A stretch of DNA of 64,000 nucleotides from Desulfosarcina sp. BuS5 (GTDB taxonomy: Bacteria; Desulfobacterota; Desulfobacteria; Desulfobacterales; BuS5). Every line of letters starts with the position of its first letter. The stretch's first letter is position 1. The stretch is from NCBI RefSeq assembly GCF_028752835.1, contig NZ_CP087952.1, forward strand, positions 1,965,041-2,029,040, in the 5' to 3' direction. Shown here piece after piece: positions 1-64,000 of this stretch. Under the pieces are notes generated by a model. The model had not been told where the DNA came from, searched no databases, and was given only the letters and a program-made list of their open reading frames with translations. A program made the translations under genes and the position numbers.

Positions 1-805
1 CTTGAGGATCTGTATTTACAAACAGCCTGGGTTTATTTCCGGTTTGAGATTCGACGACACTTATAACCATATGGCCGTATTTTAGGCTGCCGGGCCGCTG
101 TTCCTTTATTATCTTAGCCTCTGATATTTTGCCCCTTACGCTGACAATTTCGACCCTTCCGGTTTCAATCCTTTGAACATCTAATATCTCTCCGGTTTTG
201 GGATGCTTTATCACATTCCCTTCTTTGTATACTATAAACTGCATTCCTTTTTTAACACCAGCCGATCCTCCCAGGTCGATAACAACATTTTTTCCGTCCC
301 TTTGCACTATATAGCCTTTTAGTGGAAAATCGTTAATTATCTTTTCCGCCATTTCATACACCATATCTTCAAGTCTGGTCACACTTGTGCTTTTTACACC
401 TTCGGCGGCTACTACCGAGGCATTCTCTACATCAATAATTCTGGCATTGACCTCCAGTACTTTCTGATATCTCATAATCGAACCGGATATAACGACTTCA
501 ACCCCCAGCAATTTGCCTATTTGCGAAGCGCTGCTTTCATTTACAACGCCGGTCATCACCAGCTTTTGCTCCTCGAGTATTTTTTTTAACAAGCTGCGTT
601 CAATTACTTCAAAACGCCCGTTTTTAACAAAAGCGGTGATAAGCCACTCTGCTACGATTTTACCCATATCAGCAGTTTCATGCCCCTCACCCTGTATCTG
701 AAAATCAAGGACTGCAATCCTGGTTTTTTTAAAACCGGCTGACACAGACAATGGAGATATAATCAGAAATGTTAAAGCGATAAATGAGGCGATTATTTTT
801 TGCAT
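1..805 (-). CDS. CsgG/FlgT-type secreted protein (3' end beyond window)
   Basis: The reading frame runs from an ATG at 805 to the window edge, so the C-terminus is missing. It opens with a Sec signal peptide (MQKIIASFIALTFLIISPLS) ending near SVSAG. The following 150 residues read like the CsgG family: IAVLDFQIQGEG, a GKIVAEWL segment, FEVIERSLLKKILEEQ and then VVISGSIMRY. The later part (VVIDLGGSAGVKKGMQFIVY) resembles the FlgT C-terminal or beta-barrel-like OB module that often follows CsgG-like domains. It starts two bases after the stop of the upstream gene, so the two are translationally coupled. Probable role: outer-membrane or periplasmic assembly factor in the exported-protein locus; the exact partner is unknown. 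Confidence 0.75.
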   Translation of the reverse strand, partial: MQKIIASFIALTFLIISPLSVSAGFKKTRIAVLDFQIQGEGHETADMGKIVAEWLITAFVKNGRFEVIERSLLKKILEEQKLVMTGVVNESSASQIGKLLGVEVVISGSIMRYQKVLEVNARIIDVENASVVAAEGVKSTSVTRLEDMVYEMAEKIINDFPLKGYIVQRDGKNVVIDLGGSAGVKKGMQFIVYKEGNVIKHPKTGEILDVQRIETGRVEIVSVRGKISEAKIIKEQRPGSLKYGHMVISVVESQTGNKPRLFVNTDPQ

Positions 806-807
806 GT

Positions 808-1959
808 TTAGTCCACCCCCACCCTGTTTTCCAGTAGAATGCTTACCCTTGAACCTTCTATATCTGTAACTGACAGTTTTCGGTTCCCAAACTGTTTACC
901 ATCAACCGCTTCGCTAAAAGAATCCGCATCACCCTTATATATTACAGATAGCGCAAGCCGGCCTTTTCCAAAACTGCGCTTGTTTACTGAAACAACACCA
1001 GGAGTTTCAGCAAGCATGCTTTTAATTTTTTTCTGCTCTTTAAAACTATCAACATTTTTGATGGCTATATCAAGCACAATGCCATTGTTGGCTATATCCT
1101 GGAAAGAAGAAAGAATTTTTTCAAAAAGTTTTTGATCCATCAGTTTTATGGCTGCTTTTTCCACAGCTTTCATTTTGGCAAGTTCTTCATCGGTATGAAC
1201 TGCGGCAGCGCTGGCAGATTTTGAGGCAACCACTCGTGCATTAGAGCAGTTAACTACTTTAGCTGTAATGCCGGCCTGGCCGGATTTCATGCCGGCGCTG
1301 CTTAAAAAATCACTACTGGCGAGGCTTTTTTTTACTTTACCGACAATTATATATTCAGCGCTGTTCTCAGCTCCAATCCGGGCTGCTGCTACAGGATCAC
1401 CGTCTGTCGCCCGATGTATAAAATTATCATCTTTTTGAGTCAGGGCTGCTACAACTGCGGCGTCAACCAGATCAAATCCTTTCTCGCTTAAATAATCTAC
1501 AATTGCGCTTTGAGCATAATCACCATCCTCTTCACGCATAACGACCATCATGCGGGGTCTGTCCATTGATTCAAGCAGGATTTTCAAAGCGATAAGGTCA
1601 TCTTTGATCTTTGCAAGAGCAACCGTAGCCTCAATCTTTATATAATACACACCATCGGGCTGCTTTTCCTCTTTCAGGACATTGTACTTTTTAACCGCGC
1701 CGATCGTTTTGGTCAGAACAACATCTTTTTGAACTTCAAAATTTTTAACTTCGGTTTCTGAAATAATCACCAGGCCGACACCCTGTTCAACTGCATCCCG
1801 CTTGGCTTTTAACAGGGCGTCACTTCTTGTTGTTCCGAAGCCCTCAGCCTTAACCAAAGTATCTCCATTGCGGCCTGTGGCGCATGCAAGCTCATGACTT
1901 GCAATATGAGCGCTTGTCAATAAAAAAAATAACAAAAAATATAATATTTTTGGCTTCAT
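808..1959 (-). CDS. FlgT/LPP20-like secreted protein
   Basis: 383 residues with a signal peptide (residues 1-26, ending near ACAT). Residues about 35-75 show the pattern typical of FlgT N-terminal or LPP20-like domains: AEGFGTTRSDALLKAKRDAV, then EQGVGLVII and a VKNFEVQ segment. Residues about 130-230 contain MVVMREEDGDYAQSAIVDYL and EYIIVGKVKKS, resembling the middle CsgG-like domain that binds alternate copies in FlgT. The C-terminal 110 residues (VLDIAIKNVDSF, then a SVIYKGDADSF stretch) look like a small alpha/beta repeat. It lies directly upstream of the partial CsgG-like gene with only 2 bases between them. Inferred to be a periplasmic or outer-membrane assembly component. Confidence 0.65.
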   Translation of the reverse strand: MKPKILYFLLFFLLTSAHIASHELACATGRNGDTLVKAEGFGTTRSDALLKAKRDAVEQGVGLVIISETEVKNFEVQKDVVLTKTIGAVKKYNVLKEEKQPDGVYYIKIEATVALAKIKDDLIALKILLESMDRPRMMVVMREEDGDYAQSAIVDYLSEKGFDLVDAAVVAALTQKDDNFIHRATDGDPVAAARIGAENSAEYIIVGKVKKSLASSDFLSSAGMKSGQAGITAKVVNCSNARVVASKSASAAAVHTDEELAKMKAVEKAAIKLMDQKLFEKILSSFQDIANNGIVLDIAIKNVDSFKEQKKIKSMLAETPGVVSVNKRSFGKGRLALSVIYKGDADSFSEAVDGKQFGNRKLSVTDIEGSRVSILLENRVGVD

Positions 1960-2068
1960 GTTTTATTGTTCGTTATATTAATAAAATAAAATCAACGGTT
2001 ATTAGAGAGTTCGTACTTTTAGCAATAGTCCTTATACGTTATGACCGACATCTAAAAAGTGTCCAGGT

Positions 2069-2300
2069 ATGGCCGTGGAAAACCCGTCAAAAATAAATCG
2101 CGAACCGTTTTGTACTATGAATACAGGTTTGATCGGGCAACAGGATGAATGGCCCGCGGCTGATCTTTTAAAACTATACAAGAGCCAAATCGGCATTGAA
2201 AAGAACTTCAGCTTTCTGAAAGATCCGGCAGTTGTAAACAGCATTTTTCTCAAAAAGGCTGAAAGGATCGAAGCTCCTGGTTTTATCCTTCTGATCTCCC
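2069..2300 (+). pseudogene. IS1634-family transposase C-terminal remnant
   Basis: The frame encodes LLKLYKSQIGIEKNFSFLKD, then PAVVNSIFLKKAERIEAPGF and ILLISL, which is the signature of the C-terminal third of IS1634/IS4-type DDE transposases (a Y-x6-E motif followed by a FLKDP segment). There is no start region, no DDE catalytic core upstream and no visible inverted repeats, so only a piece survives. It sits in the plus orientation inside a minus-strand operon. The homology stops at about 2296, where another reading frame takes over. Confidence 0.7.
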
Positions 2301-2400
2301 TGCCGACAAAGAAAACGACCTCTTTTATGATGACAAGGCATATGAAAATTTTTACTTAGTGCCCATCGATTTTACTTTTTGTGAGTTTATCAAGAAATAA
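2296..2400 (+). pseudogene. C-terminal fragment of an unrecognised gene
   Basis: In the frame one base off the transposase remnant, 34 codons read LPADKENDLFYDDKAYENFY then LVPIDFTFCEFIKK before a TAA at 2398. The composition looks protein-like rather than random, and it begins exactly where transposase homology ends. It is probably the tail of a gene whose front was removed by the same rearrangement. I do not recognise the family. Confidence 0.3.
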
Positions 2401-2406
2401 TATATG

Positions 2407-2808
2407 CTAATTTTTCACAAATTCAATATATACTTTTTTAATATCAAGGACATTATCTATCATGGCGCTTGCTTCAAAGGCGCCTGAACCTCCGGGATTA
2501 ATAATTTTATGATTATTGACATCTGCTTCAGTTGTACAAACCACGTCATAGTTGCTGTCCAGAAAATATATGATAACGGTTCCTCTTGCAGGATTAAGGC
2601 AGGCATTTTTTACTACGCCGCTTACTGTAATTTGTTTTTCAGGGTAGGCTTCTGCTGTAATATTTTCAACAGGATATTCTGATCCGGAGAATGTCGCCGC
2701 GCCATAGTTGTGTACACTTTCGCCAAGCACTGATAATGCAGCCACGGTGGTTACAATTTTTAACACCAAACATAAAAGGATTGTTTTTTTGATCATTTTT
2801 CGCCACAC
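2407..2808 (-). CDS. Secreted FxLYD-like domain protein
   Basis: 133 residues (129 if translation starts at the second ATG, 2796). A hydrophobic export signal covers residues 5-25. The remainder matches the pattern of FxLYD-type domains: VSGVVKNACLNPARGTVIIY, then FLDSNYDVV and an NPGGSGAFEA turn, with an alternating hydrophobic beta-sandwich pattern. These domains are small extracytoplasmic beta folds, and no enzymatic residues are seen. The gene follows the protease gene in the same orientation (30 bases apart), so it may be cotranscribed. Function unknown. Confidence 0.5.
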   Translation of the reverse strand: MWRKMIKKTILLCLVLKIVTTVAALSVLGESVHNYGAATFSGSEYPVENITAEAYPEKQITVSGVVKNACLNPARGTVIIYFLDSNYDVVCTTEADVNNHKIINPGGSGAFEASAMIDNVLDIKKVYIEFVKN

Positions 2809-2838
2809 ATCCTAAAGTTATGCTGCAGCAAGCAGCTG

Positions 2839-4293
2839 TTAGGATAAATTTTTAGATCTATCCGCGCTGATATTATACCTCTGTAGAATCCTGTTGCTTA
2901 ATTGTTTAACCTTGTTTACTTCAAGGACAATCATATAGCCACGAATGTCTTGAACGATATGATATTTCTTGTTATTTTCTTCAAAAGCTTTTATCAGATC
3001 CTTTATTGTGGATATCTTGACCCCGTTTACATAATCAATAATATAATTCTGACAATCATGATATCCGACATTAATTTCATCGGCCAGGACTTTAACCAGG
3101 ATAATAACTTCTCGTCTTGCTTGCGAAGGTTCGCCGTTAAGATAGAAGTTAAGAAGATCTGTCGGAGCATTCATCATCCAGCTATTATTGTTCATCCCGA
3201 ATTCAGTAAGATAGTTCAGTGTTAAAGGTTCAAACACCAGTCCGCCCGTTATGTAATATACAGGGGGAGTGTCATATTGCTGGTGCGGAACCAGACGATC
3301 ACAATCGAGGGATTTGGTTAATTTAATTTTAATGTTTTTATACCTGTTATCTCTTTTTATTGTTAATTGCAGAAAATCATTTATCTGTTTTTGCTGGAAT
3401 AAATATCCAAAAAAAGTTCTTTCTCCTTTCCTGAACTCTATAGTACCATCATTTGCAATATTAGTGCCATTTATCTTGACAATGATATCACACGGCAGCA
3501 GTATTTTTTTTGCCGGGGAATCAGGATAAATTCTGTTTACAAGAACTCCGGTTTCATTTTTCGAAAAAGCAAACTTTTCTCTTATATCCGGATTTTCCAT
3601 TTTTTGCATGGATATTCCAAGGCCTGGGGTACCATCGTAAACGCCATCTTCAATATCGGTGAGAAAATGCTTAATTATCGGAACAGGAACCATATATCCT
3701 ATATTCTCAATATTTTCACCGTACATGCCTTGAAATGCAACGCCGATGATCTGATTGTCTTTGATTACAGGCCCTCCGCTGCTGCCGGAATTTATCGGCG
3801 CATCAATCTGGCATGCCAGCAGGTAGGCGCTGCTGTGTGTGTATTTGCTATGTTCAATCCTTGAAACAACACCTTCGGTAATACATAATTTGTCGCCTCC
3901 TTCAGGGAAACCATAAACAGCGGCTTTATCTCTGAACTTTGCCAGTTTTCCAATTTCAACAGGCTTTACGTCTGCAAAAAAGGAGTTATCCGCAACCGCT
4001 AAAATGGCCAGATCGCATTCATGGGCTATTGTTTCAATTCTGGCTGTATATTTTTTTGCTTTTCCGGCCCGCCTTACCTGGATAAAAGTCTGATCGCTCA
4101 CGACATGGGCATTAGTTAAAATTCTATTGCCTTTGATAATACAGCCGGATCCGTGAAAAGATTTTTGCCCCCATTTTTGCCAGGGTTCGTGATAATTATA
4201 ACAGTTAAATACAGTGTAAATTTTTACCACTGCATCTTTTACTTCGGTTTTTGCAAAACAATCTCCAGCCTGAACAAGGCAGAGAATTAACAC
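2839..4293 (-). CDS. Trypsin-like HtrA/Deg9-type serine protease with PDZ-like domain
   Basis: 484 residues. The catalytic triad is visible: His in RILTNAHVVSD (about residue 64), Asp in HECDLAILAV (about 95) and Ser in NSGSSGGPVI (about 178). A PDZ-like segment follows (GVLVNRIYPDSPAKKILLPC, then DIIVKINGT) and further PDZ-like sequence lies near the C-terminus (INVGYHDCQNYIIDYVNGVK). The arrangement and the YGENIENIGYMVP segment resemble the Deg9 subgroup. The N-terminus is hydrophobic and leads to an export site. The only in-frame start before an upstream stop is GTG at 4293, which gives an unusually short signal peptide (see findings). Likely a periplasmic quality-control or processing protease for the surrounding exported proteins. 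Confidence 0.8.
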   Translation of the reverse strand: MLILCLVQAGDCFAKTEVKDAVVKIYTVFNCYNYHEPWQKWGQKSFHGSGCIIKGNRILTNAHVVSDQTFIQVRRAGKAKKYTARIETIAHECDLAILAVADNSFFADVKPVEIGKLAKFRDKAAVYGFPEGGDKLCITEGVVSRIEHSKYTHSSAYLLACQIDAPINSGSSGGPVIKDNQIIGVAFQGMYGENIENIGYMVPVPIIKHFLTDIEDGVYDGTPGLGISMQKMENPDIREKFAFSKNETGVLVNRIYPDSPAKKILLPCDIIVKINGTNIANDGTIEFRKGERTFFGYLFQQKQINDFLQLTIKRDNRYKNIKIKLTKSLDCDRLVPHQQYDTPPVYYITGGLVFEPLTLNYLTEFGMNNNSWMMNAPTDLLNFYLNGEPSQARREVIILVKVLADEINVGYHDCQNYIIDYVNGVKISTIKDLIKAFEENNKKYHIVQDIRGYMIVLEVNKVKQLSNRILQRYNISADRSKNLS

Positions 4294-4349
4294 AAATGAA
4301 ATTTTAAATAAAACCTTGATCTCCTCATATCACGTCAAAGACATTGCTC

Positions 4350-5027
4350 CTAATCCCTGATCAACTCAGCAACACCGGTAATGTTTTGTGTAATTTCAAC
4401 GGGATTTCCTGAATAGAACAGGGTTCCCGCCCCGCTGATCTCCACATCTAATTTCTGTGAAGCATATACATGAGCATCACTGGCGCCATTTATTTCAATT
4501 CTTACGTTCTCTGCTTTAAAATTTTTGGCATTAAGTTCCGAAGAACCTGATAAAACAGCTGTAAAATCACATGTTATACCTTGCAGATAAATGTCGCCGG
4601 ACCCGCTTATGTCTAATGAAAAATTATTATTATCAAGATTGCTTATATCAATATCTGCTGCTCCTGATGAACTAACGGTTTCAATGTTTTCAATCGCAAC
4701 CTTTACAACTAATTGGATTTCAGAGCATATTGCCGCATCGGAATAAATATGCAGTTTATTTCCCTTTACCCGGGTGATGATATGCTTCAGGAGATTGTCG
4801 TCGCCTGTAATTTTAAGGCTTTTTTTCTTTTGGCATACAACCACCAGATCAAAAGCGCCATCTATCTCAATAGAATCAAAGCTTAAAATATTACGATTTT
4901 CAGTTTTAAGCTTACCGCTTCCTTTAATACAATCATTATAGCTGTCTGCCGGTGATTGAACCACGCCTGCGAGAAAAAAAACAGCAAGAAAAAAAAAGTA
5001 GTTCGATGTTTTTTTAAAAAATTTCAT
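4350..5027 (-). CDS. GIN-domain (DUF2807) secreted protein
   Basis: 225 residues with a signal peptide (residues 1-28). The rest is typical of the DUF2807 head GIN domain: a GSGKLKTENRNILSFDSIEI entry, IDGAFDLVV, LKITGDDNLLKHI, and then repeating short beta strands with SSSGAADIDISN, SGSGDIYLQG, SGSSELNA and NGASDAHVYA. Such proteins fold as right-handed beta-solenoids and are exported, but a defined biochemical role has not been settled. The next gene upstream ends only 3 bases before this start (5031), which supports one transcript for this exported-protein set. Confidence 0.75.
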   Translation of the reverse strand: MKFFKKTSNYFFFLAVFFLAGVVQSPADSYNDCIKGSGKLKTENRNILSFDSIEIDGAFDLVVVCQKKKSLKITGDDNLLKHIITRVKGNKLHIYSDAAICSEIQLVVKVAIENIETVSSSGAADIDISNLDNNNFSLDISGSGDIYLQGITCDFTAVLSGSSELNAKNFKAENVRIEINGASDAHVYASQKLDVEISGAGTLFYSGNPVEITQNITGVAELIRD

Positions 5028-5030
5028 CGC

Positions 5031-5321
5031 TTAATACGAATTAAAATGTTTGTTCAAATTATTTTTAACAACAACGCTATTATTGCTTATACCATATACT
5101 CTGGTATAAACATTTTTAGCCTCACCTGAAACCGTGTCAACAACGAAGGCTCCCATACCGCCGGCCTTTTCACCGAAAGTTCCGCCCCATGCGGATATTT
5201 GATACCTTCCGTTATTTAATGCCGGCTGATTATCTGCTCCTGTAAGAAAAAGAATTCCTAACACAACAAGCATTCCAAGAAGAAAAAACTTAAGCCTTTC
5301 TTTAAATATTTTATTTTTCAT
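5031..5321 (-). CDS. Small exported protein, unknown family
   Basis: 96 residues. A signal or anchor helix spans residues 10-29 (FFLLGMLVVLGILFLTG). The mature part has a glycine-rich stretch (ISAWGGTFGEKAGGMGAFVV) followed by a VDTVSGEAKNVYTRVYG strand pattern. A good ribosome-binding site (GGAGG) lies just upstream of the ATG at 5321. I do not recognise the family. Its position 3 bases before the GIN-domain gene suggests the two products work together. Confidence 0.55.
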   Translation of the reverse strand: MKNKIFKERLKFFLLGMLVVLGILFLTGADNQPALNNGRYQISAWGGTFGEKAGGMGAFVVDTVSGEAKNVYTRVYGISNNSVVVKNNLNKHFNSY

Positions 5322-5421
5322 GAATCAATCCTCCTTGCGGCGCTGAAAAACTATCCCCTTTACATCCCGCGGCAGGCAATTCAGGATGAAGAAAAGGGGG
5401 CTATAATTTTATCAAAACGAC

Positions 5422-6168
5422 TTATTTCTTTTGGGCGGTTTTATAATCGTCTTCCCGCGCTCCTGAGCCTTCTACTTCAATAATTTCATCTTCGCCAACA
5501 ATCCCCTCACCCATCATGGCTGCGACTTCTTTGGTATTCAATCGCATTTTTACAAAAGCATCACCGGATTCATCCCAGCCATAATCAACAACTTCAGCCA
5601 GGTATGTGGTGGCCATTACTTTTGTTTTTACGAGATCGGAGGTCAGCATGTAATTTTTTACGGTTGATTGACTTTCAAGCGTAAAACCGACTATCCGTTT
5701 TATTATCTGGGTATAGGCATCCAACTCAGCCGCCCGCAACGCTTTTAACGGGCCGCTCTGGGAGGGAGTTGAGGTTGCAAAGCCGACCCTTCTGAATATT
5801 TTATTGTTTAAATCTATTGTTTTGCCGTCAATATTCGTTATAGAGTCTAACTGGATGGAAGCAGTAGCTTTGGCAATATCTTTCTCAGGATCATATACTA
5901 CATCTTCAATCTTGATCCCCTTTATTTTTGCAGATGTTTTAGATTCTGTACTACCAACAAAGCTGGCTGCTATCATATCCTTTACTTCTTCAGTGGCCCG
6001 TAATTTCAAGCCATAAACCGATTCTACAATAGCTCTTTCCGCAATTATTTTAGCAGCTCTTGTCGTCATTATCTTTTTGTTGCCTGCAAAGGCAGTCGGT
6101 ATGGCTAGTAATAAACATGTTGCTGTTATAAAAATATAGTTAAGGGTTTTTGATATTCTTGGTTGCAT
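5422..6168 (-). CDS. LPP20/FlgT-N-like secreted protein
   Basis: 248 residues with a signal peptide (cleavage after TAFA, about residue 28). Two segments carry the LPP20/FlgT-N pattern of an Arg/Ala-rich helix followed by a glycine turn: AAKIIAERAIVESVYGLKLR early, and ALRAAELDAYTQIIKRIVGF later, each followed by beta strands. This suggests two tandem copies of the domain. Such domains occur in outer-membrane-associated assembly proteins. The C-terminal 20 residues are charged. Its start overlaps the end of the preceding gene by 29 bases, indicating tight coupling. Confidence 0.6.
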   Translation of the reverse strand: MQPRISKTLNYIFITATCLLLAIPTAFAGNKKIMTTRAAKIIAERAIVESVYGLKLRATEEVKDMIAASFVGSTESKTSAKIKGIKIEDVVYDPEKDIAKATASIQLDSITNIDGKTIDLNNKIFRRVGFATSTPSQSGPLKALRAAELDAYTQIIKRIVGFTLESQSTVKNYMLTSDLVKTKVMATTYLAEVVDYGWDESGDAFVKMRLNTKEVAAMMGEGIVGEDEIIEVEGSGAREDDYKTAQKK

Positions 6169-6589
6169 CTCCCTCTCCTTCTCCCTCTCTTTTATGAGGA
6201 GTATCTATTATTTGCTTACTATCAAAAACAATTCGTCCATTAATATCAGAATTGCTTTTTTTGATATTCGTTTCAAACTTTTCTTCTTTTATATTAACAG
6301 CTTTTTTATTATAACCGCCAGTATTGGAGTCGGTTTTATGCTTCTTTATCGGAGATATTTTTTTTCCATAAATATCAAAACGGTATCCCTGGCCATAGGG
6401 CCTGGCCTTTGCCTTTATGTCGATTACGGCATTGCCTGGAATGTTTGCAATTTGCTCTATTGCATCTTTATTAAGGTCATTCAGCTCCTGTGTTCTGTTT
6501 TCAATCATTCCTTTGTTCCCGGCCAGCGCCGGAGGGTGGATGAAGACTATCAGTCCCGCCCATAATATATAAAACGAACTGTATTTCAT
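6140..6589 (-). CDS. Exported basic/charged protein, unknown function
   Basis: 149 residues. Residues 1-24 form a signal peptide ending in ALAG. The mature chain is hydrophilic, with a short AVIDIKAKARPYGQGYRFDI strand-like segment and then a Lys/Asn-rich disordered tail ending in a REGEGEGDATKN stretch. No known domain is evident. A AGGCAGG ribosome-binding site precedes the ATG. It lies between the CsgG-like lipoprotein and the LPP20-like gene and overlaps the latter, so it probably belongs to the same secretion-associated operon. Confidence 0.55.
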   Translation of the reverse strand: MKYSSFYILWAGLIVFIHPPALAGNKGMIENRTQELNDLNKDAIEQIANIPGNAVIDIKAKARPYGQGYRFDIYGKKISPIKKHKTDSNTGGYNKKAVNIKEEKFETNIKKSNSDINGRIVFDSKQIIDTPHKREGEGEGDATKNIKNP

Positions 6590-6635
6590 TATGGCCTGCC
6601 TAAAAGTTCAAGAGAGAAACCGATTTTTTCTGCTT

Positions 6636-7988
6636 TTACCATTCATCATCACTAAGCATTCGACCGATTCCAGCGTTACCTCGAACAGTATTTTTTTGCT
6701 CGGTTTTTCTTTTTGTAACAGTTACCGCTCTTTCAGGCGGCGCAGCTGCTGTCCGCTGTTCCGCTTTTACTGGAGTCGCAGCAGCTTTTTTCTGACTTTT
6801 AACATACTTTTGGGCAGGTTCTGCCGTATGCGCGGTAAGAGACGGTTCTATATGCAGCCGTGCAAATTTCTCCCGACGACCCAGTGTCTTTGCATTACAG
6901 GGGATATCAATATATAAACGAAGAAAGGTATCAAGGTCTATAGATGTTTTTGATGGATCAAATTTATTATATTTTTGCAATGCCTTTTTGGTTTGTGCGT
7001 CAAGCTTGCCGGTCGGGTTCACATCATACCCATGCAGAAACAGCCACTCCTGTGAGCTTAAAATTTTCTCTTGTTCCGTCATTCTGTAAAAACGTTTAGT
7101 CAGTCTTCCAATAACCACTTTATCTGCCATGGCGCCATCAAGCAGTTTCCAATACGGCAATCCAAGATATTTGCCTATCAGTTGAATCATACTGGCCTGG
7201 ACAAGCAGCCTGACAACATTATGTCGTCCCTGAACTTTTTTGATAGACCCTTTCCTTCCAAATGTAGGTCCGAAAATTGAAACAGCAAACTCTTCATTCG
7301 CCAGCGCTTTATGAACTACCATGCTGTTGGTAGTGGTCATTTTTTTTATACCGGCAAGTGTCTGAAAATTTTTTAAATTAAAATCAAGTGTTATCCTGGC
7401 CTTGCCCTGTTTGCCCGCCTTGTTATATTCAGCAGATACTGTCTGCGAAGGCAGCCATGACCATAATCCGGTAAACGTCGCTTCCGCTCCAACATCAGTG
7501 CCGTGCCCCCTGGTTTCAAGCCCGCGATCAAACTCTGTAATCCCTCCGGTTATTACCACATCAGGTATCATTTTATCAGTAAAGCTGGAATAGCCTGTAA
7601 CCATTTGATTCTGAATATAGGCCGGATCATATTCTATAAACTGGACATTCCCGCCCACAGAATTAAGTGTGCTTTTCATTATCTCGGTTATATCTCTCTG
7701 TATTTCTCCACCGGTACTGACGGATGTGCCGGTCTCGTCACCGATCCCCTGGCTTTGAATTTTTAAAGGTCCCGTTGCATAAATCTCGGACATTAATCCC
7801 AGAGCATCAAGAGCATCAGAATATGAGGTCACCTTTATCTCAGGCTTTGATTGTTCCAGTTGAACATCAACATTTTTAGGGTCAATGGCGCAAGAAAATA
7901 AAAACTGAACCAAAGCCAGGGATACAAAAAACTTAAAGTAGCAACGTGTTGATTTTACAGGAAACAAGTGTTTCATCATGCCTCGCAT
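6636..7988 (-). CDS. CsgG-like outer-membrane lipoprotein with peptidoglycan-binding-like tail
   Basis: 450 residues. A lipobox is visible (LVQFLFSC, Cys at about residue 33), so the mature protein should be lipidated. Residues about 50-290 show CsgG-family features: ITEIMKSTLNSVGGNVQFIE, DVVITGGITEFDRGLETRGH, ARITLDFNLKNFQTL and a VVRLLVQASMIQLIGKYLGL segment. Residues about 310-350 (SSQEWLFLHGYDVNPTGKLD, then AQTKKALQKYNKF) resemble a PG_binding_1 repeat. The C-terminal 80 residues are Ala/Lys/Thr-rich. In curli systems CsgG forms the lipidated outer-membrane export pore. Here it lies just downstream of the repeat-protein genes, which suggests it exports or anchors them. Confidence 0.7.
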   Translation of the reverse strand: MRGMMKHLFPVKSTRCYFKFFVSLALVQFLFSCAIDPKNVDVQLEQSKPEIKVTSYSDALDALGLMSEIYATGPLKIQSQGIGDETGTSVSTGGEIQRDITEIMKSTLNSVGGNVQFIEYDPAYIQNQMVTGYSSFTDKMIPDVVITGGITEFDRGLETRGHGTDVGAEATFTGLWSWLPSQTVSAEYNKAGKQGKARITLDFNLKNFQTLAGIKKMTTTNSMVVHKALANEEFAVSIFGPTFGRKGSIKKVQGRHNVVRLLVQASMIQLIGKYLGLPYWKLLDGAMADKVVIGRLTKRFYRMTEQEKILSSQEWLFLHGYDVNPTGKLDAQTKKALQKYNKFDPSKTSIDLDTFLRLYIDIPCNAKTLGRREKFARLHIEPSLTAHTAEPAQKYVKSQKKAAATPVKAEQRTAAAPPERAVTVTKRKTEQKNTVRGNAGIGRMLSDDEW

Positions 7989-8053
7989 TTAAAAAATACA
8001 ATTTATTAAAATAGAGCAGGTTCCAAAAAGTTTAACTTCGTTCGAAGATCAAG

Positions 8054-8178
8054 GTTGATAAACTCGTAAAGAGTCCGTCGCAGAAAATTTAGACACAATA
8101 TGTTGTGGAAACTAGCAAAGCTGTCCCTATATACTGATGTAAAATTTTTAATTTTTGACTTTTTACGACGCCATCAAG
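8054..8178. repeat. Imperfect inverted-repeat element (MITE-like)
   Basis: The spacer between the CsgG-like lipoprotein and the small exported gene holds an imperfect terminal inverted repeat. The left arm GTTGATAAACTCGTAAAGAG begins at 8054 and the right arm (GACTTTTTACGACGCCATCA) lies near 8158-8178 as its approximate reverse complement. No coding capacity is seen inside. It resembles the non-autonomous elements found elsewhere in this window, but no second copy was found here. Confidence 0.45.
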
Positions 8179-8251
8179 ATTTGTGCCTGACCAGATAGCA
8201 GCAGACAGACGCAGGCTTCGTAAAGAAGTGTTTTGAAATCGGTTCAAGTAA

Positions 8252-8608
8252 TTATTTGTCAACAACCTGTGTTTTAGCGCCCCTGCTTTCATCTATTATA
8301 TAAACATCGCCCTTGATGATACCTCCGGCGCCCAGAACAACGCTGTTCATATTGGCGCCTTTGGACGTGTCCATCGAACCACCGGAATCACTGCCTGATG
8401 CCCTGCTTTTTACGTCCGCCCTGCTTTTTGCATTTAATTTTATAAATTTGATGTTTTTTTCCGGATCACCAAGGTCATCATATTTGGTGACGCCGTCATC
8501 TGTGTATTTTGATATACCATCATCCAGGTCACCACTAAGACCAGGATTTACCAAAACAAAAAAACAAAAGATCATCATAGTGAAAAAAAAAAAATATTTT
8601 TTTCCCAT
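8252..8608 (-). CDS. Small secreted companion of the repeat protein
   Basis: 118 residues from the ATG at 8608, which is preceded by a strong GGAGG site; an upstream in-frame ATG at 8650 lacks one. There is a signal peptide to about residue 25 (PGLSG). The mature part has two related acidic segments (DDGISKYTDDGVTKYDDLGD) and then KFIKLNAKSRADVKSRA. The final 35 residues contain GANMNSVVLGAGGIIKGDVY, which echoes the ANMGSVQLKNSNVRGSV motif of the neighbouring repeat protein. This supports a shared fold, possibly as a minor subunit or nucleator. That role is inferred, by analogy with curli CsgB. Confidence 0.6.
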   Translation of the reverse strand: MGKKYFFFFTMMIFCFFVLVNPGLSGDLDDGISKYTDDGVTKYDDLGDPEKNIKFIKLNAKSRADVKSRASGSDSGGSMDTSKGANMNSVVLGAGGIIKGDVYIIDESRGAKTQVVDK

Positions 8609-8673
8609 AATTTTTCCTCCACATTTCCAGGAATATAGATTGTCTGACAATTAATTGTACATAATTATTGGTC

Positions 8674-8710
8674 GTGAGTAATGTGAAGCATAAAACGTCA
8701 CATTACTCAC
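8674..8710. terminator. Perfect 13-bp hairpin between repeat gene and downstream genes
   Basis: GTGAGTAATGTGA (8674-8686) and TCACATTACTCAC (8698-8710) are exact reverse complements with an 11-base loop. There is no long U-tract, so it may act as a partial terminator or as an mRNA 3'-end stabiliser that leaves the upstream subunit mRNA in excess. It lies 29 bases past the stop of the repeat gene. Confidence 0.6.
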
Positions 8711-8738
8711 TTTAGGGCGAGAACCCTCAGGATTCATA

Positions 8739-9560
8739 TTACTTAACTACAACCGAACCCATATTAGCTTCGGCATTTCTTCCAACGGCGACATTAGCAG
8801 ATTTATTAACAAGAGCTCTATTGCTTACAGAGCCTCTGATGTTGGAATTTTTAAGCTGCACCGAGCCCATGTTGGCTGTAGCGCCCCTTCCAACGGCGAC
8901 ATTAGCAGATTTATTAACAAGAGCTCTATTACTTACAGAGCCCCTGACGTTGGAGTTTTTAAGCTGCACCGAGCCCATGTTGGCTGTAGCGCCCCTTCCA
9001 ACGGCGACATTAGCAGATTTATTAACAAGAGCTCTATTGCTTACAGAGCCTCTGATGTTGGAATTTTTAAGCTGCACCGAGCCCATGTTGGCTGTAGCGC
9101 CCCTTCCAACGGCGACATTAGCAGATTTATTAACAAGAGCTCTATTACTTACAGAGCCCCTGACGTTGGAGTTTTTAAGCTGCACCGAGCCCATGTTGGC
9201 CGTAGCACCCCTGCCTACTGCGACATTAGCTGATTTATTAACAAGAGCTCTATTGCTTACAGAGCCCCTGACGTTGGAATTTTTAAGCTGCACCGAGCCC
9301 ATGTTGGCCGTAGCACCCCTGCCTACTGCGACATTAGCTGATTTATTAACAAGAGACCTGTTGCTCACTGTGCCCCTGACGTTGGAATTCTTGATTTTAA
9401 CGGAACCGGTGTTTGCCTCAGCCCCTGCTCCGACCGCAACATTGGCGGATTTGTTGACTATAGTCTTATTGGATACCCTGCCTTTAACCTCGGATCCGGC
9501 AAAAGAGATAGTTGCTCCCAAAAAAAGAATACCTGTTGCTATTGCGATAGTTTTTTTCAT
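8739..9560 (-). CDS. Secreted seven-repeat beta-rich protein, candidate fibre subunit
   Basis: 273 residues from the ATG at 9560, which has a GGAGG site 5 bases upstream; the longer frame to 9608 has none. The signal peptide is MKKTIAIATGILFLGATISF with cleavage after AFA. The mature protein is seven units of 36 residues. The consensus unit contains VNKSANVAVGRGATANMGSV followed by QLKNSNVRGSVSNRAL. Positions of Asn, Gly, Ser and Val recur with strict spacing and there are no Cys, Trp or Pro. This is the pattern of a beta-solenoid or of amyloid-type repeat proteins such as CsgA, although the curlin Gln/Asn signature itself is absent. Its position ahead of a CsgG-like gene supports export as an extracellular fibre subunit. 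Confidence 0.7.
   Translation of the reverse strand: MKKTIAIATGILFLGATISFAGSEVKGRVSNKTIVNKSANVAVGAGAEANTGSVKIKNSNVRGTVSNRSLVNKSANVAVGRGATANMGSVQLKNSNVRGSVSNRALVNKSANVAVGRGATANMGSVQLKNSNVRGSVSNRALVNKSANVAVGRGATANMGSVQLKNSNIRGSVSNRALVNKSANVAVGRGATANMGSVQLKNSNVRGSVSNRALVNKSANVAVGRGATANMGSVQLKNSNIRGSVSNRALVNKSANVAVGRNAEANMGSVVVK
8757..9500. repeat. 108-bp tandem repeat array (7 units)
   Basis: The array encodes the seven 36-residue units of the secreted protein. Inner units are over 95 per cent identical at DNA level. Two variant types alternate (differing at ATTGCTT/ATTACTT and at GGAATTT/GGAGTTT), giving a 216-bp higher-order period in the downstream half. The outermost units are the most diverged, as expected from expansion by unequal exchange in the centre. 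Confidence 0.85.
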
Positions 9561-9779
9561 TTTTACCTCCTTAAAAAAAATTAAAAAAGACATCATTATA
9601 ATGGACAATAGATTATCATACCCCTATATTTCTGCATATAGAGTTAATTAATAAAAAGCAATACTCTTTATTTATTTTTTTGGACTCAGAACAAGACGTA
9701 ATTTGCAATGATATCATGTACTTTATTTTATATTAACCCAAGCAACTATTATGCCATAAGCGTTTCGCAAAATTTTGGT

Positions 9780-10583
9780 TTAAAGCCTGATCGGCATAAA
9801 AAATGTACCGCATTGTTCTCCGAAAAAAAGTCTGGTCAGGATGCCGGGTTCTTTCCCATTAGCTATAACCATTGGTATCCCGGAACTTGTGGTTTTTTCA
9901 GCAGCGTTTATTTTACTCAGCATGCCTCCTGTGCCGAGCGCTCCGGGAATCTCCCCTGCCATTTTTTTGATCTTTTTGTCAATTTTTGTAATTACAGGGA
10001 TAAGTTCAGCATCGGAATTTATACGGGGATCTTTGGTAAAAAGACCGTCAATATCAGTCAAATTGATAAAAATATCGACATTCATCAACATAGCAATTAT
10101 GGCTGCAAGGTTATCATTGTCGCCGAATTTGATTTCATCCACAGCGACCGTATCGTTTTCATTGATAATCGGAACAACCTTCCATGACAAAAGCATGTTA
10201 AAAGTGTTTTGTGCATTAAGGTATCTTTCAGGATTTGAAAGATCTTCGCCGGTAAGCAGTACCTGGGCCACCTTTTTATTAAACATGGAAAAGGCTTTTT
10301 CATATTCTATGATAAGACCGGCCTGGCCGACTGCAGCCGCAGCCTGCCTTTGGGGAATATCATCGGGCCTTTCAGGAAGACCTATCCGTTTTATTCCGGA
10401 AGCCATGGCTCCCGAAGTTACCAGGAATACCTCCATCTCATTTTCAATAAGCATGCAGATCTGTTTTGTAATTGATTTTATGACATCTAAATTCAAGCCG
10501 TGGTCCATGGTTAAAACACCGCTTCCAACCTTTACAACAACGCGCTTTGCATTATTAAAAAAAAAGATATTATTGTGACTCAT
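9780..10583 (-). CDS. proB: Glutamate 5-kinase, short form lacking PUA domain
   Basis: 267 residues. It phosphorylates L-glutamate with ATP in the first step of proline synthesis. The amino-acid kinase fold is clear: VVVKVGSGVLTMD at the N-terminus, LVTSGAMASGIKRIGLPERP, FGDNDNLAAIIAML, LTDIDGLFTKDPR and GTGGMLSKINAAE. The protein stops just after the ILTRLFFGEQCGTFF linker, where the common 370-residue enzyme continues into a PUA domain. No PUA-coding sequence follows, so this is a natural short form of the kind also known in streptococci. The start overlaps obgE by 14 bases. No proA is present in the window. Confidence 0.9.
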   Translation of the reverse strand: MSHNNIFFFNNAKRVVVKVGSGVLTMDHGLNLDVIKSITKQICMLIENEMEVFLVTSGAMASGIKRIGLPERPDDIPQRQAAAAVGQAGLIIEYEKAFSMFNKKVAQVLLTGEDLSNPERYLNAQNTFNMLLSWKVVPIINENDTVAVDEIKFGDNDNLAAIIAMLMNVDIFINLTDIDGLFTKDPRINSDAELIPVITKIDKKIKKMAGEIPGALGTGGMLSKINAAEKTTSSGIPMVIANGKEPGILTRLFFGEQCGTFFMPIRL

Positions 10584-11577
10584 CTTCTATTCCCAGTAAA
10601 TTGATTATTTGCGATTTTAAAGAGTCAATTCCTTTTCCTGTTAAGGCGGAGATAGCGATTATTGTTTTATCCGGTAAAGCAGATTTGAACTTCAACTCGG
10701 TATCGGCGGAAGATTGCATGTCGATCTTGTTTAAAACTACTATTTGAGGTTTACCTGCAAGGCTTTGGTTATATAAAAATAATTCAGTATTTATGGTATT
10801 ATAGGCTTTCAGTGGGGCAGCAGGATCAAGCTCTGAAATGTCTATGAGATGGATAAGAATGCGTGTTCTTTCAATATGCTTTAAAAATCTTATTCCCAGG
10901 CCTTGTCCTTTGTGAGCGCCCTCAATAAGTCCGGGTATATCAGCGGCAATAAAAGGTTCGCCCCAGTCTGTATGAATTACTCCCAAGCTGGGAGTCAGTG
11001 TGGTAAAAGGATAGCCGGCAATTTTGGGGCGCGCCGAAGAAATTGCGGAAATAAGTGTGGATTTACCGGCATTGGGAAGGCCGATTATACCTACATCGGC
11101 AAGTAATTTAAGTTCGAGTTTGATACTGTATGTTTTGCTATGTTCTCCCGGTTGTGCAAATCTTGGAGCCCTGTTTGTTGATGTTTTAAACCTGGCATTA
11201 CCCTGTCCACCGCGCCCTCCGGCTGCCAGTATAAATTTTTCCCCGGCAGTTGCAAGATCTTTGATCAGGTTACCGGTTTCAGCATCTATGAGCAGAGTGC
11301 CGACCGGTATATCTATTACAAGATCTGCTCCCTTTTTGCCGGTCCTGTTTTTGCCCTGACCATGTCCGCCGTTTTTTGCTTTTAAATTTTTTTGACGCTT
11401 GAACTGATAAAGAGTTCGTTTACCGGAGACGGCACGGAAAATTACATCTCCACCCTTTCCTCCGTCGCCACCATCCGGTCCTCCGCGGGGAATGAATTTT
11501 TCGCGTTTGAAACTTATACAGCCTCTTCCTCCATCACCGGATTTTACGGTAATAATAGCTTCGTCAATAAATTTCAC
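10570..11577 (-). CDS. obgE: Obg-family GTPase
   Basis: 335 residues. It is a ribosome-associated GTPase needed for late 50S assembly and stress control. The glycine-rich Obg fold covers residues 1-157 ([20 protein letters not shown], then [17 protein letters not shown]). The G domain follows, with G1 [10 protein letters not shown]3 DIPGLIEGA and G4 NKID. It lacks the extra C-terminal domain of longer homologues. It is in the canonical rplU-rpmA-obg order, overlapping rpmA by 4 bases and proB by 14, so the four genes are probably one transcript. Confidence 0.95.
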
Positions 11578-11828
11578 TCTGCATAAACACTTACTTTTTT
11601 GCGTGAACGTCCCATACGTTCAAATGTTACTACTCCTTCAGTCAGCGCAAAGATGGTGTAATCCTTTCCCATTCCAACATTATTCCCCGGATGTATTCTT
11701 GTTCCAACCTGACGCACAATAATATTCCCGGCGCTGACCCTGTTGCCGCCATAGCGTTTTATACCACGTCTTTGCCCATTACTGTCCCGGCCGTTTCTTG
11801 AGCTTCCACCTGCTTTTTTATGTGCCAT
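11574..11828 (-). CDS. rpmA: 50S ribosomal protein L27
   Basis: 84 residues beginning [20 protein letters not shown], the standard bacterial L27 N-terminus. That extension reaches the peptidyl-transferase centre. There is no Firmicutes-type cleavable leader. The length and the internal [18 protein letters not shown] segment match the family throughout. It lies 4 bases downstream of the rplU stop and overlaps obgE by 4 bases (ATGA-type coupling). Confidence 0.97.
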
Positions 11829-11832
11829 TTTT

Positions 11833-12147
11833 CTAACTCCATTTAATACTGTTTATTTTAACAGCGGTATATTCCTGCCGATGTCCCTGTGTACGGCGAT
11901 ATCTTTTCCGTCTTTTATACTTAAAAACAATAATTTTTTTGTCCTTACCCTGTTCAACGATATGTCCCTCTACCTCAACATTATCAAGTGCCGGTTTACC
12001 TAGTTGATGGTTTTCACCATCCGAAAACAAAAGGACATTGTTGAATATTACCTGGCTGCCGACTTCTCCGTCTATCTTCTCAACCCGCAATATTTCGCCT
12101 TCTGCGACTTTGTACTGTTTTCCACCCGAATTTATTATAGCATACAT
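11833..12147 (-). CDS. rplU: 50S ribosomal protein L21
   Basis: 104 residues from the ATG at 12147 ([20 protein letters not shown]), which has an AAAGGAGG site; the longer open frame to 12234 would add a non-family extension. The C-terminal [20 protein letters not shown] is the conserved rRNA-binding tail. First gene of the rplU-rpmA-obgE-proB unit. Confidence 0.96.
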
Positions 12148-12206
12148 TATGCAGCCTCCTTTATATCCCAAAAGTCTTTCTTTACCCCAAAGTTTTAAAC
12201 CTGCTA

Positions 12207-12234
12207 TTTCTATTCTATTTGGGAAATTTGTCAA
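12207..12234 (-). promoter_or_regulatory. Sigma-70-type promoter of rplU operon
   Basis: On the minus strand TTGACA (12234-12229) is followed after 16 bases by TAGAAA (12212-12207), about 60 bases ahead of the L21 start codon. The -35 is a perfect consensus and the -10 is moderate. No competing site is seen in the 200-base gap. Confidence 0.5.
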
Positions 12235-12350
12235 GAATTATTTTCACCATATCTTGGATACAGGCTTGATAATGGTAAAAATTATTTTCTCACCCCATCA
12301 ATAAAAGCCTCAAATTGCGCATCAAATAACTGGTGATATGATTTTTATTT

Positions 12351-13190
12351 TTAAGAGTCTTTAAGATTATATGGGTCATCGTGGAGTAGAAAAGAGTGTA
12401 GTTCATTGTTAAAACGTTCCGGATTTTCCCAGAATGGTGTATGTCCCGTATCAGCATATATAGATAATTGGGTGTTGGGTATAACTTTAACATGGTGCTC
12501 ATACATGTTTGAAAGTACAATCGCATCTTCGGCACCGTGGGTTAACAGCACTGGCCTATGCAGCTCCGACAGTATATCGTCATTATCCAGATTGCGCGAA
12601 AATAAACTTTTTCGCACGTAAGGTGGGACTATTATGTTATAACCTAACATAAAGTACAAGTCCCCAGGTGAAGGTTTTTTATAAACACAGCTTTCAATCA
12701 ATTTGTGGAGCGCCGAGGCAGACTCTTCCGTGTCATTTGAGAATAAACCGGAAATGAGGGCAGTGCAACTTGCACCCATAAACGGCATTGCAGGTTTGCC
12801 TATTTTTGAAGTTGCTCCCACAAAGTTAATTCCGCTGATTCTTTCTTCTCCGTAAAAGCGAAGGTAATCGCAAATTATGGCGCCGCCGTAAGACCATCCG
12901 ACAAGAACAGGCTGCTCAAGCTCAAGGGTGTTAATTACGGCGTTAATATCATCCGCCCAAATTTTTGAGTCTCCATATGCATCTCTGGGCTTATCAGAAA
13001 GACCATGCCCCCTGATATCCAGAGCAATAAGTCTGAAATTTTTGTTCAGCTTTGAGTTTATCTGCTTTTTCCAGCATAATCTGCATTGTGAATAACCATG
13101 AATAAACAGGGCAGGATTACCTGCAGGGTTTCCCGTCTCTTCCGCGTGAAGCAGGATTCCATCACTGCTTTTGATTTTGTATGTTTTCAT
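12351..13190 (-). CDS. Alpha/beta-fold hydrolase
   Basis: 279 residues from the ATG at 13190, which is preceded by GGGAGA; an upstream start at 13223 has no site. The fold markers are all present: an oxyanion-hole HGYSQCRLCW, DIRGHGLSDKP, the nucleophile elbow GWSYGG, an acid in HGAEDAIV and the catalytic His in DTGHTPFWENPERF. It has no signal peptide, so it is cytoplasmic. The sequence resembles generic esterase, peroxidase-type or epoxide-hydrolase members of the superfamily, and the substrate cannot be told. It stands alone between the rplU operon and the feo region. Confidence 0.8.
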   Translation of the reverse strand: MKTYKIKSSDGILLHAEETGNPAGNPALFIHGYSQCRLCWKKQINSKLNKNFRLIALDIRGHGLSDKPRDAYGDSKIWADDINAVINTLELEQPVLVGWSYGGAIICDYLRFYGEERISGINFVGATSKIGKPAMPFMGASCTALISGLFSNDTEESASALHKLIESCVYKKPSPGDLYFMLGYNIIVPPYVRKSLFSRNLDNDDILSELHRPVLLTHGAEDAIVLSNMYEHHVKVIPNTQLSIYADTGHTPFWENPERFNNELHSFLLHDDPYNLKDS

Positions 13191-13257
13191 TGAACTATTC
13201 TCCCAACTCTGGCAAGGCGTCATAAATCAAACAGTTTAACATGGATGCTTCCCAATA

Positions 13258-13479
13258 GTGCCTGAACGAAAACTAAAAACAGATACTATTTCGGATATTT
13301 AAACATTATTCAAGAAACGAAGATTTTCGAAAAGCCGTTAGCATTTAGCCGTTAGCTATTGGCTCAAGGAACTATCTGTTTGATTTTAACAGCTAAAAGC
13401 TCAAGGCTCAAAAACCTCGATTTGGAAAATATCCTTAATCTACCGGAAATATGACAATTTCAGCTTTTCGTTCAGGCAC
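13258..13479. repeat. 222-bp inverted-repeat element
   Basis: Perfect 15-bp terminal inverted repeats: GTGCCTGAACGAAAA at 13258-13272 and its exact complement at 13465-13479. Further inner segments also pair imperfectly (TTTCGGATATTT near 13290 with GGAAAATATCC near 13425). It contains a TAGCCGTTAGC / AACAGCTAAAAGC module of the type seen at other places in the window. It has no coding capacity and fills most of the gap between the hydrolase and feoA. Confidence 0.7.
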
Positions 13480-13566
13480 AGCTATGAATATAAATATATA
13501 CAAATTTTTTGTCAAAAAATTTGTTTTTAAGGAAGCTTTACCATTTAAGAAAATAATCAAAAAAAC

Positions 13567-13607
13567 TTGACAGTGCGATAAATAATCATTAGGTTAGGCT
13601 AACTTTT
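13567..13607 (+). promoter_or_regulatory. feo promoter with DtxR/IdeR-like iron box
   Basis: TTGACA at 13567-13572 is followed after 17 bases by TAGGTT. Overlapping this -10 is TTAGGTTAGGCTAACTTTT (13589-13607), which has a perfect GTTAGGCTAAC dyad core and matches the known 19-bp DtxR/IdeR consensus at 16 of 19 positions. Such a site over the -10 would block transcription when the regulator holds Fe(II). It lies 83 bases ahead of feoA. Confidence 0.7.
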
Positions 13608-13689
13608 TTAGTTATTGTTTGAATTGTGAGTAGGGTTTGCAATTATTTTGTCAACAAATAAAAATAGCACTTAAAAGGTTTTTCTAATC

Positions 13690-13944
13690 ATGACTAATAT
13701 ACAATCAGATGGTAAATATATTATTCCTTTACGTATGGCCGGCGCAGGGGTTCGGTTGAGGATAATCTCCTGGCGGCGAGGTAAAGGGTTTACGCAGAAA
13801 CTCCTGGGGATAGGGTTAAACGTGGGGTCGGAAATCGAAGTTGTTCAGAATGATATGCATTCTCCTGTTTTGATTTTTCACAATGGAACAAAGCTGTTCC
13901 TGGGAGGCGGGATGGCACAGAAGATCAATGTGGCATTAATTTAG
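13690..13944 (+). CDS. feoA: FeoA-family protein (first copy)
   Basis: 84 residues with the SH3-like FeoA pattern: IPLRMAGAGVRLRIISWRRG, then a QKLLGIGLNVGSEIEVVQND turn and LIFHNGTKLFLGGGMAQKI. FeoA is a small cytoplasmic partner of the FeoB ferrous iron transporter. This is the first of two consecutive FeoA-type genes. It carries a 15-residue N-terminal extension compared with the second. The iron box lies directly upstream. A palindromic element separates it from the second copy. Confidence 0.88.
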   Translation: MTNIQSDGKYIIPLRMAGAGVRLRIISWRRGKGFTQKLLGIGLNVGSEIEVVQNDMHSPVLIFHNGTKLFLGGGMAQKINVALI

Positions 13945-14090
13945 GTAGTGCCCTCCATAAATGGCTATTTCGCTCGATATCTACGTTGCGCTAAAATTTT
14001 AATCCTCAAAATACTCAATGTATTCCTGCGGTTAAAATTTTAGAGCGCCTTGATCTCGAACGAACTATCCTATTTATGGACGGACACTAT
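13945..14090. repeat. 146-bp near-perfect palindromic element between feoA genes
   Basis: The left end AGTGCCCTCCATAAAT (13947) pairs with ATTTATGGACGGACACT (ending 14088). The inner arms CGCTCGATATCTACGTTGCG and its approximate complement around 14042-14062 extend the stem, and a TTAAAATTTTAG pair closes near the loop. The transcript would fold into one long hairpin. It begins at the first feoA stop codon and ends 23 bases before the second feoA start. Confidence 0.75.
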
Positions 14091-14112
14091 GGAGAGTATA
14101 AGGGAGAATATA

Positions 14113-14349
14113 ATGGTATTGAGTATTGAAGATTTAAAAACCGGTGAAAAGGGAAGGGTGGCAGGCTATATAAAAGGAGCAACGGTTTACCGTGAAAAGC
14201 TTCTTGCCATGGGACTGATCAGGGGTACGGAATTTACCGTGGAGAGAGTAGCTCCACTGGGTGATCCTGTTCAGATACAAGTCAGGGGTTTCGGTTTGAG
14301 CTTGAGAAAGGACGAGGCCCGGGCAGTAAAGGTGGAAAGGGAGGAGTAA
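14113..14349 (+). CDS. feoA: FeoA-family protein (second copy)
   Basis: 78 residues from the ATG at 14113 (MVLSIEDLKTGEKGRVAGYI), chosen for its GGGAG site; the upstream portion of the frame lies in the palindromic element. The conserved FeoA features KLLAMGLIRGTEFTVERVAP and GDPVQIQVRGFGLSLRKDEA are present. The stop is 6 bases before the FeoB start, so it is closely coupled to feoB and is likely the main FeoB partner. Confidence 0.9.
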   Translation: MVLSIEDLKTGEKGRVAGYIKGATVYREKLLAMGLIRGTEFTVERVAPLGDPVQIQVRGFGLSLRKDEARAVKVEREE

Positions 14350-14355
14350 TGGGTT

Positions 14356-16683
14356 ATGAGTGATTTTACTATAGGTGTTGTAGGTAATCCTAATTGCGGC
14401 AAAACAACTCTGTTTAATGCTCTTACCGGAGCGAAACAGCGGGTTGGAAACTGGCCTGGAGTTACCGTGGACAGAAAGACCGGCAGATACAAGCATGCAG
14501 GAAAGGATATTGAGGTTGTAGATCTTCCGGGGATTTATTCTCTTGCGGCATCATCGCTGGATGAAGAGATCGCGCGTGATTACATCCTGAGCCGGGGAGC
14601 CGATCTGATAGTAAATATTATTGATGCATCTAATATTGAGCGAAACCTTTATCTTACGGTTCAACTGCTCGAGATGAAAGCGCCCGTCGTTATTGCGTTG
14701 AATATGATGGATATAGCGCGAGCTGAAAATATTGAAATCAAAGTTGCCGAACTTGCCGAACAACTGGGATGTCCTGTTGTACCGATGACCATTGTAAAAG
14801 GAGCAGGTGTGGAGAAACTTAAATCAACGATTAATGCGGCGGCGGGAAAAAAGGCGGTCTCCCAGGCTGAAATATCATATCCGGGTGAGATAGAAGCGGC
14901 TATTAAAGAACTTTTTCCGGTGATACGGAAGACGGCCGAGGATAATAATATGGATTCCCGCTGGGCGGCCGTAAAACTGCTTGAGGGTGATCAGCTTGTT
15001 GCCGATGTTATGGGAAGCTCTGCAAATAAGATTGTCGAAAGGCATAATCGGGAAATTGAAGCAAAACTCAGCGATGAGGCCGATATAATGGTGGCCGACG
15101 GCAGGTACGGTTTTATAACAGATGTTACAGGCGCTGCTGTTAAAAAACGCAGAAGGGCGGGCAAAACCCTTTCGGATAGAATAGATGCTGTGATTCTTAA
15201 CCGGGCTTTGGGGATACCGATATTTCTTGCGGCCATGTATCTTATGTTTATGATCACAATCAATCTTGGCGGCGCATTTATAGATTTTTTTGATGTTTTT
15301 GCAGGGACTATTTTTGTTGATGGTTTTGCCGGTCTCCTCTCTTCTTTGGGTGTTCCCGATTGGGTGAACGTAATCCTTTCAGGTGGTCTGGGAGGCAGCA
15401 TCCAGACAATCGCTACCTTTATTCCTCCCATAGGATTCATGTTTCTCTGTCTTTCATTTCTTGAAGATTCGGGATATATGGCGCGTGCGGCTTTTGTAAT
15501 GGACCGGTTTATGCGTATTATCGGCCTGCCCGGCAAGTCCTTTGTGCCTATGCTGGTAGGTTTCGGCTGCAATGTGCCGGCCATCATGGCAACCAGGACT
15601 CTTGAAAATCAGCGTGACCGCACTCTGACTATAATGATGAATCCGTTCATGTCCTGCGGCGCTCGCTTGCCGGTATATGCCCTTTTTGCCGCTGCTTTTT
15701 TCCCTGTGGGAGGTCAAAATATGGTTTTTGGCCTGTATCTGATTGGAATTATGTTTGCAGTTATAACCGGGCTGTTACTAAAGAATACACTCCTGAAGGG
15801 AGAAATCACACCTTTTGTTATGGAACTTCCTCCTTATCATATGCCGACAATAACAGGGGTTTTTATGCGTGCCTGGGACCGGCTTCAGGCTTTTATATTA
15901 AGGGCAAGCAAGGTGCTGATACCTGTAATAGTTATTTTAAGTTTTTTAAACTCCCTCGGAACAGACGGAACTTTCGGGCATAATGATTCCGAAAAATCAG
16001 TCCTAAGCACGATAGGAAAAGCTATTACTCCAATCTTCTCTCCTATGGGGATAAGCAACGACAACTGGCCGGCCACCGTCGGCATCTTTACCGGTATCTT
16101 TGCCAAAGAAGCGGTTGTCGGTACGCTTGATGCCATGTACACTGAACTTTCCCTACAAGGAACCGGCAGTGAGGCGGAAGAGGAAGAGGCCTTCGATTTC
16201 TGGGGAGGCATAAAGGAATCTTTTGTAACAATTCCCGTAAATCTTGCAGGGGTTGCGGGTACTTTGCTTGATCCTTTGGGGATATCCGTCGGCGACGTGA
16301 GTAATGTGGAAACTGCGGCTGAGGGTTTGGAAGTCAGCAGGGGCACATTCGGTTCCATGGTCTCTCTTTTCGCAGGAAAAGTCGGAGCCTTTGCTTACCT
16401 CCTTTTTATTTTGTTATATTTTCCGTGCGGCGCTGCCGTTGCCGCTGTATATCGGGAAACGAATCTCAAGTGGACTCTGTTTGCCGGTATCTGGACAACT
16501 TTTGTGGCTTACATGGCCGCAACGGTTTTTTTTCAGGCAGCAACAATGGGTGCCCATCCAGGTACATCCATAACATGGATTGCAATTATGGCTTGTTTGC
16601 TTGTCGGGGTTTTTATTGTTTTAAGGTTGTCAGGCCATAAAGAGGGTGACGTGGCCGTCTCTTCCGCATACGCCGCATTATAA
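14356..16683 (+). CDS. feoB: Ferrous iron transporter FeoB
   Basis: 775 residues. It is the inner-membrane Fe(II) uptake permease. The N-terminal G domain shows G1 GNPNCGKTT, G3 DLPGIYSL and G4 NMMD. The helical GDI-like linker follows, then two Gate domains (GFGCNVPAIMATRTLENQRD with the conserved Cys; NPFMSCGARLPVYALFAAAF with the second conserved Cys) and about ten membrane helices. Complete compared with E. coli FeoB (773). It is probably derepressed at low iron via the upstream box. It converges with the GntR gene, their 3' ends lying only 18 bases apart. Confidence 0.97.
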   Translation: MSDFTIGVVGNPNCGKTTLFNALTGAKQRVGNWPGVTVDRKTGRYKHAGKDIEVVDLPGIYSLAASSLDEEIARDYILSRGADLIVNIIDASNIERNLYLTVQLLEMKAPVVIALNMMDIARAENIEIKVAELAEQLGCPVVPMTIVKGAGVEKLKSTINAAAGKKAVSQAEISYPGEIEAAIKELFPVIRKTAEDNNMDSRWAAVKLLEGDQLVADVMGSSANKIVERHNREIEAKLSDEADIMVADGRYGFITDVTGAAVKKRRRAGKTLSDRIDAVILNRALGIPIFLAAMYLMFMITINLGGAFIDFFDVFAGTIFVDGFAGLLSSLGVPDWVNVILSGGLGGSIQTIATFIPPIGFMFLCLSFLEDSGYMARAAFVMDRFMRIIGLPGKSFVPMLVGFGCNVPAIMATRTLENQRDRTLTIMMNPFMSCGARLPVYALFAAAFFPVGGQNMVFGLYLIGIMFAVITGLLLKNTLLKGEITPFVMELPPYHMPTITGVFMRAWDRLQAFILRASKVLIPVIVILSFLNSLGTDGTFGHNDSEKSVLSTIGKAITPIFSPMGISNDNWPATVGIFTGIFAKEAVVGTLDAMYTELSLQGTGSEAEEEEAFDFWGGIKESFVTIPVNLAGVAGTLLDPLGISVGDVSNVETAAEGLEVSRGTFGSMVSLFAGKVGAFAYLLFILLYFPCGAAVAAVYRETNLKWTLFAGIWTTFVAYMAATVFFQAATMGAHPGTSITWIAIMACLLVGVFIVLRLSGHKEGDVAVSSAYAAL

Positions 16684-16701
16684 AAACTTAGGAACGAGCC
16701 C

Positions 16702-17442
16702 TTATTTTTTTTGTTGTAATTCCATTACATAGTTATAGCGATCGGCATGAAAATAATTGCTTGTAACCTCAACAGCAACATTATTGGCTACATAGTAAAT
16801 TTGTTCCAGCTCCAGTACAGGATCACCTTTGTTTATTTCCAGGTACTTGGCCGTGTGTTCATCTGCTTTGGACGCCTTGATTGTACGATGCACCTTGTTT
16901 AGTGATATGCTAATCTCTTTTTCAAGAATAGAAAGCAAAATCTCTGAGTTTAGTCGTTTGCCTTTGAAATGATAAGCATGTTCGCTATAGAAATTCATAA
17001 TAAAATAACATACAGGTAATTCATTTTGATACCTTGTGCCACGCAAGCAAAATATTTTTTGGCCTTCTTGCAAACCAAGGGTATTCATGAGTTGTATAGA
17101 AGGGGAAACCAGCCCTCTATAATGAATTTTTTTTTCAAGTTTTGCATAACTGGAAGCATCTATAAGGCTTCCGGTTGTATTAAAAAAATGCACAACTCTT
17201 TTATGTTTCTCCTGTTGGTTTATGAATGTGCCTTTGCCGGGAATTCTTGTTATAAGTCCCTCATTTAACAGCGCTGCAAAGGCCTGCCGAACCGTTGTCC
17301 GGCTTACATTGTATTCTTTGCATATGACACTTTCTGTAGGCAAGGCTTTATCAGGAGCGATTTTGCCTGATAAGATTTTTTTTCTTAAAATCTGCTGTAA
17401 TTGAAAATATAGTGGTATGTGATTTCTGTTTAACTTCATCAT
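16702..17442 (-). CDS. GntR/HutC-family transcriptional regulator
   Basis: 246 residues. The N-terminal winged helix (residues 8-75) is typical: IPLYFQLQQILRKKILSGKI, LPTESVICKEYNVSRTTVRQ and GLITRIPGKGTFI. Residues 90-240 form a UTRA ligand-binding domain (PVCYFIMNFYSEHAYHFKGK, GDPVLELEQIYYV). HutC-type regulators sense sugars, amino acids or related metabolites. The gene is last in a run of glycolytic genes on the same strand, 162 bases after eno, so it may respond to a phosphorylated three-carbon compound; that is only an inference. Confidence 0.85.
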   Translation of the reverse strand: MMKLNRNHIPLYFQLQQILRKKILSGKIAPDKALPTESVICKEYNVSRTTVRQAFAALLNEGLITRIPGKGTFINQQEKHKRVVHFFNTTGSLIDASSYAKLEKKIHYRGLVSPSIQLMNTLGLQEGQKIFCLRGTRYQNELPVCYFIMNFYSEHAYHFKGKRLNSEILLSILEKEISISLNKVHRTIKASKADEHTAKYLEINKGDPVLELEQIYYVANNVAVEVTSNYFHADRYNYVMELQQKK

Positions 17443-17604
17443 TTTTTTTGTTTAAACAGTGCTTAGAGTTCGCGCTTTCGCGGGCATGATAAGCGTTTAT
17501 TTTCTTTCGCCATTCCTTCGAAAGAGTGAAATTATATGCAGTTACCCCTGTTGATGATATGTTGCATTGCAGACTTCGTAATTTTCAGTGTCGGCTGTTT
17601 TAGT

Positions 17605-18915
<1,311 letters not shown>

Positions 18916-19044
18916 TTATTCTCCTCAAAAATACAAATTGGCTTCAGGCTAAACAAAAATTAGTATCAATCATTAAAAGTAAGGTCAATATAAAAAATAT
19001 AGAGAATGTTGAGACACCATTATTTCTGCAGCGCTCTGAAATGT

Positions 19045-19163
19045 TATAGATTGTCAGATAATAACCTGATTTTAAAATTTGGCACAAGGCCAGAGGGAGG
19101 AAGGCGTATTGGAATACTCCGACGACCGATAACGCAGTGAAATTATTTATGTGACAATCTATA
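19045..19163. repeat. Miniature inverted-repeat element, family A (copy 1)
   Basis: 119 bp bounded by perfect 12-bp inverted repeats TATAGATTGTCA (19045-19056) and TGACAATCTATA (19152-19163). The internal segment has a GGAATACTCCGACGACCGAT core shared with copies at 56849 and 59627, so this is a dispersed family. It lies between eno and the glycerate 2-kinase gene and has no coding capacity. Confidence 0.8.
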
Positions 19164-19190
19164 GAAAATCGGATTAAAAGTGCAACCCCG

Positions 19191-20549
19191 TTAGCGCACC
19201 AGCACAAGTCTGACATCCATTACATTTGTATTTGTAGGACCGGTCATGAGGAGGTCTTTGGTCTTATTCAAAAAGTGATACGCGTCGTTTCTGTCCAGGA
19301 ATCTTTCTGCCGGCATACCTGCGTTCTTTCCGCGTGTTACAGTTAAAGGATCTACCATAGCGCCTGCTGCATCTGTTGGGCCGTCATTACCGTCTGTGCC
19401 GCCGCTAAGCAATACAACTCGAGGCGGAAGCTCTATAAGATCCAGGGCTGAGGCCAGGCAGAATTCCTGGTTTCTTCCTCCCAGACCATCACCCCGTATG
19501 GTTACAGTGGTCTCACCTCCTGAGATAATGCATGCCGGTGGAGGAATCGGACGGCCGGTTTTCAGAATTTCTTTGGCTATAGCAGTGTGAACCCGTGCTA
19601 TTTCTTTTGTTTCTCCTTCCACCATAGAGGAAAGGATAAGGGTTCTATACCCGAGTTTTTTCGCCATGGCGCTTGCCGCTTCCAAGGCTAATATGTTGCT
19701 TCCAACGATATAAGTCAAGACCCGGTCGAATATCTTGTCATTCTCTTTCGGTGTTTCGGGAATTTGCCCTTCCAGGCCCAGCTTGATGTGGTCATGGATA
19801 GCAGCTGGAATCCCCTTGAGGTCATACTTTTTGAAGATTCCCCAGGCATCCTTGAAAGTGGAAGTATCCGGTACAAATGGTCCTGAGGCAATTACGTCCA
19901 TTTTGTCTCCCACTACATCCGAGAGCATCAAGTTTACTATGGAGGCCGGAAAAGCTGCTCTTGCCATCTGTCCGCCTTTAGAGGAAGAGATGTGCTTTCT
20001 TATAGCATTTATTTCGTCAATACAGGCCCCGCAGGCCAGTAAATCCCGGGTTATTTTTTGCTTTTCCGATAGAGTGATATTCCTTGCAGGCTGAGGGAGC
20101 AGGGCCGAACCTCCACCGGATATAAGTGAAAAAATCAGGTCTTTTTCGTTTGCACGGCGTAAGAAATCAAGAATTTTTTCGGTTCCTTTTACTCCGTTTT
20201 TATCCGGCACAGGATGGCCGCTCTCTATGATCCCGGTAAACGCAAGCTTTTCGGTAAAGCCGTATTTGACGTTAATCAGCCCTTTCCGGATTTTTTTTCC
20301 AAACAGCTCTTCAATGCCCCTGGCCATAGGGGCGGCGGCCTTGCCGGCGCCAACGAGCGCGATACGATCGAATTCAGCCAGGTCAAGTTCGGCTTCAGGC
20401 CTTCCTTCCATTCCGATCAACAGCCGGTCTCCTTCAATGTGTATAAAACGTTTTACCGCCTTGTATGGGTCCACAGCCATAAGAGAGTTCCGAAATATCT
20501 CCCTTGCGTCGGAACGTATGGCGTTTAATTCTTTGTTCTGCGTGTTCAT
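19191..20549 (-). CDS. Glycerate 2-kinase (MOFRL family)
   Basis: 452 residues. It phosphorylates D-glycerate to 2-phosphoglycerate. The N-terminal DUF4147 domain (ALVGAGKAAAPMARGIEELF, ESGHPVPDKNGVKGTEKILD, FSLISGGGSALLPQPA) and the C-terminal MOFRL domain (ACIISGGETTVTIRGDGLGG, RNQEFCLASALDL, SGGTDGNDGPTDAAGA) match the type-2 glycerate kinase family. Its product is the substrate of enolase, the next gene, and of phosphoglycerate mutase, the previous one, so the cluster feeds glycerate into lower glycolysis. Confidence 0.93.
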   Translation of the reverse strand: MNTQNKELNAIRSDAREIFRNSLMAVDPYKAVKRFIHIEGDRLLIGMEGRPEAELDLAEFDRIALVGAGKAAAPMARGIEELFGKKIRKGLINVKYGFTEKLAFTGIIESGHPVPDKNGVKGTEKILDFLRRANEKDLIFSLISGGGSALLPQPARNITLSEKQKITRDLLACGACIDEINAIRKHISSSKGGQMARAAFPASIVNLMLSDVVGDKMDVIASGPFVPDTSTFKDAWGIFKKYDLKGIPAAIHDHIKLGLEGQIPETPKENDKIFDRVLTYIVGSNILALEAASAMAKKLGYRTLILSSMVEGETKEIARVHTAIAKEILKTGRPIPPPACIISGGETTVTIRGDGLGGRNQEFCLASALDLIELPPRVVLLSGGTDGNDGPTDAAGAMVDPLTVTRGKNAGMPAERFLDRNDAYHFLNKTKDLLMTGPTNTNVMDVRLVLVR

Positions 20550-20598
20550 TTTAAAGCGTTTTTTTGTCTCCAGGTGCCCCGTGTGTTTACGTTTTAAA

Positions 20599-22110
20599 TC
20601 AAAACAGCGGCCTGCCGGTCATTTCTGGCGGTTGATTGATTCTCAGTATTTTAAGCATAGTCGGCGCCAGATCACAAAGCTTGCCGTCCTTTATCAGTTC
20701 AACATCGCCGGCACCGCAAAGAATAACAGGAACCGGATTGGTTGTATGAGCGGTCATGGGAGAGCCGTCATCCAACAGCATACACTCGCCATTGCCGTGG
20801 TCGGCAGTAATAATAACCGCGCCTCCTTTTGCAAGCACAGCCCCATGGACAGATCCGACACACTCATCAACAACCTCCCCGGCCTTTACGGCCGCATTAA
20901 AGACTCCGGTATGCCCCACCATATCGGCATTTGCAAAATTGCAGATAATTACATCATATTTATCAGCTTTAATAGCTTCCAGGATCTTGTCTCTTATCAA
21001 ATAGGCGCTCATTTCCGGTTGCAGATCGTAGGTTGCCACTTTAGGAGAAGGCACCATGATCCTGTCTTCACCTTCAAAAGGGGTTTCAGTCGAGTCGTTA
21101 AAAAAAAAGGTTACGTGTGCATATTTTTCGGTCTCGGCGCATCGTAGCTGTTTAAGACCGTGATCACTTAAAACCTTGCCGAGGATATTTTTATGATTTA
21201 CCGGAGGAAAGGCTGTTTCAAATTCTCCGTTATCATAGTAATCTGTAAAACCTATATATTTAATATCGAGTCTATCTCTTTTAAAACCGCCAAAATGGGT
21301 ATCAGTAAAAGCATGGGTAATTTCTCTGGCCCGGTCGAGTCTGAAGTTGAAGTTGATTACCGCATCGCCGTCCTTGATTCCCGGAAATCCTTTGATAATT
21401 TTCGGCTTGATAAATTCGTCGGTCTCAGCAGCAGCATAAGCCTGTTCAAGGGCCGTGTGCCGGTCCCGGCATACACTCCCTTCAAGCTTTGTAAGGCCGT
21501 CGTACGCGATTTTAATTCTATCCCAGTTCATATCACGGTCCATGGCGTAGTATCTTCCGGTAATAGTGCCGATTTTGCCCAGGCCGGCCTTTTTGATCCC
21601 TTCCTCCAGCCCTGCAATATATTCTGCTGCGGATTTGGGTGGAGTATCCCGTCCGTCTGAAAAGATATGCACATAAACGTCATAAAAATCCATTTTACTG
21701 CAGAGCATGAGGAGTGCATTGCAGTGACTGGTCACTGCATGAACGCCCTGGTCTTGTATAAGGCCCATAAGGTGAAGGTTTGATCCGTTTTTTTTGCAAT
21801 GATCAACAGCGCCTTTGAGGACTTTGTTTTCGTAAAAGCTCCCGTTCTCAATGTCGCTGTTAATACGCACAAGCATCTGCTTCATTATTCTGCCGGAGCC
21901 TATATTAAGATGGCCGACTTCGGAATTACCCTGATTACCTTCAGGCAGCCCGACATTAAGGCCATCTGCTCTTAAAAGAGCATTAGGATACCTTGAAAAA
22001 AAATAATCAAGATTGGGCGTGTCGGCTTTTGCCAAAGCATTTTTTGCATCAGCAGGGGCAATGCCCCAGCCATCCATTATTATCAAGCAGACCGGTCTCT
22101 TTGTTTTCAT
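20599..22110 (-). CDS. gpmI: 2,3-bisphosphoglycerate-independent phosphoglycerate mutase
   Basis: 503 residues. It interconverts 3- and 2-phosphoglycerate and uses two Mn ions. The alkaline-phosphatase-like metal sites and phospho-Ser are visible: LIIMDGWGIAP, GNQGNSEVGHLNIGSGR (Ser nucleophile), SHCNALL, FSDGRDTPPKSA, NFANADMVGHTG and ITADHGNGECM. Full length. It lies 31 bases downstream of pgi and 49 upstream of the glycerate kinase gene, consistent with one operon. Confidence 0.97.
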   Translation of the reverse strand: MKTKRPVCLIIMDGWGIAPADAKNALAKADTPNLDYFFSRYPNALLRADGLNVGLPEGNQGNSEVGHLNIGSGRIMKQMLVRINSDIENGSFYENKVLKGAVDHCKKNGSNLHLMGLIQDQGVHAVTSHCNALLMLCSKMDFYDVYVHIFSDGRDTPPKSAAEYIAGLEEGIKKAGLGKIGTITGRYYAMDRDMNWDRIKIAYDGLTKLEGSVCRDRHTALEQAYAAAETDEFIKPKIIKGFPGIKDGDAVINFNFRLDRAREITHAFTDTHFGGFKRDRLDIKYIGFTDYYDNGEFETAFPPVNHKNILGKVLSDHGLKQLRCAETEKYAHVTFFFNDSTETPFEGEDRIMVPSPKVATYDLQPEMSAYLIRDKILEAIKADKYDVIICNFANADMVGHTGVFNAAVKAGEVVDECVGSVHGAVLAKGGAVIITADHGNGECMLLDDGSPMTAHTTNPVPVILCGAGDVELIKDGKLCDLAPTMLKILRINQPPEMTGRPLF

Positions 22111-22141
22111 TACAGTTCCTTATACTTAAAATCTATAGACT

Positions 22142-24026
<1,885 letters not shown>

Positions 24027-24160
24027 ATAATTACCGCGGAAATAGATAAATCAACGTAAGATGCGCTCTGTATGTCAGAAGAGTAGAGAACCTTCCGGAT
24101 AGAGCTTGTCATCTATGCTTTATTTTATAGGGTTTAGAGGGTGTGATATTAAAAAAGAGT

Positions 24161-24258
24161 TGGCGGAAGTGCATGGGAATCGAACCCACCCGAGACGGTT
24201 CTAGCGCCTCACACCGGATTTGAAGTCCGGGAGCCCCACCAGTGAGCTGTGCACTTCC
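24161..24258 (-). tRNA. selC: tRNA-Sec (anticodon UCA)
   Basis: The minus strand reads GGAAGTGC at the 5' end and GCACTTCC at the 3' end (8-bp acceptor stem), followed by discriminator G and an encoded CCA (24163-24161). The anticodon loop GACTTCAAATC carries UCA. The variable arm is long and the T loop is GGTTCGATTC. Total 98 nt with CCA, as expected for tRNA-Sec. It inserts selenocysteine at UGA codons in selenoproteins; no selenoprotein or sel gene lies nearby. Confidence 0.95.
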
Positions 24259-24497
24259 AGAAAACCAGAATCCCTTTCCCAGAATGCCTTCCTTAGTCCT
24301 ATCCTTTGGATTATCAAGTCCGGCAAGCTGCAAACATCTAATCTTAGTGCCTGAGAACTCTTTTTTCAAGAAAAAAATATAAAACTTGCTTTTTTATATA
24401 AAAACATGATTCAAATATAGTTATGTGTCAAGAAAATAAATATAGATTTTCAGATTAGATACGTTCGATTTCAAACCGGATATATGAGGATCCATCT

Positions 24498-25679
24498 ATG
24501 ATAAAAAAGTCCTGGATAAACAGGCCCGGGATAAATAGATCCAGACTGACTGAAACATTTATGAGGCTTGTTCGAATTGACAGTATTTCAAAAGAAGAAG
24601 GCGCAATTTCAGATGAAATTATCAAAATCCTGAAGGGCCTTGGCGCAGAGACAACCATAGACGGCACGGGTGACAAAATTGGCGGTGAAACAGGAAATAT
24701 TGTTGCCAAATTACAGGGAAATTTGGGTGTGCCAGCTATTCTGTTGAGCGCTCACATGGATACGGTGGAACCGGGCAGAGGTGTCAGGCCGGTTTTTAAA
24801 GACGGCCTGTTTCGCAGTGACGGGACTACAATTCTGGGAGCCGATGACAAAAGTGCGCTGGCCATTATTTTAGAAGTCATGAATATAATAAAAGAGAGAA
24901 GTCTCCCATGCGGTCCTGTAGAATTGGTAATTACCGTTTGTGAGGAGATAGGGCTTTTAGGCGCAAAGAATCTGGATTTTAGTCTGCTCTCCGCAAAATT
25001 TGGTTATGTTCTCGATTCCACAGAGACCTTTGGTATTGTAACGCGCGCTCCGGCTGTAAACAGGTTTGAATTTAAAATCCACGGCAAGGATGCCCATGCC
25101 GGGGCGTCTCCTGAAAAAGGTATCAATGCAATCCAGCTTGCAGGTAAGGCGATTTCAAAAATTCATACCGGCCGTATCGATGATGAAACCACCTGCAATA
25201 TAGGAATGATAAAAGGCGGTGTTGCGACAAATATTGTCCCGAATTTTGTAACAGTTAAAGGTGAAGTGCGGAGTCATAACGAAAAAAAGCTGGATGACCT
25301 GACATCTGAAATAGTATCCTGTTTTAAAGATGTAATTGAGGAATATAAAAATGAATCCGGGGAGGATGCTTTACCTGCGCTGGAAGTATTGATAAAGAAT
25401 GATTTTCCGTTACTTAAAATCCCGGATGACCATATGATGATATCACTGGCATGTACTGCGGCAGAAAATCTTGGTAAAAAGATGTTAACAAAAACAACGG
25501 GCGGAGGTTCAGATGCCAATATTTTTTTTAAAAAAGGGCTGATCACCGGTGTGCTGGGAACCGGCATGAGCGATGTTCATACTGTGCGTGAGAATATTCT
25601 GCTCGATGACATGGTTGATGCAGCAGATCTTTTACTGGAAATTATCAAACTTCATTCAGAAGCAGGGGCGGTGGGTTAA
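24498..25679 (+). CDS. M20-family peptidase (PepT-like)
   Basis: 393 residues. Zinc ligands of the M20 metallopeptidase family are visible: His in SAHMDTVEPG, Asp in GADDKSALA, Glu pair in VCEEIGLLGA, Asp in LDSTETFG and His in SDVHTVRENI. The dimerisation lid domain spans about 185-290 (KDAHAGASPEKGINAIQLAG). It most resembles the PepT2-like di/tripeptidase subgroup. No signal peptide, so cytoplasmic peptide breakdown is likely. It overlaps larC by one base (TAATG), but a functional link is not evident. Confidence 0.85.
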   Translation: MIKKSWINRPGINRSRLTETFMRLVRIDSISKEEGAISDEIIKILKGLGAETTIDGTGDKIGGETGNIVAKLQGNLGVPAILLSAHMDTVEPGRGVRPVFKDGLFRSDGTTILGADDKSALAIILEVMNIIKERSLPCGPVELVITVCEEIGLLGAKNLDFSLLSAKFGYVLDSTETFGIVTRAPAVNRFEFKIHGKDAHAGASPEKGINAIQLAGKAISKIHTGRIDDETTCNIGMIKGGVATNIVPNFVTVKGEVRSHNEKKLDDLTSEIVSCFKDVIEEYKNESGEDALPALEVLIKNDFPLLKIPDDHMMISLACTAAENLGKKMLTKTTGGGSDANIFFKKGLITGVLGTGMSDVHTVRENILLDDMVDAADLLLEIIKLHSEAGAVG

Positions 25680-26851
25680 TGCTTGCATATTTTGACTGTT
25701 TTTCCGGAATAAGCGGTGATATGACCCTGGGAGCATTGATAGCGCTTGGAGTTCAGGTTGACTGGCTTAAAGACAATTTACATTCCATGCCTTTGGACAG
25801 GTTCGATCTATCTGTTACGGATATAGCGCGCAACGGAATTAGCGCTAAAAGTGTATCCGTGCATCTTGTGGATGAAAGTGAATCAAGAAATTATTCCCAA
25901 ATAAAATCCCTGATTGAGCAAAGCCCTTTTTCTGACAATGTAAAGGTTAACAGCCTTGAGATATTCAAGAGAATAGCAAGAGCTGAATCCAGGATACATA
26001 ATACTCCTCTATCTAAGGTGCATTTTCATGAGTTAGGCGGCGTTGATGCACTTGTGGATATTGTAGGCGCCGTCCTTTGTCTTGAGTATCTTGATATTAC
26101 CGATGTGATTTCTTCCCATCTGCCCATGGGAACAGGTTTCACCGTATGCCGGCACGGGAAAATACCTCTGCCGGCGCCTGCAACCGTCCAGATTCTTAAA
26201 GGAGTTCCTGTTTACGGGAAAGATATACCCTTTGAACTTTTAACGCCCACAGGCGCTGCCATAATAGCGGTTCTGGCATCTTCTTTCGGGCCTGTACCGA
26301 AAATGCAAATAATTGATACCGGGTATGGCGCCGGGCGGCGCGACCTTGAAGCACAGCCTAATCTGTTAAGGGTTATGAAGGGAACAAGGGAAAAAGAATA
26401 CGACAAAGATGAAGTTATCGTGGTGGAAACTTCCATCGATGATATGAACCCGGAAATTTTCGGATTTTTAATTGACCGTCTTTTTGAAGACGGCGCTCTG
26501 GATGTTTTATTAATGCCTGTTTTTATGAAAAAAAACAGGCCAGGTACAATGGTGAAGGCTTTATGCGAAAAACATAATTTACAAACAATTATCGGCAGGA
26601 TTTTATCAGAAACCACCTCCACGGGTGTGAGGCACTATGAGGTTAAAAGAGCCAAACTTGAACGTAAAACGGTTACCATTAAAACAAGCTTGGGTAATGT
26701 TCAGGCAAAAGTTATAACTCATCCCGACGGCACTGAACGGATAGCGCCGGAATATGAGGCCTGCAAAAAGATTGCTCTTGAAAAAAATATCCCCGTAAGG
26801 ATCGTTTACGATACAGTTATGGCAGAACTATCACCGGGAACAATCCCTTGA
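25679..26851 (+). CDS. larC: Nickel pincer cofactor synthesis protein LarC (undivided)
   Basis: 390 residues. LarC inserts nickel into pyridinium-3,5-bisthiocarboxylic acid mononucleotide using CTP, making the lactate racemase cofactor. The family motifs are clear: YFDCFSGISGDMTLGALI at the N-terminus, a HFHELGGVDALVDIVGA metal-binding stretch, LLTPTGAAIIAVLA and DTGYGAGRRDLEAQPNLLR. In Lactiplantibacillus this protein is made by ribosomal frameshifting between two frames; here it is one open frame. No larA, larB or larE is in the window. Confidence 0.92.
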   Translation: MLAYFDCFSGISGDMTLGALIALGVQVDWLKDNLHSMPLDRFDLSVTDIARNGISAKSVSVHLVDESESRNYSQIKSLIEQSPFSDNVKVNSLEIFKRIARAESRIHNTPLSKVHFHELGGVDALVDIVGAVLCLEYLDITDVISSHLPMGTGFTVCRHGKIPLPAPATVQILKGVPVYGKDIPFELLTPTGAAIIAVLASSFGPVPKMQIIDTGYGAGRRDLEAQPNLLRVMKGTREKEYDKDEVIVVETSIDDMNPEIFGFLIDRLFEDGALDVLLMPVFMKKNRPGTMVKALCEKHNLQTIIGRILSETTSTGVRHYEVKRAKLERKTVTIKTSLGNVQAKVITHPDGTERIAPEYEACKKIALEKNIPVRIVYDTVMAELSPGTIP

Positions 26852-26882
26852 CAAACAAAAGACCTGATTATAAAAGCGAAAC

Positions 26883-27359
26883 ATGAATTTTAAAGAGAGG
26901 GTTGTCTTGTTCGTTGCAAGCGGATGTTGTGCAGGATATATTCCTTTTGCCCCGGGTACCATGGGGTCGATTGCCGCTCTTCCCCTCCCTTTTTTTTTGT
27001 CCGGGATAAACCTGTATTATACTGTGCCGCTGATATTGATTTTTATTATTTTTTCCGTTGTTATAGCGGATCATGCTGAAAAAATAATAAAAAAAAAAGA
27101 CCCCGGCCTTATAGTTATCGATGAAATCGCGGGTATAATTATAACATTTGCCGGTATTCCCCTTAATGTGTGGACAGTTATCGCCGGTTTTTTGATTTTC
27201 AGATTATTTGATATTTTTAAACCGTTTCCGATTCGTTTGATAGAAAAAAAAATTCCCGGAGGAGCGGGCATTGTTTTGGATGATGTAGCGGCCGGCATCT
27301 TGTCCAACATAGTATTAAGAATCGGCATGTTTATAGTGTTACAATACAGCACCCGGTAA
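26883..27359 (+). CDS. pgpA: Phosphatidylglycerophosphatase A
   Basis: 158 residues. It removes phosphate from phosphatidylglycerophosphate in phospholipid synthesis. Family markers: PFAPGTMGSIAALPLPFF near the N-terminus, KDPGLIVIDEIAGIII and RLFDIFKPFPIRLIEKKI, GGAGIVLDDVAAGI. Four hydrophobic segments fit an inner-membrane protein. It lies in a plus-strand run between larC and lepB. Confidence 0.93.
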   Translation: MNFKERVVLFVASGCCAGYIPFAPGTMGSIAALPLPFFLSGINLYYTVPLILIFIIFSVVIADHAEKIIKKKDPGLIVIDEIAGIIITFAGIPLNVWTVIAGFLIFRLFDIFKPFPIRLIEKKIPGGAGIVLDDVAAGILSNIVLRIGMFIVLQYSTR

Positions 27360-27410
27360 TTTTTATCCACCAATCATACGATCCTGTTAAAAGCGAGGTA
27401 TATTATCAAC

Positions 27411-28073
27411 TTGAATTCAAAAGAAAAAGACAACCCGAAAAAAAAAATAGATAAAACAGGGAAGATAAAAAAAAAGAGCCGCCTTAGAGAAAATGTTGAA
27501 GCAATTATTGTCGCTATTATCCTGGCGTTGTTTATTAGAACCTTTATTGTTCAGGCTTTTAAAATTCCTTCCGGATCCATGAAGGATACACTTCTTATAG
27601 GCGATCATATCCTGGTAAACAAATTTATTTACGGCGTGAAAATCCCATTTATGGAAAAAACGATTATACCATTCAAAAACCCGGAACATGACGATATAGT
27701 TGTTTTTAAGTTTCCTCTGGATCCTGAAAAGGACTTTATAAAAAGAGTAGTAGGGGTTGAGGGAGATGTAGTAGAATGCCATGATAAAAAAGTCTATGTA
27801 AACGGAAAGCTTCAAAATCATGACTTTGTCAGGCATAAGGATTCGAATATTATTCCAGGAATTTTAAGTAAAAGAGATAATTTCGGACCGGTAACTATAC
27901 CTTCTGATTCAATTTTTGTAATGGGTGACAACAGGGACAACAGCTATGACGGGCGATTTTGGGGTTTTGTTAACCTTAAAGCTGTCAAAGGCAAGGCTTT
28001 TATCATTTACTGGTCATGGGATAAGGAAAATTTTGGAGTGCGCTGGGGGCGGATAGGGGATATACTTCGGTAG
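27411..28073 (+). CDS. lepB: Signal peptidase I
   Basis: 220 residues, starting at a TTG (27411) with an AGCGAGG-type site; no ATG lies before the conserved part. It cleaves Sec signal peptides at the outer face of the inner membrane. A basic N-terminus precedes one membrane helix (IVAIILALFIRTFIVQAF). The catalytic Ser is in IPSGSMKDTL and the Lys is in FIKRVVGVEGD. The GDNRDNSYDGRFWGFV box D/E is also present. It is a single-helix form, shorter than the E. coli enzyme. Confidence 0.94.
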   Translation: MNSKEKDNPKKKIDKTGKIKKKSRLRENVEAIIVAIILALFIRTFIVQAFKIPSGSMKDTLLIGDHILVNKFIYGVKIPFMEKTIIPFKNPEHDDIVVFKFPLDPEKDFIKRVVGVEGDVVECHDKKVYVNGKLQNHDFVRHKDSNIIPGILSKRDNFGPVTIPSDSIFVMGDNRDNSYDGRFWGFVNLKAVKGKAFIIYWSWDKENFGVRWGRIGDILR

Positions 28074-28131
28074 GGGGGCGGCCTTGAGGAGCGCTTCGCT
28101 TGAGGGTGGTTTTAGGGAATGTTGGATGATT

Positions 28132-29070
28132 ATGGAATTTAACAGAAAAGATATTCTTGATATGGAGTCCCTTTCCGCAGATGAAATCAATATGATTCTC
28201 GATACTGCGGTGAGTATGAAGGAGATTTCGGGAAGGTCTATCAAGAAGGTTCCCACATTAAGAGGAAAGACGGTTATACTTTTTTTTTACGAACCAAGCA
28301 CCCGAACACGTGCATCTTTTGATATTGCCGCCAAGAGATTGAGCGCAGACTCAATATCATTGACAGGCAGTTCCAGCAGCATTGTCAAGGGAGAGACCCT
28401 TATTGATACGGCAAGGAATCTGGAAGCTATGAAGCCTGATATAATAATTCTGCGGCATGCATGTGCAGGAGCGTCCCATCTGCTGGCAGGACGGCTGAAA
28501 TCAGCCGTGATTAATGCCGGTGACGGGATGCATGCTCATCCCACCCAATCACTTCTGGATCTCTTCACTGTAAGGGAAAAAAAAGGATCCATAAAAGGTC
28601 TGCGCATTGCTATTCTAGGAGATATTTCCCATAGCCGGGTTGCAAGATCGGACTGCATAGGGTTTACAAAACTCGGAGCAGAGGTGGTTTTGTTCGGACC
28701 TCCGACCATGATTCCGAAGGGAATAGAAACATTGGGAGTATCTGTTGCCGAAAACATTGAAGATGCTATTTGCGGCGCTGATGTCGTAATGATGCTGAGG
28801 ATCCAGAAAGAGAGACAAAAGAGTTTTCTCTTCCCTACAGAACGGGAATATTCAAAAGTTTTCGGACTAACAAGAGAAAAATTGAAAAACGTAAAAGATG
28901 ATATTCTCATCATGCACCCCGGGCCTGTAAACCGCGGCCTGGAACTTGCTTCCGATGTAATGGACGGACCTTATTCCGTTATTCTGGATCAGGTGACAAA
29001 CGGAGTTGCGGTGCGGATGGCTATTTTGTACCTTGTTGCCGGAGGTGTGCGCAATGCTGATACTGATTAA
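28132..29070 (+). CDS. pyrB: Aspartate carbamoyltransferase catalytic subunit
   Basis: 312 residues from the ATG at 28132. It catalyses the second step of pyrimidine synthesis. The carbamoyl-phosphate site FYEPSTRTRASFD, SSSIVKGETLIDTARNLEAM, HACAGASHLLAGRL, INAGDGMHAHPTQSLLDLF and MHPGPVNRG are all canonical. It has no regulatory PyrI in the window. The C-terminus overlaps pyrC by 17 bases. Confidence 0.96.
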   Translation: MEFNRKDILDMESLSADEINMILDTAVSMKEISGRSIKKVPTLRGKTVILFFYEPSTRTRASFDIAAKRLSADSISLTGSSSSIVKGETLIDTARNLEAMKPDIIILRHACAGASHLLAGRLKSAVINAGDGMHAHPTQSLLDLFTVREKKGSIKGLRIAILGDISHSRVARSDCIGFTKLGAEVVLFGPPTMIPKGIETLGVSVAENIEDAICGADVVMMLRIQKERQKSFLFPTEREYSKVFGLTREKLKNVKDDILIMHPGPVNRGLELASDVMDGPYSVILDQVTNGVAVRMAILYLVAGGVRNADTD

Positions 29071-30394
29071 AGGCGGAAGGGTAATCGATCCGGGCCGCCT
29101 GGACGGAATAAATGATATTCTCATAAAAGATGGAAAAATAGCAGAAATATCAAGTGAAGGTTCCACTGCATTCGGGTCGGAATTAAAGGAAATCAATGCT
29201 ACCGGTAAAATAGTGACGCCCGGATTAATAGACATGCACGTGCATCTCAGGGAACCCGGGCAGGAATATAAAGAGACCATTAAAACCGGATGCGCCGCCG
29301 CCGCGCGGGGTGGGTTTACCGCTGTCTGCCCTATGCCGAACACAAATCCTGTCAATGACAACCGGCAGGTAACCGAATATATAATGGGGAAAGCAGCCCT
29401 GGAAGGTAAAATTCATGTCTATCCTGTCGGCGCAATCAGTAAAGGACTTGAAGGGAGCGCCTTATCCGAATATGGCGAATTAAAGGATGCAGGCGTTGTT
29501 GCCCTTTCCGATGACGGACTGCCGGTGATGAACAGCATGCTGATGCGGCGGGCAATGGAATATGCCGGAGGATTCGGCCTTCCGATTATATCACATTGTG
29601 AAGATCTTGATCTTGCCGCAGGCGGTGCCATGAACGAAGGCGAGGTAGCCACCAGCATGGGCCTGCCCGGCATTCCTAATGCATCCGAAAGTATAATGGT
29701 GATGAGAGATATCGCAATTTGCGAGTTAACCGGAACCCCACTGCATATTGCCCATGTGAGCACCAAAGAATCAGTCCACGCAATCAGGGATGCCAAAGCA
29801 AGAGGGATTCCGGTTACGGCCGAAACCGCTCCCCATTATTTTACCCTAACCCATGATGCCGTAAAGAATTATAATACATCCGCAAAAATGAATCCCCCCC
29901 TCCGCGCGGCAGCAGACCGCGAGGCTGTCCGTCAGGGACTGGCCGACGGCACCATAGATGTAATCGCAACCGACCATGCCCCCCATGCTGCCTATGAAAA
30001 AGATGTGGAATTCGAACTTGCCGCCAACGGAATTGCCGGCCTTGAAACCTCTCTCCCCTTATCTTTGCAGCTTGTCGAAGACGGCCTGCTATCCCTGACT
30101 GATTTAATAGATAGGATGTCAAAAGCTCCCGCCCGCATCCTTGGAATCGACAACAGCCTGAAGCCGGGAGCCCCCGCCGACATTACCATCATTAATCTGG
30201 AAAAATCATACATAATTGATGCCCCAAGCTTCGCATCGCTCGGGAAAAATACCCCCTTTGACGGCCTGCAGGTAAAGGGAAAGGCGGTGGTTACAATTGT
30301 CGGCGGTGAAATAGTATGGAAGGGGAGGGGGGAGCGCTCCTCAAGGCCGCAGGCCGCTCCGAAAAAGGTGCTTTATGTTAACCCGAAACAATAA
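29054..30394 (+). CDS. pyrC: Dihydroorotase (class I)
   Basis: 446 residues from the ATG at 29054, with GGAGG upstream; the earlier in-frame start would give an atypical N-terminus. It makes dihydroorotate from carbamoyl aspartate. The metal-site motifs are GLIDMHVHLREPGQE, SHCEDLDLAAGG, LHIAHVSTKESV and VIATDHAPH. The last 18 residues (GERSSRPQAAPKKVLYVN) are unusual and are encoded by an inverted copy of the sequence upstream of pyrB (see findings). It overlaps the response regulator by 20 bases. Confidence 0.95.
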   Translation: MLILIKGGRVIDPGRLDGINDILIKDGKIAEISSEGSTAFGSELKEINATGKIVTPGLIDMHVHLREPGQEYKETIKTGCAAAARGGFTAVCPMPNTNPVNDNRQVTEYIMGKAALEGKIHVYPVGAISKGLEGSALSEYGELKDAGVVALSDDGLPVMNSMLMRRAMEYAGGFGLPIISHCEDLDLAAGGAMNEGEVATSMGLPGIPNASESIMVMRDIAICELTGTPLHIAHVSTKESVHAIRDAKARGIPVTAETAPHYFTLTHDAVKNYNTSAKMNPPLRAAADREAVRQGLADGTIDVIATDHAPHAAYEKDVEFELAANGIAGLETSLPLSLQLVEDGLLSLTDLIDRMSKAPARILGIDNSLKPGAPADITIINLEKSYIIDAPSFASLGKNTPFDGLQVKGKAVVTIVGGEIVWKGRGERSSRPQAAPKKVLYVNPKQ

Positions 30395-31805
30395 TATCAA
30401 ACATACCAAACAACAGCAATCCGGCCGCAAACCACACATCCTGGTAGTTGACGACGAACTGAGTATGCGTGAATTTTTGGAAATCATGCTTAGCCGGGAC
30501 GGGTATGAGGTCACTACTGCCGGAACAGGCCGTGAAGCCGTCGCCCTGTTGAAAAACAAAAAATTCGATCTTCTGCTTTGTGATATAAGGCTGGGTGACA
30601 TTTCCGGCCTTGAGGTTCTGAAGGCGTGCAAAGAAAAAAATCACAGCACCGTTGTAATAATGATTTCCGCCTATGCCTCTACAGAAACAGCGGTGGAAGC
30701 CATGAATACAGGCGCCTACGATTATTTACCCAAGCCTTTTGACAATAATGAGTTAAGGCAGGCCATAGCAAAGGCCCTTGACCTGAAGACAGTTGAGCAT
30801 GAAAAAAAATTTCTGGACCAGGAACTGAAAAAAAATCTGCATTTCGGAATCCTGGTGGGAAACAGCTCCAGGATGATGCATATATACGATATGATCAGAC
30901 AGGTGGCCGCAACCAGGACCAATATAATGATATCCGGTGAAAGCGGAACCGGGAAAGAGCTTGTAGCCAAAGCCATACACGGAGAGAGCAACCGCAATGA
31001 AAAGCCTTTTGTCACCATTAATTGCGGCGGCATTTCGGAAAACCTTATTGAGAGTGAACTCTTCGGGCATAAAAAAGGTTCCTTTACCGGGGCGACATAC
31101 GATAAACAAGGCCTTTTTGAGCTTGCGGACAAGGGAACCCTCTTCCTTGACGAAATAGGCGAACTGACCCTGCAGCTCCAGGTTAAACTTCTCCGGGCGG
31201 TGCAGGAAAAAACCTTCAGGGCGGTAGGCGGAACTAGTGATATATCATCCGATATAAGGATAATTTCAGCCACCAACCGGAAACTCGAAGACGAGGTTAT
31301 TGAAGGACGTTTTAGAGAGGATCTTTTCTACAGGCTGAATGTTATCGAAATCAAGATGCCGCCACTGAGAGAAAGAAAGAGCGATCTGCGTATCCTGGCC
31401 CAGCATTTTCTCGAAAAATTTGCAAAAGAGGCAGGTAAAAAAATTTCAAAAATCTCATCCTATGCCATCGACCTGTTGAATAAATATGATTTCCCTGGAA
31501 ATGTCCGTGAACTTGAAAACCTGATGGAGCGCAGCGTGGCGCTCTCCAGCACCAACATACTCCTGCCCGACAACCTTGCCCTGTCGATACATAAAAACAG
31601 ATGGATAGAAGGTGTACAAGGAAAGCGCTTCGACCTTGATGAAGTGGAGAACGGGGTTTCCCTGGATAATATTATGGAAGAGATAGAGCGGGCCTACCTG
31701 AAAAAAGCCATGAGCTGCGCTGGAAACAGCAAAAATAAAGCCGCCGGCCTCCTCGGAATCAACCTCCGATCAATGCGCTACCGTTGTGACAAGCTGGGGG
31801 TTTAG
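30375..31805 (+). CDS. Sigma-54-dependent response regulator (PilR/NtrC family)
   Basis: 476 residues. The receiver domain (about 22-140) has LVVDDE, the phospho-acceptor Asp in LLCDIRLGD and the Lys in YLPKPFD. The AAA domain has Walker A GESGTGKE, the sigma-54 contact loop GSFTGA (Ser in place of Ala in GAFTGA), Walker B GTLFLDEIGEL and an R-finger RFREDLFYRL. The C-terminal Fis-type helix-turn-helix NKAAGLLGINLRSMRYRCDK resembles PilR. There is no histidine kinase next to it. A perfect sigma-54 promoter lies before the pilin gene at 36.9 kb, which it may activate. Confidence 0.9.
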   Translation: MLTRNNNIKHTKQQQSGRKPHILVVDDELSMREFLEIMLSRDGYEVTTAGTGREAVALLKNKKFDLLLCDIRLGDISGLEVLKACKEKNHSTVVIMISAYASTETAVEAMNTGAYDYLPKPFDNNELRQAIAKALDLKTVEHEKKFLDQELKKNLHFGILVGNSSRMMHIYDMIRQVAATRTNIMISGESGTGKELVAKAIHGESNRNEKPFVTINCGGISENLIESELFGHKKGSFTGATYDKQGLFELADKGTLFLDEIGELTLQLQVKLLRAVQEKTFRAVGGTSDISSDIRIISATNRKLEDEVIEGRFREDLFYRLNVIEIKMPPLRERKSDLRILAQHFLEKFAKEAGKKISKISSYAIDLLNKYDFPGNVRELENLMERSVALSSTNILLPDNLALSIHKNRWIEGVQGKRFDLDEVENGVSLDNIMEEIERAYLKKAMSCAGNSKNKAAGLLGINLRSMRYRCDKLGV

Positions 31806-31881
31806 TGGAACTGGAAGGAAATAATCTACGCATATCGTGCAGAAAGGCTGTTGTACGGCATTTATAAATATTGGAGGAGAT

Positions 31882-33426
31882 ATGAAAAAACTGCCGATCG
31901 GTATCCAGACCTTTTTGCAAATCATAGAAGAGGATTATTGTTATGTTGATAAAACAGAGTTTATAGCTGATCTGATTAAGAGCGATAAATACTACTTTCT
32001 TTCCCGTCCCCGCCGTTTTGGAAAGTCCCTTCTGGTCAGCACATTGAAAGCCGCCTTTTCCGGTCAAAAAAAACTCTTTACCGGCCTGTATCTTGAAAAA
32101 AATCATGACTGGAGCATTCAGTACCCGGTTATTCATATCAGTTTGGGAAGGGGCGTTATCAATCAGCGTGAAATCCTGGATATGACTATCCATTCCATTC
32201 TCAGGGAAAATGCATCTGACTACGGCGTCACGCTTGCAGAAACCCTGCCTCATCTTGCATTCTGCGAATTAATTCAAAAACTTGCCAAAAAATACGGCCA
32301 CCGGGTGGTTGTGCTTGTTGATGAATATGACAAGCCGATTCTGGATAATATCGATCACCCGGATATCGCCATCGAGATGCGGGAAGGTTTGAAAAATTTT
32401 TATACAATAATCAAAGATAGCGATGAGTATATTAAATTCGCATTTCTGACCGGGGTAAGCAAATTCAGCAAGGTCAACCTCTTCAGCGGTTTGAATAATC
32501 TTAAAGATATTACCCTGGATAAGCGGTATGCAACTATCTGCGGTTATACTGAAGAAGATATAAAGCAGGTTTTTTTCGAATACCTGGATGGTGTAGATTT
32601 TGGAATGCTGCGGGAATGGTATAATGGTTATAATTTCCTCGGCGAAAAAGTATATAATCCCTATGATATTTTGCTTTATTTAGACAGTGGTTTATTCAAA
32701 AACTACTGGTTTGAAACCGGCAGCCCCGCATTTCTGATCAAGCTGATCCAGGAGCGCCAATATTCCGTCCCCCGGCTTGACAATATAGTGGCGAGTGAAG
32801 TCCTGCTCTCCAGTTTTGACGTAAATGAGATGGCAATAGAAACCCTGCTTTTCCAGACAGGTTATTTAACCATCCGTGAAGTAAAACAGCAGGGAGCTCG
32901 CATACTTTACCGGCTGACCTATCCCAACCTGGAAGTCAGGATGAGCCTGGGGGAAAGTTTGCTGAACCATTTCACCAATTTTCCGATACAAAAAGAAGAG
33001 AATCTCTCAGCAGTTTATGAAGCCCTTGAAAAAGCGGATATAGATTCATTGCGGTCCATTTTCCACGCTTTTTTTGCATCGATTCCCCACGACTGGTACC
33101 GCAAAAACAGACTGGCTGGTTACGAAGGATATTACGCCTCAATTTTTTACTGCTACTTTACCGCTTTGGGACTTGATGTGATTGCCGAAGATACCACCAG
33201 CCATGGACGGATCGACCTGACGGTCAGGATGGGCAGCCGGGTTTACATTATTGAATTTAAAGTAACCGGCAAAAAAAATGATTCCCCGAATGCCTTAAAG
33301 CAGATCAAGGAAAAAGTTTATCATGATAAATATCGGCAAAAGGGTATTGACATTTACCTGATTGGTGTTGAATTTGAAAAAGTAGAAAGAAACATCATCA
33401 ATTTTGAATGGGAAAAGATTGTATAA
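31882..33426 (+). CDS. AAA-ATPase-like protein with PD-(D/E)XK nuclease-like domain (DUF1703)
   Basis: 514 residues from the ATG at 31882, with a GGAGGAG site. The N-terminal AAA-like domain begins LPIGIQTFLQIIEEDYCYVD and has a Walker A-type RPRRFGKSLLVSTLKAAF and Walker B-type VVVLVDEYDKPIL. The C-terminal PD-(D/E)XK-like domain shows GYEGYYASIFYCYFTALGLD, SHGRIDLTVRMGSRVYIIEF (Asp and Glu positions) and a following Lys. Such proteins are common, often multi-copy, in anaerobes and are suspected mobile or defence elements; function is unproven. It stands alone downstream of the response regulator. Confidence 0.85.
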   Translation: MKKLPIGIQTFLQIIEEDYCYVDKTEFIADLIKSDKYYFLSRPRRFGKSLLVSTLKAAFSGQKKLFTGLYLEKNHDWSIQYPVIHISLGRGVINQREILDMTIHSILRENASDYGVTLAETLPHLAFCELIQKLAKKYGHRVVVLVDEYDKPILDNIDHPDIAIEMREGLKNFYTIIKDSDEYIKFAFLTGVSKFSKVNLFSGLNNLKDITLDKRYATICGYTEEDIKQVFFEYLDGVDFGMLREWYNGYNFLGEKVYNPYDILLYLDSGLFKNYWFETGSPAFLIKLIQERQYSVPRLDNIVASEVLLSSFDVNEMAIETLLFQTGYLTIREVKQQGARILYRLTYPNLEVRMSLGESLLNHFTNFPIQKEENLSAVYEALEKADIDSLRSIFHAFFASIPHDWYRKNRLAGYEGYYASIFYCYFTALGLDVIAEDTTSHGRIDLTVRMGSRVYIIEFKVTGKKNDSPNALKQIKEKVYHDKYRQKGIDIYLIGVEFEKVERNIINFEWEKIV

Positions 33427-33504
33427 CTTCAAAATAAGAATTTACGGCAATCCTGATGAACATCAGCAATTCTAACCGGGCATCCATCAGCGCCGATCCA
33501 TCAA

Positions 33505-33590
33505 TCACCACCGTAGGGGCGGAGCCCCATCATCCATATACGCCAAAAATGATACAGGGGCAGAAATGGATTCTGCCCCTACGCCTTTTT
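33505..33590. repeat. Two short GC-rich palindromes
   Basis: GTAGGGGCGGAGCCCC (from about 33512) and AGGGGCAGAAATGGATTCTG followed by CCCCTACG (about 33552-33580) each fold back on themselves. The 205-base gap between two convergent genes holds only these; they may work as bidirectional terminators. Confidence 0.5.
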
Positions 33591-33631
33591 ATAGTATATT
33601 GTAACAAATATGGAAGAGTATTTTATTTGAG

Positions 33632-34186
33632 TTATCCACCCTCCGGATTAAAAATTTCATTCAAATTGATATTTATATCAAAAACAGTGAGTTTCAATGT
33701 TTCATCCCAATTCAAAATTTCAGGAATCCCGTATTTCTTATCAACCAGGCTGTATCGTTCAATGTATTTGCTTTCAGGAAATACCAGGATGTATTCTTTA
33801 ACACCAAAAATTTCATAAAGCCTTTTTTTCTCTCTCTTGTCCTTAACTTCAGTGGATGGAGATATGACTTCAATGATCAAGTCCGGTGCTCCCTGAATAT
33901 TGGCGTCTGTAATTTTGTTTTGATCGCAAACGATAAAAACATCCGGTTGAACCACGTTAAAGTCATCAAAAACAACATCTGTAGGCGCTATTCCGGTGTA
34001 GCATGGATTATTGGAAGCTGTTTTTAGTTGTATATAAAAATTACCTGTAATAGTTTGGTGTTTTATTTTGGGAGCAGGACTCATATTGTATGATAGACCC
34101 TTAATTAATTCCCAGCGTTCATCCTCGGGCCAGGTGAGATAATCCCTGTATGTATATTTTGAGTCTTTTTTGATTGAAAGCGACAT
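33632..34186 (-). CDS. Uma2-family putative restriction endonuclease-fold protein
   Basis: 184 residues. The Uma2 (DUF820) pattern is clear: YTYRDYLTWPEDERWELIKG near the N-terminus, DVVFDDFNVVQPDVFIVCDQ, the core APDLIIEVISPSTEVKDKRE and KRLYEIFGVKEYILVFPESK. It carries the PD-(D/E)XK-type fold with Asp in PDLIIEV and the Lys in KREKK. Uma2 genes are abundant in cyanobacteria and other accessory genomes, and their function is still not established. Single gene, antiparallel to its neighbours. Confidence 0.88.
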   Translation of the reverse strand: MSLSIKKDSKYTYRDYLTWPEDERWELIKGLSYNMSPAPKIKHQTITGNFYIQLKTASNNPCYTGIAPTDVVFDDFNVVQPDVFIVCDQNKITDANIQGAPDLIIEVISPSTEVKDKREKKRLYEIFGVKEYILVFPESKYIERYSLVDKKYGIPEILNWDETLKLTVFDININLNEIFNPEGG

Positions 34187-34308
34187 GATTTTTTATTCCC
34201 CAATAAAAAAGTCTATAGAGTTTATTCTGCGGCCTCCCAGTCTGTTTTGGATGGTATTTTTTTCAATTTCATGCCATCCTGTGCGCTCTTTAAGAATTTG
34301 AAAAGAAT

Positions 34309-34512
34309 TTGAAGTCAAACAGATTTTTATCCGAACCTCATTTCAAAAGCAGCCACTTTATGTTTTTTTCTTATCATAAACCATCCTTTTATTGCTGGCA
34401 ACAAGAGAACAGGCTTAAAGCCACTGTAGATGAACAAGAACAGTTTATCCTTAATCTTGCTACAGGAGATATTACACGTAAATCATTTATTAAGTAGTTA
34501 AAATATAATCTA
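34309..34512 (+). pseudogene. Possible Doc/Fic-type toxin remnant
   Basis: The frame contains [20 protein letters not shown] then GDITRKSFIK, which resembles the C-terminus of death-on-curing toxins (a helix followed by FxxWL). The next codons are TAG TTA AAA, so the Trp expected in FIKWLK appears to be a stop. The preceding 40 residues do not show the Fic HxFx(D/E)GN motif. Treated as a decayed fragment; identity is tentative. The remaining 470-base gap from 34187 shows nothing else. Confidence 0.35.
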
Positions 34513-34656
34513 ATTCAAATATTAAACGGATAAATATGATTATAAGTATACCGGCTTCTGCCTGAGAGAGAGGGAATTAATTTTCTTGACAGAACCGGAT
34601 TAAATATCTAACGATAAATAAAATTAAATAAATGTTTCCTTTTATAAGGTTTTGAC

Positions 34657-35154
34657 ATGTCTGACGAAGAAATTGAAAAAGGTTTAACTCTTGATAAAAA
34701 AACCATTGAAGTTTTAGTGGCCCAGGTTATTCCTACATCAAAATATTTTGAAGTCCGGTTTGATCATATGCAGGATCAGATTAATGGATTAAGATATGAT
34801 CTTAAAGAGTTTAAAGGCGATGTAGGGAAGCGTTTTGATTCAATGAACGCTGATATGAATCAGAGATTTGAACGAGTCGATCAGCGTTTTGATTCAATGA
34901 AAGCTGATATGGATCAGAGATTTGAACGAGTCGATCAGCGTTTTGATTCAATGAAAGCTGATATGGATCAGCGGTTTGCACAAGCAGATAAGAGATCTGA
35001 ACAGATAATCGCCTCCATTGACCGGTTAACGGATAAACTTGATCACCGGGATGAAAAACAAAGGTCTTTTACCTTGCGGATGTTTACTATTTCCATCAGC
35101 ATTTCGGTTGCAGGCGTGCTGGGTGTTTTTTTGAAAATATTCGGGGTTTTTTAA
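34657..35154 (+). CDS. Coiled-coil protein with C-terminal membrane helix
   Basis: 165 residues. Residues about 58-112 are three tandem 18-residue units of the form RFDSMKADMDQRFERVDQ, continuing a long coiled coil from about residue 40. Residues about 140-162 (FTISISISVAGVLGVFLKIF) form one membrane helix at the very C-terminus, so the rod should face the cytoplasm. It resembles DUF1640-type or Bdr-like tail-anchored coiled-coil proteins. No enzymatic residues are seen, and function is unknown. It lies convergent to a MazEF-like pair with a shared hairpin between them. Confidence 0.6.
   Translation: MSDEEIEKGLTLDKKTIEVLVAQVIPTSKYFEVRFDHMQDQINGLRYDLKEFKGDVGKRFDSMNADMNQRFERVDQRFDSMKADMDQRFERVDQRFDSMKADMDQRFAQADKRSEQIIASIDRLTDKLDHRDEKQRSFTLRMFTISISISVAGVLGVFLKIFGVF
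34831..34992. repeat. Three 54-bp tandem units inside coiled-coil gene
   Basis: Units begin at 34831, 34885 and 34939, each starting CGTTTTGATTCAATGAA. The first two differ at two positions; the last diverges in its final third. They encode the 18-residue coiled-coil repeat and could vary in number by slippage. Confidence 0.85.
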
Positions 35155-35161
35155 TTTTCTC

Positions 35162-35192
35162 TGTAGGGGCGAACACAAGGTTCGCCCCTACA
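35162..35192. terminator. Bidirectional hairpin between convergent genes
   Basis: TGTAGGGGCGAAC pairs exactly with GTTCGCCCCTACA across a 5-base loop (ACAAG). It lies between the coiled-coil gene stop (35154) and the mazF-like stop (35223). Confidence 0.6.
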
Positions 35193-35222
35193 ATCGCATT
35201 CCATAAAAAAAGGTTTTTGCCC

Positions 35223-35576
35223 TTAAACCTCTACAGGTTCAGTCAGAAGTTTAATACCCTGCAAAATTTGAAAAAAACGATCCTTTGATAAAGTTCCAAT
35301 TTTTTCGGATAAATCGCTCTTGTTCACTGTGAAAAGTTGAGAAATATTCACAACACTTTTTTTAGGCAGGTTGGCTTCACCTTTTTTTAATGTCACGTTA
35401 CCAGGCGCACCGGCTCTTTTAAGATTGGATGTTAGAGTACAAATTACAACCGTGTTTATTCGGCTGTGATTAAAGAGATTGTTTTGAATAACGACGTGGG
35501 GATGACGATAGCCGGGTTCTGATCCATTTGGTGGGGTAAAGTCTATCCAAAAGATATCACCCTGGTTGATTACCAT
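35223..35576 (-). CDS. MazF/PemK-family mRNA interferase toxin
   Basis: 117 residues. The family starts IxxGDIxWxxF, here INQGDIFWIDFTPPNGSEPG, followed by RHPHVVIQNNLFN, VVICTLTSN and LPKKSVVNISQLFTVNKSDL. These are the SH3-like barrel features of PemK/MazF endoribonucleases, including the conserved GxRPxxVxQ-like segment. The upstream antitoxin gene overlaps its start by 7 bases, the usual toxin-antitoxin coupling. Full length and probably functional. Confidence 0.88.
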   Translation of the reverse strand: MVINQGDIFWIDFTPPNGSEPGYRHPHVVIQNNLFNHSRINTVVICTLTSNLKRAGAPGNVTLKKGEANLPKKSVVNISQLFTVNKSDLSEKIGTLSKDRFFQILQGIKLLTEPVEV

Positions 35577-35818
35577 TGATCCTTCACCATTTTATAATGA
35601 TTTGAACGCATCATATTAACTATTGGTTCAGATTCAGGTAAATCTTTGTAAGCCTCATTAAGCAATTTAAGAAGCTCAATATTATTGTGGCGCTGAATGA
35701 ATTCCCGGGCAGCCATCGCAAACAGGCGGCTTCTTGAAACCTTTAAATTTTTTGCAAGAACATCCATCTGTTCAAAAACAGGTTGTTCAATTGATATCGC
35801 TGTCTTTACCTGTGGCAT
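35570..35818 (-). CDS. Ribbon-helix-helix antitoxin (MazE/PemI-like)
   Basis: 82 residues from the ATG at 35818, with GAGGTG upstream. The N-terminus VKTAISIEQPVFEQMDVLAK then SRSRLFAMAAREFI has the ribbon-helix-helix pattern that binds the operator. The C-terminal part (LPESEPIVNMMRSNHYKMVK) should wrap the toxin. It precedes and overlaps the mazF-like gene, so the pair is expected to repress its own promoter. Confidence 0.8.
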   Translation of the reverse strand: MPQVKTAISIEQPVFEQMDVLAKNLKVSRSRLFAMAAREFIQRHNNIELLKLLNEAYKDLPESEPIVNMMRSNHYKMVKDQW

Positions 35819-35914
35819 TTTATGCACCTCATATGTTATACTATTAATATAACTATTGGTATGCTATGCGTCAATATAAAACCAACAGATTATGAAATAA
35901 CCATCGCAATAGCT

Positions 35915-35998
35915 GTAGAGACAAGGCATGCGTTGTCTCTACAGCCCGCCTGCGCAACCATATGTATTGACGGTATCATTACGATAAATATATATTTT
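35915..35998. repeat. 84-bp direct repeat, copy 1
   Basis: It begins with a palindrome GTAGAGACAAGGCATGCGTT and continues to ATATATATTTT. It matches 36615-36698 with only 3 differences, exactly 700 bases away. It covers the last codons and stop of the DUF2442 gene. Confidence 0.85.
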
Positions 35999-36257
35999 CA
36001 CTATTTTGTTCGGCTGGCAAGCCATTTATCCAGAGCTCAGATTCACTTAAATCAATCTCATCTGACCAGATAACACCATATCCATGTTTGTCGGTTTTTA
36101 CAGAGCTGAATAAAGCATCATTTAAAAGCGGCCTGAAAGTTTCTTCTTTTAACAATAAAGAACAATCATAGATTTTTTTAGTATTATTAGCAAATGTGAC
36201 AAAAAGCCTTTTTCCTGACAATGGCTCAACGCGTTTTATTCTTGGATAGTTTTTCAT
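35979..36257 (-). CDS. DUF2442 protein (antitoxin-like)
   Basis: 92 residues: YPRIKRVEPLSGKRLFVTFA at the N-terminus, KKIYDCSLLLKEETFRPL and GYGVIWSDEIDLSESELWIN. This is the DUF2442 pattern, usually found paired with DUF4160 as a toxin-antitoxin-like unit. The DUF4160 gene is directly upstream (10 bases). The C-terminal residues fall inside a flanking direct repeat. Confidence 0.85.
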   Translation of the reverse strand: MKNYPRIKRVEPLSGKRLFVTFANNTKKIYDCSLLLKEETFRPLLNDALFSSVKTDKHGYGVIWSDEIDLSESELWINGLPAEQNSENIYLS

Positions 36258-36267
36258 AATTTTTCCA

Positions 36268-36516
36268 TTATTCCAATCCCGGAAACCTCTTAAATTTTTG
36301 TGTTTTCCATAATTCCATTAAATCCTTCTGGTACATCATAGCCCATTCCCTTACCATTTTTTGAGCCCTGTTCGATAAATCACCCTCAACCATTTCAAGC
36401 GATTCAATTTCAAAAACCCCGTTGTATTCGCCATAAAGGGCGTGGAAATGCGGTACGCCGTGTTCTCTAAAATACATTTTTATCAAAATCCCATAAAACC
36501 TTGCTATAACAGGCAT
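36268..36516 (-). CDS. DUF4160 protein
   Basis: 82 residues from the ATG at 36516 (MPVIARFYGILIKMYFREHG). The HGVPHFHALYGEYNGVFEIE segment with its conserved His residues is the family signature, followed by MVREWAMMYQKDLMELW. DUF4160 and DUF2442 co-occur as a small two-gene unit suspected to be a toxin-antitoxin pair; biochemical proof is lacking. The whole unit is bracketed by 84-bp direct repeats. Confidence 0.85.
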   Translation of the reverse strand: MPVIARFYGILIKMYFREHGVPHFHALYGEYNGVFEIESLEMVEGDLSNRAQKMVREWAMMYQKDLMELWKTQKFKRFPGLE

Positions 36517-36614
36517 AATACATGTTTTCCTTTCATTTTTCAATCAAAGCCCAATAGATGGATTTTTAACAATTTTTAAAATCCGGCGGTTTTTATCGTA
36601 ATTTTTTTCCTGTG

Positions 36615-36698
36615 GTAGAGACAAGGCATGCCTTGTCTCTACAGCCCGCCTGTGCAACCATAAGTATTGACGGTATCATTACGATAAATATATATTTT
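36615..36698. repeat. 84-bp direct repeat, copy 2
   Basis: It starts with the perfect palindrome GTAGAGACAAGGCATGCCTT and matches 35915-35998 at 81 of 84 positions. Together the pair encloses the DUF2442/DUF4160 genes. Confidence 0.85.
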
Positions 36699-36898
36699 AT
36701 TTTTAAAATTTCAAAAACTTTTTTATTGCGCTATAATAAAAAATTACCAAATCTTGTCACCCAAACACCAAATTTTGTTAAACAGCAATTTTTTGACTAC
36801 CCGGATATGCACAACATCCCCGGACGGTGACCGCTATCAAACTAAAATCAAGCATAAATATAAATAGTTACAGATTAATCCAACACCAGATAAAAAAG

Positions 36899-36914
36899 TG
36901 GCACACCCATTGCA
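36899..36914 (+). promoter_or_regulatory. Sigma-54 promoter of the pilin gene
   Basis: TGGCACACCCATTGCA matches the -24/-12 consensus TGGCAC-N5-TTGCA exactly, with the GG and GC dinucleotides 12 bases apart. Transcription would start near 36925, leaving a leader of about 145 bases before pilA. The PilR-like regulator at 30375-31805 is the obvious activator candidate. Confidence 0.85.
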
Positions 36915-37068
36915 TCACCCCTTTCTGATTGAAAATATTTTTCCAAAACTTATCGCAGAGAAAAAAGGAGGTGATCACACACCATTGCAGGGAAAACTCT
37001 CTTGCAACAAAACAACGCAACAACATGTTTTTTTCTTAACAGCAAACAGGCAAAAAAGGGGATTTAAA

Positions 37069-37752
37069 ATGATTAAAAAACTAAGAAACGATGCAAAAGG
37101 TTTTACACTTATCGAACTTATGATCGTTATCGCCATTATCGGTATCCTGGCGGCTATTGCCATCCCTCAATTTATGAGTTACAGGATTAGGGCGAATAAT
37201 ACCTCGGCGGCTGCGTTAAACAAGGTTATTACCAGTTCTGAAGCCGCCCTGAATTCCGATATAGCTGCATATGGTAAAACTGTTGCGGCTACAACATTGA
37301 CAAATGCTGGCGGTGGTGGAGGAAATGGAACGTTGCAAACTGGTCCTTTGGTTGCTGCTACAGCTATTAATGGTGGTGGCTTGATTACTGGCTCAGGGCC
37401 AACTGGCGCTGTCAGCGCGGTAGGTTTTTCAGTGCCAAATGGTTGCATGGCACGGGTTGATGCTGATGCAAATAATCTAACTTACTGTATTTATACTCAA
37501 AGTACTGGCGGAAACAGAACATATGGATCAGAAGCCGAACTTAATGATGTAATGTATTTTGCTCAAGATCCTAACTGGAGAAACGCTAGCGCAATTAGTG
37601 GTAATCGAGTAGGCCCAACTGCTGAATCTGTCGGGGATGACGGAGCAGATCCCGGTTTGGATTTTACAGGCGTAGATGACGATGGAAATACCGTAGAAAA
37701 TGTGGACTCAGGTTCAAGTCAAGGTGATGGTTGTTATCATTTAGTAATGTAG
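37069..37752 (+). CDS. pilA: Type IV major pilin
   Basis: 227 residues from the ATG at 37069 (MIKKLRNDAKGFTLIELMIV), with an AGGGGA site. The prepilin peptidase site is Gly before Phe (KG/FTLIE) with the conserved Glu5, and the hydrophobic helix continues IAIIGILAAIAIPQF. The globular part is longer than Geobacter PilA, has a Gly-rich loop (NAGGGGGNGTLQTG), an acidic C-terminal region and Cys residues near 130, 145 and the end (GCYHLVM). No prepilin peptidase or PilB/C/T genes are present in the window. A strong terminator follows it, while pilH/pilI-like genes lie downstream. Confidence 0.93.
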   Translation: MIKKLRNDAKGFTLIELMIVIAIIGILAAIAIPQFMSYRIRANNTSAAALNKVITSSEAALNSDIAAYGKTVAATTLTNAGGGGGNGTLQTGPLVAATAINGGGLITGSGPTGAVSAVGFSVPNGCMARVDADANNLTYCIYTQSTGGNRTYGSEAELNDVMYFAQDPNWRNASAISGNRVGPTAESVGDDGADPGLDFTGVDDDGNTVENVDSGSSQGDGCYHLVM

Positions 37753-37764
37753 AATAAAAAATGA

Positions 37765-37810
37765 ATAAAATTGACAGCAAGGGAAAATATTCTTTGTTGT
37801 CAATTTTATT
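37765..37810 (+). terminator. Rho-independent-type hairpin after pilA
   Basis: ATAAAATTGACAGCAA pairs with TTGTTGTCAATTTTAT over 16 positions with one mismatch, 13 bases after the pilA stop, and is followed by T/A-rich sequence. It should leave pilin mRNA in excess over the downstream transporter genes. Confidence 0.75.
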
Positions 37811-37839
37811 ATCAAAAACAGCTTCACAGGTTTTTTCAA

Positions 37840-38583
37840 ATGACCCCAATCTTTTTCAATAATTTAAGCAAAAGTTTTTCATACGGTTTCCGTGGCCGCC
37901 AAAAGGTTTTAAAATCAATCTCGCTTGAAGTTGAGCAAGGCGAGGTCTTCGGTTTCCTGGGCCCCAACGGCGCCGGTAAAAGCACGGCCATAAACACGAC
38001 CCTTGGTTTTATCAAGCCTGATAACGGCGAAGTTTTAATTAATGAAATTTCATCAAGGGAGACATCTGCCAGAAAATATATCGGATACCTCCCGGAGCAT
38101 CCTGTTTTTTATGAACACCTGAAAGCCTGCGAACTTCTTGAATTCAGCGGGCTCGCCTCCGGTATGCAAAAACAGGAATTAAAAACAAGAATTGATCCGA
38201 TTCTTGAAAAAATGGAACTGCTCCCTTTTAAAAACAGGCTGGTCAAGACATTCTCAAAAGGGATGAAACAAAGGATCGGGCTGGCTATGGCCATGATTGC
38301 CGACCCTCCCATCCTGATTTTGGATGAACCGATGTCCGGGCTTGATCCCATGGGCAGAAAACTTGTCACCGACCTTATCCTGGAGCTGAAAGCGGCCGGA
38401 AAAACCATATTCTTTTCCACCCATATCCTGAATGATGTGGAAGTGTTGTGCGACCGAATTGCAGTGCTTCATAAAGGTTCAATTCTCTATTCCGGTTCAA
38501 CCCGTGATTTTATTTCAGAGAGCGGTAATCTGGAAGATGCTTTTATGGAACTTGTTAAAAAGGATTTAGCTGTTGGCGGTTAG
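37840..38583 (+). CDS. ABC transporter ATP-binding protein (PilH-like)
   Basis: 247 residues from the ATG at 37840. Walker A GPNGAGKS, Q-loop region YLPEHPVFYEH, the ABC signature KTFSKGMKQRIGLAMA, Walker B LILDEPMSGLDP and the H-loop FFSTHILNDVEVL are present. By position (directly after pilA and, beyond an insertion, before a permease and a TM-anchored protein) it matches the Myxococcus pilA-pilG-pilH-pilI arrangement, where PilH/PilI form an ABC transporter needed for pilus function. The substrate is not known. Confidence 0.85.
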   Translation: MTPIFFNNLSKSFSYGFRGRQKVLKSISLEVEQGEVFGFLGPNGAGKSTAINTTLGFIKPDNGEVLINEISSRETSARKYIGYLPEHPVFYEHLKACELLEFSGLASGMQKQELKTRIDPILEKMELLPFKNRLVKTFSKGMKQRIGLAMAMIADPPILILDEPMSGLDPMGRKLVTDLILELKAAGKTIFFSTHILNDVEVLCDRIAVLHKGSILYSGSTRDFISESGNLEDAFMELVKKDLAVGG

Positions 38584-38661
38584 CTGTTAGCGATTAGCTA
38601 TTAGCGGTTGGCTTTTAGCTAACAGCTAACAGCTAACAGCTAATAGCTAATAGCTTTTAGT
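38574..38661. repeat. TAGCTGTTAGC/TAACAGCTA palindromic array (left)
   Basis: A run of 7-8-base motifs, first TTAGCTGTTAGC-type, then complementary CTAACAGCTAACAGC-type, able to fold into a hairpin. It begins in the last codons of the ABC ATPase gene and precedes the four-helix-bundle gene. Confidence 0.7.
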
Positions 38662-38664
38662 AGA

Positions 38665-39024
38665 ATGAAAGATTTTAAAAAACTTAAAGTATGGGAGAAA
38701 GCCCATCATCTTACACTACAGGTCTATAGAATTACAAAGAATTTTCCTTCTGATGAACGTTTTGGGCTTACGGTTCAGCTACGCAGGGCTGCGGCATCCG
38801 TTCCAACGAACATCGCTGAAGGTTGCGGACGAGATAGTGAGCTAGAACTTGCCAGATTTATGAGCATCGCTGCCGGATCTGCAAGCGAGGTGGAATACCA
38901 GCTACTTCTCGCTTGCGCTCTCAGTTATATACAGAATGAAACATATAGAGAACTTAATCAACAAGTCAATGAGGTAAAGAGAATGTTGAACAGTTTCATC
39001 CAAAAGCTAACAGCTAACAGCTAA
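38665..39024 (+). CDS. Four-helix-bundle protein (23S IVS-like family)
   Basis: 119 residues: FKKLKVWEKAHHLTLQVYRI at the N-terminus, FPSDERFGLTVQLRRAAASV, PTNIAEGCGRD and then ARFMSIAAGSASEVEYQLLL. This is the family of small four-helix proteins first found encoded in 23S rRNA intervening sequences and also scattered in genomes. They bind nucleic acid in some models, but a role has not been shown. The gene sits between the ABC ATPase and its permease with palindromic arrays at both ends, so it looks inserted. Confidence 0.85.
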   Translation: MKDFKKLKVWEKAHHLTLQVYRITKNFPSDERFGLTVQLRRAAASVPTNIAEGCGRDSELELARFMSIAAGSASEVEYQLLLACALSYIQNETYRELNQQVNEVKRMLNSFIQKLTANS

Positions 39025-39050
39025 CAGCTAAAAACTAACCGCTAAAAAAA
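39003..39050. repeat. CTAACAGCTAACAGC array (right)
   Basis: CAAAAGCTAACAGCTAACAG followed by further AACAGCTAAAAACTAACCGC units. It overlaps the last codons of the four-helix-bundle gene and ends 13 bases before the permease start. The same motif as the left array. Confidence 0.7.
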
Positions 39051-39062
39051 AACAGGCAAACC

Positions 39063-39881
39063 ATGAAAAACAACAACATTTGGCTTATTGCAAAAATCAC
39101 TTTTAAAGAAGGCATCAGGAGCAAGATATTATACGGCATCGCTCTTTTATCAGGACTTCTTTTTATATCCAACCTGTTCATTACCCAGCTTTTTGCCCTT
39201 GAAATCGGAAAAGTGGCAGTTGATGTCGGTTTTTCGGTTCTTTCCCTGGCAGGTCTTTCTATAATTTTTTTCCTGGGAATAGGACTTTTAAGCCGTGATT
39301 TACACCAGAAAAATATATGCATGATAATTTGTCATCCGATTTCCCGCTTTAAATATGTAGTCGGCAAATTTTCAGGTTTGGCCCTTTTTCTGGTGATTGC
39401 GGTGGGCATCCTGGGAGTTTTTGCAATCCTTTCATTATGGCTTGGCACTAACGGCGCAGGGGGAATGGAAACTCTGCGCAATTTTTCATGGAGTATGTTG
39501 TGTTGTTCCATTTTTTTTAATTTGCTTTCCCTTTTAATGATCCTTGCTACCGGCTTTCTTTTTACAGCAGTAACAACCAGTGTTTATTTATCAATGCTCC
39601 TGACATTTTTTGTTTATATTATCGGAAATACTCTCGACACCATTATAAAGGTATTACTCAAGGGCGAGTTTGTTCAGGTAAACCTGCTGGTTTTAAAAGG
39701 ACTGAAACTTGTTTCATGGATTTTGCCGAATCTTTCCGCCTTTGATCTCAAAACAAGTCTGGCATATGGGCTGCCACAGGATCCGGTTTATCTTTGCTGG
39801 TTGACCGGTTACGGCATTTTATATACCTGTGTTGTACTCTCTGCCGCAACGATAATTTTGCATTTTAAGGATATAAGTTGA
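39063..39881 (+). CDS. ABC-2-type transporter permease (PilI-like)
   Basis: 272 residues with about six membrane helices: ILYGIALLSGLLFISNLFIT, a VGFSVLSLAGLSIIFFLGIG helix, LALFLVIAVGILGVFAILSL, ILATGFLFTAVTTSVYLSML and a C-terminal GYGILYTCVVLSAATIILHF. The cytoplasmic N-terminus KITFKEGIRSKILYG is typical of ABC-2 permeases. It should pair with the ATPase at 37840-38583. Its stop overlaps the start of the next gene by 4 bases. Confidence 0.82.
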   Translation: MKNNNIWLIAKITFKEGIRSKILYGIALLSGLLFISNLFITQLFALEIGKVAVDVGFSVLSLAGLSIIFFLGIGLLSRDLHQKNICMIICHPISRFKYVVGKFSGLALFLVIAVGILGVFAILSLWLGTNGAGGMETLRNFSWSMLCCSIFFNLLSLLMILATGFLFTAVTTSVYLSMLLTFFVYIIGNTLDTIIKVLLKGEFVQVNLLVLKGLKLVSWILPNLSAFDLKTSLAYGLPQDPVYLCWLTGYGILYTCVVLSAATIILHFKDIS

Positions 39882-40696
39882 TAAAAAAAGCATTAATCAT
39901 CAGGATTGTTTTACTTGTTATCTTAATCGGCGGTTATGTATGCAGCGCCCTTAAGGTAAACCATTTTCGCGACAGTGTCCAGTCATCACAACGGGCATCG
40001 GCCTTTATGGTCTCACCTGAACTGCTTGAAGTTGCGGCCGGGGAGTTCAAAGGCATACTGGCTGACTATCTTCTTTTAAAAGCCTCAACTTTTCTGGGCG
40101 GACGATACTCCACAACCAAAGAAGACTGGGAAGCGGTTTATACCCTTTTCAGCCAGTCCCTTGCTTTGGATCCTTATTTTTTTCAAACCTGTTACTATAT
40201 CCAGGCAACCCTGCCCTGGGAAGCCAAAATGCCCCAACGCGCAATCGAACTCCTTGAAATATCAAAGCAGCACCGTCCCTGGGACTGGCAGCCGGGATTT
40301 TACATAGGCTTTGATTATTACTATTTTCTTAAAGATAATCTAAGCGGCTCAAAATACCTTATGGAAGCATCGGAAAAGCCCGGAGCATCTCCATTATTAG
40401 CCCTGCTGGGCGCGCGTTTATCTCAAAAAGGGGGGCAGGCAAAAGCGGGAATAGTCTTCTTAAAGACCATGTATGAAAATGAAGAAAATGAAGACACAAA
40501 AAAACAGATCGAACAAAGGATCCATGCACTTCGCGGTGTTTTGATTATTGAAAAAGCAATAAAAAAATTTACCATAAAATATAACCACCCCCCAAAAAAG
40601 CTTGACGAATTAATCACAGCAAAAATTTTGCCCGCCCTGCCTGAAAATCCCTACAAAAAATCTTTTGATTATAAAGACGGCATGATAGGATTTTAA
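39878..40696 (+). CDS. Membrane-anchored TPR-like protein (PilG-like position)
   Basis: 272 residues starting at TTG (39878) in the permease stop overlap. One N-terminal helix (IIRIVLLVILIGGYVCSAL) anchors it to the membrane. Residues 80-215 are helical repeats with TPR-like spacing (DPYFFQTCYYIQATLPWEAK, PQRAIELLEISKQHRPWDWQ). The C-terminal 45 residues (YNHPPKKLDELITAKILPAL, then PENPYKKSFDY) resemble the C-terminal motif of type II secretion pseudopilins. By position it could correspond to the Myxococcus PilG accessory protein; sequence alone does not prove that. Confidence 0.6.
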   Translation: MIKKALIIRIVLLVILIGGYVCSALKVNHFRDSVQSSQRASAFMVSPELLEVAAGEFKGILADYLLLKASTFLGGRYSTTKEDWEAVYTLFSQSLALDPYFFQTCYYIQATLPWEAKMPQRAIELLEISKQHRPWDWQPGFYIGFDYYYFLKDNLSGSKYLMEASEKPGASPLLALLGARLSQKGGQAKAGIVFLKTMYENEENEDTKKQIEQRIHALRGVLIIEKAIKKFTIKYNHPPKKLDELITAKILPALPENPYKKSFDYKDGMIGF

Positions 40697-40733
40697 GCCA
40701 ATCCATGGAACACAGATGCACACAGATAAACAC

Positions 40734-40775
40734 AGATATAGATTGTCACATAAATAATTTCACTGCGTTATATGC
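40734..40775. repeat. Partial family A element
   Basis: TATAGATTGTCACATAAATA then ATTTCACTGCGTTAT reproduces one end of the family A element (right end of the 19045-19163 copy, inverted). The other end is missing. The 120-base gap also has an ACACAGAT-rich stretch. Confidence 0.6.
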
Positions 40776-40853
40776 ATACATGCTTACTGATGGAAAACTT
40801 ACCGATTTCGCTTATCGTTGCCAGCCCCTCAGCTTAACGTTAGAAGATTAGAA

Positions 40854-41330
40854 ATGATGAAGATGACGAAAAAATATTTTATTTTCTTAGCTCTTATGTT
40901 CTGGACTTTTATTTATATTTCGGGATGCGCTTTGTTTTTTCCACCAAAGGGTAATAGATACTATTTTCCTGAATTATATCGTGGCTGGGTATGCATACAT
41001 TATAATGTTGAAGGCACACCTCAGCTTACCATTGAAGATGGTTATCTCGTACATAAAATACCGGAAAACGGCCTATTGGTTACATCATCTGCACCACGAC
41101 TGATTGCACCTGTACGTGACGAGTACTACTACTACAGCAATAAAGGCATTCGAAAAGCAAAAGAAATAGAGCATGGCGGCGGTTACACAAAACAACAAAA
41201 ATTAAAAAAAGAAATCAAACTTTATTTCTGGATAAGTTGTTGCGGGCATATTAAATCGGATTATGATAAATATATAAAAAATCATATGGATATAGATGCA
41301 GACCCTGAATGTGGGAGATGGAAGCGATAG
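40854..41330 (+). CDS. Exported lipoprotein, unknown function
   Basis: 158 residues from the ATG at 40854. A lipoprotein signal is visible (FWTFIYISGC, Cys at about 24). The mature part begins ALFFPPKGNRYYFPELYRGW and has YNVEGTPQLTIEDGYLVHKI and then PENGLLVTSS, resembling the DUF6843-type lipoprotein domain. The C-terminal half has a KLYFWISCCGH segment. No operon partner: it lies after the PilG-like gene with a 157-base gap. Confidence 0.55.
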   Translation: MMKMTKKYFIFLALMFWTFIYISGCALFFPPKGNRYYFPELYRGWVCIHYNVEGTPQLTIEDGYLVHKIPENGLLVTSSAPRLIAPVRDEYYYYSNKGIRKAKEIEHGGGYTKQQKLKKEIKLYFWISCCGHIKSDYDKYIKNHMDIDADPECGRWKR

Positions 41331-41449
41331 AAATTTCTAAGCAAGCTAATGCAGCCAACGCAAAAAAAACGCGCGGCTGATTAGCGCCGTTTAATAGTTA
41401 AGACAATTAAGGCCGCTCAAAAATAATATCAGAAAATTCAGGCTTGCAA

Positions 41450-41570
41450 CTGTCTATGACGACGTGTTCAAAATCCCGTAAAGTTTGGTTTCTTACAGAC
41501 TCCAAAGTATTTTTTATGGTAGCTCCACTATTTAGCGCTGCGGTAAGGATTGTAATAAAAGGAGGGCTGC
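41450..41570 (-). pseudogene. 5' remnant of a GT2 glycosyltransferase gene
   Basis: These 120 bases match 44640-44757 (the N-terminal coding part of the GT2 gene) at about 85-90 per cent, including the segment for ITILTAALN. The remnant has no continuation downstream. It shows that a second copy of this glycosyltransferase locus once stood here. Confidence 0.75.
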
Positions 41571-41571
41571 T

Positions 41572-42003
41572 TCATTTTTTAAATTTTTTTCTGACGTGCC
41601 AGTTTTCCATGCTCAGGCCTTCAAAACACTTAAAATCCGGGGTGTTGTTTGTGACCAGGACAAGACCATTGGTTATGGCAATAGCCGCAATCTGTCCATC
41701 CACAAACGGAGGAGTCAGTCCCTTTGAAGTTAAACGTGCCCGTATTTCAGCATGCCATTTTGCTGCATGTTTATCATAAGGAAGGATAGGAATAGTAGTA
41801 CAAATTACGTTACGAAGGAATAGTTCTATAATCGATCTTTTTTTGGATTTTGGAAGACGGTGACAACCATACTGTAATTCATGCCACACTACAGACGCAG
41901 TTGTAATAGTATGCTGATGCAGCTTAATTTTTGTAAGCACAGATTGATTCGGAAATGTTTTAACTAATTCCGATAAAACATTTGTATCTAATAAGTATTT
42001 CAT
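41572..42003 (-). CDS. VapC-type PIN-domain toxin
   Basis: 143 residues. PIN-domain ribonuclease acidic residues are present: Asp in MKYLLDTNVLSEL, Glu in WHELQYGCHR, Asp in FVDGQIAAIAI and Asp in NTPDFKCFEGL. It likely cuts tRNA or rRNA when free of its antitoxin. Its start codon overlaps the stop of the frameshifted Phd-like antitoxin (ATGA). Full length and apparently intact. Confidence 0.88.
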   Translation of the reverse strand: MKYLLDTNVLSELVKTFPNQSVLTKIKLHQHTITTASVVWHELQYGCHRLPKSKKRSIIELFLRNVICTTIPILPYDKHAAKWHAEIRARLTSKGLTPPFVDGQIAAIAITNGLVLVTNNTPDFKCFEGLSMENWHVRKKFKK

Positions 42004-42286
42004 TTTGGCCAGTTAATTTTTCGGCCGGTAGTTGTATCACGCAAACCTTTAAAATCATCGTCACTAATAATAACGCTCCTGTTGTTGAATGCGCTAGATC
42101 GAAATGTTTGAAATGTCAGCCAAAATGTTTTTTTTGTTTTGCAAGACGTTCATAGTCATAAAGCGATAACAGCACAGCAACAGGTTTACCTCGTCTGGTG
42201 AATCTTGCAGAGCTGCCTGATTCTACGTCATGAATAATAGACGGTAATTTATTCTTTGCTTCTGCAATTGAATACTCTTTTTGCAT
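42000..42286 (-). pseudogene. Phd/YefM-type antitoxin split by a -1 frameshift at an A8 run
   Basis: The ATG at 42286 (AGGAGAGG site) starts MQKEYSIAEAKNKLPSIIHD, then FTRRGKPVAVLLSLYDYERL, a clear Phd/YefM DNA-binding fold. In the original frame it stops after 56 residues at 42116. In the -1 frame, from a CAAAAAAAAC run (42127-42136), the protein continues FWLTFQTFRSSAFNNR and SDDDFKGLRDTTTGRKINWP to a stop at 42000. That tail is what Phd antitoxins normally have to bind the toxin. Total joined length 95 residues. Either a mutation, a sequencing homopolymer error, or real programmed frameshifting at A AAA AAA. Confidence 0.75.
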
Positions 42287-42404
42287 ATCCTCTCCTATTT
42301 TGAGAGTTAACAATAAATTTGATCTGGCTATTATAATAGCCATAAACATGTCTAAAGTCAAGACCGGAAAATTTGAACCTTCAGCTTTTTCCATTCTTCT
42401 ATCC

Positions 42405-42480
42405 AAGGACTTCCCTGTATAATTCAGAATATCGCCTCGCCACCTTACCAGGGGCGCCATCATTGTTGCTGCCCAGTCAA
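42405..42480 (-). pseudogene. 3' remnant of a GT4 glycosyltransferase gene
   Basis: GGACTTCCCTGTATAATTCA and the following bases match the 3' end of the GT4 fragment at 46294-46336 (about 36 of 40). On the minus strand it encodes a RRYSELYR-like end. The gap from here to 42956 has a CCTCCGGC/GCCGGAGG hairpin (42900-42918) but no other gene. Confidence 0.6.
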
Positions 42481-42956
42481 AAGCACCCCGGGTGCTGGCA
42501 GATCATGTCCGCATTGCTGCTACTGAAATCTTCTGATTACCTCCGTGATATCTGTAACTGCAGGCAAAGGCCACAACCTTTGTCTGCACCATCTCTTTTA
42601 TGGAAAAACAGTTCTACAAATTGCGTCGCTTTTTTAATGGTTCCTGTCATCTGGCTGTACTGAATTTGAGCGCCAATTCTGTGAATTTATTTTTGAGTGA
42701 GTCCTAAGTTTGCCAATATATTCTTGAACTGAACTACAGGATGATATATTCTCACTGTATCCTTTCAACAATGTGCGCACTCAATTTTGTGTAATTTTTT
42801 TCCCACATGCATTGGTACCCTCAGGGATATAGTCGTGAGAATGTTTGGGCGTGTAAGCGGGCGATCCGAACACTTTTCCATGCTTTTTGAATAGGATACC
42901 CTCCGGCTTTGCCGGAGGTTGATGACTTGCTGAAGATTGGGAAACAGGGAGACCTT

Positions 42957-43307
42957 ATGCCAAAGTTGGGAACAGAATATAATAAAGAAGCTTTGTTTAA
43001 TAAACTGAAATCAAAAGGTATTCTCTGGTGTTATTCAAAAATGCTATCATATCAGGAACTAGGTGATGAGTTGCTGATCGAGCATGTCCTGAAATATGGA
43101 GATTTTAATGATTTAAAAAGTCTGTTTGATATTTTTAATAAAAAAAGAGTGGAAAAGGTCTGGATCGATACGTTAATTTCAGATAAAAGATTTATTAAAT
43201 TAAACTATTTTTTGGCAAGATTTTATTTTGATAAAAAGGTAGAAGCTGATTATTTTAAAAATATGAAAAATAGAAGATATGAAAAACTTAAACTACTTGC
43301 TTCCTGA
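42957..43307 (+). CDS. DUF6922-type protein, partner of AbiEii-like toxin
   Basis: 116 residues from the ATG at 42957, with a GGGAGA site. It reads NKEALFNKLKSKGILWCYSK, then DELLIEHVLKYGDFNDLKSL and FDIFNKKRVEKVWID; this matches the pattern of DUF6922 proteins, which are found upstream of AbiEii-like nucleotidyltransferases. It overlaps the next gene by 29 bases. Expected role: antitoxin or regulatory partner; not proven. The region is strongly A/T-rich compared with the core genes. Confidence 0.65.
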   Translation: MPKLGTEYNKEALFNKLKSKGILWCYSKMLSYQELGDELLIEHVLKYGDFNDLKSLFDIFNKKRVEKVWIDTLISDKRFIKLNYFLARFYFDKKVEADYFKNMKNRRYEKLKLLAS

Positions 43308-43911
43308 TACAAGAAAACTTTTGCTTAATTTTATGGAAAAGTCAGATTTTTTACATAAATATGTCCTGGTTGGTGGTTCTGCTTTGGCTTTACATCTTCA
43401 ACACAGGAAAAGTGAAGACCTGGATTTTTTTACCTATGAAGATAGTTTTAACAAAAATGAAATATTTGAATATATCAAACAATTTGAATTTAAAGAAATT
43501 ATTAACGAATCCAACGAACAGATCGACATCCTTATTAATGGAGTTAAAATAACTTTTTTTAATGCAAAATGGGATTTTTTAAAACCCCTGGGTATTGAAA
43601 AATTCAATCTTTCTTCCATTGATGCACTGGCCGCAATGAAAGTTAACACCCTTTTCTTAAGGGCAAAGTTCAGGGATTATTATGATTTATATTTTTTGGT
43701 AAAAGAAAAAATGGGTATAAAAAAAGTATTTGAATGTTCAAAAAATATTATGCAGGGAATCAATTTTAAACTTTTTTGTATAGCCCTGGTTTATATCGAT
43801 GATATTGAGGATGATAATATTTCGCATCTTGATCCAAAAATTAATATTGCTAAAGAAGAGATCAGAGAGTTTTTTGAAGAAAAAATCAATATCCTGATTA
43901 GAGCAGATTAA
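43279..43911 (+). CDS. AbiEii/AbiGii-family nucleotidyltransferase toxin
   Basis: 210 residues. The nucleotidyltransferase core is visible: YVLVGGSALALHLQHRKSED, then LDFFTYED (the DxD metal site), ITFFNAKWDFLKP and the AAMKVNTLFLRAKFRDYYDL helix with its Lys and Asp. AbiEii-type enzymes modify tRNA and halt growth during phage infection or when unbalanced. With the DUF6922 gene in front, this should be a two-gene toxin-antitoxin or abortive-infection unit. Confidence 0.85.
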   Translation: MKNLNYLLPDTRKLLLNFMEKSDFLHKYVLVGGSALALHLQHRKSEDLDFFTYEDSFNKNEIFEYIKQFEFKEIINESNEQIDILINGVKITFFNAKWDFLKPLGIEKFNLSSIDALAAMKVNTLFLRAKFRDYYDLYFLVKEKMGIKKVFECSKNIMQGINFKLFCIALVYIDDIEDDNISHLDPKINIAKEEIREFFEEKINILIRAD

Positions 43912-43991
43912 AGAGGGTTCTGCACTGTTTTATTCCTTTAAGCCATCTCCATTTTTATCATATTTGATTATTTTTCATTAAAACGATTTCA

Positions 43992-44760
43992 TTAAGAGGC
44001 ATTGTTTGGCAGAGTGAGGCTTTTATAAGGAACATATAACGTATGGAAAATATATTGGGCTGCTTTCCATAGAATATTTTTTTCATTTAAAATCTGAACC
44101 AATCTATCTTCTTTTAGTCGTTTTGAGATGAATTCAGGATTACTGCTGACGCCTTCACCGCCCATTAAGGCTACAGGAGTTTGATCAAATTTAACTGAAC
44201 AATTTCGGGCCGGCGCTCTGTAAAAAAAATTATAGTCCAGGCAAATTTTAAATCTGTTTCGAAACATTCCCATTTGATCAAACACACGTTTGTGTACAAA
44301 GCATCCCTGGTGGCGGAAAACAAATTTGAAATGATTCCACCACAGGTATTGAATCGGTTTGCTGAGTACCTTACCTTTAACAGGATGGTCTAAAATTACG
44401 GGAAAGCTTAAAATGTCAAACCTTTCGCTTTCTAATTGTGTAAATACATTATCCAAAATTTCAGGATGCAGAAGCTGATCATCTGCCTGTATTACTATAA
44501 TATAACGTCCGCCGGCCAGGGCGGAGACCTTTGTTAAGCGCATCTGAAATGCCATGATCAGGTTTTGAAATCCAGGCAAGATTATATGTGTTTTCGTATT
44601 CCTTAAGAATTTCCAGCGTTTCATCTCTGGAACCGCCGTCTATGACGACGTGCTCAAAATTCCGGAAAGTTTGGTTCCTTACAGATTCCAAAGTCTTTTT
44701 TATGGTAGCTCCACTGTTGAGCGCTGCGGTAAGGATTGTAATAAAAGGAGGTTCGCTCAT
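43992..44760 (-). pseudogene. GT2-family glycosyltransferase, frameshifted
   Basis: The N-terminal part (44760 inward) reads FITILTAALNSGATIKKTLE, then HVVIDGGSRDETLEIL and SDALNKGL, a standard GT2 fold start. Near 44525 the frame breaks, and the other frame continues ALAGGRYIIVIQADDQLLHP (the DXD-type motif) to NNAS at 43992. Removing one C in the CTCCGCC stretch restores one protein of about 255 residues. Probably once part of a cell-surface polysaccharide cluster with the GT4 fragment at 46271. Confidence 0.82.
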
Positions 44761-44799
44761 TTTTAAAACTTTGGTAGTTAACTTGAGAGACTAAAGTTC

Positions 44800-44890
44800 T
44801 GCCGTCATGCCGGACTCGATCCGGCATCCAGCTTCATTATGCTGTTGGAATTATTCTGGATTCCGGCTTTCGCCGGAATGACGTCACGAA
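44800..44890. repeat. Palindromic REP-like units
   Basis: Two hairpins: TGCCGGACTCGATCCGGCA and ATTCCGGCTTTCGCCGGAAT. The 360-base gap between the GT2 pseudogene and hipA holds these plus, at 45060-45120, a short reading frame remnant (FKGIPFDLYVSETKGAVYNA) of unknown origin next to the broken hipA end. Confidence 0.6.
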
Positions 44891-45120
44891 TGAATCAGCA
44901 CCTATAATATCAATGCCTTAAAAGAACTTTGGACTCTCAAGGTAGTTAAAAAACCTGTTTCATTTATAATCCGGCACTATTTGTTCCTTAAAACCTTTAC
45001 ATTTACCTCACATCTATAGATTTTCAGACGGAGACAAGATATGACTCCAGTGCGTTATAAACAGCTCCTTTTGTTTCCGAAACATATAAATCAAAAGGAA
45101 TCCCTTTGAAGGAAAGATAT

Positions 45121-45795
45121 TCAACGTCTTACCAGCAATACATCCTTTCCCAGTTCCTTCAGCAGTTTTATTGCCGGCACTTTAATCCCGCACTGACCGG
45201 CCAGCCACATGGCGGCATACTCACTTTTCACTATTGAATAATGATCTGTGGTGGATGAGAATTTGGCAATCCATTTATGATTTTTATCACGCAATAAAGA
45301 CTTGGGTCTGGCTCCACCAACGCTGGAACCATGCAATAGGGCATTACCCAGCGATTCCGGCAGAGGTTGCCCTGTTTCAAGTTTTTCCGCTGCATTAATC
45401 AAATCTTCAATCGATGCCTGCCGGTCAGGTTGAATATCCGTGCAGCCTGTTGGTTCCGGGCTTACATCCAGCGCTCCGATTCTATCTCTTCCTGCCTGAA
45501 GAAGGTAGTCAAGCTCAGAGAGAGCCCGGCCACCAGATTTATATATCAAAACTCTGCGTCCCCATGCATCAGGAGCCGCATCTCTGATGACATTATGTGT
45601 TTCACCAAAGGATGGCGAAAAAATACCTTCTTGTAAAGGAAGTTCAAAAGGGTCAAGCGCTATGGCATTTGATCTTTCCAGATAGCTACGACCGTAAACA
45701 AAGCTATAAAAGGTATTGTCAGCCTCAAGTTTACCGCAAACTACTGGTTCGTATTCACCTGGCAGCCATATCCGGATATATGCCTCAGAAGTCAT
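45121..45795 (-). pseudogene. HipA-type kinase toxin, C-terminally truncated
   Basis: 224 residues of a protein that is normally about 420-440. The N-terminal part is typical: VCGKLEADNTFYSFVYGRSY, PFELPLQEGIFSPSFGETHN and APDAWGRRVL, followed by the Ser/Gly-rich GSSVGGARPKSLLRDKNHKW. It ends LLKELGKDVLLVRR just before the usual FDR segment, so the catalytic Asp residues of the kinase are absent. The adjacent sequence encodes an unrelated fragment, which indicates a rearrangement. It should not phosphorylate GltX; the regulator gene upstream is intact. Confidence 0.82.
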
Positions 45796-46135
45796 TATCT
45801 ATTGTTTTTTTGCGTTTTCTCACTCTGTTTGGCAGCGCCCTTTTGAGTTTTGTTAAAAGATCACTGACCACGGTATCACTTCTGCCTCCCCCCATAGCCT
45901 GCCAGGTCAGAATCGGCAAGCCAAGAAGCCAGGCCGCGGTCAGATACCAGCCGATAGCCACTTCTATGGCGCCTTTTTCGATACGTCCAACAGTCATACG
46001 ATTAATTCCGATGCGTTTGGCCAGTTCTTCCTGAGTCCATTGTTTTTCTTTTCTGGCGCAGGCAATCATTCCGCCAATCTCCTTAAGAGATTCCCGCACA
46101 CTCAGAGGAATTGATAGTGTATTTTTACTATTCAT
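45785..46135 (-). CDS. HipB-like XRE-family antitoxin/regulator
   Basis: 116 residues. The helix-turn-helix lies at about 22-75: IGGMIACARKEKQWTQEELA, KRIGINRMTVGRIEKG. It is followed by AIGWYLTAAWLLGLPILTW, typical of this HipB group, and a basic C-terminus (KRALPNRVRKRKKTIDN). It overlaps hipA by 11 bases. A strong promoter precedes it and A/T-rich dyad sequence near the start could be its operator. Confidence 0.82.
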   Translation of the reverse strand: MNSKNTLSIPLSVRESLKEIGGMIACARKEKQWTQEELAKRIGINRMTVGRIEKGAIEVAIGWYLTAAWLLGLPILTWQAMGGGRSDTVVSDLLTKLKRALPNRVRKRKKTIDNDF

Positions 46136-46174
46136 TTGCTATATATTTCTATCTCAAAATTATATTATGGTAGT

Positions 46175-46203
46175 TTTATATATCTTTTAACTCTGGATGT
46201 CAA
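46175..46203 (-). promoter_or_regulatory. Sigma-70-type promoter of hipBA
   Basis: On the minus strand TTGACA (46203-46198), a 17-base spacer and TATAAA (46180-46175): near-consensus. It lies 40 bases before the hipB start, and the intervening ACCATAATATAATTTTGAG is a possible operator. Confidence 0.65.
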
Positions 46204-46270
46204 GCTGTTGCCGACTAAAAACGTCGTTCATTTCTCAGTCTTAAACCTTCCCTTCTCCAGTTTTTTAACC

Positions 46271-46714
46271 CTATCCCCTCTGCTCTCTGCCGGGGACATC
46301 CCTGTATAATTCAGCATATCGCCTTGCCACTTTTTTGATATCAAAACAGGCCACGGCTTTTTCTCCGGCCTTTATGCAAAGGTCTTTATGACGGGAATTA
46401 TCGGATAGAACCCAGTTGATGCCAGAGGCAAGGGCACTGGTGTTAAATGGCTTTGCAAGGTAACCATTTAGTTTGTGATCAATCATATCCGGCATGCCAC
46501 AGATATCAAATGCAATAACCGGAGTGCCGCATGCTAATGATTCAATTACTGTATTCGGCAGATTATCCTGCCTTGACGGCGCAACCATCACATCTGCCGC
46601 AGCATAGAGGAGCGCAATGCCGATATCGTCATGCAAACATCCCAGATAATGGACCGGCAGACCGAAATCTGTAGGGTTTTCCGGTTCTCTGTCGCCAAAA
46701 ACAATCAACTCTGC
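46271..46714 (-). pseudogene. C-terminal half of a GT4 (group 1) glycosyltransferase
   Basis: The fragment encodes LIVFGDREPENPTDFGLPVH, YLGCLHDDIGIALLYAAADV, then MVAPSRQDNLPNTVIESLAC and GTPVIAFDICGMPDMI, the standard GT-B C-terminal nucleotide-sugar site (E-x7-E type). The N-terminal half is missing. At about 46715 the sequence turns abruptly into a transposase gene on the other strand. The gene is inactive. Confidence 0.88.
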
Positions 46715-47914
46715 ATTCCTTCCTTGCTAAAGTTTGACGAAAGAAGAAAAGACGAAACAGAATGCCAAAATTTAAAGAATATCTACGGCATTGAAAATGT
46801 TCCAAGTGATTCCAGAATGCGTGAAATTTGTGATGAAATAGACCCAAAGAAATATATAGCTCCACTATTTAAAGTTCCTTTCCGACAGCTTCAGCGTGGC
46901 AAAGAGCTAGAATCAATGGTTTTTTATAAGGGATGCTACCTTTTAAATCTGGATGGCACCGGTATCTTCTCATCTAAAAAAGTAAGTGCCCCATATTGTA
47001 TGGAAAAAGTGAACAAAAAAACTGGAGAAATTACTTATTATCTTCAGATGTTGGGAGCGGCAATCGTTCATCCCGATTTTAAAGAAGTCATTCCTCTATG
47101 TCCTGAGATGATTATCAAGCAGGACGGTACGACTAAAAATGATTGCGAACGTAATGCAGCTAAGCGTTTTTTCGAGCAATTAAGAAAAGATCATCCCCAT
47201 TTGTCATTCATTATTAACGAGGATGCTTTGAGCCCTAATGCCCCACATATCAGAGACATGAAGAAATATAATCTTCACTACATTCTTGGAGTCAAGCCTG
47301 GAGATCATAAGTTTCTTTTTAATTTTGTGAAAGATGCAGCCTATGATGGCCGAACCATTGAATTTACAATTGAAGATAAAAAAAACTCTGACATAACGCA
47401 TCGTTTTCGAATTCTGAATGAAGTTCCCCTGAATAAGTCAAACCAGGAAATGCAGGTTAATTTTATAGAATACTGGGGATATTCAAAAAAAAGGGATAAA
47501 GTAACTTATCATAACACATGGATAACCGATTTTACCTTGACCAAAGAAAATGCCTATATAATCATGCGTGGCGGTCGGGCTCGCTGGAAAATAGAGAACG
47601 AGACCTTCAACACCCTTAAAAATCAGGGCTATAATCTTAAACACAATTACGGGCTTGGAGAAAAATATTTAGCTCCAGTTTTTACAATGCTAATGATGCT
47701 GGCTTTTCTTGTCGATCAAACTCAGCAACTGTGCTGCCCTTTATTTCAGTCCGTATGGAAAAAAACAGGAAGCAAAAGTTCCTTATGGGAAAAGATAAGA
47801 TCTTATTTTAAATGCTTCATAGTTAAATCAATGGAGGCTATTTTGAGGGCATTACTCTATGGCATACAAACTCAACCCCTGGAACAACTGATTGATGTGC
47901 ATAACACTTCCTAA
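46715..47914 (+). pseudogene. IS4-type DDE transposase, 5'-truncated
   Basis: About 400 residues from PSLLKFDERRKDETECQNLK to the natural stop at 47914. Catalytic-type segments are visible: LNLDGTGIFSSKK (first Asp), SFIINEDALSPNAPHIRDMK (second Asp region) and ARWKIENETFNTLKNQGYNL (the Y/W-x-I-E-N-x2-F Glu motif). The first 40 or so residues and any start codon are lost at the junction with the glycosyltransferase. Sequence from 47915 to about 48170 (329-base gap) is A/T-rich and probably the right end of the element; no inverted repeat could be paired because the left end is gone. Confidence 0.82.
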
Positions 47915-48173
47915 TTCATCTGCTGCAGTTTGCGGCTGCAAAGCATTATTTTCAATTACTTCTAATAGGCCAAAAAATATGAATGTGAGGGCTGATGGAT
48001 AGCTATGTGCTTGAATCGACAATTTTAGTCTAAGCTCATAGTGTATAGCGCAATTTTATATGGCATTTATGGTTTATTGTTGTTTTTTAGAGTATTATAT
48101 TACATAAATTCCCGGCAATTTGGATGCTGATGAGGATATCCTCTAAAAAACGTTTTACGTCGGGAATTGCTGA

Positions 48174-48266
48174 AACAGCAGCAGATCAAGTTCAGCGCCT
48201 CCATGGGTGCCCCGGAAGTAAAAATCTTCAGCGCCGGTTACTTTTAATACTTGCTCAAGCGCAAAG
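48174..48266. repeat. 93-bp duplicated fragment of a DUF4143 ATPase gene
   Basis: It matches 49998-50090 with about 4 differences (GCAGCAGATCAAGTTCAGCG ... CTTGCTCAAGCGCAAAG). The original codes for ALEQVLKVTGAEDFYFWGTH. Here it overlaps the last codons of the neighbouring ATPase gene. Confidence 0.85.
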
Positions 48267-49581
48267 CATTCCCGGTTCGCATAAATCCTTCAAGAGAGTA
48301 AAAAGGTAACGAAATAATTTTATTTTTGGAATCATAAGGCGCCTGGGATATTTTTATCCCTTGCTGCATCTGATATTTTTCCATGAACATGCGCATACTT
48401 TTCATTCTACCTGTCGAACCTGACTTTATCTCAATTGGTATTACACTTCCCCCTTTTTGAATTATGTAATCCAGCTCTGCATTACTGTTTTTCGCTTCAC
48501 GAGCCCAGTAATATAACAAAGGCTTGCTGTAAGGATTCTGATACGCCAAAAGTTCCTGCCCGACAAACTGTTCAGCAACAGCCCCTTTAAACAAAACAGT
48601 AAAATCTTCTGCCTGCACTGTATCTGTATATATTCCATTTACGGCATGTAATAATCCAACATCCAAAAAAAGCACTTTAAAATAAGCATCATTTACTCCA
48701 GCTTCCAATGGCAAACCGGCGCCACTTGTACGTTTAATTTTTCGCACTACACCCGCCATTTCAAGTAATTCAAGGGCTTCTTTTAATTCTCTGGATTTTA
48801 TTGCATTATCAACATGTGCATAAATAAATTTTCGCCCTACCATTTTAGGGACAGCATTATATATTTTATTAAGATATCTATGCTTTAATTTTCTGGAATA
48901 TTTCCCAAAATCATCCTGGTATGTATCAATTATTGCGCGTTGTATTCTTTGACAGGCGATAATATCTCCTGTTTCACAATATTCTTGCACTACAGCAGGC
49001 ATACCGCCGAGAATAAAATATTTTCGTATGTATTCATTAAGTTTTACATGTAGAGACTCAGGAAGGATCTGCAATCTATTGTGATCATGAATATGATTAC
49101 GAAGATTTTTTTCTCCTGTTGCTTCAATAAATTCGCCAAAGGACATTGGAAAAAGATACACATATTGAATTCGTCCTACAGGCACACGAAAATTTTCAGA
49201 TTCAAGAGTAAATTCCACCAATGAACCTGCAGCAATAATATGTAACAGCGGCATCTCTTCATAAAAATAACGCAAGGCCATAATTGCTGAAGCACAGTCC
49301 TGTACTTCATCAAAAAATAAAAGTGTTTTTCCCGGTTCAACTCTTTTACCGGTAAACAGGGAAATTTTTTCTAGTATATTACGAGGTTCTAATGAATTAA
49401 AAATTTCTTTATATTCAGGATTCTTTTCAAAATTAAGAGTAATCAAAGAATCAAATTCACGCTTCCCAAACTCATTCACTAAAAAGGTTTTTCCTACTTG
49501 CCTTGCACCACGGACAAGTAATGGACGACGATTTCTATCTTTCTTCCATTGATATAATATCTCATATAAATCTCTTTTCAT
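48244..49581 (-). CDS. AAA-family ATPase with DUF4143 domain
   Basis: 445 residues. Walker A GARQVGKTFLVNEF and Walker B TLLFFDEVQD, then the sensor segment LHIIAAGSLVEFTL, all near the N-terminus (AAA_14). The C-terminal DUF4143 domain (about 210-390) has FGKYSRKLKHRYLNKIYNAV, LEMAGVVRKIKRTSG, FKVLFLDVGLLHAVNG and the PD-(D/E)XK-like ELDYIIQKGGSVIPIEIKSG. The family is widespread, often multi-copy, and suspected to be defence or toxin-antitoxin related; function is not proven. Its last residues (GNALRLSKY) are encoded by the duplicated fragment described above, so the natural C-terminus may have been replaced. Confidence 0.85.
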   Translation of the reverse strand: MKRDLYEILYQWKKDRNRRPLLVRGARQVGKTFLVNEFGKREFDSLITLNFEKNPEYKEIFNSLEPRNILEKISLFTGKRVEPGKTLLFFDEVQDCASAIMALRYFYEEMPLLHIIAAGSLVEFTLESENFRVPVGRIQYVYLFPMSFGEFIEATGEKNLRNHIHDHNRLQILPESLHVKLNEYIRKYFILGGMPAVVQEYCETGDIIACQRIQRAIIDTYQDDFGKYSRKLKHRYLNKIYNAVPKMVGRKFIYAHVDNAIKSRELKEALELLEMAGVVRKIKRTSGAGLPLEAGVNDAYFKVLFLDVGLLHAVNGIYTDTVQAEDFTVLFKGAVAEQFVGQELLAYQNPYSKPLLYYWAREAKNSNAELDYIIQKGGSVIPIEIKSGSTGRMKSMRMFMEKYQMQQGIKISQAPYDSKNKIISLPFYSLEGFMRTGNALRLSKY

Positions 49582-49792
49582 GAATTAAAATCCTTAGGTC
49601 TCGCAAAAAAATAACAACTCAAATATTTTCGGATATTATCCAATGTATTTATATTATATTTATGGATATTTACCAATGTAAATATGCTGGTAATATGAAA
49701 CCCTTGCTTTTTCCCTGTTTTTTTGTGTTTATTGCACCCTGGCTGATATCATATAGGGTATTTGGTGAGACCAGAACGAACAAGGGGAAAAT

Positions 49793-50254
49793 TCATAACT
49801 GCCGAAGTATTTTTGATGAATTGATATTCTCCAGTGGTATGACAAATGTTTCAGGGTCAAGGAGATATGATTTTGTGCCCGGGTAGACAATAAAAACCTT
49901 TTCAAGATTAAGATCCTGTTGAGCAATTTTAATCGACTTTGTCATTCGTGGAGCATCATTACATTTGAATTCAAATCCGAAACGTTTTCCATTTTTAAAC
50001 AGCAGCAGATCAAGTTCAGCGCCTCCATGGGTGCCCCAGAAATAAAAATCTTCAGCGCCGGTTACTTTTAATACTTGCTCAAGCGCAAAGCCTTCCCAGG
50101 ATGCGCCGTATTTGGGATGCTGGAATAGACTTTTGGATGAATTGATTGAAAGTAAGGCGTGCAGCAGGCCGCTGTCTCTTATGTATATCTTCGGTGATTT
50201 GACTTGACGTTTTTTGATATTTTCAAACCAGGGTTGTAGTTGTCTTACTACATA
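49793..50254 (-). pseudogene. C-terminal part of a DUF4143 ATPase gene split by an IS
   Basis: It encodes YVVRQLQPWFENIKKRQVKS, then PKIYIRDSGLLHALLSI, EGFALEQVLKVTGAEDFYFW and the nuclease-like GGAELDLLLFKNGKRFGFEF to the natural stop at 49793. It belongs to the N-terminal part at 51900-52595: removing the IS and one TACATA copy restores the same frame, with 384 codons including the stop. Confidence 0.93.
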
Positions 50255-51899
50255 GTATCCGCTGAATTTCGATAATAACATAGTATATCAGCATTGTTCA
50301 TATATTAATCATAGAGAATTTTAATCTAAAATTTTAAGCTCATTTGTGGTATTTTAATTGAATTTTGGTAAAAAACGGCAAATTGTTAACACCTATAGAC
50401 GCACCTCTCCTATCCGCATATTTTTTAAAATCAACTATTTTTGATAAAATCCTTGTTCGGCTTATGCCAGCCCGAGTTTCATCAGTTTTTTTTCTTCAAT
50501 CTTTTCTCCCATTAGAAGCTGAATAAACTTTTTAAGATTATAAGCGGTTTGACAAAGCAATGACCATATACGGTCTCCTTCAAATCCTCTATAAAGACTG
50601 CATCCAAAACCTCTAATATTTTTTGCAATAGCTATGAAACCTTCTGTTGCTGAACGGGCTTTACAGCAAAAACTCTGTTTTTCTTCGGATACATCTTTTT
50701 TACGCCCCAAAAAAACGTTACTGATATTGTCTGCAATTTTAAAATTACCATTGCTTCTGTAACCAAGGTCGGTAATAATATTTTCCGGTTCGCCTTTCAT
50801 CCGTTTTTTGAACTGTTCGAGTGTTCCAGCAAAAAGCGTTTTATCATTTGGATTACCGATAAAATTTTCAATGGTAATCATGAATCCTTCCCTATTGAAA
50901 GTCATTTCCATTGTTGTGCCGAATTCACACTTCGGATGCTCTTTTCCTTTTACAATCGGGCGGGCATCCGGTTCATCAATGGATACAATCCGGTTTTTTA
51001 TCTGTTTTTTACCTTCGAGTTTTTCTAAGGTTTGTGCTTCAAGAATAGTAAGAATAGCAAACATATTGTCAGCTTTTATTTGTTTTTTCTTTGTGGTCTT
51101 TAATGATTCAACTTTTTTATCAAATATTTTTAGAGCAGGAATAAATAATATATTAAATTTGAGTAACCATTCCAAACGGTTTTGTTTTTTGTTCAAAAAA
51201 AATTCTCGCCATAATTTTTTTACTTCATTATTGTCCCACCACAAGGAGATTTGATGCAAAACGGCAAATTGTTTCATTTTGTCAAAAGCTTTAAAAATTA
51301 AATGTACATCATTTGGATAGATAACGTTATTTTTCAATACGCTTGAATCTATCATAGCATTATCACCCTGTATTATCCCAGCTTTGCGTAGAACCTCAAA
51401 AACTTCTTTTTCTATAATTTCAACACCTTCTTCACCTATACGTTTTCGAAATACACATATAGAACTCGGATCCAGGCATGTTTGCAATTCCTCATTTGTG
51501 ATGTTACAAAAATATTGAATATAGTGGTTTTCTTTTATATGCTTAACCATTTGCCTATCACTTAATTGATAGTATTTTATACAAATCAAAATCGCTGTCA
51601 TCATCCTGAGAGATTTTCCAAAAGCACCCTGACTGGTGTTATAAAATTTACACAACTTTGTAATCATTTTTTGCCATGGAATTATCCCACGGATAATAAC
51701 CAATTCCTGAACTGGATTGGTTATATTTGCTTTCACCCATTCATCAGAAAGAACTTCTTCAAAAGTATTTTTTATCATCAGAATACCTCCTATCCTTTTT
51801 AGAGTGCTTAAAATACCATTTAGCTGCAATTTAAAAAATGGCATATACTGCTATGGATAGCAAAGCATTTCTTTCATAAAAAAGAAATTCAGCAGATAC
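50255..51899. mobile_element. Complete insertion sequence (1645 bp) with 6-bp target duplication
   Basis: 16-bp terminal inverted repeats with one mismatch: GTATCCGCTGAATTTC (50255-50270) and GAAATTCAGCAGATAC (51884-51899). Both ends are bordered by a direct repeat TACATA (50249-50254 and 51900-51905). It carries one transposase gene and sits inside a DUF4143 ATPase gene. The intact ends and clean duplication suggest a recent insertion. Confidence 0.93.
50462..51778 (-). CDS. IS1182/IS5-like DDE transposase
   Basis: 438 residues from the ATG at 51778, with AGGAGG upstream. The N-terminal DUF772-type domain reads YNTSQGAFGKSLRMMTAILI, YYQLSDRQMVKHIKENHYIQ and CLDPSSICVFRKRIG. Catalytic residues are likely in DNAMIDSSVLKNNVIYPNDV (first Asp), ENIITDLGYRSNGN (second Asp) and KARSATEGFIAIAKNIRGFG (Glu). 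The frame is intact, so the element may be active. Confidence 0.88.
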   Translation of the reverse strand: MIKNTFEEVLSDEWVKANITNPVQELVIIRGIIPWQKMITKLCKFYNTSQGAFGKSLRMMTAILICIKYYQLSDRQMVKHIKENHYIQYFCNITNEELQTCLDPSSICVFRKRIGEEGVEIIEKEVFEVLRKAGIIQGDNAMIDSSVLKNNVIYPNDVHLIFKAFDKMKQFAVLHQISLWWDNNEVKKLWREFFLNKKQNRLEWLLKFNILFIPALKIFDKKVESLKTTKKKQIKADNMFAILTILEAQTLEKLEGKKQIKNRIVSIDEPDARPIVKGKEHPKCEFGTTMEMTFNREGFMITIENFIGNPNDKTLFAGTLEQFKKRMKGEPENIITDLGYRSNGNFKIADNISNVFLGRKKDVSEEKQSFCCKARSATEGFIAIAKNIRGFGCSLYRGFEGDRIWSLLCQTAYNLKKFIQLLMGEKIEEKKLMKLGLA

Positions 51900-52595
51900 T
51901 ACATAGGCGCCCGACAAAATATCAAGATATCTCCTTGCGGTTCCTTCAGAGCTGCCCAGTGATCTTGCGAATTCCGCCGCATTCCAGATCTGACCATGAA
52001 AGTGGGCTGTCATGGTCCAGAACCTGCGAATGGTCATCGCCGGAATCGTAATGCCCAGTTGCGGAATGTCACGTTCCAGAAAGGTTTTTATAAAGTTATT
52101 GCGCCACCTGAAGCTTGCGGCTTCTGTTTTAGCAAGATATGAATTCGGAAACCCACCCCTGATCCATAATTTATTAAAATTAACGCTGCCGATTTCACGT
52201 ATATCAAAACCGTCCATTTCAATGAAAGTTACTCGTCCTGCAAGGGACTCTGATACATTTTTAACCAGGCGGGGGGAGGCGCTGCCAAGGATCAGAAACT
52301 TTGTTTTTTTTCTGTTTCTGTCAGCAAGGACCCTTAGAACAGGAAAAAGGTCCGGTTTTCGCTGTATCTCATCGATGATGGCCAGTCCGTCTATGCCTTC
52401 AAGTGTGAACATCGGGTTTTCAAGGCGGGTCAGATCCACAGGATTTTCAAGATCAAAATATTCGGCTTTTATTTCTTTAGCGATAGTTCCTGCTATTGTG
52501 GTTTTTCCACATTGCCTGGGGCCGAGTATGGCTGAAACAGGAGTGTGCTTCAAGCCTGATCGAATACTCTTAAGATAATGCGGTCGTAATATCAT
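51900..52595 (-). pseudogene. N-terminal part of a DUF4143 ATPase gene split by an IS
   Basis: It starts MILRPHYLKSIRSGLKHTPV and has Walker A GPRQCGKTT, Walker B LAIIDEIQRKPDLFPVLRVL and the sensor FLILGSASPRLV, then FNKLWIRGGFPNSYLAKTEA and RRYLDILSGAYVV, where the IS interrupts it. The open frame runs on for 20 residues into the IS. It joins in frame to 49793-50254. Confidence 0.93.
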
Positions 52596-52858
52596 AGGCT
52601 AATTATATCCATGAAAATCAGAAAAGCAATAGCCGATTTACACGGTAAAGTAGAGACCTTTAAATTTTGCCGGAAATAGTCTGAATTGTCATTCCCTTGA
52701 AAACGTGAATCCAGTATTATCAATTAGTTATAGATTACCGCTTTCGCAGATCAAAACACTGGGATGTTTCTTAAGCTCCGGCTGCAAATTGTTGCATTCC
52801 CTCATGGGAAAATTGGGGGGATGTCCATTCGTTCCCTCGTTCCCAGGCTCTGCCTGTT

Positions 52859-52999
52859 TTAGATCAGCGGTTTTACTGCCACCAATCCTTTTAACCCGAT
52901 ATAGTCACGGCCGCTGGAATATCTCCAATGCTCAGGTTTGTCAACATACCCTCGTTTAACAGGATTATAGTAAATATACTCTATAGTTCCGATCGGCAT
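52859..52999 (-). pseudogene. C-terminal remnant of a Y1 (REP-associated) transposase
   Basis: The minus strand reads IEYIYYNPVKRGYVDKPEHW, then RYSSGRDYIGLKGL to a stop at 52859. The NPVxRG...W.xSS pattern is characteristic of the end of HUH Y1-type transposases. The catalytic HUH and Tyr parts are missing. The 918-base gap 52596-53513 holds this and the element at 53287 only. Confidence 0.82.
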
Positions 53000-53286
53000 T
53001 TTTTCATTAACCTATAACAGCCACGCTGGTTTTTTGTGTATTTTTAGTCCGTTCCATATTTTTGCATAGCTCCGCTTCTTGTTTTACAAAATTAGCCTTA
53101 ACACAAGCAACAAACATGCTTGAGATGATTCTTGTTTATGTATAAATAAGTGAATTATGGTATGTTCTTTGCTTTATTTTATTGATAAGGATAAGGCCAA
53201 GAATAAGGATGATTAATCAAATAAGCGCTGAATTCAATTCTATACCAGTTTACAGGACATTTTATGTATTCCTTCAAAAATAATTT

Positions 53287-53517
53287 GTAACCGTTCACGG
53301 TTACAAGCGGCATAATTTCCTGTTTATAAATTGAATCTCAGGCCATCAACGTAAGGCGGGACAGCTACTTTAGTGGGATTCGTCGCTTACGCTCCTTAAT
53401 CCACCCTACGGTTCAAGAGCAACGTAAATTTGTAGGGTGGATTAAGCGAAGCGAATCCACCGAAACCCGCTGTATTTTTCAACCGTTAACTGTGAATCTA
53501 TAACCGTGAACGGTTAC
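53287..53517. repeat. 231-bp inverted-repeat element with REP-like core
   Basis: Exact 17-bp terminal inverted repeats: GTAACCGTTCACGGTTA (53287-53303) and TAACCGTGAACGGTTAC (53501-53517). The interior has a pair of inverted GTAGGGTGGATTAAGCGAAG-type units (53360-53465), a motif common in many bacterial genomes. The right end supplies the stop codon of the truncated threonine dehydratase gene. Confidence 0.8.
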
Positions 53518-54035
53518 CAAAAACCTAACCGGACACTACTGAATTCTTCAATAATTTCAAGGCCCAGGGTTCCCTGGCCGGTAATGATATCATAATCATC
53601 AAAAGGATGAATAAAAGTTAAACCTTGTTGCGCAAGTTCAAGCGCTTTTTCAAGACTCTGCCCGACACTGCTGCCATGAAGGATAACTTTGCCTCCATAT
53701 CCACGTGTGGCCTCCTGTTTTGTAATAGAGGCCCATTCAGGCATAACAATGGTTGCCTCTATGCCGGCCTGTTTGGCAGCAAGGGCAACGCCCTGGGCGT
53801 GATTTCCTGCTGATGCAGCCACAACGCCTCTTTCCCGTTTTTTGTCAGGAATAGTGTGCAGCTTGAACATTGCTCCTCGTATTTTGAATGAGCCTGTTTT
53901 TTGCAGATTTTCCAGCTTCAGATAGATATCGCTTCCGAATCTTCGGCTGAATGATGGGGAATAGACAAGAGGTGTTTTAATGATACTTCCACCTATAACT
54001 TCAGCAGCATGGCGGATTTTATCCAATGGGATCAT
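53514..54035 (-). pseudogene. Threonine dehydratase, truncated to N-terminal third
   Basis: 173 residues. It begins IPLDKIRHAAEVIGGSIIKT and has the PLP-lysine motif GSFKIRGAMFKLHT, ASAGNHAQGVALAAKQAGIE and FDDYDIITGQGTLGLEIIEE, typical of IlvA/TdcB enzymes of 330-400 residues or more. After EEFSS the sequence changes to a repeat (AGTAGTGTCCGGTTAGG) and stops. The Gly-rich PLP phosphate loop (GGGGL) is missing, so the product is inactive. Confidence 0.88.
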
Positions 54036-54071
54036 GGCTTAGGAACTATAGGTGGAAATCTATGGGAATGG

Positions 54072-54446
54072 TTAATCCTGATATTTAAACGTTGCACAGG
54101 CATCGTCCGACTCCCAGGCGGTTACGCTGGAAACTTTAACTCCGTGTTTGTTTATCATGGCCTGTAGTTTATGTGCAATATATAGAGCAATATTTTCCGA
54201 GGAAGGATTCACGTCTTTAAAATATTCAAGTTCATTAAGGAACTTATGGTCAAGGCTGTCAATTATTGTGGCAATATACTTCTTGAGTTCTCCAAAGTCT
54301 ATTAACACGCCGGCATCATTAAGAGTGCCCCCAGCCACGCATACTTCTATTTTCCAGTTGTGTCCGTGAAGATTCTCGCATTGCTTGGTAACCATTTTCA
54401 ACTGATGCGCAGCCGCAAAACGGGTAATAACCTTTAATTCAAACAT
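54072..54446 (-). CDS. queD: 6-carboxytetrahydropterin synthase
   Basis: 124 residues from the ATG at 54446 (AAGGAG site). It turns dihydroneopterin triphosphate into 6-carboxytetrahydropterin for queuosine synthesis. Zinc His ligands are in AAAHQL and HGHNW, the catalytic Cys in KQCENLHGH, and the conserved Glu in VTAWESDDACATF, with PSSENIALYIAHKL between. Full length. It stands apart from other queuosine genes. Confidence 0.92.
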   Translation of the reverse strand: MFELKVITRFAAAHQLKMVTKQCENLHGHNWKIEVCVAGGTLNDAGVLIDFGELKKYIATIIDSLDHKFLNELEYFKDVNPSSENIALYIAHKLQAMINKHGVKVSSVTAWESDDACATFKYQD

Positions 54447-54491
54447 TGTCACTCCTTGAATTTAGATTTCCAGCTAATTACATGAAACTTT

Positions 54492-54861
54492 GGATCATAG
54501 CGGATTATTGTGGAGATTCTATTTGTTGAGCATATACTAATTAAACTTATGCCATCAGTTATTAGCTGTTGGGTATTAGCTTTTAGGCATCTTTCATTAA
54601 TGCCCAAAAGTAGTTAACACTTTTTTTTAATGTCAAAATCAGTATTTTACCGCAGAGTTCGCTGAAAACGCTGAGATATTACATTAAAAATTAAGTAGTT
54701 TTCTCTGCGTTTTTTGCGTTCTCGGCGGTAAAATTTAATTTTTTATACAAAATAAATGTAAACTGAGAATGAAGGATGCCAGCTTTTAGCAGTGTTAATA
54801 CCTAACAGCTAAAAGCTAATAGCTGTTCATCATGGATTACCACACTAATCCGTGATGAACC
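54492..54861. repeat. Miniature inverted-repeat element, family B (copy 2, with nested insert)
   Basis: The ends match copy 1 (GGATCATAGCGGATTATTGT at the left, CACACTAATCCGTGATGAAC at the right). The centre holds the TTAGCTGTTGGG / CTAACAGCTAAAAGC modules plus an inserted CCGCAGAGTTCGCTGAAAAC-type inverted repeat at about 54650-54735, making it 370 bp. It fills the gap between dnaJ and queD. Confidence 0.75.
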
Positions 54862-54896
54862 GAAACTTTATAGTCTTCTGGTAGGCTTCTCAATAT

Positions 54897-56012
54897 CTAT
54901 CCCGCAGACTTCATAGATTCGCCCTTGATTATATTTTTTAATTTATGGGAAAACTTGCCGGATTCAATCCTGGCAAATTCTTTCAGGAGTTTTTCCTGTT
55001 TTTTGTTGAGATTGGTTGGGGTTTTCATTTTCAGATGTATTATCTGATCACCGCGCCGGCCGTCTCTGAGAGATGGTATCCCTTCGCCCATAAAACGAAA
55101 CAGGTCTCCAGGCTGGGTTCCCTTGGGAATTACAAGTGTTTTTTTTCCGTCAAGGGTCGGGACTTTTATATCGTCGCCTAATGCAGCCTGTACAAATGAA
55201 ACAGTAACACTGCATATCACATTCGTGCCGTCACGCTCAAAGAAATCATGCGAATCAACATAAATAAAAACATAAAGGTCACCAGGAGGCCCACCTTTAA
55301 CACCAGCCTCTCCTTCAGCAGTAAGTCGCAGCCTTGATCCGGAATCGACTCCGGCGGGAATTTTGACCGATACCTTTTTGGTGACCATAACCTGTCCGGT
55401 TCCCCTGCATTCCAGGCAGGGATGAGGGATGCTTTGGCCGTTGCCCTTGCAGTGATGGCAGGTTGTTCTGACTGTAAAAAAACCCTGGCTCCTGGTAACC
55501 TGACCTGTCCCCTTACAATGGGGGCAGGTTGCAGGGCTTGTTCCTGGCTCGCAGCCGCTTCCGTCACACACAGAACAGACTTCCCGCTTCTCTATTGTTA
55601 AATCCCTGTTCATTCCAAATGCCGCTTCCATAAAACTCAATGATAAGTCATACCGGAGATCGGCTCCTTTTTTAGCGCCGGAACGTGTTCGGCCTCCGCC
55701 CCCGAAACCGAAAAGGTTCTCAAATATACCTCCAAAGTTTGAAAATATATCATCAAAACCGCCAAACCCTGAAAAACCAGAGCCTTCCAGTCCCTCATGG
55801 CCGTACTGATCATAAATGCCCCGTTTTTGAGAATCATTCAAAACATCATAAGCTTCGGCCGCTTCTTTAAATTTTTCTTCAGCTTCCCTGTCACCCGAGT
55901 TTCTATCCGGATGATATTTAAGTGCAAGCTGTCGGTATGCCTTTTTAAGCTCAGGTCCATCAGCGTCTCTGGCGACGCCAAGAATTTCGTAATAATCCCT
56001 TTTTGCAATCAT
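54897..56012 (-). CDS. dnaJ: Chaperone DnaJ
   Basis: 371 residues. J domain with HPD ([10 protein letters not shown]), Gly/Phe-rich region ([20 protein letters not shown]), and four zinc-finger CxxCxGxG repeats: [36 protein letters not shown], then the substrate-binding C-terminal domains. It stimulates DnaK ATPase and delivers unfolded proteins. It is separated from grpE-dnaK by the divergent ubiE gene. Confidence 0.97.
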
Positions 56013-56131
56013 GTAAATCCCTGTTTAAAAGTCTTTTATTGTAAAAGTGGAATAGATATGATAATTTATTTTAAAAATAAAATGTAATATAGAATTTATG
56101 TTTGAACATAATCCCTTTATCGGAATTGTCA

Positions 56132-56839
56132 ATGCAAAAAACAGAACTTCCTTTTATCAGGGAGATGTTTGATAAAATAGCTCCCAGATATGATCTGCTT
56201 AACCATCTGCTAAGTCTGGGACAGGATATTTTGTGGAGAAAAGCCCTGGCATCTGAACTGAATGTCTCCGGCAAGGGAAGAGTCCTTGATGTTGCCTGCG
56301 GAACCGGAGATATAGGCATGGAAATTTTAAGACGGGAAAAATCAGAAGTAAATGTTTTTGGCCTCGATTTTTCAATTAACATGCTTATGCTTGCCAGTAA
56401 AAAAATTAAAGGTAAAAGCAAAGAATCCAGGTTTCATCTATCTGCCGGAAATGCTTTTTATATTCCATTTAAAGATAATACATTTGATGCTGTTACAATA
56501 GCATTCGGCATAAGGAATATTGGCGACAAATTATCAGCATTAAAAAGTTTCCATAACAGTCTGAAGCATGGCGGTATGCTTCTAATCCTTGAATTAAACA
56601 CACCCAAAAAAGGACTCCTGCTGAATAGCTATTTGCTTTATTTTAAAAAAATTTTGCCCTTGATAGGATGGTTGTTTTCAAAGAACCTTGCGGCATATCA
56701 ATATCTTCCGGATTCAGTCATTAATTTTCCAAGGCCGGAAAAATTTGCTGACATAATGATTAAAGCGAATTTTTCAAATGTCAGATGGAAAGGGTTGACC
56801 TCAGGTGTTGTGAATTTGTTTATTGGCCACAAGAAGTAG
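56132..56839 (+). CDS. menG: Ubiquinone/menaquinone methyltransferase UbiE/MenG
   Basis: 235 residues from the ATG at 56132. It methylates demethylmenaquinol (or the ubiquinone precursor) with SAM. Family markers: REMFDKIAPRYDLLNHLLSL, GQDILWRKAL, SAM-binding VLDVACGTGDIGMEIL, AVTIAFGIRNIGDKLSALKS and LLILELNTPK. In an anaerobic desulfobacterial host menaquinone is the likely target. The gene is divergent from dnaJ, with 119 bases between the starts. Confidence 0.92.
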   Translation: MQKTELPFIREMFDKIAPRYDLLNHLLSLGQDILWRKALASELNVSGKGRVLDVACGTGDIGMEILRREKSEVNVFGLDFSINMLMLASKKIKGKSKESRFHLSAGNAFYIPFKDNTFDAVTIAFGIRNIGDKLSALKSFHNSLKHGGMLLILELNTPKKGLLLNSYLLYFKKILPLIGWLFSKNLAAYQYLPDSVINFPRPEKFADIMIKANFSNVRWKGLTSGVVNLFIGHKK

Positions 56840-56848
56840 TTCAGATAG

Positions 56849-56977
56849 TATAGACCGTCAAATAATTACCCAAGTTTAAAATTTGACACAAGTCCAGGGG
56901 GAGTAGGGGTTCAAAATCTTGAACCCCTACTACGACGACCGATAACGCAATGAAAATTATTTATGTAACGGTATTGA
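56849..56977. repeat. Miniature inverted-repeat element, family A (copy 2)
   Basis: TATAGACCGTCAAATAATTA at the left and a complementary ATTATTTATGTAACGGTATT end at the right. It shares the ACGACCGATAACGC core with the copy at 19045, but the centre contains a TTCAAGATTTTGAA-type stem (GTAGGGGTTCAAAATCTTGA). It lies between the 3' ends of menG and dnaK and may serve as a terminator for both. Confidence 0.75.
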
Positions 56978-57006
56978 TTTTTGCCTGTTGGGTGTGAAAG
57001 TTTCCG

Positions 57007-58956
57007 TTACTTTTTGTCATCATCTTTTATTTCTTCAAAATCAGCATCGACAACATCATCGTCAGGGGGTGAGGTGGCTGATGCTCCTTGCTGGGCGGCA
57101 TCAGGGCCCGCCGGTCCTGATCCCGGGCCTGCTTGCTGACCCGCATCCTGGGAGGCGTTTTTATACATCGCTTCTGCCAGCTTATGGGCTGCCTGGGATA
57201 ACTCCTCGCTGATACGTTTGATCTCTTCAGTATCTTCACCTTCCATAGCTTTTTTAAGACGCGGAACCACATCTTCCACGTTCTTTTTTGTGTCTGCATC
57301 AACCTTATCGCCAAGATCTTTTATCGATTTTTCGGTTGAATAGATCAGGCTGTCAGCCGTGTTGCGGGCCTCAATCAGCTCTTTTTTCTTTTTATCGTCC
57401 TCAGCATGAAGCTCCGCATCCTTAATCAGAGCGTCAATTTCTTCCTTTGACAAGCCGGAAGATGCCGTAATCTGGATCGACTGCTCTTTTCCGGTGGCCT
57501 GGTCTTTAGCCGACACATTAACAATGCCGTTTGCATCTATATCGAAGGTCACTTCTATTTGAGGCACGCCGCGCGGTGCCGGTGGAATCCCGACCAGTTC
57601 AAAACGTCCCAGGGTTTTATTAGCCGGAGCCATTTCACGTTCACCCTGCAGCACATGGATTGAAACTGCGGGCTGGTTGTCCGCTGCGGTGGAGAAGATC
57701 TGACTCTTTTTGGTTGGAATGGTGGTGTTTTTTTCTATCAATCTGGTCATCACTCCACCCAGGGTCTCTATGCCCAGGGAAAGGGGTGTTACGTCAAGGA
57801 GCAGAACATCTTTTACATCTCCTTTTAAGACTCCACCCTGTATGGCAGCGCCCAGTGCAACCACTTCATCCGGATTAACACCCTTATGGGGTTCTTTGCC
57901 GAAAATCTTTTTTACGCATTCCTGTACGGCCGGCATGCGTGTCATTCCGCCAACCAGCACAACTTCGTTAATATCGCCGGCCTTTAGACCGGCATCTTTT
58001 AGAGCTGTTAAACATGGCTTCTCCAGATTTATCAGAAGGTCGCTGATAAGAGATTCGAGTTTGGCCCTGGTAACTTTAATATTCAAATGTTTGGGGCCGC
58101 TTGCATCTGCGGTGATAAAGGGGAGGTTCACATCCGTTTCTATAGATGTGGAAAGCTCCATTTTGGCCTTTTCCGCAGCTTCTTTCAGCCTTTGGAGGGC
58201 CATTTTGTCGTTTCTTACATCAATACCCTGGTCTTTTTTGAATTCATCTGCAAGGTAGTTTATTAACCGGAGATCGAAATCCTCTCCGCCCAGATGTGTG
58301 TCGCCGTTAGTCGATTTAACTTCAAAGACTCCTTCGCCTATTTCGAGAATAGATACATCAAAGGTTCCTCCGCCCAGGTCGAAGACTGCTATCTTTTCCT
58401 CTGTCTTTTTATCGAGTCCATATGCCAGCGATGCCGCAGTAGGTTCATTTATTATTCTTAAAACATTAAGGCCGGCAATTTTGCCGGCATCCTTGGTGGC
58501 CTGCCTCTGACTGTCGTTAAAATATGCCGGAACGGTTATTACAGCCTCTGTAACAGGTTCGCCAAGATATTCTTCGGCGGTCTTTTTTATATTAGCAAGA
58601 ATAAATGACGAGACCTGGGCCGGGCTGTTTAGTTCATTATTAAGTCTAATACGAATATCGCCGTTAGATGCTTTTTCGAGTTTATATGGAAGTACTTTTA
58701 TATCATCCTGAACCACATCCGCATCATATTTTCGGCCGATCAATCTTTTTACGCCAAAAACCGTATTTTCAGGGTTAGTAATCGCCTGTCTTTTGGCAAT
58801 CTGGCCGACAAGACGTTCGCCACTGTCTGAAACGGCGACTATCGATGGCGTTGTTCTTCCACCCTCAGTATTAGTAATAACCTTTGCGTCGCCGGCCTCC
58901 ATTATTGCGACACAAGAGTTAGTGGTTCCAAGATCTATGCCTATTACCTTACCCAT
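57007..58956 (-). CDS. dnaK: Chaperone DnaK (Hsp70)
   Basis: 649 residues. Actin-like ATPase domain: [66 protein letters not shown]; then the linker [20 protein letters not shown] and the substrate-binding domain, with a Gly/Pro/Gln-rich segment before the acidic C-terminus ([18 protein letters not shown]). Full length. It is 29 bases downstream of grpE. Confidence 0.98.
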
Positions 58957-58985
58957 CAGTCTCCTCCTTGCATGATATATTTTTT

Positions 58986-59600
58986 TTATGAATTATCAGA
59001 TTTGTTGGTTTTTGCTTTGGCGACTACTACCATCGCAGGTCTTAGCAACCTGTTTTGTATCATATAGCCTTTTTGAAATTCCTTAATGATAATATTCTCT
59101 TCTATTTCTTCCGTCTCTTCCTGCATGACTGCTTGATGAAAATTAGGATCAAAAGTTTTGTTTAAAGATTCTATCGGTTTTACCTGGAATGTTTCAAAAA
59201 TATTCAGAATCTCCTGGAGAGTCATGTTTATTCCTTCGGTAATGCAACTTTCCGAAGATTTTTTTTCTTGTGACGAGCTTATGGCACGTTCAAGATTATC
59301 CACTACAGGCAGCAATTTCATGAGGAGAGATTCGTTTGCAAATTTTCTGAATTCATCCATGTCCCGGGCAGTCCGTTTTTTATAATTGTCGAACTCAGCC
59401 GAGATCCTTAGAAGTTTGTCATACGTATCTTTAGCCTCCTGTTCAGCAGCCTCTTTTTCCGACTTTAATTGATCTAATAAATCATTTGGTGTATCTTTTT
59501 TTTTATCAGCTTTGCTTGAGACGGATTTTAACTTTTTTTTATTTTCCTTACCGGCCTTAAGAGACTCGGTATCTTTCTTGGCTTCTTTTTCTCCGGTCAT
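58986..59600 (-). CDS. grpE: Nucleotide exchange factor GrpE
   Basis: 204 residues. A charged, coiled-coil N-terminus ([20 protein letters not shown]) leads into the family core [37 protein letters not shown] and the beta-domain signature [37 protein letters not shown]. It releases ADP from DnaK. First gene of grpE-dnaK. No hrcA precedes it in the window. Confidence 0.96.
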
Positions 59601-59626
59601 CGGCAGTTTTTTCTCCTGAAATGACT

Positions 59627-59735
59627 TTATATAGACTTCAATATAATTGTTTTGGGAAGGCCATAGGGAGGAAAGAGTATTATAATACTCCGACTACCGA
59701 TAACGCACCCAAAATTTTTATATTAAAGTATATAA
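59627..59735. repeat. Miniature inverted-repeat element, family A (copy 3, diverged)
   Basis: TATATAGACTTCAATATAAT at the left, GGAAGGCCATAGGGAGGAAA and the shared CTCCGACTACCGATAACGC core in the centre, and TATTAAAGTATATAATA at the right. Its AATACTCC core and GGAGGAAAGAGTATT arm can pair. It stands in the grpE 5' leader, between the start codon and a possible promoter at about 59805-59828. Confidence 0.7.
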
Positions 59736-59802
59736 TAGTTTAACTTGGTTAAATGGTAAACTACGATATTTTTAAACTGAACATCAATAATGTTTTACAA
59801 AA

Positions 59803-59828
59803 AATAATGATAGATGAAGCAATGTCAA
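59803..59828 (-). promoter_or_regulatory. Possible sigma-70-type promoter ahead of grpE
   Basis: The minus strand has TTGACA (59828-59823), then a 16-base spacer and TATTTT. It lies about 200 bases upstream of grpE with a family A element in between. No CIRCE (TTAGCACTC-N9-GAGTGCTAA) sequence was seen. Confidence 0.35.
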
Positions 59829-59987
59829 GTTGGTATACTTTGGAAGGTTATAAATTGCGTTTTTTTTGGTGAGCAATGAGCGTAAAGAGCAAAGGTGTGA
59901 AAGGTCATAATATAGATTTTCTGATAATCTATAGAGAAGGTTGTGCACCCCTATGTCGAATTTTTTTGAAATTATCAGCCGCTCGTT

Positions 59988-60083
59988 GGTCGGGATCGAT
60001 CCACGACACAAACAGTATCACTTATCGCTGCTTCCTCCCGGACCTGACGAGGTTCATGAACGTTTGTTACATGGTGTCCGGCC
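59988..60083 (-). ncRNA. ffs: Signal recognition particle RNA (4.5S type)
   Basis: The minus strand contains the conserved domain IV hairpin CGTCAGGTCCGGGAGGAAGC followed by AGCGATAAGTG, which binds Ffh. Outer strands GGCCGGACACCATG (5' end near 60083) and CGATCCCGACC (3' end near 59988) can close the long stem. Length about 96 nt, as in small bacterial SRP RNAs. No Alu-type domain inside, although the upstream segment at 60117-60190 may belong to a longer form. Confidence 0.9.
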
Positions 60084-60116
60084 TAAGCAGATAATAAATT
60101 TCAATATAAAACCCTT

Positions 60117-60190
60117 GAAAGGGGGATTAGGCCCCGCATAAAGCGGATTTCGGGAAAAGGGCACCGCTAGCTCCCCACTTAGCACAACCA
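60117..60190 (-). ncRNA. Structured segment upstream of SRP RNA (possible extended SRP 5' part)
   Basis: The minus strand reads GGTTGTGCTAAGTGGGGAGC then TAGCGGTGCCC, with CCGCTTTATGCGG and GGGGA...TCCCC stems and a CCCTTGAAAGGG stem at its end. From memory a very similar segment precedes SRP RNA genes in several Deltaproteobacteria and other phyla. It could be part of one longer SRP transcript or a separate small RNA. The CTAAG here can pair with CTTAG just ahead of the SRP stem. Confidence 0.45.
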
Positions 60191-60289
60191 TTTCTTATTA
60201 TAAACCAGTATGTTTTTTTTTCAAGAATAAAACAGGTACGGCTTAAAAAAAACAGATTAAATATTTATGTACAAAAAGAGAAAGAGATA

Positions 60290-61330
60290 ATGAATAATAT
60301 AATCAAACAATTGATCCGGGGCAGAGTATTGTCCATTGTATTTTTTGTCCTGCTTGCCATAGGATGCCCGGCCTTATCTGCTTATTCCGATAACTGGACA
60401 AATATAAATAAAAAAAAATATGTACCGATCTCTCCGCTTAACCTGGATGAACCTTACCCCGGGCAAGGCTCTTTTAGATTATATTTCGATTTTTATAAAT
60501 TAAATATACCGGATATAAAGCACTATTTCGGGTCATTCATATCAAACGGTTACATCATTGCAGCAAACGTTTTCAGGCCTGAAAATCATAAGGCCACCGT
60601 ATTTTTGCTTCATGGTTATTTTGATCACACCGGTACTTTAAAGGATACTATACACTTTCTTGTTAATGAAGGATTTGCAGTTGCGGCCTATGATATGCCG
60701 GGGCATGGACTATCTTCAGGTGAACGGGTGTCGATAAGCGACTTCAAGGTTTATTCGGATATTCTGAATGACTTTGTCTCTTTATATCAGACCAAATTCC
60801 CTGGCCCTTTGCATATTATCGCACATAGTACAGGCTGCGCAGCTACTATCGATTTTATACTGACTACAGACAATATGCCGTTTGATAAAATAATATTAAT
60901 CGCTCCCCTGGTACATTCATATGGCTGGTATCTTTCAAAAACAGGCATGTTTCTGTGCAGCCCTTTTTTTGACAGTGTACCCAGGAAATTTGTAAAAAAT
61001 TCTTCCAATACAGAATTTTTAAAATTTGTTAAAGAAAAAGATCCCTTGCAGTATAGAAAAGTGCCTTTGCAATGGGTCACTTCTCTTTTTAAATGGAATG
61101 GATCGTTTCAGGATTATGGGGTGTCATCAAAGAATCTATTGGTAATCCAGGGTAACCTCGATAAAACAGTAGCCTGGCGATACAACCTTAAAAAGATAAA
61201 GGAAAAATTCCCAAAAGCTGAAATTAAAATAATTAAAAACGGCCGGCATCATCTTTTAAATGAGAGCTTTGAACTGCAAAAAAGGACTTTTAATACAATT
61301 TTAATCTATCTCGAACATACCGTCGACTGA
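60290..61330 (+). CDS. Exported alpha/beta hydrolase (monoacylglycerol lipase-like)
   Basis: 346 residues. An N-terminal hydrophobic segment (VLSIVFFVLLAIGCPALSAY) is a signal peptide or anchor with a Cys that could form a lipobox (LAIGC). The hydrolase_4/S33 fold follows: oxyanion HGYFDHTGTLKD, YDMPGHGLSSGERVSISDFK, the elbow IAHSTGCA (Ser nucleophile), acid in VIQGNLDKTVAWRY and His in NGRHHLLNESFE. This looks like the lysophospholipase/monoglyceride lipase group. It stands alone. Confidence 0.8.
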   Translation: MNNIIKQLIRGRVLSIVFFVLLAIGCPALSAYSDNWTNINKKKYVPISPLNLDEPYPGQGSFRLYFDFYKLNIPDIKHYFGSFISNGYIIAANVFRPENHKATVFLLHGYFDHTGTLKDTIHFLVNEGFAVAAYDMPGHGLSSGERVSISDFKVYSDILNDFVSLYQTKFPGPLHIIAHSTGCAATIDFILTTDNMPFDKIILIAPLVHSYGWYLSKTGMFLCSPFFDSVPRKFVKNSSNTEFLKFVKEKDPLQYRKVPLQWVTSLFKWNGSFQDYGVSSKNLLVIQGNLDKTVAWRYNLKKIKEKFPKAEIKIIKNGRHHLLNESFELQKRTFNTILIYLEHTVD

Positions 61331-61483
61331 TAGTTCACAGTTTTTGGCATCCTTCATTTGTTGTTGACATTTTTGAAACAACAATGGAGCATAGATGCAC
61401 ACAGATAGGTTTATTTGTTAAAAAAGTGTAAAGTACTTTTGAAGTGATATGAAGAATGTCCAGTTTTTAACAGATATGGATTT

Positions 61484-62527
61484 TCAGGGTCTAGTGGAAA
61501 AATATGCAAAAATGGGGAGATGGTCCGAGTAACCTTTGCCAAGATGGCGGCCTTTCCCTCTTTCTGCCCTTTGCCAGCGATAAATGCCTTTTTTGTAAAA
61601 CAGGTATCCAGGCGTGAACCTGTCGAACGAATTGTCGATATAGGCTATTCCCTTATTATCATACAACCCTTTTGATATTATCATATGATCGAAACTTCTT
61701 TTTTTGCCGGCAAAAATATATGACCAGCGTTTACCCTTGCCGAGTTCAAGCCATAGATTGTAAAGATATTCATTCTCCTTCTGTTTTCTTACAAATTTTT
61801 CATTGACCATGTCAGAACCTTTAATGGTCATGAGAATATGATTTATTCCGGTTACACCCTTAGTATCGTTTAACTTTTTTGAATATTTAATAGTTCTGTA
61901 TTCATTATAGCATGAGTTAAAATCACCTGTAAGAATAAAGTCAGAATCAGCCGGCAGCCTGTCAATCTCTTTTTTAAGAGCTTTTGCATATTTAATTCGG
62001 CAGCTTTCAGGACCTCTCCTGGATTTCCAGTGATTCACAAAAACAATAAATGGCGCTCCTTCTATATTAAGAGTAATCTTTAAAATATTTCTGGCAGAAT
62101 CATTATCAACTTTTATTTCCTTTTTATTTATAATTGGAAATTTTGAAATAACTGCACATTTAACTGAAGTCGGTTTTGCTGCTGCTATTTTATAATATGG
62201 ATAATTAACAGCATTGTGTTTCAACCTTTCAACCAACAAAATCAGCGCTTTTCTTGATTCAATTTCCTGCAATGCCACCACCTCGGCATTCAGCCCCTTG
62301 ATTACCCGGGCCAGGTTTGATATTTTTTTATCAAGCATCTTTTTGGTCCATCCATAATGATTATAGGGCAGATATGCCGAATATTCCGTTCCGTCTCTAT
62401 CAAGATCAAAGAGATTTTCAACATTATAGCTGGCTATTTTGAATGTTACCGCTTCAATTGATGTCAGAAAGCCAAAAAAAAGCAGTGTAGATGCGATTAG
62501 AATTTTAATTATAAGCCTTGTAAGCAT
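61484..62527 (-). CDS. Exported endonuclease/exonuclease/phosphatase-family protein
   Basis: 347 residues with a signal peptide (residues 1-27, ending IEA). The EEP catalytic residues are present: FKIASYNVENLFDLD (Asn), VVALQEIESR (Glu), IVFVNHWKSRRG, ILTGDFNSCYNEY (Asp/Asn), RSFDHMIISKGLY and GYSDHLPIF (Asp-His). This resembles secreted nuclease-like EEP enzymes; the substrate could be DNA, RNA or a phosphoester. It lies next to, and divergent from, tRNA-Thr. Confidence 0.82.
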   Translation of the reverse strand: MLTRLIIKILIASTLLFFGFLTSIEAVTFKIASYNVENLFDLDRDGTEYSAYLPYNHYGWTKKMLDKKISNLARVIKGLNAEVVALQEIESRKALILLVERLKHNAVNYPYYKIAAAKPTSVKCAVISKFPIINKKEIKVDNDSARNILKITLNIEGAPFIVFVNHWKSRRGPESCRIKYAKALKKEIDRLPADSDFILTGDFNSCYNEYRTIKYSKKLNDTKGVTGINHILMTIKGSDMVNEKFVRKQKENEYLYNLWLELGKGKRWSYIFAGKKRSFDHMIISKGLYDNKGIAYIDNSFDRFTPGYLFYKKGIYRWQRAERGKGRHLGKGYSDHLPIFAYFSTRP

Positions 62528-62580
62528 ATTTTTAACTTGACCCTTAGAAATTATGCATGATACATTTTAAAATTATCTAC

Positions 62581-62653
62581 GCCGATGTAGCTCAGTTGGT
62601 AGAGCAGCTGATTCGTAATCAGCAGGTCTGCGGTTCAATTCCGCACATCGGCT
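62581..62653 (+). tRNA. tRNA-Thr (anticodon CGU)
   Basis: GCCGATGTAGCTCAGTTGGT starts the cloverleaf, the anticodon loop TTCGTAA carries CGU, the T loop is GGTTCAATTC and the acceptor closes with ACATCGGC plus discriminator T. 73 nt without CCA, which is not encoded here. The 279-base gap after it holds no other gene. Confidence 0.95.
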
Positions 62654-62932
62654 TCATTCTTAATCAAAAAAATCCACTAATCATACAAATCACAGTTAAT
62701 AGATTCTCACCAGTACTTCATCGCTCATCAGTTTTCACCAAACAATTTCTTTGTATAAATTTATATTTTTAATGTCAATTATGTTCTCAGGTTTTTTCCC
62801 TTGCTGCTCATAGGGAAATTGAGTTGTTCTCAATGAATATTTAGTGTACTAATGTTATTGTATCACCTTAAGGTTTACAGGTAATTGCAATTCAACATAA
62901 TGATTCGTTTTTTTCTTAAAATCTGAAATCCA

Positions 62933-63295
62933 ATGAAAGATATCATCCAAAAGGTATTAACAAAACATAAAGACCGGATCTTGTTTGCATATCTATTCGG
63001 TTCTCATGTACAAGGGACAGCCTCAAAATCCAGCGATATCGACATTGCTGTCCTTTTGAAGGCTTACTTGGGGGAATCTTATTTTGAAGCATTCGATATA
63101 TTAGGTAACAACGGTATCCTTGATCCTGAATTTGCCTATTCTTTTGAAAAAATTGCAGGTTTTCGAAATTTTCTTGCCCATGATTATGGCAGAATTGAAG
63201 CAAGTGTTATATGCGGAAAGGTTATTGACAGTTTTCCGGATGTGAGAAAGTATATTTTACAGATTCAAAAAAATTGTATAAAAGCGAATCATTAG
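62933..63295 (+). CDS. In-frame MntA-HepT-like mini-fusion
   Basis: 120 residues that join the two halves of a MNT/HEPN toxin-antitoxin pair. Residues 1-45 carry the MntA nucleotidyltransferase core LFAYLFGSHVQGTASKSSDI DID (GSx10DxD). From about residue 47 the sequence is HepT-like: SYFEAFDILGNNGILDPEFA and the RNFLAHDY (Rx4HxY) ribonuclease motif. Normally these are separate genes of about 130 and 140 residues. The C-terminal part of MntA and the N-terminal part of HepT are missing. It is either a deletion product or a genuine single-chain variant. Confidence 0.82.
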   Translation: MKDIIQKVLTKHKDRILFAYLFGSHVQGTASKSSDIDIAVLLKAYLGESYFEAFDILGNNGILDPEFAYSFEKIAGFRNFLAHDYGRIEASVICGKVIDSFPDVRKYILQIQKNCIKANH

Positions 63296-63345
63296 GGAAT
63301 TAATCAATTTAAGGAAATATATTTGGAATGTAAAAGAGTCTGTTT

Positions 63346-64000
63346 ATGCTTGTAAATCTTGATGGCCAGATTGAAAGGATAACTTACTGCAATGAGGAGA
63401 ACGGTTTTACTATTGCCCGGCTTAAGGTCTTTGGGCAGAGAGACCTTGTTACGGTTGTCGGGAATTTGATGTCCCCGACACCCGGGGCAATTCTTAAAAT
63501 GGAGGGGGAATGGTCTGTTCATCCAAAATTCGGTGAACAGTTTAAGGTGGTTAATTATAAGACGGATGTTCCCGCTACTCTTTATGGTATAAAAAAATAT
63601 CTCGGCTCAGGCCTTATTAAGGGTATCGGGCCTGTAATGGCCGGACGGATAGTAAAGAGATTTTCCAAAAAAACCATTAATATTATTGAACATAATATTG
63701 AAAAATTGGTTGAGGTTGATGGTATCGGCAAAAAACGTGTCGCCATGATAGAAAAGGCGTGGGAAGAGCAGAAAGAGATCAGGGATGTCATGCTTTTTCT
63801 TCAGACGCACGGTGTGAGTTCAGGTTATGCGGTAAAGATTTTCAGGGAGTACGGAAATAATTCCGTCCTGGTGGTTACTGAAAATCCATATCGTCTGGCG
63901 GAGGATATTTACGGAATAGGATTCATAACAGCCGATACTATAGCAGAAAAGCTCGGATTTTCCAAAGATTCCGAGCAAAGGATTGAGGCAGGAATACTCT
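63346..64000 (+). CDS. recD2: RecD2-type ATP-dependent DNA helicase (5' part)
   Basis: The frame from the ATG at 63346 is open to the window end (218 codons). It starts MLVNLDGQIERITYCNEENG, an N-terminal OB-like domain of RecD2/RecD-like helicases, followed by helix-hairpin-helix-type segments (GIGPVMAGRIVKRFSKKTIN, VDGIGKKRVAMIEKAWEEQK) and the HGVSSGYAVKIFREYG / NPYRLAEDIYGIGFITADTI repeat. The Walker motifs lie beyond the window. It unwinds DNA 5' to 3' in repair. Confidence 0.9.
   Translation, partial: MLVNLDGQIERITYCNEENGFTIARLKVFGQRDLVTVVGNLMSPTPGAILKMEGEWSVHPKFGEQFKVVNYKTDVPATLYGIKKYLGSGLIKGIGPVMAGRIVKRFSKKTINIIEHNIEKLVEVDGIGKKRVAMIEKAWEEQKEIRDVMLFLQTHGVSSGYAVKIFREYGNNSVLVVTENPYRLAEDIYGIGFITADTIAEKLGFSKDSEQRIEAGIL

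Follow-up and report, generated by a model that had tools for sequence, protein, structure and literature searches.

A conserved cassette of three genes, encoding a secreted repeat protein (REP), a small secreted companion (SEC2) and a CsgG-like outer-membrane lipoprotein, was found on the minus strand of the window, i.e. the whole 64,000-nucleotide stretch of Desulfosarcina sp. BuS5 DNA that was analysed, and its probable role is to export a β-solenoid protein across the outer membrane and assemble it into an extracellular polymer, as a system dedicated to this task. This reading draws on the co-occurrence of REP and the putative pore, their conserved order and strand, the CsgG fold of the pore, the uncapped REP solenoid, the two subunit sizes, the variable number of units and the Asn/Gly ladder.

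To begin with, species genomes were scanned with an alignment of the pore, which gave 99 relatives, and 80 loci were kept. Under a strict count (same strand, ≤3 kb upstream of the pore gene), REP appeared in 59 of the 80 loci, co-conservation of gene order being a check that the preliminary description of this DNA had proposed. The 21 exceptions included 11 loci with <2 kb of contig upstream and four with REP downstream, and in another (L114) a divergent REP-like gene had been overlooked by the unit model. When the unit model was combined with synteny, 64 of 81 loci had REP, for the most part at gene offset -2 or -3, and 67 had SEC2, for the most part at -1. Moreover, the order and strand of REP, SEC2 and the pore gene were also kept in loci of several other genera, and these three genes are the core of the conserved cassette. 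Among 96 genomes of the same order, 11 had a pore match and nine had REP, all nine lying within the pore set. When 296 genomes were sampled evenly over the phylum, REP and a strong pore match turned up in the identical five genomes (a distribution with a chance of about 5e-11, if genomes are independent), while three remote pore matches occurred without REP. Thus, repeat genes without a CsgG-like gene were sought at the genome level in these 296 genomes and none was found.

The cassette loci came from at least seven phyla, namely Thermodesulfobacteriota, Pseudomonadota, Nitrospirota, Campylobacterota, Planctomycetota, Elusimicrobiota and deltaproteobacterial bins labelled Myxococcota, these being NCBI labels of which several rest on single metagenome bins. 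The hosts are many, unrelated and mostly sediment-dwelling bacteria, and they include cultured strains such as Methylotuvimicrobium buryatense 5G and Desulfobulbus species, which makes the cassette testable. In the pore tree, grouping by phylum exceeded chance, yet 16 changes of phylum label were counted against a minimum of 6. This would fit some transfer, although mislabelled bins could contribute.

REP (8739..9560, minus strand; 273 aa) has a Sec-type signal followed by seven units of 36 aa, and an AGGAGG ribosome site lies ahead of the start codon, ATG at 9560. It is the single REP gene of this genome and the putative fibre subunit, of the short type. The seven 36-residue repeats reported earlier were recovered by Tandem Repeats Finder as a 108-bp period with 94% matches. 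In the unit model, built from 267 repeats, Gly7, Asn11, Gly24 and Ala29 were invariant and Asn20 reached 98%, percentages that are upper bounds because the collecting pattern fixed several of these positions; the positions of an Asn/Gly ladder are present in the unit. Across loci, the units were contiguous and numbered 3 to 29. The short type had a median of 7 units, and the long type had a median of 16.5 and a maximum of 29, ending in SNKNSVV or a similar sequence; both types were found together in 16 loci. In one genome (G095, L037:10503-12874), four REP genes lie in tandem, and three hardly differ over their readable parts (two contain N runs), suggesting a recent duplication. In another (G006, L045:4900-5847), a FecR-domain protein (1.8e-13) carries two REP-type units at its end, and this gene sits on a different contig from the pore gene of that genome.

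The structure of REP, modelled with two extra codons ahead of the ATG, was predicted as a regular solenoid in which each 36-residue unit forms one coil (pLDDT 92.6, pTM 0.87). The coils reach the last C-terminal residues, and neither end is capped. Such an uncapped solenoid is the form to be expected if subunits join by their ends. However, form does not prove polymerisation, and nor does the fold alone imply it, since the solenoid resembles the soluble β-helices of autotransporters and lyases. Foldseek searches with the model returned nothing at E≤0.001. With VIA, the best match among solved structures was the autotransporter passenger Vag8 (Z 15.9), and the matches to autotransporter, tailspike and pectinase β-helices indicate a general solenoid fold only; FapC and CsgA were absent among the VIA matches listed. 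Sequence matches of REP in the PDB were to chance entries or pentapeptide-repeat proteins and were set aside as matches of repeat composition, while those in PHROGs were families without assigned function.

The putative export pore (6636..7988, minus strand) is a CsgG-like outer-membrane lipoprotein with a PG_binding-like C-domain. Both its lipidation, with an invariant lipobox Cys33, and its peptidoglycan-binding-like tail agree with the first description. By sequence, it is barely recognisable, scoring 13.0 bits against the Pfam CsgG profile (cut-off 20.8), and only 7 of 56 pore family members matched this profile at 0.01. A model computed from the 56 natural sequences (pLDDT 83.4) showed an α/β domain, four long strands (144-252) at the place of the CsgG membrane hairpins, and a helical C-domain. 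The top 25 Foldseek matches in the PDB were all CsgG structures (best 7.6e-10, vs. 4.8e-3 for FlgT), and comparison with CsgG by VIA gave Z values of 14.5-16.2, the best covering 212 residues with an rmsd of 6.2. FlgT and PelC were the next families, at Z about 10-11, so that by structure scores the protein is nearest to CsgG and not to FlgT (10.9). The two single-chain models thus gave a β-solenoid for REP and a CsgG fold for the pore. A profile alignment to E. coli CsgG had a weak probability (46%) and placed DETG on the invariant D-x-T-G of the pore family. The loop behind this motif has a fixed length of 7-8 residues and is free of aromatic residues in 66 of 81 members, whereas that of E. 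coli CsgG is longer and includes Tyr51, Asn55 and Phe56. Hence, to judge from the loop, the constriction of the pore is probably built otherwise than in CsgG. The C-domains differ among members, being PG_binding, DUF4384 or TPR. A search of PDB sequences with the pore profile retrieved only PG_binding proteins and chance matches, which were rejected, and a plasmid search found one relative (23% identity) in Azospirillum, annotated as DUF4384 and adjoining an OmpA gene.

SEC2 (8252..8608, minus strand; 118 aa) has an acidic start, a basic middle and the motif NSVVLGAGxxxxGDIYII at its C-terminus. Its family is present in 67 loci, 60 of which place the member at gene offset -1. The C-terminus had been described as echoing the repeat. 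Scored with the REP unit model, one of the 67 members exceeded the 99th percentile of shuffles, so that no clear echo appeared. With a model spanning the unit boundary, made after this result, nine of the 67 did (none or one in each of four control families). The window's own SEC2 stayed below the 99th shuffle percentile with the boundary-spanning model; the echo thus persists, weakly, in some members of the family and is lost for the member in which it had been noticed. Most likely, SEC2 is a guide or starter associated with the pore, with a CsgF- or CsgB-like role, which would fit its position and motif. The name nucleator, given to it at first, is one that its weak motif might suggest.

Following the core on the minus strand, four genes encode frequent partners. 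These are s150 (6140..6589), an exported accessory present in 22-24 loci (24 of 80 by BLAST), whose clustered members all have gene offset +1; an exported LPP20-domain protein lacking a lipobox (5422..6168; Pfam LPP20 6.5e-6; 38-42 loci); s96 (5031..5321), small and membrane-anchored or secreted (33-34 loci); and an exported GIN-domain (DUF2807) protein (4350..5027; Pfam 6e-36; 32-33 loci). They are followed by two occasional genes, also on the minus strand, an HtrA/DegP-type protease with PDZ domains (2839..4293; Trypsin_2 2.2e-20, PDZ_3 3.8e-44; 12-13 loci) and the exported s133 (2407..2808), which BLAST found in 8 of 80 loci and clustering in 15, and which elsewhere is often on the opposite strand. 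Finally, two minus-strand neighbours lie outside the cassette, a FlgT-like gene (808-1959; 2 of 80 loci) and a second CsgG-like gene running from 805 leftwards (L003:14251-15846; 3 of 80 loci), with Pfam matches to CsgG (5.5e-15), FlgO (2e-8), PEGA and TPR. The Pfam matches of the LPP20-like, GIN-domain and HtrA-type genes uphold their earlier naming. On the other hand, the earlier assignment of two CsgG-like genes to one system conflicts with the co-conservation of the second in only 3 of 80 loci, and core status for the protease is unsupported at 12 of 80. Regulatory genes were also observed in other loci. In L059:4571-5227, L066:6843-7538 and L072:6842-7510, a divergent Crp-like regulator, by eye of the cyclic-nucleotide-binding type, lies directly upstream of the pore gene, and its cluster is represented in nine loci. 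In Desulfobulbus elongatus (L109, 3822-5699 and 9820-15138), an FHA-GAF-sigma54 activator gene lies upstream and genes for a VWA protein, an FHA-ABC transporter and a Ser/Thr kinase lie downstream, a layout seen in Desulfobulbus-type loci.

Compared with curli (csgBAC and csgDEFG of E. coli; type VIII secretion), the cassette shares an outer-membrane lipoprotein of the CsgG fold and small secreted repeat subunits, for which there are sometimes two genes. In both, the repeats are imperfect and rich in Asn, and solenoid stacking is predicted for them. It differs in the length of the repeat (36 aa vs. about 22), in its accessory genes, and in the additional C-domain and the shorter, mostly non-aromatic constriction loop of its pore. 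Pfam profile searches of the whole genome gave no match to Curlin_rpt (PF07012), CsgF (PF10614) or CsgE (PF10627), as the earlier report of no CsgA/B/E/F homologue had it. With a CsgG pore by fold and neither CsgA/B, CsgE nor CsgF, the cassette fails to qualify as curli. Regarding Fap (fapABCDEF of Pseudomonas), the repeats of FapC end in gasGNΨGΨNΨaaG*gNqQNΨ (PMC12392863), which the stretch ANVAIGxGNxANMGSV of the REP unit resembles, the likeness running along N-Ψ-A-x-G-x-G-N-x-x-N-Ψ at a similar repeat length. Against the REP unit model, the three FapC repeats obtained 5.9-6.9 bits, values reached by 0-1 of 300 shuffles, and CsgA was less clearly above shuffles than FapC. The claim that no Fap homologue is recognisable was consequently too strong. 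Nevertheless, this likeness is a lead that falls short of demonstrated homology, as Fap has three repeats of 38-39 residues separated by linkers, vs. 3-29 contiguous units of 36 in REP, and a Greek-key arch, vs. a predicted β-helix with a CsgG-type pore.

According to the preferred reading, REP would enter the periplasm unfolded via Sec and leave the cell through an oligomeric pore of the CsgG-type lipoprotein, which may be attached to peptidoglycan by its variable C-domain (PG_binding, DUF4384 or TPR). Outside the cell, REP would fold into stacked coils of 36 residues each, and contacts between the free ends of such stacks may link the subunits into a curli-like surface fibre. SEC2 would guide REP at the pore or start the assembly, and the LPP20, s96 and GIN proteins may serve as envelope or adhesion accessories. 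Counting against this reading are the likeness of the solenoid to ordinary, soluble β-helices, the score of the window's pore below the Pfam CsgG cut-off, the lack of a CsgE or CsgF counterpart by sequence and the weakness of the SEC2 echo. One alternative, of low probability, is that the system is an HfaABD-like anchor and not a fibre: repeat proteins exported by a lipoprotein of the CsgG/HfaB type would be retained at the surface and hold an exopolysaccharide or a holdfast-like adhesin there. The HfaABD holdfast anchor of Caulobacter likewise combines a CsgG-like lipoprotein, HfaB, with small exported partners, HfaA and HfaD depending on HfaB for their surface location (PMC6707917), and REP may be as short as 3-4 units and has a GIN-domain partner. 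However, synteny clustering of the loci found no polysaccharide genes recurring beside the cassette, long-type subunits have up to 29 units, and the architecture of REP and SEC2 appears distinct from HfaABD.

It is less probable still that REP is a soluble or monomeric solenoid (an adhesin, or a ligand- or ice-binding protein) that passes the CsgG-like pore without polymerising. Its confident fold as a single chain and the Vag8 passenger as best solved match (Z 15.9) would suit such a protein, but both ends of the model are uncapped, the number of units varies freely, paralogues of two sizes occur in tandem and the exporter is of the CsgG type. Finally, a flagellum-related envelope ring of the FlgT/FlgP/FlgO type in place of an exporter is very improbable. 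Although LPP20 is a FlgP-like partner, FlgT ranked second to CsgG and FlgO- and FlgT-like genes adjoin the cassette, CsgG scored clearly above FlgT, the pore model has long hairpin strands, and co-conservation with the cassette is lacking for these neighbours (2 and 3 of 80 loci).

Overall, the view of a curli-like yet distinct exporter with its own repeat subunit gained support from co-conservation, co-occurrence and the two predicted structures. None of the findings named beforehand as refuting it was encountered, the relation to FlgT being judged by structure scores. The core inference is thus right for the most part, and the sequence alone could not show how broad the system is, a form of CsgG-type export whose subunit family is unnamed. 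Among exported bacterial amyloids, curli and Fap are the model cases, and CsgG is in use as a nanopore. The cassette may well represent a further widespread surface-fibre system beside these two, with a polymer of uncapped 36-residue β-solenoids of two sizes, a divergent CsgG pore with a PG-binding or other C-domain, a differently built gate, and a cross-phylum, partly transferred distribution. If it is such a separate system, CsgG pores would serve beyond curlin-type substrates, and structure and materials work would gain new fibre proteins, whose Asn/Gly ladders are very regular, together with new pores of altered constriction. No description of the cassette was found in open-access journal papers. 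In a recent GTDB survey, curli and Fap operons were counted on condition that CsgA/B or FapB/C repeats matched close to other genes of the operon (PMC12822426). Screens relying on CsgA/B repeats and Pfam CsgG probably overlook most cassettes.

In the window's genome, the minus-strand cluster stands immediately behind rplU-rpmA-obgE-proB. It comprises eleven genes, the last one crossing the window edge, where the preliminary description counted ten, all of them exported; by eye, export signals are visible in all eleven. Promoter and terminator scans performed no better than shuffles. The gap between proB and proA amounts to 14.6 kb (window 1-9779 with L003:10188-16001), occupied by the cluster and further exported CsgG/FlgT-type genes. 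In a congener (G002) whose ProB is 92% identical, proA begins about 110 bp past proB, and the two genes also adjoin in several further members of the order. Therefore, the stretch is a lineage-specific island, which either was acquired by this lineage or has disappeared from the sister lineages. To the left of the window, a convergent plus-strand cluster (L003:10513-14151), present in few of the 80 loci, encodes a CsgG-family lipoprotein, a putative outer-membrane barrel protein and a second FlgT-like protein.
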